Position numbers and translations under genes: made by a program
From: a virus
Length of the DNA: 28,762 nucleotides
Reading direction: 5' to 3' (one strand)
Virus record (IMG/VR): IMGVR_UViG_3300042565_000887
Coordinates: 1-28,762 of that record
Notes under the pieces: generated by a model
What the model saw: only the letters and a program-made list of their open reading frames with translations
The model's database searches: none
Told to the model about the DNA's origin: nothing
Shown: positions 1 through 28,762 of the stretch, one piece after another
How the letters are laid out: every line of letters begins with the position of its first letter
How positions within the stretch are numbered: position 1 is the stretch's first letter

Positions 1-1659
1 ATCGCTCATGCCGTCCGACTGTAATGCAGGAAGCATTGAATTAGGCTTTACCGGTTTAATCTTGATTCCTTTTATAGTAGCAAGATCAAACATGCGAGCC
101 GTAATTTCAGACTGATCTTTAAGCTTGCCAGCTTTTACTTCACTTTCAATAGTGCGGCGAATCTCGCGCTGGATTGCAGCCGCCTTTTCAATCGCCACCT
201 TGTCAGGCTCAGTCAATGGAACCGGCTTGCCTTCGTTTTCCTTAACGTCTATCTGGCTTTCTCCCCACATCCATCCCGGCTTTGTTACAAATCCAATCTT
301 CTTTGGATCTTGCATCACCGGCTTACCATCCTGCAAAACAGGACGCTCAAGCGGAAAAAGTCCGCCTTGTTTAATTGAGTCTTCCAATTGTTGCATGGCT
401 GGCCCAATGTCAGTTTCAGCCGTTGGCAAGGCTGGATCACGGTCACGACGTTTTGTCAGTTCTGCGCGAAGGTTATCAAGATAAGGACCATCAAAGCGAG
501 CCTCAAAAGATGCCTCCATCTGAGTTGCTGCCGTTATGGCATCGCGAGGATCAACATATTTACCAGAGTCAAACGACATCGCGGCAGTCAATGCGCTTTC
601 AAACTCAGCCGGATCGTTCACACTTCCGGTTGCCAGTGCTGCAATGCTAGCGCGGTCAAAATCTGTCAGACTTGTATCTTGCTGCAATTCTTCCGGCGAT
701 GGGATGTCATGCAACGCAAGACGCTCTTTATATTTATTGACTGCATCACGACGTTTGAACGCCTTGGATTGATAGGCCTCGCGCTCAATATTCACGCGGT
801 CTTGTCCGGTTATTTTGCCTTCACGTTCCTTAGCAACTGCAAGCTCTGCCGCTGTGTCTGGATTGTCATTAGCAATCACCATCAAATCTTGAACTTCTTG
901 CTGCGCTTTTGCGCCATTGATAACGACTTGATTATAGAGATTTGATTCTTCTTTAGATACATCGCCCAATGCAAGCTTTTCGTCGTTGATTTCAGCAAGC
1001 TTTTCAATCGCGGATTTATCTCCATTTTTTACAGCTTGCGCCAATAATGGCACTTGAGCGTTTAAATCAGCAATGCGCTTTCTTTTTACCTCGTCAGCGT
1101 TTTGAGCTTTTAAGTTTGCGCCGACTTCAGGCAAAACAAGCCCAGCGTTAACCGTGGCATCTACATGGTCGTCATAGATTTTAGTGTCGCCAGTATTAAA
1201 AGATTGACGTTTTGCAGCTTCACCTAAAGCATCCATCCTTACGCCTGCTTGCTTAAATGCTTGCGCTTGCACGTTGATCGTCCCGCGAGTCGCCCAGTTT
1301 GACAGGTTATCAGTAAACTGCATTCTTGCTTCAGGCGTCAATTCAGCTTGGTCGAATTGAGCTTTGATGTCGTTCTGCAAACTCTGCCACTTTGGAAGCC
1401 ACTGCTTTTCATCTGGGTTATCCTGCTGAAACGTCGCAAAATCCATCTGCGCTTTGTTCATCGCAAGACTAGCTTCCGTGAGCTTGGTCACATCATTTGC
1501 ACGCTTGGCCTTTTCTGCAATGTCAAAGGCCACGTTGCCTAAATTGCCGATCGCCTTGCCCATACTGGCATTTGTGACGGCTGGAAGGTCGGGCGTGCGA
1601 ATCGTCTGGTTGCCCGTGTTAAGCTGCCCAGGTTCTTGAAGGATTGGAATGCGTGCCAT
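1..1659 (-). CDS. Internal virion protein, gp15/gp16-like (C-terminus beyond window)
   Basis: The reading frame opens with ATG at 1659 and runs 553 codons to the window edge without a stop, so the gene is incomplete. It begins MARIPILQEPGQ and is almost entirely polar and helix-rich (repeated Ala, Gln, Lys, Asp and Glu; stretches such as KAKRANDVTKLTEAS), with no signal peptide or membrane segment. It starts three bases after the stop of the gp14-like gene. In T7-like phages the gene after gp14 encodes gp15, then gp16, which form the ejectosome that crosses the cell envelope during DNA entry. The role is inferred from position and composition; I see no lytic transglycosylase motif in the visible part. 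It could be a gp15-type, gp16-type or fused protein. Confidence 0.7.
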   Translation of the reverse strand, partial: MARIPILQEPGQLNTGNQTIRTPDLPAVTNASMGKAIGNLGNVAFDIAEKAKRANDVTKLTEASLAMNKAQMDFATFQQDNPDEKQWLPKWQSLQNDIKAQFDQAELTPEARMQFTDNLSNWATRGTINVQAQAFKQAGVRMDALGEAAKRQSFNTGDTKIYDDHVDATVNAGLVLPEVGANLKAQNADEVKRKRIADLNAQVPLLAQAVKNGDKSAIEKLAEINDEKLALGDVSKEESNLYNQVVINGAKAQQEVQDLMVIANDNPDTAAELAVAKEREGKITGQDRVNIEREAYQSKAFKRRDAVNKYKERLALHDIPSPEELQQDTSLTDFDRASIAALATGSVNDPAEFESALTAAMSFDSGKYVDPRDAITAATQMEASFEARFDGPYLDNLRAELTKRRDRDPALPTAETDIGPAMQQLEDSIKQGGLFPLERPVLQDGKPVMQDPKKIGFVTKPGWMWGESQIDVKENEGKPVPLTEPDKVAIEKAAAIQREIRRTIESEVKAGKLKDQSEITARMFDLATIKGIKIKPVKPNSMLPALQSDGMSD

Positions 1660-1662
1660 AAA

Positions 1663-2331
1663 TTACAGTCCTGCTGGACGTTGTGAAACTGTGCGCGGCT
1701 GGTAGCCCGCTGGTATTGTAGATGCACCACCCGCCGCTTGAGGCCGTGTTGACCATGACTGATAAGCCTGCCCGATTGTTGATCCAATATTGCCGATGGC
1801 CTGCCCTGTGGCGTCGCTGCGAATGCCTGCCGCTGTTTGCTGGCCCATCTGGAGTGTGGACGTTCGCTGATAGGCAAGTTGCCGTTGAGACAATTGATTG
1901 ACGTATTGCTGATCTGCTAGCTCTGTTTGCTGCTTAGCCCAGGTATCAGCTTCTAATGCAAGGGACGATCCAGTGCCAAGCATTGCGCCGCTGCCGGCCA
2001 TTGCCGCGAGTTGCGTCGCCCTTTGCCTGCGTTGCTCCTGCACAAGACGACGTTGGTTCTCTTGACCCTCAAGTGCCTGCCTTTTGCGCTCTTCGCCGAT
2101 GGCGTCAGCTTGTGCTTGTGCGTTATATTCAGCCTGCTTAGCTGCATTTTGAGCAGAGTCATACTGCATGTATGCAGACGTTCCACCTGCGACAAGCGAC
2201 GTTGCAAGCGATGCCCAAGCTAAGACTGTTGGTGTAATCACATCATTACAAGGCGGACGCGTAGAGCAATGAATGCCAATCGGCCCGCCAGTATTTAGCG
2301 GGATGTAATCAAGATGGTCACGGTATCGCAT
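1663..2331 (-). CDS. Internal virion protein B, T7 gp14-like
   Basis: This 223-residue protein starts with ATG at 2331, inside the last codons of the gp13-like gene (14-base overlap). A frame extension upstream to 2397 is unlikely because it would lie wholly inside that gene. After a polar N-terminus there is one hydrophobic, Ala/Ser/Thr-rich segment (about residues 37-52), then a long Gln/Ala/Glu/Arg-rich helical region (about 55-180) and a Gly/Gln/Pro-rich tail. This is the layout of T7 gp14, a roughly 196-residue ejected core protein that inserts in the outer membrane, and the gene order gp12-gp13-gp14 matches T7. Similarity is by architecture and order, not close sequence identity. Confidence 0.7.
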   Translation of the reverse strand: MRYRDHLDYIPLNTGGPIGIHCSTRPPCNDVITPTVLAWASLATSLVAGGTSAYMQYDSAQNAAKQAEYNAQAQADAIGEERKRQALEGQENQRRLVQEQRRQRATQLAAMAGSGAMLGTGSSLALEADTWAKQQTELADQQYVNQLSQRQLAYQRTSTLQMGQQTAAGIRSDATGQAIGNIGSTIGQAYQSWSTRPQAAGGASTIPAGYQPRTVSQRPAGL

Positions 2332-2734
2332 AAATGGCCTGTGTGCTTGTATGTTCGGACACGCTCCAACCCTCAGAGTTGCGTAGAAACCTAGCAAGCG
2401 GAGTGCGGGTGTATATCCTGACTATCTTATAACTCAAAGGCACGTCATCGCAAGTTCTCAAATTTGAGAGAAAGGAAAGAATTGTCCGCCACAAGATCGG
2501 CCAACCTTTGCGGCATTTCGCGAAGGAAGTGCCCGGCTTAGTGAAAAGATTGTCTAGCGAGGCAATCGGACATCCAAACGCCAGATACACAAAACACACG
2601 GCAAAAGGCCCGCTTTCATCCTCGACGATAAAGCCATTCGGGCTAAGAAGCTGCGGGATCATAGCCATGTCGCGAGCTTTAGCCCACTCTTCAATAAGCG
2701 GGAAATCTTCGGGAGTATAAGCTCGTATCGTCAT
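2318..2734 (-). CDS. T7 gp13-like internal virion protein with GNAT-like fold
   Basis: The chosen start is ATG at 2734, giving 138 residues, the same length as T7 gp13. It begins MTIRAYTPEDFPLIEEW; T7 gp13 begins MMTIRP. Both show a hydrophobic beta core and a late RFL segment (here LARFLRNSEGWSVSEH; in T7 HIRFLKTIGAVFHEE). The opening and the late segment also fit the acyltransferase (GNAT) fold, but no convincing acetyl-CoA loop (Q/RxxGxG/A) is present, so a structural rather than enzymatic role is likely. AGGA lies about 9 bases before the start, within a small hairpin (2735-2760). A longer frame to 2818 would run into the gp12-like gene and is rejected. An operator-like palindrome lies inside the gene at 2455-2470. 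Confidence 0.7.
   Translation of the reverse strand: MTIRAYTPEDFPLIEEWAKARDMAMIPQLLSPNGFIVEDESGPFAVCFVYLAFGCPIASLDNLFTKPGTSFAKCRKGWPILWRTILSFLSNLRTCDDVPLSYKIVRIYTRTPLARFLRNSEGWSVSEHTSTQAIYAIP
2455..2470. promoter_or_regulatory. Operator-like palindrome, site 1 (TTCTCA-AATT-TGAGAG)
   Basis: A 16-base near-perfect palindrome matching the pattern TTCTCA-N4-TGAGAA found at four other places in the window. It lies inside the gp13-like gene, about 125 bases before the gp14-like start. A weak promoter-like pair, TTGCGA and TATAAG 16 bases apart, follows on the minus strand. Binding protein unknown. Confidence 0.4.
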
Positions 2735-2760
2735 GTGATGATTTCCTATCAGTTCATCAC
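2735..2760 (-). promoter_or_regulatory. Start-site hairpin with ATCATCAC leader and SD in loop
   Basis: Directly before the start codon of the gp13-like gene the mRNA reads GTGATGA, a 12-base loop holding TAGGAA, then TCATCAC touching the ATG. The two arms (2754-2760 and 2735-2741) are exact complements. The Shine-Dalgarno-like AGGA lies in the loop. The right arm is the same ATCATCAC word found before five other genes. Function is not known; it could tune initiation. Confidence 0.5.
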
Positions 2761-2775
2761 GATTTGATATTAAAG

Positions 2776-5517
2776 TCAAGTTCCTGCGCCTGAAATGCCA
2801 TCTGTAGCCACCTCGCATAGCATGGCCGTCACGTTAAACGGCCAAGGATGTCTGGATGCTACCGTAATATCAACAGCATCGCCCCAATCGCCAACGATGG
2901 ACTGAGCTTTAGTCTGACCTGTTTTGACAATTCTAGTCGAACTTGTGTTTCGTAAAACAACTGAAGACAATGGAAATTCATCCATGTCGTCATATTCAAT
3001 GGCGGTAAAATTGCTGAAATCAGCCTCAAGAAAATTAGTGCCCTCAGTTGGTCGAAAAAACACGTTACCGTATTTTGACTGAAACAATCTAAATGAAACT
3101 CGGGAAATGCGCCACTTATTCATCTGCGCCGTCCCGCTTTGCGTGTTTACCTCAAAACGATTGGGCATTATGAATGCTGAATACGGGACTCCGACAACAT
3201 ATGAACCTGACGATATGTTTCCGCTTACCACGGCATTCCCGCTAGAAACAGTCACTTCAAATGGACTGCCATCAGAATTGAGTATGGTTTGACTGTTTAT
3301 TAACGTCGTAAAAACAACCTTTTCGTCGTTTAAGTGAGTGCCGACATTAAATGTCGTTTGATTTAAACCTGCATTGTAAGTCCCAATCAAAATACGCCAT
3401 GAATCGCTAAACGTGCCTGAATAGCTTTTATATGATGTCGTTAATTCACTTCCAACAATAGACTCCAACGAATAAAAATATGTGGAGCTGGAATATGATT
3501 CCATCAAAAACACTAACGAGTCTTTTGTGTCTGTATCGCTTGTGCCGACGACGCAGAGTCCTTCAATCTCTCGACTGCCGCTTCCAAAGTTGTGCCGATG
3601 CCAAGCCGTTACGTTGTTTTCTCGGTCATAAGTAAAGCCCGACAATTCGCCACCAGCATGAACAAACCACAAAGTTGGATCAGGACATTGACTGTAAACC
3701 ATGTCCGTAATCGTGCCCGATGATGTCGGGATATGTTCAGCGAGCAAAGACATATTAGGCGCTGAATAACCGTCCTTTTCAAAGACATAGGCAAACTCAC
3801 GGAGCTTGTCATCTCCGGTTAACCATAGCAAGCCATCGCCAGATAAGACAGGTTGCAACGGAGATGATCCATATCGGCTCCATCTGCGAAGCCTTGCGTT
3901 GCTTGGCGTTAATGCGCTGTCCTGATCGCCGCTATCCATTGTCCATTCTTCGCCAGTTGTGCCAATCACAAGCGTGCGTTTGAAGCTGGAAATCCATTGA
4001 ATGCGATTGGCCTGCGTTGCCGCTAGCGTTAAATCCAATGCTGAAGTGTCCAGAGATCCGGTCAAGAATGTGTAAAAATCCGAAATCTGACTGCCCCAAA
4101 TTCGAGTAGGATACAAATCGGTGCTGGCAAAAAATAGCCTGTTATCATGGAAAGCGCACGTTCTTGGATAACCGCGAGTCACAGAAAACGCACCCTTGCG
4201 CCAGACCGGAAAAGTAAAGCCTATGACTTCATTGGGAATGAGAGAATCAACGGCTAGCTTTGGAATACCTCTGACCTGAGTTGTCGATACGTAGCTTTGA
4301 ATTTGAAAGGGAATGTCCAATTTACCAGAAACCGGCTCAATGGTCATTCGTGCGTCGTTGGCATTTGTTCCCGTGCGAATAGCCACCATTCGATACCAGC
4401 CGCCAGTGTTTGGAGCCTCTGCCGTATAGCTAATTGTTCCATCAAGACTGCCACCAACTGACCACTCGCGAATGTTCGTGAAGTTTATGCGGTCTAAAGA
4501 TTCCTGAAGCTGAATGACAGTCCCAGACGGCGCAAAGCCAATTGCCCAGCTTGTTCGCGCAACGTAGGAACCTTGAATGAAAATAGCTGCGGTGGTTGTT
4601 GTCGCTGGAGCCGTGGCAATAGGCTCAGTTGCAATTCTTCCACTTGAACCTGGAGACAATAGCCAAGTGCTTTCAACTTCATTAGCGTCAAATACGGCAG
4701 AACTGGAAATAAGCCTGTAATCTGTGATTGTAATCAGCACCCATTGAGCGCCAGTTCCTGGCCTGTTTGCGCTCGTTGCAGTATTGGCCGTAATACAAAA
4801 GTAATTGCTTCCAAAATACTCTGTGACATCGCCAGCTACGTAGGCAGTATCCACATTCCACGGTTTCTGATACGTAGCCTTATCCCATTTTGCAGCGGTA
4901 AACGAAACGTCCGAGTTTGCCGTCTTGCATCGGTAAAGATCGTTCAAATACAAGACGAAGTTGCCCACTGAATAACTTGTTGCCGTCACCCAATCGTTTG
5001 CGTCGTATTCCAGCATCATCGTCACCGCATCACTTGGAGGATCAAGGGCGGGAGCAAACTGAAACGGCACGTCAGTAAATGACCAAGTGCCATCATTGGC
5101 GCGTGTAATGATCTTAGGATGTTTAGTCGCAACTGTCAGATACATCACGTCATTGAGCTGGATGTGATGAATGGCGCGGATTTCTGCTTCTGTGTAATCC
5201 GTCGTTAGCGTTGCAATTAGTGTGAATGTTCCAGTGTCATAAGACCACACCTTTATGGCGTTTGTTTTGAATCCCAAAACAAAGTTAACATTGGACGATC
5301 GACGAAAAGCAATAAGTCGGAAACAATTAGTCACGTCAGAATCTGACAATCCAAACTTAGTCCCAGGACGCTTGAACGCTCCGCCATAAGGACGCACAAT
5401 GAAGTTTTCCAAGACTCTGCACCCAGTCGCGTATTTCTCCGAGTCCGTGCGCCCGTCCATGATAGGCGACATCTCGCCGCCATTGAACACTGATTTGATC
5501 GTTTGGAATTGAGCCAT
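2776..5517 (-). CDS. Tail tubular protein B, T7 gp12-like, with two CBM-like modules
   Basis: A 913-residue protein. Its N-terminus (FNGGEMSPIMDGRTDSEKYA, then CRVLENFIVRPYGGAFKRPG, about residues 11-52) is the conserved opening of podovirus tail nozzle proteins of the gp12 family. The body is beta-rich (RDNRLFFASTDL-type propeller strands around 450-700), as expected for the nozzle propeller. Two consecutive modules at about 176-212 and 220-262 look like family 5/12 carbohydrate-binding modules: each has an aromatic start, a xYxxGDxV-type core (YSVGNFVLY, YVAGDVTEY), a YxC strand and a closing Trp. These may touch surface sugars. The start lies four bases downstream of the gp11-like stop. 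Confidence 0.85.
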   Translation of the reverse strand: MAQFQTIKSVFNGGEMSPIMDGRTDSEKYATGCRVLENFIVRPYGGAFKRPGTKFGLSDSDVTNCFRLIAFRRSSNVNFVLGFKTNAIKVWSYDTGTFTLIATLTTDYTEAEIRAIHHIQLNDVMYLTVATKHPKIITRANDGTWSFTDVPFQFAPALDPPSDAVTMMLEYDANDWVTATSYSVGNFVLYLNDLYRCKTANSDVSFTAAKWDKATYQKPWNVDTAYVAGDVTEYFGSNYFCITANTATSANRPGTGAQWVLITITDYRLISSSAVFDANEVESTWLLSPGSSGRIATEPIATAPATTTTAAIFIQGSYVARTSWAIGFAPSGTVIQLQESLDRINFTNIREWSVGGSLDGTISYTAEAPNTGGWYRMVAIRTGTNANDARMTIEPVSGKLDIPFQIQSYVSTTQVRGIPKLAVDSLIPNEVIGFTFPVWRKGAFSVTRGYPRTCAFHDNRLFFASTDLYPTRIWGSQISDFYTFLTGSLDTSALDLTLAATQANRIQWISSFKRTLVIGTTGEEWTMDSGDQDSALTPSNARLRRWSRYGSSPLQPVLSGDGLLWLTGDDKLREFAYVFEKDGYSAPNMSLLAEHIPTSSGTITDMVYSQCPDPTLWFVHAGGELSGFTYDRENNVTAWHRHNFGSGSREIEGLCVVGTSDTDTKDSLVFLMESYSSSTYFYSLESIVGSELTTSYKSYSGTFSDSWRILIGTYNAGLNQTTFNVGTHLNDEKVVFTTLINSQTILNSDGSPFEVTVSSGNAVVSGNISSGSYVVGVPYSAFIMPNRFEVNTQSGTAQMNKWRISRVSFRLFQSKYGNVFFRPTEGTNFLEADFSNFTAIEYDDMDEFPLSSVVLRNTSSTRIVKTGQTKAQSIVGDWGDAVDITVASRHPWPFNVTAMLCEVATDGISGAGT

Positions 5518-5521
5518 GAGA

Positions 5522-6394
5522 TTATTCAGTTATGCCGCCAGTCCAGTAACCGCCCATTCGAGCCGAGATGACTTGTGAATCGTTGAACGGTGGAATGCGC
5601 CGCGCTTTGCCCTCGTTTGAATCGCGAGCCTTAACAGGTGGCGCTACTGCCTTTTCGTAAAACTGCCGCATTTGTTGCGCCTGCCCTGATGCGCCTTGTG
5701 TATCCTGCGCGATGCAAGAGGCAAGCAAAAATGAGAATGCCGTTACAAAATCAGCCGGATAATCGGTCACGTCTGTGATTCGCTGAATGTATTTAAGATT
5801 GATCGTTTCCTCATCGGTAAGGATCAGCCCTTTCTCAACGGTAAAATCAGCGCCCGCATCTTCCATCTGCCCGCCGCCTGCATTGAGCGAAATTACGCGC
5901 AAGCAATCAGCCGGTGGCGTGTGCTGAAAGTCCCAGTCAAACTGTGGAATGCCGACGACGCTGCCCGTGTCATTTGTGTAAGTGCCAGCAAACACTGATT
6001 CGTTGAGCGTAAAGTTATTGTTGTCGATGCGAGTCACATACCATTGACCATTTGCGACGGTGACGCCCACCACGTCCTTAACATAAACGCGATCACCAGT
6101 GACGTAACCGTGAGCCGTAAGCGTAATCTTAACCAGCCCGCCTTGATTGGTAACTGCCGCGCCCGTTAGCGTTTGATAGGTGACAGTCTGCCGCTTTCTA
6201 GCTGTGGCAAAATTCCATGGATGAGCGCGCAATGCCTCATCAAGTGCCGTATAAACTGGCGTTCCTGCGTCTGGATTATACCACTTCCGCAAGCTTGCCG
6301 CTTGTTGAGTCGTGTCAGTGGAAAGCGCAGTCAGCGCCCTTCCACCAAGATGGGCAATTGCAAGGTTTGCGATCTCTGTAGCAGTAGCGGCCAT
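5522..6394 (-). CDS. Tail tubular protein A, T7 gp11-like, with inserted beta domain
   Basis: A 290-residue protein; T7 gp11 is 196. The N-terminal part (EIANLAIAHLGGRALTAL, later ALDEALRAHPWNFATARKR) is the signature of the gp11/gp4 tail adaptor family that joins portal to nozzle. The C-terminal helical part (YPADFVTAFSFLLASCIAQ, then the helix before GKARRI) completes the fold. Between them, at about residues 86-140, sits an extra domain with TAHGYVTGDRVYV, NGQWYVTRIDNNNFTL, which matches the FCCH-like beta module often inserted in phage virion proteins. That insertion explains the extra length. The gene follows a terminator-like hairpin, so it may be read from a new promoter or by read-through. 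Confidence 0.87.
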   Translation of the reverse strand: MAATATEIANLAIAHLGGRALTALSTDTTQQAASLRKWYNPDAGTPVYTALDEALRAHPWNFATARKRQTVTYQTLTGAAVTNQGGLVKITLTAHGYVTGDRVYVKDVVGVTVANGQWYVTRIDNNNFTLNESVFAGTYTNDTGSVVGIPQFDWDFQHTPPADCLRVISLNAGGGQMEDAGADFTVEKGLILTDEETINLKYIQRITDVTDYPADFVTAFSFLLASCIAQDTQGASGQAQQMRQFYEKAVAPPVKARDSNEGKARRIPPFNDSQVISARMGGYWTGGITE

Positions 6395-6410
6395 AATGGT
6401 AATGATTCAA

Positions 6411-6447
6411 GAAAAAGGGAGGCCCCTTAATACACAAGGAGCCTCCC
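6411..6447 (-). terminator. Intrinsic terminator-like hairpin after candidate decoration gene
   Basis: On the minus strand a 7-base stem (GGGAGGC, 6441-6447, with GCCTCCC, 6417-6423) encloses an inner CCTT/AAGG stem and is followed by TTTTTC. It lies in the gap between the stop at 6468 and the gp11-like start at 6394. It probably reduces downstream transcription of tail genes relative to capsid genes. Confidence 0.75.
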
Positions 6448-6467
6448 GAGGTCAACCAACGGGAAGG

Positions 6468-6935
6468 TTAATTCCAGTCCACGTATTCGATCTCAAAGTA
6501 GAGAACGACTGAAGCCGTGACCGTATTAGCGGAGGCAATGGTCACGATGACGGCGCTATTGTCAGTGGTGACAGTAGGAGCCAAGTCAGCGGCGGTGCCA
6601 GCAACGGCAGAACCAAAGCTAATAGTGCCACCGCTCGAGAGAACGATGCCATCAGCGTAAAGGTCTGCATTGGAGCTTGTGCCGATGTCAAGCGTGAGCG
6701 TGGTGCCAGGATCAACGCATGAAACCGCTGAACCTGCCCGAGAAAGCGAAGCGCCTTTAGGAAGGTAGCAGAGATTAAACGTGTCGTTCGCAGCTTCACT
6801 TCCGGTGGTGGTATAGGAAGCGCGGAGCTTCTTAACCGTGCCGCCAGTAGCGCCAGTGCGGTTTGGACGTTCGGAGCCATCAAGGAGGGCGGCAGCTTGT
6901 GCCGTGAAGAGTGAGGAGTCAGTAAGAGCAGCCAT
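6468..6935 (-). CDS. Small virion protein, candidate capsid decoration protein
   Basis: A 155-residue protein, start ATG at 6935 (MAALTDSSLF). The frame extends upstream to 6992, but that part overlaps the terminator hairpin and is unlikely to be translated. The sequence is Ser/Thr/Ala/Gly-rich with alternating hydrophobic strands and no charged helices, which suggests a beta-sandwich (last strands VTASVVLYFEIEYVDWN). It lies between the major capsid and gp11-like genes and is flanked on both sides by terminator-like hairpins, so it belongs to the most highly expressed zone. Position and fold suggest a head decoration or fibre protein. I do not recognise a named family. Confidence 0.7.
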   Translation of the reverse strand: MAALTDSSLFTAQAAALLDGSERPNRTGATGGTVKKLRASYTTTGSEAANDTFNLCYLPKGASLSRAGSAVSCVDPGTTLTLDIGTSSNADLYADGIVLSSGGTISFGSAVAGTAADLAPTVTTDNSAVIVTIASANTVTASVVLYFEIEYVDWN

Positions 6936-6960
6936 AAGAGTATTTTTTGAGGGTAAAGGT

Positions 6961-6990
6961 TTAAGAAAGGGGCGGTTTTTACACCGCCCC
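6961..6990 (-). terminator. Intrinsic terminator-like hairpin after major capsid gene
   Basis: On the minus strand GGGGCGG (6984-6990), loop TGTAAAAA, CCGCCCC (6969-6975), followed by TTTCTT. The stem begins 12 bases past the capsid stop. It may be a partial terminator, like the one after T7 gene 10. Confidence 0.75.
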
Positions 6991-7002
6991 AATCAGTTCA
7001 GG

Positions 7003-7902
7003 TTATGGAGTTTCGTCGCTGTAAAGACGCACAACCTTTTCGTTTTCAGTGCGAACGGCACCGAGCATCATGGTTGAGCGAATCTGAAGAGCGTGACGAC
7101 GCTGTGGCAGGATGTCCATGCGAGTCTGACGGTCGCTCATGGCGAACTTGATGGCAGACTTGTGGAAGGCGAAGCAGCTACGGATGTCAGCAACACCGGA
7201 AACGGTGCCAACTGGCAGGCGCTGAGACTTCAGGAATTTGAATCCGAGGAAGGTGTCAACCTTGCCATCAACCAGAGCTTTGACCGTGTTGAAGTCAGCG
7301 CTTGTCAGGTTGGTGTCGCGGAGGAGATCTTGCTCTTGCTGCGCGCCGATGACGATGTAACGCTCGGAATCAGGCACCTCGCTCACGTCCATGAGATACT
7401 TGGCGCGGCGCAATTTTGCGAGCGTCATACCAATGGAAGTTGGAGAGCCAGTCTCAGCGTAGTTGGCAGCGATGGATTGACCGCCTGGGAAGCTGTCAGT
7501 CGTGGTGCCGTCTTCGCCGATGTAGCGGGTAGCATCAAAGGCGCTGATGATCACGTCATCGGTGGCGCGGTTGAAGGCCATCGCGTGGCTTTGAACTTCG
7601 TCAGAAGTTGGCAGAACGATGGTGCCAAGGAAATGCTTGTCCCATTCGTCAAAGGTCGTAACCTTTTCCTTCGGACGTTGGGTGAGCCAATACTTGGAGC
7701 CGTCGAACTCGCCGTCTGGAGTGTCGCCCTTACGGGTAAGGATGTCTTGTGCCTCGCTGTCATTCAGGAGGTTGAACCATTTCTTTTTGCCGGTGAAATC
7801 GGCGCGAGTAATGGAGCCAAGCAAACGGGAGTCCATCTGCTGGAGAACTTGGTCGAACGATGTCTGAAACATCGTTGGGTAGAAGGTATCAATAGTAGCC
7901 AT
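7003..7902 (-). CDS. Major capsid protein
   Basis: A 299-residue protein starting MATIDTFYPTMFQTSF. It is preceded by a scaffold gene and followed by a terminator and a candidate decoration gene, the standard place for the main head protein. Features fitting an HK97-type fold are the helical start, the acidic loop (GDTPDGEFDG), a long helix (LAKLRRAKYLMD, about residues 161-172), the ERYIVIGAQQEQDLL strand-helix and the late segment FAFHKSAIKFAMSD. It closes with a membrane-free basic and aromatic end (VRLYSDETP). A 189-base non-coding leader with an operator-like palindrome precedes it, consistent with separate strong control. An antisense 277-codon open frame is a shadow. Confidence 0.87.
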   Translation of the reverse strand: MATIDTFYPTMFQTSFDQVLQQMDSRLLGSITRADFTGKKKWFNLLNDSEAQDILTRKGDTPDGEFDGSKYWLTQRPKEKVTTFDEWDKHFLGTIVLPTSDEVQSHAMAFNRATDDVIISAFDATRYIGEDGTTTDSFPGGQSIAANYAETGSPTSIGMTLAKLRRAKYLMDVSEVPDSERYIVIGAQQEQDLLRDTNLTSADFNTVKALVDGKVDTFLGFKFLKSQRLPVGTVSGVADIRSCFAFHKSAIKFAMSDRQTRMDILPQRRHALQIRSTMMLGAVRTENEKVVRLYSDETP

Positions 7903-8091
7903 ATTGGCAGGGAATTAGAGAGGTGAAGTTGAGCCGCCCTTGTGAGCGACTGAGGAAGTATCGTGTCTTCCCGGTTCTTCGGTTCTCCGCTGTTTGCGGG
8001 CCTATGTCCGGCATACAGCTTATCCTTGCGGGGCCGTTGTTACCCTAGATTCTCACATCTGAGAAAAGATGCAAGCGCAAAATGACGCCAA
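7903..8091 (-). promoter_or_regulatory. Non-coding leader of the major capsid gene
   Basis: This 189-base gap has no plausible gene. It holds the palindrome at 8050-8065, a small CCGC-AAACA-GCGG hairpin (7987-7999), a duplicated GAACCG word near 7974-7985 and two GGCCC(C)GCAA words. It is the largest gene-free interval in the window, at the head of the capsid transcription block, so it probably carries a late promoter and a structured 5' leader. I cannot identify a clear -35/-10 pair. Confidence 0.5.
8050..8065. promoter_or_regulatory. Operator-like palindrome, site 2 (TTCTCA-CATC-TGAGAA)
   Basis: A perfect 6+6 inverted repeat with a 4-base centre. It is the best match to the family of sites at 2455, 9106, 12462 and 17599 and lies in the gap upstream of the capsid gene, about 150 bases before its start. 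A recurring perfect palindrome in a gene gap suggests a dimeric DNA-binding protein. Confidence 0.5.
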
Positions 8092-8727
8092 TTAATAAGC
8101 CCACTTTGCATCTCCTAAAATCTCGTCGGAATCCATCCAGCTTTCATCCCATTGCGCATTGGTGGCAGCGTCCCAGTCCGGAATCGCTGATGCAGCGTCT
8201 TTTCCAGTCAGCGAAACCGGTAGCCACTTGATGCGATTGTTCGGGTAAATGGCCAGTTGTCCGTTTTCCAGTTTTATTACGTTGGCTTCTTTGTGCTCCT
8301 CAAGTAGCTCGGCATCTCCGATGTCAAACATTCCAGAGGATTGACCTTCTGGCAAATAGTCGATGGTGAACCAGTAATGACCTTTAGCGGGTGCAAATCC
8401 TTTGCCTAAATTGATTAGCACAGGCACATCCGCTAATTGATCTTTACGCCAGACTTCGATGGAGCCGGAAAGGCATTCCCACATCTGCACTTTATGCAGC
8501 GGCAAATTAGGCTTGTCGTCTTCGTCCGGTTCAAACCAGAACACGCAATGCGGCGGAACTTTGTCGTAACAAGCCGCATATTTATCAACCCAAACTTGAA
8601 AGCATAAAGGCCTATTACGCATGGCCCGCACAGATACGAGCCATGCCGGTTCATATTCATTTACCGATCCGCCAAAGGCATCACAACGAATATACACCCT
8701 AGCTTTTGGGCAATTTACGTTTCGCAT
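8092..8727 (-). CDS. Hypothetical protein between scaffold and capsid genes
   Basis: A 211-residue soluble protein starting MRNVNCPKARVYI, two bases after the scaffold stop. It is rich in Trp and in acidic residues (WFEPDEDDKPNLPL, KVQMWECLS, IEVWRKDQLADVP, and an acidic C-terminus with WDESWMDSDE). There is no signal peptide, membrane segment or catalytic motif that I recognise. Scaffold and capsid genes are usually adjacent, so a gene inserted here may work in head assembly, or it may be an accessory cargo gene. Codon frame and tight spacing support it as real. Confidence 0.7.
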   Translation of the reverse strand: MRNVNCPKARVYIRCDAFGGSVNEYEPAWLVSVRAMRNRPLCFQVWVDKYAACYDKVPPHCVFWFEPDEDDKPNLPLHKVQMWECLSGSIEVWRKDQLADVPVLINLGKGFAPAKGHYWFTIDYLPEGQSSGMFDIGDAELLEEHKEANVIKLENGQLAIYPNNRIKWLPVSLTGKDAASAIPDWDAATNAQWDESWMDSDEILGDAKWAY

Positions 8728-8729
8728 AA

Positions 8730-9569
8730 TTAGCGCTGAGAAGCCTCAAACAATCCTTTTAGCTTTGCCAGCGCTGCCTGTTGAGCTTCCGGCCCATTCT
8801 TGCCAGTGAAATCGTCACCTTTTTGGATGCGATCCATTTGTTCTTTGTAAGTAGCCTGACTTTCAGAACTAACCAGCCCCTTGTCGTCGCTGATCATCTC
8901 ATCAAAGCGCAAAGCTGCACGGATAAAGTGCGGATTGTTACCCAGTCCACTGGCTTCCAAATCGACGCCCATTGCAATCGCTCCACGGTTTGCACGCTGC
9001 CAGTTGTTCTTGGCGTCGTCTTTCCATTCGGCATTGAGTTCAGCAACCATTGCTTCAACCTGCTCTTTTTGAGCCGACTCAGATTTTGCCACAATGCTGC
9101 TGATATTCTCATTATTGAGATTAATCAATTCATGCAGCGCTTCCGGTGGCACGCCGTATTTGTGAGCAATGCCCGCAGCTTTTCCGGCTAATTCAGCATT
9201 CCATTCAACGCCTTCAGGAAGGTTGTCAGGTGCCTTGATGCCATAGTCTTCCGGCTTCTCAGGCGCTCCGGTAAACTTGCGAAGATCGGCATAATACTTG
9301 GCCTGATCCTCTGGCGATGCGTCGGCCCCAGGTTTTTTTGGAGCCTGCGATTTAGCGCCGAAAGCTTTTTCAAGCTGAAGATAAGAAGCGCCTAGTTGGT
9401 CAACCTTTGGCTCGCCCTTCTGCGCATCCCAAAACTTTTCAGGAATGTAATCAGGCCGCGTTACCGTAGAAGGTACTGCCTCGATTGGCGTTGTCGTCGT
9501 TTCAGTTGTGGTCGCTGCTTGCGTTTGCAATGCGTTGTCCGCCGGTGGTGGTGTGGTTTCGGTTTCCAT
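8730..9569 (-). CDS. Capsid assembly scaffolding protein
   Basis: A 279-residue, strongly acidic, Ala/Glu/Gln/Lys-rich protein. Residues 1-35 are Thr/Pro-rich and disordered. A conserved scaffold motif, RPDYIPEKFWD, follows at about 38-48. The middle (LGASYLQLEKAF, EDQAKYYADLRKFTGAPEKPEDYGI) is typical of podovirus scaffolds. The C-terminal helix (PEAQQAALAKLKGLFEASQR) would bind the capsid protein. Position after portal and before capsid agrees with T7 gene 9. It directs procapsid assembly and leaves before DNA fills the head. An imperfect operator-like palindrome lies inside the gene at 9106-9121. Confidence 0.87.
   Translation of the reverse strand: METETTPPPADNALQTQAATTTETTTTPIEAVPSTVTRPDYIPEKFWDAQKGEPKVDQLGASYLQLEKAFGAKSQAPKKPGADASPEDQAKYYADLRKFTGAPEKPEDYGIKAPDNLPEGVEWNAELAGKAAGIAHKYGVPPEALHELINLNNENISSIVAKSESAQKEQVEAMVAELNAEWKDDAKNNWQRANRGAIAMGVDLEASGLGNNPHFIRAALRFDEMISDDKGLVSSESQATYKEQMDRIQKGDDFTGKNGPEAQQAALAKLKGLFEASQR
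9106..9121. promoter_or_regulatory. Operator-like palindrome, site 5 (TTCTCA-TTAT-TGAGAT)
   Basis: One mismatch from the TTCTCA-N4-TGAGAA pattern. It lies within the scaffold coding sequence (residues LNNENISS), away from a gene start, so it is the weakest member of the set and may be chance. Confidence 0.25.
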
Positions 9570-9577
9570 AAGAAAGA

Positions 9578-9970
9578 TTAAATGCCGTTAGCTTTGCAGA
9601 ATTGCGAGTAAGCGTCGTTGCCGTAATGATTAACAAAGCATCGCGCAAAGTATTGCGTGCCGGGTGTGCCCCACTCAAAGCCGATAGCAAAAGTAATGCC
9701 TGCCGCTAGATCATCACAACTAGCGGCAGGCTCCGACGCCGACGGATTACCGACAACCTCCGGCGCGGAAATTGGTTCAACAGTTAAGGATTCGTTAACA
9801 GTTGGCGCTTCGGCGACTTCAAAAGTAAGGCCCTCAATGCCTGCGACTTGGCGGATTTGCCCAATGATGCGCGGCGCTGGCTTGGCGTTCATCCATGCGA
9901 TATTGCCAATGATATTGCCGATTATCTCGCCGTCGCGGTCAATTTGATTGTCTGGTGTGATCGTGATCAT
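9578..9970 (-). CDS. Hypothetical protein carrying a strong internal RNA hairpin
   Basis: A 130-residue protein (MITITPDNQIDRDGEIIGNI), overlapping the preceding gene by 4 bases. It has a beta-rich N-terminal half (about 1-55), a Ser/Pro/Glu-rich linker (about 56-83) and a C-terminal part with FAIGFEWGTPGTQYFARCF. No family recognised. It belongs to a chain of three coupled small genes between portal and scaffold. The mRNA contains a perfect 12-base-pair hairpin at 9698-9731 in the linker region. Confidence 0.65.
   Translation of the reverse strand: MITITPDNQIDRDGEIIGNIIGNIAWMNAKPAPRIIGQIRQVAGIEGLTFEVAEAPTVNESLTVEPISAPEVVGNPSASEPAASCDDLAAGITFAIGFEWGTPGTQYFARCFVNHYGNDAYSQFCKANGI
9698..9731 (-). 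ncRNA. 12-bp perfect hairpin with loop complementary to gene leaders
   Basis: Arms GCCTGCCGCTAG (9698-9709) and CTAGCGGCAGGC (9720-9731) are exact inverted copies around a 10-base loop. In the mRNA the loop reads UUGUGAUGAU, the exact complement of AUCAUCACAA at the methyltransferase start and of the AUCAUCAC core at five other starts. ATTACTTTT follows the hairpin, so an intragenic attenuator is an alternative. It lies inside a coding gene; calling it an RNA element is inference. Confidence 0.4.
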
Positions 9971-10194
9971 AATCTGTCAATTTCCTTTAGTAGCAGTGGG
10001 TTCAATTCTCCTGTCATAAAATTCGCACGATTAGGCGCTGAAATCCTGTTAATGAGTTCAGACTGAACTGCGACATACACGGCGGATGTCATTTGTTTAT
10101 CCTCTAACAACGCTACAATCTCAGACCTCGAAAGATCGGATAGCGTCAGGTTAGATAATGCGAATTCTCTAAATGTGAGTTTTTTTTCAGTCAT
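9967..10194 (-). CDS. Small hypothetical protein (75 aa)
   Basis: The start chosen is ATG at 10194, giving an ATGA overlap with the gene before it; a longer frame to 10257 would lie in that gene. MTEKKLTFREFALSNLTLSDLSRSEIVALLEDKQ is predicted helical, with repeated Leu-Ser-Asp spacing, followed by a second helix (YVAVQSELINRI). No membrane segment and no recognised family. Coupling to the portal-scaffold block suggests a minor head or assembly role, but this is position only. Confidence 0.6.
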   Translation of the reverse strand: MTEKKLTFREFALSNLTLSDLSRSEIVALLEDKQMTSAVYVAVQSELINRISAPNRANFMTGELNPLLLKEIDRL

Positions 10195-10472
10195 GTTTCT
10201 TGTTCTTGCGGTTTTTCGGTTTCTGGAATGCCCTTTAGGTGCATCGTAAATAGCCATCGAAGCGGCTCTTTCTGCCCTTCTCGGAATGCTGCTTTAACTA
10301 CATCGCCGCCTTGCTCGAAAGCGGGATTAAGAATACCGCCCACGTCTGCGTTGAGTGAGCGGAAAACTAGCTGAAAATCCGGCTTGTCGAAGAGTCGAAG
10401 AGCGGCTTTTAACACGTCCTTCTTTTCGTCGGCAGTGAGCGGCGTCAGTAGCTCAGGTGATGATGGTGTCAT
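10191..10472 (-). CDS. Small hypothetical protein after portal (93 aa)
   Basis: Begins MTPSSPELLTPLTADEKKD and is largely helical (VLKAALRLFDKPDFQLVFRSL, then DVVKAAFREGQKEPLRWLFTMHLKG), ending in an acidic, polar tail. The start ATG at 10472 is 9 bases past the portal stop and follows an ATCATCACAC leader; codons 3-6 contain a second CATCATCAC. No Shine-Dalgarno is visible. It opens the chain of three coupled small genes. Function unknown. Confidence 0.65.
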   Translation of the reverse strand: MTPSSPELLTPLTADEKKDVLKAALRLFDKPDFQLVFRSLNADVGGILNPAFEQGGDVVKAAFREGQKEPLRWLFTMHLKGIPETEKPQEQET

Positions 10473-10482
10473 GTGTGATGAT
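10473..10482 (-). promoter_or_regulatory. ATCATCAC-type leader before the post-portal gene
   Basis: The mRNA reads ATCATCACAC directly before ATG at 10472. No purine-rich Shine-Dalgarno lies between it and the portal stop at 10482-10484. It is one of six such leaders. Confidence 0.45.
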
Positions 10483-12164
10483 TACGCCCCGACTAATTCC
10501 TTCACTTTGTCAATACCGCCAGCACTATTTACAGCGCTGCCCATTTCTTTCGCCATCATGGCCGCTTGCTGCATTTGCTGTGCCTGTGCGCGTTGTTGCT
10601 GAATAGCCTCGACATCTTCACGCTTGCGGAGCAGCCCTTCAGGAGCACCAACGAGCCTTGATTTCTCGCGGATGTAAAAAGTTGTGTCGATATTGTCCAT
10701 AACCGTAGGATCAATGGCAGCAATCGAAGCGGCCGTCTGCATGACTTCATCGGCGCCGCGAGCGTTCCAGCTATCAATCGCCATTGCAAGGCGTGACGTG
10801 AGCGCAATCTCTGGATCGGCGACTTGCACAAAGCCACGTCCGACAAGCTCATAGGCTTCTTGTGGAGGTGGTGGAAGCAAGCCATTCTCAGCGCAAAGCT
10901 CGAAGGCACGGCGTAGATGCGGCTCAATCGTCTCTCTTACGTCGCGGTGATAGATAGGCCCCACAGTGTCCAGTTTTTCACCGGCACGTTGTGCCACTTC
11001 ATAAGCAGTCATCTCGCGGTCAATGCTGGCAAACATCTGGAACATATCGAGCGAGCAAAGGCGCTTGATCATGTCTTGACGCATACGCACACGTTCCAAA
11101 GCAACGCTCCATTCACCTGTGACCGGCACAGGATAAACACTTTCAGGCCCCATGCCGGAAGGGTAATAATTCAGCGCCCGTGCTGCCGTTTTGAGACTTC
11201 CTTCAAACGTGTCAGGCACAAGCATCGGAGGAAAGACTTGCTTCTCCGCAAACACGTCCATCATTTGCTGGATGAAATTGAGCTGGCGAGCTTCTGGCAG
11301 AATGGCAAACCCTGGACCGTAGCCCCATCCAGTGGAGCCAATCATTGCGTCATAGGACAAGTAACGGCCAACGGTAAAAGGAAACCCGTCGTAACCGCCT
11401 TCTTGAACCATCTTCTTTGACGACATCTCGACGTAGGCCGAGACATACTTCTTGCGCGTCTTGATGTTGTATCCGTATGCGCCAACCTTGGAAGGCTCGC
11501 GAGGCTCGACGATGTGAATGAATGTGAAGCTCTTTCCTTTGCTGTAATCGCCCTGAAAACAGTCTTTGATGACCTTGGGAAGATTGTCTTCGCCGAATTG
11601 CTGACGTGCCTGCTCTGCCGTTAGTTCAAACTCGCGGATGAATCGGTAGCATTTGCCGAATGGATCAAGCTCAAAGACGTAGGTGCCAATCTTGATCTTT
11701 TCAAAGCGCAGTCGATTGCCCTCGCCCATCTCGGAGAAAATGGCAGTTGTGCCAAAATTCCAAAGGTCGGCTACGGATTCAAGGCGCTCGAGTTGGAAGT
11801 TGCTACGGCTGTTCACCTCTTGATTGAGAATCTGCGAGCACTCCGAGAGCCAACCTTTCACAGAGTCGTCATTTTTCAGCTTCAGATTAGGCTTCAGCGA
11901 AATCCATGGTTGAGACGCCGGAGTTGTCCATGACGTGTAAGCAGATACGGCGCGCTGCACGGAGTCGGTAGCAGTCGCGTCGTAGATTTGCGCCTCCTTG
12001 TTACTATCCGGCATATATCGCTTTTCTGTAATGCCTGCCTTGCGCGGGCTTACGTAGTTGGCGATGTCCTGCCAAATTTGATCTTGAGTCGACACGCGCT
12101 GATCCTTCAGCCGCTGATAACAGCTAAGCCACTTCTTTGTTTGCTCCGTGCCTTCGTCGTTCAT
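10482..12164 (-). CDS. Portal (head-tail connector) protein
   Basis: A 560-residue protein matching the podovirus head-to-tail connecting family (T7 gp8-like, usually 500-560 residues). Telling segments are the N-terminus (LSCYQRLKDQRVSTQDQIWQ), RAVSAYTSWTTPASQPWI (about 68-85), the wing region with FSEMGEGNRLRFEKI, the clip and stem around GWGYGPGFAILPEARQLNF, and the C-terminal Gln/Ala-rich crown (QQQRAQAQQMQQAAMMA). The dodecamer seats at one vertex, serves as the packaging channel and binds the terminase and gp11-like adaptor. It starts one base after the stop of the proline-rich gene (TAATATG junction). Confidence 0.93.
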   Translation of the reverse strand: MNDEGTEQTKKWLSCYQRLKDQRVSTQDQIWQDIANYVSPRKAGITEKRYMPDSNKEAQIYDATATDSVQRAVSAYTSWTTPASQPWISLKPNLKLKNDDSVKGWLSECSQILNQEVNSRSNFQLERLESVADLWNFGTTAIFSEMGEGNRLRFEKIKIGTYVFELDPFGKCYRFIREFELTAEQARQQFGEDNLPKVIKDCFQGDYSKGKSFTFIHIVEPREPSKVGAYGYNIKTRKKYVSAYVEMSSKKMVQEGGYDGFPFTVGRYLSYDAMIGSTGWGYGPGFAILPEARQLNFIQQMMDVFAEKQVFPPMLVPDTFEGSLKTAARALNYYPSGMGPESVYPVPVTGEWSVALERVRMRQDMIKRLCSLDMFQMFASIDREMTAYEVAQRAGEKLDTVGPIYHRDVRETIEPHLRRAFELCAENGLLPPPPQEAYELVGRGFVQVADPEIALTSRLAMAIDSWNARGADEVMQTAASIAAIDPTVMDNIDTTFYIREKSRLVGAPEGLLRKREDVEAIQQQRAQAQQMQQAAMMAKEMGSAVNSAGGIDKVKELVGA

Positions 12165-12165
12165 A

Positions 12166-12447
12166 TTAGCGAGATGGGAATTGAGTCATAAACCCGCCGA
12201 TATTAGTGGACTTCGGCTTAGGTGCTCGCGTGTTAATCATTACGCCTTCACCGCCAGAACCAAGCGCACCGATTGAGCCGAGCGCCGTTTTTGGTGCCAG
12301 CGGATTCATTGGATTGATTGTTTTATCAAGGCCCATGCGACGATAAGCGGCTGTGCTGGCCTGCTCTCCGTCAGCCGAGTCAGCACGAACTGGCGCAGGC
12401 GTAGGCGGTGGCGCTTTGGGTTTCTGTGGTTTTGGACTGCCTCCCAT
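12166..12447 (-). CDS. Proline-rich small protein upstream of portal, gp7.3-like by position
   Basis: A 93-residue protein, start ATG at 12447 (MGGSPKPQKPKAPPPTP); the open frame reaches 12555 but that part overlaps the previous gene. The first 25 residues are Pro/Lys-rich and disordered; the rest is Gly/Ala/Asn-rich (ALGSIGALGSGGEGVMI). T7 places gp7.3, a 99-residue low-complexity tail assembly and adsorption protein, at exactly this site, and similar short proteins precede the portal in many podoviruses. Equivalence to gp7.3 is inferred from position and composition. An operator-like palindrome lies 15-30 bases before the start. Confidence 0.65.
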   Translation of the reverse strand: MGGSPKPQKPKAPPPTPAPVRADSADGEQASTAAYRRMGLDKTINPMNPLAPKTALGSIGALGSGGEGVMINTRAPKPKSTNIGGFMTQFPSR

Positions 12448-12461
12448 AATTGAGCGATTCT

Positions 12462-12477
12462 CTCTCACTTTTGAGAA
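12462..12477. promoter_or_regulatory. Operator-like palindrome, site 3 (CTCTCA-CTTT-TGAGAA)
   Basis: Belongs to the TTCTCA-N4-TGAGAA set with one arm mismatch. It covers the stop codon of the gene at 12465 and lies just before the proline-rich and portal genes, a suitable place to control the head block. Confidence 0.4.
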
Positions 12478-12791
12478 GTCGCAAGCCTTTTTCTCAATCG
12501 TTGATATGGAATCCAATGCGTCTCTCCATTGTGCTCGCGGCAAAATCCTAGCCATTTGCGCTTGTCTTTTAGCGGGTCAATGCTGACAAAATAATCAAGA
12601 TTGCCCACGGCCAGCGTCACAAAAACGGCAAGCTCTGAGTAATCGCCGTAGTCTCGACTCGTATCAAACGCGCAGATGAAACAGTCAGGCGAGCAAAAGA
12701 CATAGCCGTCCGTCAGATGCTCTTTCATCATGTCGTTAAAGTTAATGCCTAGCTCTTTGGCTAGATCGTAGGCTTCTTGAAATGGCGTCAT
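12465..12791 (-). CDS. Hypothetical phage protein (108 aa)
   Basis: The start chosen is ATG at 12791, which overlaps the stop of the HTH gene by 4 bases (ATGA); an upstream start at 12851 would overlap it by 64. The protein has an N-terminal helix (MTPFQEAYDLAKEL), a Cys pair (FCSPDCFICAFD, about 52-62) and a compact second half (LDYFVSIDPLKDKRKWLGFCRE, HWIPYQRLRKRL). Four Cys in total may bind metal, but spacing is not a standard finger. No family or function recognised; it sits between terminase and portal genes. Confidence 0.65.
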   Translation of the reverse strand: MTPFQEAYDLAKELGINFNDMMKEHLTDGYVFCSPDCFICAFDTSRDYGDYSELAVFVTLAVGNLDYFVSIDPLKDKRKWLGFCREHNGETHWIPYQRLRKRLATSQK

Positions 12792-13084
12792 TTCTTGAAT
12801 CTGGGCTTGAAGTTGTGCAGGCGATAGACCTGAACAGCGCTTTCGCTGCATTTCAGAATCTTAGAGATGGCCCAGTTTGAATGCGTTTCCCAAGCTCGAT
12901 CACTGATTTGTGGCAACTGCTCTTTAAGCCTCGTGCGTGTCGTCTTATCCGGCGCTCTTGGCAATCCTAGTTTACGCCTGAACTTAGTGACTGTCTTTTC
13001 ACAGCAACCAAGCTGCTTAGCGATTACCTCGTTTGTTTGGTTCCAATCGGTGACGGAGCTGAAATCTACTGCGTTGTGTAACAT
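12788..13084 (-). CDS. Putative DNA-binding protein with two helix-turn-helix segments
   Basis: A 98-residue basic protein. Two segments look like helix-turn-helix units: TNEVIAKQLGCCEKTVTKFRRKLG (about 17-40) and SNWAISKILKCSESAVQVYRLHNF (about 69-92), separated by a basic linker (KTTRTRLKEQL). Both have the A-x3-L/I then T/S-V pattern of such motifs. It directly follows the large terminase gene and precedes the head genes, so a late-gene regulator or a packaging-site-binding role is possible. The start at 13084 follows two perfect tandem copies of ATCATCATCAC and has no Shine-Dalgarno. Confidence 0.7.
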   Translation of the reverse strand: MLHNAVDFSSVTDWNQTNEVIAKQLGCCEKTVTKFRRKLGLPRAPDKTTRTRLKEQLPQISDRAWETHSNWAISKILKCSESAVQVYRLHNFKPRFKK

Positions 13085-13106
13085 GTGATGATGATGTGAT
13101 GATGAT
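13085..13106 (-). repeat. Tandem 11-base ATCATCATCAC leader (two copies)
   Basis: Two identical 11-base units (13085-13095 and 13096-13106) lie between the large terminase stop and the ATG at 13084, touching both. They fill the whole gap and form the strongest of the six ATCATCAC-type leaders. Confidence 0.6.
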
Positions 13107-14407
13107 TAAGTCTGCTGCCATTCCTGGCGTCTGCGCGGCGATTCTGGACTATTGTATCCGGGAATCAAGCCTAAACGATCTGCCTCTGCCATGGTTCGCA
13201 CGCCGTCAGCGACGTGAGATGCCCACGTGTGAAGCGGGACGTTGCGAACAATGCCGCTTGATGAATCAGGCGCGGACTCGTAAGCTTTGAGTCCTTTGAC
13301 GCCCATCTCACAAGCTGGGATGCGGAACTCAAACGTAGGCATTAGGCCCATGACGTAATCGACGCCCTGCCACACGTCAGGGATCACAGGCACAACGACA
13401 ATGTTTTTGAATCCTGCTGCAATGGCATCGCTCTCAAATGTCACGCCGTTGCGCTGCGTTTGGCGTGCATCGTGCGGCATGAAGTGTTTTCCGTAGTTGT
13501 AACCCTTCGCGGCCATATGTGCGCATCGCTCCTGAATCGTGAGCGGAAGGCCAATGTCGCAGTCGATCCAGCGGAAATGCCCGAATGCCGAGCGTTGACC
13601 ATACCACACCGTTGTATTGCGCGGCCCGCCCAAATCCCAGAACGTGTGAACCGGCGAACGTCCATCAATCGGGAACTCTCCAATCCTGCCCTCTGCTGCC
13701 GCTGCCGTCATGTATCGGCCATAGATTGCGTTCTCGTTGGCAATGTTGAAATCACAATAGAACTCCTGTCTGATTAGCGGCTCAGACATTCCAGATCGTC
13801 GTTCCTCGTCAATCTGTGCCAGCGTGATGGCTCCGGTATCCTCAACGCTCAGAACCTGGGTGAACCAAGACTCGTTTGTTTTAGCCATCTTGAGCATGTC
13901 GAAGAAGTGATTTTCTCCGCGAGGCGTGCCGTTGAACCAAGCGAAGCCGCCGTTTTCTGCCAGAATCGGGCGCGTGTAATCCCACGCCAGCGGATTCTGA
14001 TTCTGAAACTCCGAGAACACAACGCCGTAGTAGTTGCCGCCCACAACGTCCAGGTTGTCAGTGCCCAGAATCTGAATCGTTGAGCCGTTGATTAGCTCGA
14101 TTCGCATGTCCGTTTGATTCGGAGGCTTAGCGAGCAGTTCCTTCGGTATGTGGTCGATGACGCGCATTCCATTAGTCACGTCCACGTTAGTCCATAAAGC
14201 CTTGCGTCCTAGTGCTGCCGTTGGAAAATAATAAGCTAGGTTGCACGGCTTTTCTACAGCTTTGGTAATGAGTCGATTGAGGCACATTTTATCCTTACCA
14301 CATCGGCGATGCCAAACCATTAAACACCGCTTATAAGTATCCATAGCCCTCCACATGGGAAGCTGGTAATCACGCGGGTTGAATCGGTGTGGGAGTTCAA
14401 TGGTCAT
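13106..14407 (-). CDS. Terminase large subunit
   Basis: A 433-residue packaging motor. The ATPase half shows an adenine-side motif (NPRDYQLPMWRAM), a Walker A variant HRRCGKDK at 33-40, Walker B GVVFSEF at 128-134 (Glu as catalytic carboxylate) and the coupling motif NGTPRG at 159-164. The nuclease half has the RNase H-like acidic residues: FWDLGG (D258), WIDCD (D282/D284) and PHDAR (D313). It cuts concatemers and pumps DNA into the procapsid through the portal. The start overlaps the DpdA-like stop by 4 bases. Confidence 0.93.
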   Translation of the reverse strand: MTIELPHRFNPRDYQLPMWRAMDTYKRCLMVWHRRCGKDKMCLNRLITKAVEKPCNLAYYFPTAALGRKALWTNVDVTNGMRVIDHIPKELLAKPPNQTDMRIELINGSTIQILGTDNLDVVGGNYYGVVFSEFQNQNPLAWDYTRPILAENGGFAWFNGTPRGENHFFDMLKMAKTNESWFTQVLSVEDTGAITLAQIDEERRSGMSEPLIRQEFYCDFNIANENAIYGRYMTAAAAEGRIGEFPIDGRSPVHTFWDLGGPRNTTVWYGQRSAFGHFRWIDCDIGLPLTIQERCAHMAAKGYNYGKHFMPHDARQTQRNGVTFESDAIAAGFKNIVVVPVIPDVWQGVDYVMGLMPTFEFRIPACEMGVKGLKAYESAPDSSSGIVRNVPLHTWASHVADGVRTMAEADRLGLIPGYNSPESPRRRQEWQQT

Positions 14408-15108
14408 ATTGCTAAACTTAGCTCCTTGTGAGGCAATGCGTCACCCTCTAACCATTGACCCAATGCTCTAGCTTGTCTGCCGTTTTCGGTGCCTTGCATC
14501 CAGCCTGTGCCATCCACAGACTCCACACGCCAACGCTCGCATATATGAAGACGCTCGACCTCATTGACTCGACCAACATGGACACGAATCCCAGTCTGTG
14601 CCCACATAGGCAATGAACGCCATTTCCACTCAGTTGTCCCGCCAATAAACACCACTTCAGCATTTGTTGGAATGTCATCAGGAGTCATTCCATCCTGAAC
14701 CGCTATCGCTAAAGGCCATCCGTAACGAGCTACAACAGGTGCGTATTTCTCCCATTTAGCCAATGTCGACTCACGGTCTGCCACCACGTCAGGCACAAGC
14801 ACCCAACGAGGATTCAGCTTTTGATCTCGCACGTTGTTCAGCATCGCCAACCAGGCTTCCTCACTCCACTCTCGGCCAGTTGTCCAACTAGCAAAAGCAT
14901 CGTTATCAAGGGCAAATGGCATCCACGGCCTAAGTTTTGTTTTTTTCATCGCAGATGGCCCGACTAACCAACCAATCTTACCTTCATGCCTCCCTGCCCA
15001 ATAATGCACGATGGCACTAGAGTTGTTTGATGGCATGACCATGAGTTTTCGCTTCACGTCTCGCGCCATGATCTGAGCCCAGTGCAGTTTTTTGATTTCA
15101 ATGCTCAC
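14404..15108 (-). CDS. DpdA-like protein (TGT-fold, possible 7-deazaguanine DNA transglycosylase)
   Basis: A 234-residue protein with a GTG start at 15108 (GTGA overlap with the small terminase). The motif series matches phage TGT-like/DpdA-type proteins: PFALDNDAFASW (65-75), WVLVPDVVAD (102-111), GWPLAIAVQDGM (130-141), VFIGGTTEWKW (153-163), VHVGRVNEVERL (177-188) and ESVDGTGW (196-203). The Asp in LDN (D68) and in SVDG (D199) fit the general base and nucleophile of the tRNA-guanine transglycosylase fold. Known DpdA enzymes swap guanine in DNA for 7-deazaguanines. No preQ0 synthesis gene (folE, queC, queD, queE) is in this window, so the substrate would come from the host or from genes outside. 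It lies between the terminase subunits. Family call is good; activity is inference. Confidence 0.72.
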   Translation of the reverse strand: MSIEIKKLHWAQIMARDVKRKLMVMPSNNSSAIVHYWAGRHEGKIGWLVGPSAMKKTKLRPWMPFALDNDAFASWTTGREWSEEAWLAMLNNVRDQKLNPRWVLVPDVVADRESTLAKWEKYAPVVARYGWPLAIAVQDGMTPDDIPTNAEVVFIGGTTEWKWRSLPMWAQTGIRVHVGRVNEVERLHICERWRVESVDGTGWMQGTENGRQARALGQWLEGDALPHKELSLAI

Positions 15109-15491
15109 AGTTTGCGAATCACAATTTCAGTAGCGCCCGAATGCTCAACCTTCTCAGGAGCATAATGGCCGGCGCCTCTGCCAATCTCGCGCAAAGCCCC
15201 CGTAGCGGCTGAAAAGTCGGCCACCTCCTCGGCAGATGCGGCAATTCTAGCCAGCCTTTCAAGCCATTTGTCTTTGCTCATATCAAACTTGCGATCGGCT
15301 TTTTCGGCCACTTTTGCCCGCAATTCTTCAATCCTAGACATCACCTCAACACGATTAGCCAATCGAGGTCCGGCAGTTTCGGCTGACTCTGGCGTGCAAT
15401 TCCAGCCATCACGATAAGCCTTAGCCGCTGGCGTGCTTAGCGCCACTGCTTGTGCAAATGCTTCATGCTTAAGGTTTTTTAGTGCTGGCAT
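15105..15491 (-). CDS. Terminase small subunit
   Basis: A 128-residue protein with start ATG at 15491; the open frame reaches 15674 but that lies inside the DnaB gene. It has the classic layout: an N-terminal DNA-binding part (NLKHEAFAQAVALSTPAAKAYRDGW, then ESAETAGPRLANRVEV, residues about 6-45), a coiled oligomerisation helix (MSRIEELRAKVAEKADRKFD) and a short C-terminal tail (ATEIVIRKL) for contact with the large subunit. It recognises the packaging site in phage DNA. The large terminase follows after one intervening gene. Confidence 0.85.
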   Translation of the reverse strand: MPALKNLKHEAFAQAVALSTPAAKAYRDGWNCTPESAETAGPRLANRVEVMSRIEELRAKVAEKADRKFDMSKDKWLERLARIAASAEEVADFSAATGALREIGRGAGHYAPEKVEHSGATEIVIRKL

Positions 15492-15492
15492 A

Positions 15493-16767
15493 TCAATTAA
15501 AGTCTTCTCTGATTTCTTTGAAAGTAAAGGTAGGCCCTGAAAATGCCAGTGGAATTGTCCAATTGCGTGCGCCGCCTCGGTTTTTGTCACAATACAATCT
15601 TCGCTGAGTTTCGTCTGATACGCCATCAACCTCAACTTTTGAAATAATGAACACGCTATCAGCATTCTGACCAATAGCCCGAGACTCGCGCAATTTACCG
15701 TAATCGTTTAGCTGTGAAGCTGTGAGGATGTGGCAACCACTGCGACGTGCTGCATTCTTCATGCGTCTGGATACGCTGGAAACGATTTCTTCCCGAGTTG
15801 CGCCCTTGCGTCCCTCTTCCTCAAGCAACTGGAGATAATCAACGACGGCTAAATCGTAGCCGCCTTGTTCGATGTCGGCCAAGATGTCTGATGCCGTGGC
15901 ATTGTCGGTGTCGATCAAATCACAACCTAGGTCTGAAAGCTCACGAATTGACCGCATAAGCATATCCTGCTGACCTCGACTCATTAGGCCATTGTAAAGC
16001 GAGGCATTATCAACGCCGCTGTCTTCGCTCAATATTCGCAACGTCTGCTCTGTAATCGGCATTTCTAGCGAATACCAAGCCACTCTGGCGCCTGATCTCA
16101 GCGCATTTCTCGCGCAGTTTTGCATGATAGCGCTTTTACCGTCGGAAGGCAGGCCCGCAAATACAGTGACACGGCCTTTCTGAAGTCCTCCGCATTTCTT
16201 GTCCATCGTATCAAACCCAGTTGTGAATCCTGCTAATGCGCCCCCTTTGCTCATTCGTTCCTGGATCTCGTCCATCGTTTGATCCATTGCCGTTTTCAAT
16301 GTTACCCGTGACAGTTTGCGGATTGTTGACTTTGCCACGGATTCCAGCGCTTCCTGAGCCTGCTCAATCGCGTTAGCGATGCTAATGCTTGAATCTTGGA
16401 ATATGGCCAGTGCTTTGGAATGCGCTTCGATATGGCACCGAGCGAGATACTTGTCTTGAACAATGCGCTTGTATTGCAGGTAATGGACAGGCGACGGAAC
16501 GAAACAATAAAGCTCTGTGATATAAGCAGCTCCGCCAATTTGCTCAAGCTCTCCCTTTTCCCGGAAATGATTAGCCAGAAGAATAGGGTCAATTGGCGTG
16601 CCTATGTCGTAAAAGGCAATAAGAGCGGTAAAAATACGCCTGTGCTTTTCAAGATCAAAAGCTGAAACATTAAGTGTATTTCTAGCCTCTCCGATTCGAT
16701 TGACTGGATCTTGTAGGAGGCATGAGAGAAGCGATGATTCAGCCTCATGTGATACTGGCATGTTCAT
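15493..16767 (-). CDS. Replicative DNA helicase, DnaB family
   Basis: A 424-residue protein, start ATG at 16767 (ATGA overlap with the initiator-like gene; the frame extends two codons further). The N-terminal domain (EAESSLLSCLLQDP, about 8-21, and HRRIFTALIAFYDIGTPID) is the DnaB N-domain. The RecA-like core has Walker A GLPSDGKS (205-212), an SLEM segment with the catalytic Glu (E235), Walker B DLAVVDYLQLL (305-315) and a C-terminal basic finger (DKNRGG). It unwinds DNA at the fork and probably is loaded by the upstream protein. No phage DNA polymerase or primase is seen. Confidence 0.93.
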   Translation of the reverse strand: MNMPVSHEAESSLLSCLLQDPVNRIGEARNTLNVSAFDLEKHRRIFTALIAFYDIGTPIDPILLANHFREKGELEQIGGAAYITELYCFVPSPVHYLQYKRIVQDKYLARCHIEAHSKALAIFQDSSISIANAIEQAQEALESVAKSTIRKLSRVTLKTAMDQTMDEIQERMSKGGALAGFTTGFDTMDKKCGGLQKGRVTVFAGLPSDGKSAIMQNCARNALRSGARVAWYSLEMPITEQTLRILSEDSGVDNASLYNGLMSRGQQDMLMRSIRELSDLGCDLIDTDNATASDILADIEQGGYDLAVVDYLQLLEEEGRKGATREEIVSSVSRRMKNAARRSGCHILTASQLNDYGKLRESRAIGQNADSVFIISKVEVDGVSDETQRRLYCDKNRGGARNWTIPLAFSGPTFTFKEIREDFN

Positions 16768-17462
16768 AAGCATGATTGAGGGCGGATTGGTTGAGCTTTC
16801 GGTTTTGGTTTCTCGTCCTCATAGCGTTTCGAGTTCAAGTAACTTGCAGGATATGGAATGTATTGTCCTGAATCTTTAGTCCAGTCTTCAGACTTACGTT
16901 GCCAGTCTAAAACATTAAGAACGGTAATGAGATCTGGTTTGATTTTGTTCCATGCTTTCAGAGCGTCTGATTTAGCGGTCTTTCTTGGGTATGCTGTCCA
17001 AAATTCCTCAAAACCTTCCCAATCCGAAGGATATACTTTCCCTTCCTTGTTCCCTTCCTTTCCCTTCCCTTCCTCCTTGGAGTCCTCCAAGATCATTCCA
17101 AGATCATTCTTGGAGTCTTCTTGGAATACGCTGGAAGCCTTGAGTTTACTTGGATTCGGCTTGTCCACCCTTTGATGCTTAGCAAAGTTCTTAATCTTAC
17201 CAATAGACCTTCCTTGATCATCTTTGCCCAGGTCAATCCACCCTACGCTGGAAAGGTCTTGGAGTGCTCTTGGAATCTTCGTGGAATCCTCCAAGAATGG
17301 AAAGACCTGTCCACGAATCAGCACTGGATTGGCTAGGAAGTATCCTTCATCGTCTGCCCAGTTGAGCAGAGCAATGGCAAGTAATCGAGTGAACTCAGAC
17401 TTACTACACAATCCTTCGTGCATCCAAAATTCAGGCTTAATGGTTCGTATTCTCATAAACAT
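16764..17462 (-). CDS. Replication initiator / helicase loader-like protein
   Basis: A 232-residue protein; start ATG at 17462 chosen because GAGGG lies 6-10 bases before it (starts at 17456 or TTG at 17474 are possible). The N-terminal winged-helix-like part (RIRTIKPEFW, SEFTRLLAIALLNWADDEGYF, RALQDLSSVGWIDL) is typical of phage replication proteins. A charged Lys/Glu/Gly linker lies at about 113-143. The C-terminal part (FEEFWTAYPRKTAKSDALKAW, YIPYPASYLNSKRYED) is the shared tail of phage O/DnaD-like initiators. It overlaps the DnaB gene, like lambda O-P. Its gene holds two 11-base repeat arrays, probably the origin, and a hairpin precedes it. Confidence 0.8.
   Translation of the reverse strand: MFMRIRTIKPEFWMHEGLCSKSEFTRLLAIALLNWADDEGYFLANPVLIRGQVFPFLEDSTKIPRALQDLSSVGWIDLGKDDQGRSIGKIKNFAKHQRVDKPNPSKLKASSVFQEDSKNDLGMILEDSKEEGKGKEGNKEGKVYPSDWEGFEEFWTAYPRKTAKSDALKAWNKIKPDLITVLNVLDWQRKSEDWTKDSGQYIPYPASYLNSKRYEDEKPKPKAQPIRPQSCL
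17039..17078. other. Polypyrimidine/polypurine tract beside the origin-like repeats
   Basis: Forty bases of nearly unbroken C/T on the plus strand (one G), coding for the Glu/Gly/Lys-rich linker on the minus strand. It directly abuts the CTTGGA array. Strand-biased tracts next to iterons are known melting regions in lambdoid origins; here the tract may also simply reflect EGK codons. Confidence 0.4.
17076..17141. repeat. Origin-like iteron array 1 (six 11-base units)
   Basis: Consecutive 11-base blocks start at 17076, 17087, 17098, 17109, 17120 and 17131: CTTGGAGTCCT, CCAAGATCATT twice, CTTGGAGTCTT, CTTGGAATACG and a weaker CTGGAAGCCTT. CTTGG and CCAAG are inverse forms, producing inverted repeats such as CCAAG-ATCATT-CTTGG. 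The 11-base period is out of step with codons, so a repeated peptide cannot explain it. Likely binding sites for the initiator. Confidence 0.65.
17247..17301. repeat. Origin-like iteron array 2 (five 11-base units)
   Basis: Blocks at 17247, 17258, 17269, 17280 and 17291: GCTGGAAAGGT, CTTGGAGTGCT, CTTGGAATCTT, CGTGGAATCCT, CCAAGAATGGA. Same word and same 11-base pitch as array 1, about 105 bases away and also inside the initiator-like gene. A single CTTGGATT lies between the arrays at 17149. Confidence 0.6.
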
Positions 17463-17476
17463 AAAATCCCTCAACT

Positions 17477-17524
17477 CTGCCGTCGAGTTGGAACGCGCCC
17501 AATGAAAAAGCGCCCCGACGGCAG
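17477..17524 (-). promoter_or_regulatory. Leader hairpin before the initiator-like gene
   Basis: Perfect 9-base arms CTGCCGTCG (17477-17485) and CGACGGCAG (17516-17524) enclose an inner GCGC/GCGC stem (17495-17498 with 17510-17513). In the mRNA the structure ends about 7 bases before the GAGGG ribosome site. It may adjust initiator dosage or mark an upstream transcript end. It contains no U-run long enough for a clear terminator. Confidence 0.5.
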
Positions 17525-17598
17525 GATTGAAGGATTAATGTTTGAATGATCATTGTATAATTGCCAGAGGGTTCCAATCCTTTACCCGGCGTCTCAGT

Positions 17599-17614
17599 TT
17601 ATCAGATTTGAGAA
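17599..17614. promoter_or_regulatory. Operator-like palindrome, site 4 (TTATCA-GATT-TGAGAA)
   Basis: One mismatch from the shared pattern. It lies in the 166-base gap before the initiator-like gene. On the minus strand it overlaps a possible promoter: TTGTTC, 18 bases, TGATAA. That placement would suit repression of replication genes. Confidence 0.45.
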
Positions 17615-17628
17615 AATCAAAAGAACAA

Positions 17629-18000
17629 TTACCACGGAATTTCTCCGCCATCGTCTTCTAATGGCGAGGGAGCGGCCTTTGCAACCTGCCGAGTCGGGCG
17701 AGCTTGCGATTGATGGCCTTCGTTGCTCCACTCCTTGCCGTTGCCGATGATCGGCAGCTTAGCGGCTCCGCTTTCTCGCTCCTCTTTGGTTGATGGCTCA
17801 GCGACAAAGTGCGTGTTGCCGTAGTCGTCCTCGCCGTTCTTGTTCGAGATGGCTTCTAGATTCAGATAAACCTTGCCGTTTTGGTGTGGCTTGGCCCTGC
17901 TCTTAGCGATGCGGATCACAACGCAATCCTCGCCCTTGATTGTTGCTTTGCATGCTCCCTGGAGTTGGAGCAGGTTGATTGAGATGTTTAGTTTTTTCAT
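17629..18000 (-). CDS. Putative single-stranded DNA-binding protein
   Basis: A 123-residue protein starting MKKLNISINLLQLQGACKA, overlapping the VRR-NUC gene by 4 bases. The first ~70 residues are beta-rich (CVVIRIAKSRAKP, GKVYLNLEAISNK), compatible with an OB fold. A Gln/Arg/Pro/Ala-rich linker follows. The last residues DDGGEIPW closely resemble the acidic, aromatic C-terminal tip of SSB proteins (DDDIPF), which recruits partner enzymes. Position in the replication and recombination block agrees. It is shorter than bacterial SSB (about 178), and no full SSB signature is seen, so the call is moderate. The 166-base gap after it holds the palindrome and leader hairpin. Confidence 0.6.
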   Translation of the reverse strand: MKKLNISINLLQLQGACKATIKGEDCVVIRIAKSRAKPHQNGKVYLNLEAISNKNGEDDYGNTHFVAEPSTKEERESGAAKLPIIGNGKEWSNEGHQSQARPTRQVAKAAPSPLEDDGGEIPW

Positions 18001-18365
18001 GGTTTTAAGTAGTTAAGGATTTCTAGTTTTGCGGCATCAAAGCCTCGGCAGACCACGACTAAATAGCCGTTATCCGACAACCTGCGATGCCATTCTTTCT
18101 GCGCCTGCGAAACAATGCCGCCTGTAACGCGCTTCATTTCAATAAACATTCCTGAATAGCCGTGACGAGGAATCGCCAAAAACAAATCAGGAACGCCAGC
18201 TTTCAAGCCTTCAGATTTCAGCTTGCCTGCCTGCGCCTTTGAAACGTGCGCGCCGTTTGGCACCGAAAACAATGACGCAAGCTCGTGGATTGTTTTACTT
18301 TGGATCGTAGCCCAGGCCACTAACGCGCGTTGCTCAACGTGTTCGGAATATGACGGAGCTTTCAT
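17997..18365 (-). CDS. VRR-NUC family nuclease
   Basis: A 122-residue protein; start ATG at 18365 gives an ATGA overlap with the helicase gene (a start at 18386 is less likely). The VRR-NUC core is complete: SEHVEQRALVAW (7-18, Glu11), VPNGAH (35-40), GLKAGVPDLFLA (53-64, Asp60), FIEMKR (74-79, Glu76-x-Lys78) and SQAQKEW (86-92). It is a stand-alone PD-(D/E)XK nuclease. Phage homologues are commonly beside SNF2 helicases and are thought to act on branched or replication DNA. Coupling to helicase and methyltransferase suggests a shared pathway. Confidence 0.9.
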   Translation of the reverse strand: MKAPSYSEHVEQRALVAWATIQSKTIHELASLFSVPNGAHVSKAQAGKLKSEGLKAGVPDLFLAIPRHGYSGMFIEMKRVTGGIVSQAQKEWHRRLSDNGYLVVVCRGFDAAKLEILNYLKP

Positions 18366-19720
18366 GCTACCCTCCCTTGCAGCCATGACGGCATTTGAGC
18401 AACAGCTCGGCCATGATAAGCTAGCTTTGTTGACGTTCCCTGCCCTCCCATAATGGCCTTGACCATAGCCTTCTTCATCTGATCGTGTTGCCCTGCCTTG
18501 CGCTCAATCGTGCGCCAGACGGGAAGCTCTGCATCGGATATGACGACGTGAACATTGACCGGCCTCGTTTGACCAAATCGCCACTCGCGCCGGATTGCCT
18601 GATAAAACGACTCGTAGCTGTAGCTAATGGACGCAAATACCATGTGACTTGCATGTTGCCAGTTCATCCCAAATCCACAGATGGACGGCTTGCTAATCAG
18701 CACGCGAGCGCGGCCCTCGCTGAAAGCATTCATCCTATCCTCCTTAGCATCAATCGAATCAGATCCCTTTACCTCCACAGCATCAGGAATTAGCTTTGCC
18801 AACAACTCGCTTTCATCATTCGATTCACACCAAACAAGAGACGCTTCACTTGTGCAGTTTGCCAATTCAGCAGCAAGGCCGCACCGCTCTTTCAACGTGA
18901 GCCGCTTTGTTTTGTGCAAGTCCGTTGCCGATGATGTGGGCATCATAAACAACTCGCCCTCATCACCCGCCTGCATTGGAGTGTTAACCGTATGAGTGTG
19001 AGTTTGGAGCTTGGGCAAAATATAAGCGCCATCTTCAAAGCCCAGATCGGAAGGCATCGAGACGCACGCGGCCCAGCTTCCTACCCATGCCCAAAAGTCA
19101 GCTTCGGCGTGGCCTTTAATCTTATAAACGCCCACTTTTGACGGGTCATTGATAAACCAGCGAGCTAGCATTTCAGTCGATGGCATCACGCCGAGGAACT
19201 GTGAATGGTTGCCAAGCTCCATGTGATCGTTAGGCGCTGGCGTAGCGGTGCAGGCTAGTCGGTATTTAGTATCACTAAACTGATCACAAAGAAGCTGCTT
19301 CGTCTTGCCCATGAAGCCCTTGAGGATTGAGCTTTCATCGAGCACGACGCCAGCGAAACGACGGCAGTCGAATTTATCAAGACGCTCGTAGTTCGTGATC
19401 GTGACGCGGCTGGAAACAATGCCATCTTTTGAATAAACGACATCCATGCCAAGACGACTTTGTGCCTCTTTGACTGTCTGGCTTGCCACCGCCAGCGGTG
19501 CTACAATAAGCACCTCGCCGGGAACGTGCCGCGCCCATTCGCATTGAGTGATGGTCTTGCCGAGTCCAGTATCGAGGAACAAAGCAGAGCGGCCTTTCTC
19601 AAGGGAAAACTCTGCAACTTTCTTTTGAAACGGGAAAAGCGACTTATGAATGCCGCTGTGATTAATCGGCATGGAAGCAGGCATGAGCTTCTTGGAGTTG
19701 AGGAAATCGTGATAATTCAT
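18362..19720 (-). CDS. SNF2/DEAD-like superfamily 2 helicase
   Basis: A 452-residue superfamily 2 ATPase. Motifs in order: Q-like FPFQKKVAEF (29-38), Walker A DTGLGKT (50-56), TNYE (109-112), Walker B DESS (128-131, in place of DEAH), TATPAPN (158-164), motif V-like ISKPSICGFGMNWQ (342-355) and motif VI QAIRREWRFGQTRPV (374-388). The RxxRxGQ motif is characteristic of SNF2 translocases. Overlaps at both ends (4 bases each) tie it to the methyltransferase and to VRR-NUC. The role is probably DNA remodelling or branch processing in replication and recombination. Confidence 0.9.
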   Translation of the reverse strand: MNYHDFLNSKKLMPASMPINHSGIHKSLFPFQKKVAEFSLEKGRSALFLDTGLGKTITQCEWARHVPGEVLIVAPLAVASQTVKEAQSRLGMDVVYSKDGIVSSRVTITNYERLDKFDCRRFAGVVLDESSILKGFMGKTKQLLCDQFSDTKYRLACTATPAPNDHMELGNHSQFLGVMPSTEMLARWFINDPSKVGVYKIKGHAEADFWAWVGSWAACVSMPSDLGFEDGAYILPKLQTHTHTVNTPMQAGDEGELFMMPTSSATDLHKTKRLTLKERCGLAAELANCTSEASLVWCESNDESELLAKLIPDAVEVKGSDSIDAKEDRMNAFSEGRARVLISKPSICGFGMNWQHASHMVFASISYSYESFYQAIRREWRFGQTRPVNVHVVISDAELPVWRTIERKAGQHDQMKKAMVKAIMGGQGTSTKLAYHGRAVAQMPSWLQGRVA

Positions 19721-20685
19721 AGCATAAACTCCGGTTGAGCTGAGGCAGCAGCGAGAAAGCCTTTAGCGTGTTCGTAATACTCTGGCTTCAATTCGGAGCC
19801 GATAAACTTCCGGCCCATCTCAACGGCGCAAACGCCTTCACTGCCAATGCCCGTGAACGGAGAAAATACCACATCGCCAGGATTGCTCCAAAGTTGAATA
19901 GAACGCCGAATTACGCCAAGCTGCAAAGGGCAGATATGCTTTTCGTCCTTGCTAGACTTGGCGATCTTGAAATTAAGCACGTCCTGTTGATCAACGTCCC
20001 ACCATACCGGCTCAGCGTAACGCCTCCAAATGTTAATGGAGTCCACCGCTGCAACCGTATTGCGTGAATATGGTGAAGGATGATAACAACCTTCCTTGCG
20101 CGGATCGAGGTCAGCGTCGCCGATGTAACCAGCAAAACCTCCGCGAGAGATTGGCTTTGTTGACATCATGCCTTCAAGTGGTGGCTTACGCATGATGATA
20201 AGGTAATCGGCCATGCCTTGCCGGAGTTGCGATTGATCTCGAAGGACTGACTTATGAAGCAGCCCGTTGTTGTTCGTGCGTTCGCGCTCTGTGACTGGGC
20301 ATTTCCATATCGTAACGCGGGAATGAAAATTCCAGCCCTCGGCTTCATGCGCCCTGATGATGTCACCGGGAAAGTCTCGCAAACCTGCGTAGCCATCGCT
20401 GCCAAAATAAGCAGGAAGATCTTTGCAGTGAATGACAGTGAGACGTCCCGGAACGGTAACGCGCAACTTCTCACGAATCAGGAACTTATATTGCTCAAAA
20501 AACTCGGAGTCATCCGCGCAGTTTCCCATATCGGCTACCGAGTCCGAATAAATGTAAAGGTTAGCGAACGGTGGCGAATAAACGCTCAGGTCGATTGAAT
20601 TGTCAGGCATTGAGCTAGCAAGCTCCACGCAATCGGCATTGTATAAGCTCCAGCCTTCGCCGGAGGATTGATCTAAGATATTCAT
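19717..20685 (-). CDS. DNA methyltransferase (N4-cytosine/N6-adenine class, SPPF motif)
   Basis: A 322-residue enzyme. The catalytic motif SPPF is at 37-40, preceded by NADCVELASSMPDNSIDL; the cofactor motif FSPFTGIGSEG is at 274-284 with GSELKPEYYE (296-305) after it. Catalytic motif before cofactor motif makes it beta-class. KHICPLQ (249-255) is also typical. It transfers a methyl group from S-adenosylmethionine to an exocyclic amino group; SPP(W/F/Y) enzymes can be m4C or m6A, so the base cannot be fixed. A large insert at 130-210 may bind the target sequence. It could protect phage DNA from host restriction. The start follows two ATCATCAC words. Confidence 0.9.
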   Translation of the reverse strand: MNILDQSSGEGWSLYNADCVELASSMPDNSIDLSVYSPPFANLYIYSDSVADMGNCADDSEFFEQYKFLIREKLRVTVPGRLTVIHCKDLPAYFGSDGYAGLRDFPGDIIRAHEAEGWNFHSRVTIWKCPVTERERTNNNGLLHKSVLRDQSQLRQGMADYLIIMRKPPLEGMMSTKPISRGGFAGYIGDADLDPRKEGCYHPSPYSRNTVAAVDSINIWRRYAEPVWWDVDQQDVLNFKIAKSSKDEKHICPLQLGVIRRSIQLWSNPGDVVFSPFTGIGSEGVCAVEMGRKFIGSELKPEYYEHAKGFLAAASAQPEFML

Positions 20686-20704
20686 TGTGATGATAGTGAT
20701 GATG
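20686..20704 (-). promoter_or_regulatory. Double ATCATCAC leader before methyltransferase
   Basis: The mRNA reads CATCATCAC, T, ATCATCACA, then ATG at 20685. Bases 20685-20694 read ATCATCACAA and complement the full 10-base loop of the hairpin at 9698-9731. No Shine-Dalgarno lies in the 24-base gap. Confidence 0.5.
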
Positions 20705-20709
20705 TTTCG

Positions 20710-21882
20710 TTATTCCAACTGACCTGCAGGAACGAGTTCCACGCTAGCTTTGCCCATTTCCACGGCACCCGTCAAGACTGCATCGTGAAGATTGTCGAGC
20801 GCCTTGCCTTTTGAGTGCGTGGCATCTTTGAGAAGTTGCTTAACGTCTCCAAGACCGATTGAGCAAAGCGCGGTAAACTGCTCAGCGGTAACTCCGTAAG
20901 CTTCACATGCAGCAAAGACTTTTGTAACGTCGGTGATTGAGCGCCGCCCCTTTTTTTCTCGCAGCGTAAAGAACTGCTGGAACTCGGGATCGTTTTCAGC
21001 CCGCACTTTTGCCACGCCCTCGATGGCGGCAACGTAGCGTTTGACCATTGCCAGCCCATTCATCGCAGATGCAAGACGAGCGGCGGGAAGATCCAACGCG
21101 CGCGCCCACATGGCCTTTCTCTGTGTCTCGCCGTCCATGCCTGCAATGGTAGCAGGCTCGATAGCTTCGACCTCCTGAATAGCTGCTTCTTGAAACTTAC
21201 GGCATCCGTAGCGAGCTTTGCAATATTTGCACCAATCGCCAGCCCGCAAATCATCAGGCCCAGCTTCCATCTCGGCATCAAGAGCGGCGAAAAGCCACGA
21301 CTCCGCAAGCTTTAAACCGTTAGCGTTGAAGTCCGCCGTTGTCGGCTTGCCTTTCATAGGCTGGACAAGCGCAACACGCACGTCAGTCAGCTTGTGCTTT
21401 TTCGCCACTAAGACGGCCAAACTCATAAGCTGCGGATTCTCGATTGCCGTGGCGTGATCGCCGCGCAGGCTTTTAAAGTCGATGAGAAAACCGTGAGTGC
21501 CGGAGATATAGAGCCGGTCAAACTGCCCGGTGAATATCACGTCAGCTTTTGTAAACTCGGTGACTTCCACGACTCCGCCTAGGCGAGTAAGCCCGTAGCG
21601 TTTCTCACTCAGCCTATTCTTGTCATCGTGGCCCCACTCTGCAAGCAAACTGCAAACCTGGCGTTCACACATCTCAGCCGTTTGCACAGCCTCGACGCTT
21701 GCATTGTCTTCAGTCAGTTCGCCGGCAAGAATAGCGTGAACTTCGTTCCCAATATTGGCCTCGGTAGTATCCTCCTCAATTGGGGGCGCTGCAAACTCAG
21801 CTTGATGAGAGCCTGGGCATTCTAGCACGCGATGAAGTTTTGACGCACTAGGCACGTTTTGGAATGGATTGACGTAGCTCAT
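20710..21882 (-). CDS. Cas4/RecB-like PD-(D/E)XK nuclease (DUF2800-like), Bet partner
   Basis: A 390-residue protein. It carries an N-terminal Cys (LECPG, C22), GNEVHA (45-50), the nuclease core GQFDRL (119-124, D122) and IDFKSL (134-139, D135-x-K137), QLMSLAVL (151-158) and a cysteine cluster C218, C221, C227. The one-plus-three Cys layout is the Fe-S arrangement of AddB/Cas4-type nucleases. The C-terminal helical part (REKKGRRSITDV onwards) is less conserved. It overlaps the bet start by 4 bases, so it likely makes 3' single strands for Bet, replacing lambda Exo. Confidence 0.87.
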   Translation of the reverse strand: MSYVNPFQNVPSASKLHRVLECPGSHQAEFAAPPIEEDTTEANIGNEVHAILAGELTEDNASVEAVQTAEMCERQVCSLLAEWGHDDKNRLSEKRYGLTRLGGVVEVTEFTKADVIFTGQFDRLYISGTHGFLIDFKSLRGDHATAIENPQLMSLAVLVAKKHKLTDVRVALVQPMKGKPTTADFNANGLKLAESWLFAALDAEMEAGPDDLRAGDWCKYCKARYGCRKFQEAAIQEVEAIEPATIAGMDGETQRKAMWARALDLPAARLASAMNGLAMVKRYVAAIEGVAKVRAENDPEFQQFFTLREKKGRRSITDVTKVFAACEAYGVTAEQFTALCSIGLGDVKQLLKDATHSKGKALDNLHDAVLTGAVEMGKASVELVPAGQLE

Positions 21883-22796
21883 GGCTGACCTCCTTTCACG
21901 AGCTTAACGATTGCGTCAAACTGCGCAAGGCAGCTCGTCAAAACGTCAGCTGCAGCTTCGGGCAGCGGCACAAACTCAGGATCGGCGAGGCCTTGATCTG
22001 CCATAACGCCGTGAACTTCAGACCATTTAATGCCAGCCACTGCGAGCTTGGCGGCGATTTGTTCAACCTGCGACGGCGGTTCATCGCTTAGAGAAAAGGA
22101 TTCCGCACCCTCATTTGTATTAAACCCATGTGTCAATGCACACTTGGGCGAGGATGCGGCCTCTGACTGAGCCAGAGATTTGTATGGCGGAGGTTGCGGG
22201 CATTCCTCCGGCGTGGGAGTTTTCGGCTTGAAGAGCTTGGAGTCGGTAGCTTTTGGCGTTACATCGCGAGCCATGCCGATACGCTCAGCCTCATCTTCGT
22301 CGGTGATGCCGCTAAAACCAAACGCCACGCGAGCGCACTGGATGGTTGCTTTGTGTCGCAACATGCGATGTTCCATCTTCCACGGGTCGGTGTTACGACG
22401 GCATTCAGCTAAGTATTCAGTGACGCTAGTTGGATGCTTGCGATCTTTGCGATGAATAAGCGCGGTGCATGAAATGAGCTTGCCGTCGTTTTCAGTAAAC
22501 TGAAACTCAATGCCGTCAAATTGAGGATGGTCATTCATCATACGCAGCCAGCCGTCAATGGACACGACTGGAACAATGCCGCCGCCTTTAGCTGGAAATG
22601 CGTAGATTTCCTTTGTGAGCGGATTCAATCCATACTCGTTGGCGACAATGACAAGGCTCATAAGCTCGTCGTCGGACGCGCCTTTGAAGACGGTATTCTT
22701 GAGCGTGCCAAGCAGCTTGGCGGGATCGACGTTGAACTTGCCTGCCATGGTGGCAAGCGCAGATGGTTTAGCGGTAGTAGTAAGTTGTGATGACAT
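21879..22796 (-). CDS. bet: Single-strand annealing protein, Bet/RecT family
   Basis: A 305-residue protein with the Bet signature: LNPLTKEIYAFP (57-68), VPVVSIDGWLRMM (75-87), FDGIEFQF, TEYLAECRRNTDPWK (126-140), MLRHKATIQCARVAFGFSGI (145-164) and DEDEAERIG (166-174). The C-terminal third (about 180-305) is variable and may bind partners. Bet coats single strands and anneals them to complementary DNA at replication forks. It is translated with the nuclease gene through ATGA. Its leader CATCATCACACT precedes ATG, and codons 2-4 (TCATCACAA) repeat the word. Confidence 0.93.
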   Translation of the reverse strand: MSSQLTTTAKPSALATMAGKFNVDPAKLLGTLKNTVFKGASDDELMSLVIVANEYGLNPLTKEIYAFPAKGGGIVPVVSIDGWLRMMNDHPQFDGIEFQFTENDGKLISCTALIHRKDRKHPTSVTEYLAECRRNTDPWKMEHRMLRHKATIQCARVAFGFSGITDEDEAERIGMARDVTPKATDSKLFKPKTPTPEECPQPPPYKSLAQSEAASSPKCALTHGFNTNEGAESFSLSDEPPSQVEQIAAKLAVAGIKWSEVHGVMADQGLADPEFVPLPEAAADVLTSCLAQFDAIVKLVKGGQP

Positions 22797-22808
22797 AGTG
22801 TGATGATG
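22797..22808 (-). promoter_or_regulatory. CATCATCAC leader before bet
   Basis: CATCATCACACT lies directly before the ATG at 22796, and TCATCACAA follows inside codons 2-4. It fills the whole gap to the upstream stop codon. No Shine-Dalgarno is apparent. Confidence 0.45.
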
Positions 22809-23042
22809 TTAAGCGATGAATGCGAGGCAGAGGATAATAACAACCAGCAGGATGCCGCCTGCAATGGCTGAAAATGTTTCGTGGTAGCGAGCAAGAAGAA
22901 AGCGGCGCTCCGCTTCTAGCCTGCGCTGGCGTGGAGAGTTTGCGCGGATGTGGTCATCCATCTTGAGGTGCCACTGTGCGCGGTTGTCGGTTACACGGTC
23001 GCCCATGCCGGAGCGGAAATGGAATGAGGATAGATTATTCAT
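22809..23042 (-). CDS. Small protein with C-terminal membrane anchor (77 aa)
   Basis: The start ATG at 23042 overlaps the previous stop by 8 bases; a longer frame to 23120 lies within that gene. The N-terminal 50 residues are highly basic and polar (RQRRLEAERRFLLARYHE). The last 20 (AIAGGILLVVIILCLAFIA) form one membrane segment ending almost at the C-terminus, so the protein would be tail-anchored, with the N-terminus in the cytoplasm. No family recognised. It could be a host-takeover or membrane-localising factor in the early block; this is inference only. Confidence 0.65.
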   Translation of the reverse strand: MNNLSSFHFRSGMGDRVTDNRAQWHLKMDDHIRANSPRQRRLEAERRFLLARYHETFSAIAGGILLVVIILCLAFIA

Positions 23043-23361
23043 TAGCGGTAAGGTATTCGATTGCATCAAGTGCAAGTTGAACTGGAGTCCGAGCGCGGAA
23101 TGATGCTTCCCACGCTTCATTTTCAGAATAAAGCTGAATGCCGGGATCTTCGCCAGCCACGGGCCAAGACATATGACGGTCTGCGATAACCCAGGTAAAA
23201 CTGGAGTCGCTGCGGAACTCCAGACGATAGCCGCCGTTGATTGCGTCAGGATTTCTTAAAGTAAATCCGAGGTCTTCCAGCTTGCGAAAGATTGTAACGA
23301 AGAATGCACGCTTGCGCGGACCTTCGTTGATGGAGTCAAGCCATGGAGTTAAGTCGTTCAT
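23035..23361 (-). CDS. Hypothetical protein (108 aa)
   Basis: Begins MNDLTPWLDSINEGPRKRAFF and overlaps the upstream gene by 4 bases. It is a compact alpha/beta protein with FVTIFRKLEDLGF (about 21-33), YRLEFRSDSSFTWVIADRHMSW and a final helix (PVQLALDAIEYLTANE). There is no membrane segment or catalytic motif. Not recognised. Coupling within a run of small early genes suggests an early accessory function. Confidence 0.6.
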   Translation of the reverse strand: MNDLTPWLDSINEGPRKRAFFVTIFRKLEDLGFTLRNPDAINGGYRLEFRSDSSFTWVIADRHMSWPVAGEDPGIQLYSENEAWEASFRARTPVQLALDAIEYLTANE

Positions 23362-23540
23362 ATTGCCGATCCTTTCCGAAGGCGTAGAGGGTTTCCGGTT
23401 GCGGCCTGCTTGCGTTTAAGCAAATCTGCAATGCCATTGGTGATAAATCCCTCAGCGAGGGACTGAAGGCTACAGCCTTGATTGGCTGCGTTGATACGTA
23501 GTTGCGAGTGCAATGTCTCGCTAATTTTTAGCGTTTTCAT
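23358..23540 (-). CDS. Small Arc-like (ribbon-helix-helix) protein candidate (60 aa)
   Basis: Start ATG at 23540 (MKTLKISETLHSQL). An upstream frame start at 23561 would translate the ATCATCAC leader as His codons and is rejected. The pattern short beta strand (KTLKIS), helix (ETLHSQLRINAANQG), turn (CS), helix (LQSLAEGFITNGIADLLK) fits a ribbon-helix-helix DNA-binding fold, often found in phage repressors and antitoxins. It is the first gene of the early block after a 73-base gap and could regulate it, perhaps through the inverted repeat at 23572-23597. Confidence 0.6.
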   Translation of the reverse strand: MKTLKISETLHSQLRINAANQGCSLQSLAEGFITNGIADLLKRKQAATGNPLRLRKGSAI

Positions 23541-23559
23541 GTGATGATGTCGTGATGAC
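23541..23559 (-). promoter_or_regulatory. Double ATCATCAC-type leader before the Arc-like gene
   Basis: The mRNA reads GTCATCAC, GA, CATCATCAC, then ATG at 23540. No Shine-Dalgarno is visible. This is one of three doubled leaders. Confidence 0.45.
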
Positions 23560-23571
23560 AACGCATCTAAT

Positions 23572-23597
23572 CACACGCGCCAAACTCGCGCAAGTGT
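23572..23597. promoter_or_regulatory. Inverted repeat in gap before early genes
   Basis: ACACTTGCGC, GAGTTTG, GCGCGTGT on the minus strand forms an interrupted inverted repeat (ACAC/GTGT and GCGC/GCGC with a two-base bulge) in the 73-base gap between lysis and early genes. There is no U-run after it, so an operator is more likely than a terminator. Confidence 0.35.
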
Positions 23598-23613
23598 AAA
23601 AGTAGAAATCTTT

Positions 23614-23817
23614 TCACCCGTGCCTATTTTGCCACTTAGCAAGGAAAGAACTAAGCGGCTCATCACCGTGATCGTTCATTCTGCAAACGCACTTATTATG
23701 CTGGCATTCAACAAACGTGCATCCCGGCTCATGGCTTACTTTAGGCTGTGCCGTTTTGAGCCGTCGGCATTTTGCCGTTGCGTTGAAATGATCTGCGATG
23801 CGTTGCCAGTCGGTCAT
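23614..23817 (-). CDS. Small Cys/His-rich protein (67 aa)
   Basis: Starts MTDWQRIADHFNATAKCRR and overlaps the previous gene by ATGA. A cluster at about 32-50 (GCTFVECQHNKCVCRMNDHG) has four Cys (five in the protein) and two His, so metal binding is plausible, though the spacing is not a standard zinc finger. It ends SSFLAKWQNRHG. No family recognised. It is the last gene of the lysis-side operon before a gap, and its role is unknown. Confidence 0.6.
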   Translation of the reverse strand: MTDWQRIADHFNATAKCRRLKTAQPKVSHEPGCTFVECQHNKCVCRMNDHGDEPLSSFLAKWQNRHG

Positions 23818-23969
23818 GATTTCACAATAATAGGCCCGTCACCAGTTGCAAACGCGCCGCCGCATATCTTGCGCCAACGTAATTGAGCCGCGTCCCAGAA
23901 TTTAGCGCCTTTAATTAAGCGCCAGTCTTTCGGCCCATTGTAGAGCTTCCATCCAAAAGGGATTTTCAT
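23814..23969 (-). CDS. Small Trp-rich protein (51 aa)
   Basis: Start ATG at 23969 shares one base with the preceding stop (TGATG), and the stop overlaps the next start (ATGA), which supports translation. The sequence, MKIPFGWKLYNGPKDWRLI then FWDAAQLRWRKICGGAFATG, is basic with four Trp, and has no membrane segment. No family recognised. Confidence 0.55.
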   Translation of the reverse strand: MKIPFGWKLYNGPKDWRLIKGAKFWDAAQLRWRKICGGAFATGDGPIIVKS

Positions 23970-24094
23970 CAGTCGGCGCATTCGATAACAAGCTGAATAA
24001 ACCATACAAGGCTGAACAGGGCTGTTCCATACACAAATCCAAAACAATAGACGGCCAAAAAATAGAAACCGTAAGGCCAAATTGCACGCCTCAT
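23969..24094 (-). CDS. Very small membrane protein (41 aa), lysis-associated candidate
   Basis: Too short for most gene finders. ATG at 24094 overlaps the amidase stop by 4 bases, and its stop shares one base with the next ATG. After MRRAIWPYG it is almost entirely hydrophobic: FYFLAVYCFGFVYGTALF and SLVWFIQLVIECAD, either one long or two short membrane segments. Basic N-terminus and acidic C-terminus. Directly after the amidase gene, it could be a holin, antiholin or spanin-like part, but no spanin signature (lipobox) is present. Confidence 0.55.
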   Translation of the reverse strand: MRRAIWPYGFYFLAVYCFGFVYGTALFSLVWFIQLVIECAD

Positions 24095-24633
24095 AGCAAT
24101 TCAGCAATGGCCTCGCAAGCTGCCAGCCTTCGCACGGGATCAATCATCTTTTCAAGATCGCCAGCGTTGTCGATAAATCCAAGCTCGATGAGAAAACACG
24201 GTTGGAAAGCCATGACGGCAAGCCTTGAATGCTGGCTTGCGCTTTCAGTTTTAACGCCCCGCGATTTGGTGCCAAGAGAGGCGCATAAAGCCGCGTTGAT
24301 TTTTGAAGCCAGCTCTTTGTTAAACTCGCCACGGTAAAACGTCTCTGTGCCATTTGCCGAGCCGTTTGCAGCGTTGCAGTGGATGCTTATCATAATGTCG
24401 CAGCCGTATTCTTCCGCGATGCCAGCACGCTCGCCAACTGGCGCGGGATCGCTGCCGTTGATTCGAGTTCTGACAACCTTGTGCCCGCGAGCTTGCAAGA
24501 TGACGCGCAGCTCGTTAACCCAGTCCATCGCAATCTCGGCTTCTTTTTTACCGAAAGCACAAGCGCCAGGATCATAAGCACCTGCGCGCCGATTGCTCAT
24601 TCCGTGGCCAGGATCTAGGCAGACAGCTTTCAT
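24091..24633 (-). CDS. Endolysin: N-acetylmuramoyl-L-alanine amidase (Amidase_3)
   Basis: A 180-residue single-domain enzyme. It has CLDPGHG (5-11, zinc ligand His10), KKEAEIAMDW (Glu31), MISIHCNA (81-88, His85) and FLIELGF (147-153, catalytic Glu150), the full Zn-dependent amidase set. It cuts the bond between N-acetylmuramic acid and L-alanine in peptidoglycan. There is no signal peptide or SAR segment, so export needs a holin, and holin-like genes lie upstream. GGGAGGG about 9 bases before the start is a good ribosome site, and the start immediately follows the phosphoesterase stop. Confidence 0.92.
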   Translation of the reverse strand: MKAVCLDPGHGMSNRRAGAYDPGACAFGKKEAEIAMDWVNELRVILQARGHKVVRTRINGSDPAPVGERAGIAEEYGCDIMISIHCNAANGSANGTETFYRGEFNKELASKINAALCASLGTKSRGVKTESASQHSRLAVMAFQPCFLIELGFIDNAGDLEKMIDPVRRLAACEAIAELL

Positions 24634-25617
24634 TTAATAAACCCTCCCGTTGATGATTTTGTGATTCGTCACCTCGTAATTGCCATCGGATTGCGTTTCC
24701 ACCCAAGCGAATCCGTGATTCCAACGGTTCACGATGGCGTAATCCGGCGTCAGGTCGCAAAGACACCCAGTGCTCCAACAGGATGAGAGCTTTTTGTTTA
24801 GCCCCGTGCTTTCAGTGTGCTCGCTAGTGCGATGCCAATGCCCGCAAATAAGCGACTCTTGCACACGCATCCAGATCCCTCGCGCTGGATTTACAGGTGA
24901 ACTCATACCCTGCGGCAATTCGTGCCCGTGATAAATCGGCAGGCTACCAAGTCGAATAAGCGTTAGCGATGGCACAAGCTCGATCCTCGACTCATCAAAT
25001 TTCAGCAGCACGGGAAGCTCGAAGTCTGACACGCCGAGAAGCACGGGCGCATTCTTAACCAGAAACATTTCCATTCTCGCTTCATGGTTTCCAATCTTAT
25101 AGAATATGCGGGCGTTTGGGAATTGTTTTCGAAGGTGGAAAAGGAACTGGCGGATTGCATCAAGCTCATCCGCAAGCGAGCGCCGCGGATCTTTGTCGTG
25201 ACGTGATACGCCGTAAAAATCACCGATGTCACCGTTGAGAATAATCACGTCCGGCTTTTTCTTTTTGCCGTGAGCGATAGCAGCGGCAACGGCAACTTCG
25301 TCGTGGTAGGGAATGTGGATGTCTGATAGGATCAGCACCTTCAAGGCCCCGCTCAAAACGATTGGCTCCCGTGTTCTTGCGAGCGTTTTAGGTATCACAT
25401 CCTTCTGCCAGCCAAGGGGCTTAAACATAGTTTTATCCACAGCGTGTTTGTTGTGATAAAACCCTTTGGCCCCCCGAAGTCTTCTTATAGTATCGCGAGC
25501 CGATTCGGGCGACATAAAAACCGTGGGCAATTCCTTATGCAAGATTTTAGCAAGCGTAAGGTTTTCCGTTTCTGGAAAACGCTTAAGATACGATCTAACG
25601 ATATCAGCTTTAGTCAT
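24634..25617 (-). CDS. Calcineurin-like metallophosphoesterase with N-terminal HTH-like region
   Basis: A 327-residue protein. Residues 1-50 (KADIVRSYLKRFP, TLAKILHKELP, SPESARDTIRRLRG) look like a helix-turn-helix. The phosphoesterase core has SDIH (98-101), LNGDIGD (127-133), GNHE (176-179), YHGHE (229-233) and CGHWH (258-262), i.e. all five metal-binding blocks. Substrate is unknown; phage relatives act on nucleic acid ends or cyclic nucleotides. It lies between holin-like genes and the endolysin, overlapping a 30-codon membrane gene by ATGA, an unusual place for such an enzyme. Confidence 0.88.
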   Translation of the reverse strand: MTKADIVRSYLKRFPETENLTLAKILHKELPTVFMSPESARDTIRRLRGAKGFYHNKHAVDKTMFKPLGWQKDVIPKTLARTREPIVLSGALKVLILSDIHIPYHDEVAVAAAIAHGKKKKPDVIILNGDIGDFYGVSRHDKDPRRSLADELDAIRQFLFHLRKQFPNARIFYKIGNHEARMEMFLVKNAPVLLGVSDFELPVLLKFDESRIELVPSLTLIRLGSLPIYHGHELPQGMSSPVNPARGIWMRVQESLICGHWHRTSEHTESTGLNKKLSSCWSTGCLCDLTPDYAIVNRWNHGFAWVETQSDGNYEVTNHKIINGRVY

Positions 25618-25706
25618 AGATCGTGAAAAAATAGTGCAATAATAGCGAGTGATCCAACCGCTACCAAAGCAAATAAAATGCCTAGAGTAACGGTCAGAAC
25701 GGTCAT
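25614..25706 (-). CDS. 30-residue single-pass membrane peptide
   Basis: MTVLTVTLGILFALVAVGSL followed by AIIALFFHDL. Nearly all residues are hydrophobic with one membrane segment and a short polar end. ATGA overlap with the phosphoesterase start and a 5-base gap after the upstream stop support it as a real gene. It is far below usual gene-finder limits. It could be a lysis regulator (antiholin-type) or an anchor for the phosphoesterase; neither is shown. Confidence 0.5.
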   Translation of the reverse strand: MTVLTVTLGILFALVAVGSLAIIALFFHDL

Positions 25707-25711
25707 AACGA

Positions 25712-25888
25712 TTACAGTCCGCTTTTGTCGCCGTCCTTGGCTACAATCAGCCCAAGACTAACAGCAAGAGCCGTCACCTGATGAGCGATTGGCGCATATT
25801 GTGGCAACACGACAGGCACCACTACGGATGCAAAACCAAAGATTCCAGCGAGGGTAGTTTTCCAGTTTTTGAAGATGTTCTTTTTCAT
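25712..25888 (-). CDS. Holin-like protein B (58 aa)
   Basis: MKKNIFKNWKTTLAGIFGFA, then a first hydrophobic segment (about 12-28), a short PQYAPIAH turn, a second segment (about 37-50: VTALAVSLGLIVA) and a polar KDGDKSGL end. Basic N-terminus, two membrane segments and the KDGDKSG-type end are common in small phage holins. Start follows the preceding stop by one base (TAATATG). It probably forms the membrane lesion that releases the amidase. Confidence 0.7.
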   Translation of the reverse strand: MKKNIFKNWKTTLAGIFGFASVVVPVVLPQYAPIAHQVTALAVSLGLIVAKDGDKSGL

Positions 25889-25889
25889 A

Positions 25890-26057
25890 TTACTTGCGGA
25901 GGTTATTGATTGCTGAAATGCAGCCTAGAATGCCAGCCAAAGTTCCGACTGCTAGAGAACTCAGCTTCAACCAAACTTCGATCTCTGCAAGACTCGTCAC
26001 CGTGCTTGCAAAGGCGATTAGCGAACCGATAAAGGGAGTGAGGTGATTGTCTTGCAT
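25890..26057 (-). CDS. Holin-like protein A (55 aa)
   Basis: MQDNHLTPFIGSLIAFASTV, then an amphipathic TSLAEIEVWLKL turn and a second hydrophobic stretch (SSLAVGTLAGILGCISAI), ending NNLRK. Two membrane segments of about 14-18 residues each; acidic loop. It lies three bases after the upstream stop and one base before holin-like protein B. The pair may be holin and antiholin; which is which cannot be told. Confidence 0.65.
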   Translation of the reverse strand: MQDNHLTPFIGSLIAFASTVTSLAEIEVWLKLSSLAVGTLAGILGCISAINNLRK

Positions 26058-26060
26058 AAG

Positions 26061-26450
26061 TCAATTTAAGTCTAACTGTTGAGCCAAAGCAAACACTTCG
26101 TCGATCTCGGATTCAGTCTTGCCCAAAGCTGAAGCAATCTGCGAAACGCGGAAATGAGCGCGTGAAACCGTAGTCGCAAACTCAAAATCAGTTTGAGCTT
26201 TAAATCGTTCATTCGCGTCCTCAATACTGGCAACGTAAGCGCTAATTCTGATTGTAAGGTCACGCCCGCAAGCCTCACGAAAGCTCCGCATGGAAACGAC
26301 GGCTGGCTGTGTTTCAGTGGCGCTTTTGTAAGTATAACCAGCAGCAATAGCATCGCTTTCTAGCATGGTATTCGGTGCCAATGGCGCGTCATTAAATGCC
26401 AAAGAAACATTGATGATCGTAGTTCCGTCGATGTGAGCGATTCGTTTCAT
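26061..26450 (-). CDS. Tail-fibre-adjacent protein, possible fibre assembly factor (129 aa)
   Basis: Starts MKRIAHIDGTTIINVSLAF. Its N-terminal third is beta-rich (IDGTTIINVSLAFNDAP, TMLESDAIAAGYTY), and the C-terminal half is helical (NERFKAQTDFEFATTVSRAHF, RVSQIASALGKTESEIDEVF). It starts one base after the tail-fibre stop. Small proteins with this two-part layout commonly follow fibre genes as chaperones or minor fibre parts. I cannot assign a named family; the suggestion rests on position. Confidence 0.65.
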   Translation of the reverse strand: MKRIAHIDGTTIINVSLAFNDAPLAPNTMLESDAIAAGYTYKSATETQPAVVSMRSFREACGRDLTIRISAYVASIEDANERFKAQTDFEFATTVSRAHFRVSQIASALGKTESEIDEVFALAQQLDLN

Positions 26451-26451
26451 A

Positions 26452-28179
26452 TTAGAAAGTGATAACTAAAGCATAGCCTTGAGCGCCATTTCCACCAGCG
26501 CCTGAGTCTCCAATACCATCGGTTCCAGCCGCTCCACCGCCGCCGCCTGCGCCAAAGCCACCACCATTACCGCCTGCGCCACCCGCTCCTGCACTGTTTG
26601 AGCCGCCGCCGCCACCACCAGTGCCTGAACCTCGGCCTGCTGTTCCGTTGCCGCCAGCGCCACCGCCAGATGCTCCCGCTGTGCCACCTGCAAGCGATGT
26701 GACTGCTGCCGCTGCACCCATAGCACCGCCAGCACCGCCTGTAGTGTTTACGTTTGATGCGTTTAATCCGCCACCGCCGCCGCCTCCGGTTGGGGCCATG
26801 AAATTAACTGCCGCCGATGACGCTCCGGCTGCTCCACTGGCACCAGCAGCACCGCCCGCAGCAGTGTTTACGACAAGCAAACCAATACATGAACCGCCAG
26901 AAAGAGTCCCGCCAGCGCCACCACTACTCGAAGAACCACCAGAACCATTTTCACCTCCTCGGGCGATTGTTGAGGCAAAGCTAGTATTGCCCCCAGCTAC
27001 GCCTGGGTTCCCGTTGGTGAATACTGTTTGAGCCGCGCCACCTGTGCCACCTGCACCAACTACAACAGACTCTGTGGAACCTAATTCAGTTGTGAGCGCC
27101 CAGAACTCCACAACTGCGCCAGCGGCAGCACCACCGCCGCCGCAACGTGTTACACCAACAGAACCTTTACGCCCTGAACCACCGCCACCGCCACCTCCAA
27201 CAAGACGCACAAAAACGCGCTTGGCTGTGGATGGACTTGGATTCGTCCAAGTTGCGTCGGCTGTGTAAAGCTGAACGTCAGGGCCGCTTCCACCGCCGCC
27301 ACCGCCGCCGCCACCGCCACCGCTAGCAGCCCATTTCACGCCACTGGCCTCTGCGCTGTCCACCGTAAGAACGTGACCATTAGTGCCGCCAACTGCCACG
27401 CGGATGTTGTCAGTGCCGTTGTGAACAATCAAATCGCCTTTGGTCGTGGTTGGAGCAAGCGCGTCAAATGCCGCTGTTTGCGCCGTTTGACCTGTGCCGC
27501 CGTTTGCGATTGGCAAAGTCCCAGTGACGCCAGTGCTCAACGGAAGCCCAGTGCAACTTGTTAGTGTGCCGCTGGATGGCGTTCCTAATGCAGGAGTTGT
27601 TAGCGTTGGCGATGTCCCAAGAACGATGCTGCCGCTGCCAGTGACGTTTTGAGCAAGCGCCGCAGCAACGCCAGTGCCCAGTCCTGTGATGCTGCCAACT
27701 GCGGGCGTGATCGTATTCGTTGAAACTGCCGTCACAAGTCCCTTGGCATTAACCGTAACCGCTGGCGCTGCCGTGGCACTGCCGAAACTGCCAACATTGT
27801 TGTTAACCGTTGCCAATGTCAGAGCGCCAGTGCTTGCAAGCGTAGCGTCTCCCGAAGCGGAGACTGGCGCGTAAGCTGTGCCGCCTGCGTTGCCAACTAA
27901 GACCTGGCCTGCACTTGGCGCGGTATTTGGCACGATTGACGCAATAGTTTGCGCGTCGTTTGTTACGTTAGCGAGGCCGACTTGCGACTTGGTTACGCTG
28001 TGCGGGTTGCTTGTGTTTCCAACGTGCGAAGAAAGGCTGCTAGCCGTCGTGTCAGCGGTAGCGCCTTGTGCGGCTGTAGCGTAGTCCGTAGGCGCCGAAT
28101 TAGTTGCAGAAATAACGCTGTTGAGTTTCGCCCTTACGGATGAACCCGATTCGCCGTTTGTTATAGTTCCAATGGGCAT
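26452..28179 (-). CDS. Tail fibre / receptor-binding adhesin with glycine-rich tip
   Basis: A 575-residue protein. N-terminus [20 protein letters not shown], then a pyocin-type fibre repeat [18 protein letters not shown] (58-75). A long Thr/Gly/Ala-rich shaft (about 90-285) contains repeats such as [20 protein letters not shown] and IANGGTGQT. An 11-Gly linker is at 287-297. From about 305 to the end is a glycine-rich adhesin domain, opening with [19 protein letters not shown] and many Gly stretches separated by short strands, like the polyglycine II tip of gp38-type and related adhesins. The tip probably decides host range. The upstream 45-residue gene ends three bases before it. Confidence 0.88.
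27289..27325. repeat. CCGCCA/CCGCCG simple repeat (poly-Gly linker)
   Basis: About 35 bases of CCGCC triplet-based repeat on the plus strand encode 11 consecutive Gly in the fibre. Units are multiples of three, so length changes would alter linker length without breaking the frame. Confidence 0.7.
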
Positions 28180-28182
28180 ATG

Positions 28183-28320
28183 TTAATCGTTCCAAGTTTC
28201 AGAGTCTAGCCAAACACCGGTATCATCCCAAGTATTAGCTGCAAGTATCCACGTGCCCGGCGGAGGAGCCGAAGTCGGTGGAGAAATGCCAAAAGGAAGT
28301 CCGAGAGAAAGCGCGTTCAT
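28183..28320 (-). CDS. Small Trp/Asp-rich tail-associated protein (45 aa)
   Basis: ATG at 28320 overlaps the Fn3-like gene's stop by 4 bases. The sequence is MNALSLGLPFGISPPTSAPP, then PGTWILAANTWDDTGVWLDS and ETWND. Three Trp-Asp-type repeats (TWDDT, VWLDS, TWND) suggest a short beta repeat. Pro-rich middle, no membrane segment. Too short for many gene finders, but the start and stop fit tightly between neighbours. It probably attaches to, or extends, the tail fibre. Confidence 0.6.
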   Translation of the reverse strand: MNALSLGLPFGISPPTSAPPPGTWILAANTWDDTGVWLDSETWND

Positions 28321-28685
28321 ATTCCTGGTAATATTATTTCGACAACGTTGCTAGCAGGTCCATCACCTGCGGAATTGCTAGGCACGATGATGTAATAGTA
28401 AGTTTCGCCTGCGGCTAAAATAACATTATCTTCACTAGTCAAAGTTGACCCTGCAAGAGATACAATCGGAGAATCAACTCCAGGAGTAGGTGCTGATCCT
28501 GTATTTCTATAAAGATAATATATGAAGCTTGAAGAACTTGTTTTGTCGCTAGCCGTCCATTCAAGTTGTGCCGTAGTGCTACCTAAATTTGCCGTAACCG
28601 TTAGCACTGGCGCAACGGTCGGAGGTGTCAACGTGCGATCAGCTACGCCGCATGGCAAATTTAAGCTGAGGCACATGGCAGGCAT
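28317..28685 (-). CDS. Fibronectin type III-like virion protein (122 aa)
   Basis: Start ATG at 28685, two bases after the previous stop (ATG at 28676 is possible). After a short N-terminal piece, one Fn3-like domain spans about 22-120: PPTVAPVLTVTANLG, AQLEWTAS (the B-strand Trp), IYYLYRNTGSAPTP, ETYYYIIVPSNSAGDGPAS (the Y-x-V-x-A-x-N-x-x-G pattern) and NVVEIILPG. Such domains decorate tail fibres and capsids and may bind sugars weakly. Its location before the fibre gene fits a tail role. Confidence 0.75.
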   Translation of the reverse strand: MPAMCLSLNLPCGVADRTLTPPTVAPVLTVTANLGSTTAQLEWTASDKTSSSSFIYYLYRNTGSAPTPGVDSPIVSLAGSTLTSEDNVILAAGETYYYIIVPSNSAGDGPASNVVEIILPGI

Positions 28686-28687
28686 AT

Positions 28688-28762
28688 TTATTCAGTCCAA
28701 AGGATGACTGTGCCGGAGGTCAAATCAATCGCACTTCCGCGAATTGGATAATAACCAACTGG
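28688..28762 (-). CDS. C-terminal end of an upstream virion gene (partial)
   Basis: The frame open from the window edge gives the last 24 residues, PVGYYPIRGSAIDLTSGTVI then LWTE, and a TAA at 28688-28690. Its tight junction with the Fn3-like gene (2 bases) supports reality. Too little is present for identification; neighbours suggest a fibre or tail protein. Confidence 0.5.
   Translation of the reverse strand, partial: PVGYYPIRGSAIDLTSGTVILWTE

Follow-up and report, generated by a model that had tools for sequence, protein, structure and literature searches.

Replication origins inside initiator genes are a kind of locus already known from the phages lambda, SPP1, Tuc2009 and TP901-1. In lambda, iterons lie in the middle of the initiator gene O, beside a melting region (PMC7466680). 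SPP1 gp38 is an origin-binding protein and has a site, oriL, within its own gene 38 (PMC6316719). The replisome organizers of Tuc2009 and TP901-1 bind to repeats located in the genes that encode them, and these repeats function as ori (PMC8965321); the Rep protein of Tuc2009 is annotated as containing the origin. In the RepA_N initiators of plasmids and satellites (pSK41, pTZ2162, PLE RepA), an N-terminal domain binds semi-palindromic iterons (PMC7145576). The phage locus described here has one feature of intragenic iteron origins, repeated sites inside an initiator gene that are under selection at the DNA level.

The window is a stretch of 28,762 nucleotides from a virus contig (IMG/VR record IMGVR_UViG_3300042565_000887, positions 1 to 28,762). 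It carries head-tail connector, recombination and replication genes, nearly all of them on the minus strand. The initiator is of the PHROG 1408 type, and the match to this family is formed by its N-terminal winged helix-turn-helix (wHTH) domain. The next gene downstream encodes a DnaB-like helicase, as the sequence-only reading had stated, and there is no separate loader gene between the two. The features are as follows.

15493 to 16773, minus strand: DnaB-like replicative helicase gene (PHROG 19, E 8.6e-78; Pfam DnaB_C, 6.2e-39).
16764 to 17456, minus strand: replication initiator gene, 230 aa (PHROG 1408, replication initiation protein, E 8.7e-29).
~17031 to 17074, minus (coding) strand: purine-rich tract (GGAAGGGAAGGGAAAGG...) adjoining array B, read from the sequence.
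17075 to 17125, minus strand: array B (array 1 of the sequence-only reading), five TC-NNN-GA/GG sites at 11-bp pitch in DNA that encodes the disordered linker; sites at 17119-17125, 17108-17114, 17097-17103, 17086-17092 and 17075-17081.
~17130 to 17136, minus strand: degenerate extra site of array B.
17163 to 17165, minus strand: codon of residue 98 (Asp, in HQRVD98KP), outside both arrays.
17246 to 17296, minus strand: array A (array 2 of the sequence-only reading), overlapping the codons of the third helix, residues 60-70; sites at 17290-17296, 17279-17285, 17268-17274 and 17257-17263, and a degenerate one at 17246-17252.

In the AlphaFold2 model of the initiator, residues 1-110 form a winged helix (pLDDT mostly >90), residues 115-145 are a disordered linker (pLDDT <50) and residues ~143-230 form a helical C-terminal domain that is modelled with less certainty. 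The C-terminal domain is common to other phage initiators. The third helix, coded by array A, is the expected recognition helix of the winged helix. A sequence search of solved structures with the initiator returned no useful match. The best structural neighbour found by Foldseek was 4pt7 'initiator' (E 8e-3), a weak match of a kind that many winged-helix regulators give likewise. Just upstream of the start codon, at 17465-17536, there is an inverted repeat, with 21-nt arms that are 86% complementary and lie 30 nt apart, which is a possible terminator or control element.

The word CTTGG/CCAAG occurs in one 11-bp register at 17076, 17087, 17098, 17109 and 17120, with a degenerate sixth copy at ~17130, and again at ~17247 (degenerate), 17258, 17269, 17280 (degenerate, CGTGG) and 17291. 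The two arrays are mutually out of phase, their nearest sites being 138 bp apart (12.5 x 11). The whole window contains only two exact 11-bp chains of TC-NNN-GA, at 17086 and at 17257, each of 4 sites. The arrays were compared with a null in which synonymous codons are shuffled; this keeps the protein and the codon usage and does not keep dinucleotide context. A cluster of five in-register CCAAG/CTTGG words arose in 1 of 20,000 shuffles (P ~5e-5), and the 13 in-register pairs of the gene were reached in none of the 20,000 (null mean 0.44). When any 5-mer at 11-bp pitch was allowed, a cluster like that of the window appeared once in 2,000 shuffles. Other pitches in the initiator gene (5-10 and 12-24) gave nothing comparable, except 22, which is 2 x 11. 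Positions and shuffles confirm the claim of the sequence-only reading that two arrays at an exact 11-bp pitch lie inside an initiator-like gene. It had also argued that protein repeats cannot cause the pattern, and shuffles that preserve the protein do not reproduce the arrays.

Selection on the sites was examined in six genes, the window's own and one from each of five relatives; over the full length, the proteins of these relatives share 48-81% identity with that of the window. All array sites are kept in place across the six genes, and within the arrays amino acids change while the DNA words persist. The outer TC/GA bases differ in 0.9% of comparisons, the spacers in 40% and the remainder in 29.5%. 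At third positions of codons for the same amino acid, 8% differ inside the cores and 51% elsewhere; the spacing is thus kept while synonymous codons vary, as had been proposed. At the level of sequence, this comparison demonstrates selection that acts on the DNA words independently of the protein. The middle three bases alternate between CAA and TTG among the six genes, which inverts a site without moving it. Because the middle switches while TC and GA stay nearly constant, the unit reads as TC-NNN-GA, a near-palindrome usable in either direction. The unit originally given as CTTGGA is better written as TC-NNN-GA.

The arrays recur across a broad family. Two scans of viral contigs and phage records yielded 177 genes, 97 of them non-redundant, and the 96 with a recognisable domain end were used to count linker words. 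A linker word is found at least three times at 11-bp pitch in 65 of the 96 genes (null 7.7, max 12). Because family members are related, P values across the family overstate independence. No phased linker word was found by this detector in about a third of the family, for example in several Pseudomonas and Acinetobacter phages. The spelling of the word is lineage-specific and includes CCAAG, CGACG, CTCGCGAG, CTCAC/TCACTGA, CCGGA and others. A word defined from the linker alone is present in phase at region A in 150 copies, against 56.1 +/- 4.0 expected (max 68), and this excess is large at pitch 11 only, other pitches not being comparable. The prophage genes of 57 further bacterial genomes form an independent set; 26 of these genes have a phased linker word (null 3.8), and the linker word occurs in phase at region A 36 times vs 17.8 (max 23). 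The initiator genes contain 41 chains of at least three TC-NNN-GA at exactly 11 bp, and the 491,897 bp of DNA around them contain 0. When 2.9 million viral contigs were searched blind at the DNA level for four TCYWRGA spaced by 11 bp, 22 loci came up, of which 17 are in initiator genes, distant members among them; one locus (L203) has the window's own word at both array positions. The 11-bp array of L017 (GAACA x5) is weak against the protein-preserving null (11/500).

Some loci of these searches are of a different kind. The blind matches outside recognised initiator genes are L201, L213, L216, L202 and L209; L213 and L216 contain TCCTAGAAAAA repeats outside a clear initiator gene, and L209 is a 97-aa fragment. 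The initiator of a faecal phage (L027) has seven linker words at gene nt 351-411 at a pitch of exactly 10 bp, not 11. In L008/L039, the N-terminal half of the initiator and array A match the window's family; the contigs diverge just before array B and have no matching frame beyond it, which reflects either a rearrangement or an assembly join.

A natural exchange of cassettes bears on the link between the sites and the protein. In L011, L013 and L014, a different N-terminal domain is present at gene nt 8-426, and both flanks are ~95% identical to the window's relatives. L012 carries a further N-terminal domain in place of the window-type one. The C-terminal domain and the downstream DNA are unchanged in all four, and the old arrays have left together with the exchanged N-terminal half. 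The swapped-in domains are unrelated ones, and the exchanged part forms a clean recombination cassette that ends at residue 143. Since the swap replaces the wHTH domain, the arrays and the purine tract, these move as one unit. The cassette of L012 brings its own word, GTAACG x5 at 11, 10, 11 and 21 bp (1/500 shuffles), with copies also just before the start codon. No significant array was detected in the L013 cassette (GCCAT x3, 75/500 shuffles).

The amino acid at position 98 covaries with the third base of the half-site. In the 87 members that were classified, 25 of the 27 with Asn98 have the half-site TCA, and all 55 with Asp98 have TCG or TCC; the two Asn98 exceptions of the joint call, L110 and L298, are both weak calls. 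Residue 98 is the best predictor among all N-terminal columns. The next best, 62, 59, 66 and 63, have their codons within array A. When the half-site is read from array B only, starting at codon 105, the counts for Asn vs Asp are 17:0 vs 0:17, and in the hold-out set 6:2 vs 0:16. Array A alone points in the same direction; the discovery set has eight exceptions among its Asn members (13:8 vs 0:23), and the hold-out set gives 3:0 vs 0:9. The hold-out numbers are the cleaner ones, as part of the discovery set had served to frame the hypothesis. A tree test of independent changes at residue 98 gave one supported pair, the 70-odd-residue domain having almost no supported branches. The association may therefore reflect shared ancestry, and for the same reason we rely on the hold-out set and on the closest disjoint pairs that differ in site class, where in 16 of 20 the TCA member has Asn and its partner has Asp or Ser. 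Residue 98 is a candidate for the residue that specifies base 3 of the half-site. Sequence comparison establishes the architecture of the sites, the selection on them and their link to the protein. The earlier proposal of helically phased sites for the encoded protein is supported by the match of words between A and B, by the cassette swap and by the covariation with residue 98, and the same evidence supports the encoded protein as the putative reader of the sites.

The polypyrimidine tract that had been described as abutting array 1 is present at ~17031-17074, where the coding strand carries the purines. In 68 of the 96 members the linker contains a stretch of 30 bases of which at least 27 are purines; the N-domain contains one in 0 members and the C-domain in 1. 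G and A are about equal in the tract, and it is not AT-rich, in contrast to the melting elements typical of described intragenic origins. In many members it is a GGGAACAG repeat at 8 bp, which yields the peptide GNREQGTGNREQ. The tract is a candidate melting or single-strand loading element. In the linkers of L188 and L120-L169 (gene nt ~390-485), a common phage peptide, GNREQGTGNREQGTG, arises from the 8-bp repeat GGGAACAG read in all frames. The repeat is placed directly after the 11-bp array there, and what lies behind the peptide looks like a DNA-level feature.

The two arrays are very probably the replication origin of the phage, bound by the protein of the same gene. This role is suggested by the family and by the position in the gene. 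GC skew, which had been put forward as a check, shows no minimum at the arrays near 17 kb in the window, a linear fragment with genes running nearly all one way. Physical binding, melting, helicase loading and origin activity are inferred, after the example of lambda O and the replisome organizers, in the following scheme. Each site would be an imperfect palindrome of two TC-N half-sites that face each other. At an 11-bp pitch, every bound winged-helix domain would sit on the same side of the DNA helix, so that a filament or a wrapped complex is possible. Several winged-helix copies would bind at A and B, with the DNA between them bending or looping. The strands would open at the purine/pyrimidine-asymmetric tract beside array B, and the C-terminal domain of the initiator would deliver the phage DnaB encoded next door. 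The broader proposal, to which we give an even chance, is that, across a broad family of phage and prophage initiators, the origin and the protein that reads it evolve together as a single DNA segment, with sites on the recognition-helix codons, a second array in the linker and residue 98 behind the wing (Asp or Asn) setting base 3 (G/C or A).

The sites might instead be bound by the initiator mainly for autoregulation or copy number control, through autorepression or handcuffing, and not for the start of replication. Iteron initiators often autoregulate, array A is early in the gene and the L012 cassette word also stands directly before the start codon. The arrays are, however, mostly inside the gene, past the start and beside a conserved strand-asymmetric tract, and for TP901-1 and Tuc2009 the repeats inside the gene are reported to be the ori (PMC8965321). 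We regard a mainly regulatory role as unlikely.

It is very unlikely that another protein reads the arrays as a site for partition, incompatibility or packaging. Phased direct repeats of ~10-11 bp are known from ParR and similar proteins, and the pitch seen here would fit them. On the other hand, the word tracks residue 98 of the initiator itself, L011-L014 lost the old arrays along with the exchanged N-terminal half, and no partition gene was seen among the window's ORFs viewed by eye.

Neutral tandem-repeat slippage, without function, could be imagined in a disordered linker that also has simple purine repeats at 7-8 bp pitch. We give it hardly any weight: slippage would neither preserve TC/GA while the spacers diverge nor invert single units in place, and it would not put the same word into a folded domain 130 bp away. 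That repeats in the protein or codon bias generate the pattern is next to impossible: related residues such as DSK and LED do recur in the linker, but 11 is not a multiple of 3, shuffles that keep the protein fail and the amino acids vary where the DNA words stay. The protein-repeat, codon-bias and slippage readings were rejected on the shuffles, the A/B word match and the TC/GA conservation.

Database annotations of phage initiators mostly lack an origin. The two-array design locates a candidate origin to a few hundred bases, together with the spelling of its sites, from sequence alone and in many phages and prophages. The residue-98 link provides a testable residue-to-base rule for recognition of an origin by its initiator. 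If origin and reader are one piece of DNA, specificity could shift through a single codon together with the arrays, or through exchange of a ~420-bp cassette; the cassette swap suggests that a single recombination event can give a phage a new replication specificity while the helicase is kept. In the open-licence literature, we found no description of the two-array 11-bp design, of the residue-base link, of a TC-NNN-GA form shared across lineages or of an array over recognition-helix codons.

Among the known systems, the likeness to lambda that had been suggested holds for the architecture, whereas no sequence homology between lambda O and the initiator was found by profile. The iterons of lambda O, at O nt 348-432, have the position of array B. 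Lambda has 18-bp iterons ~20-24 bp apart, a single array, an AT-rich tract and the separate loader P, unlike the window's initiator with its 11-bp pitch, 7-bp core and two arrays. SPP1 oriL differs from the window's locus in its AT-rich unwinding element and separate loader gp39. The RepA_N initiators of plasmids and satellites have a different iteron format, and the Foldseek likeness to them is weak. The lactococcal P335 replisome organizers sit in DnaD-like PHROGs, unlike the PHROG 1408-type initiator, and profile comparison of the Tuc2009 and r1t proteins with it gave no recognisable homology (hhalign probability <5%, E ~0.008 for a single pair). For Tuc2009, r1t and TP901-1, no second array over recognition-helix codons was found, and their words differ from those of the family; TP901-1 has no exact 11-bp array by the detector. 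With the detector applied to Tuc2009 and r1t as a control, Tuc2009 has AACCA x4 at 11-bp pitch at gene nt 342-375 (synonymous null 2/200) and r1t ORF11 has GGAAC x4 at the same pitch at gene nt 315-348 (3/200), in both cases at the gene position of array B. The lactococcal replisome organizers are closer precedents for this locus than lambda.
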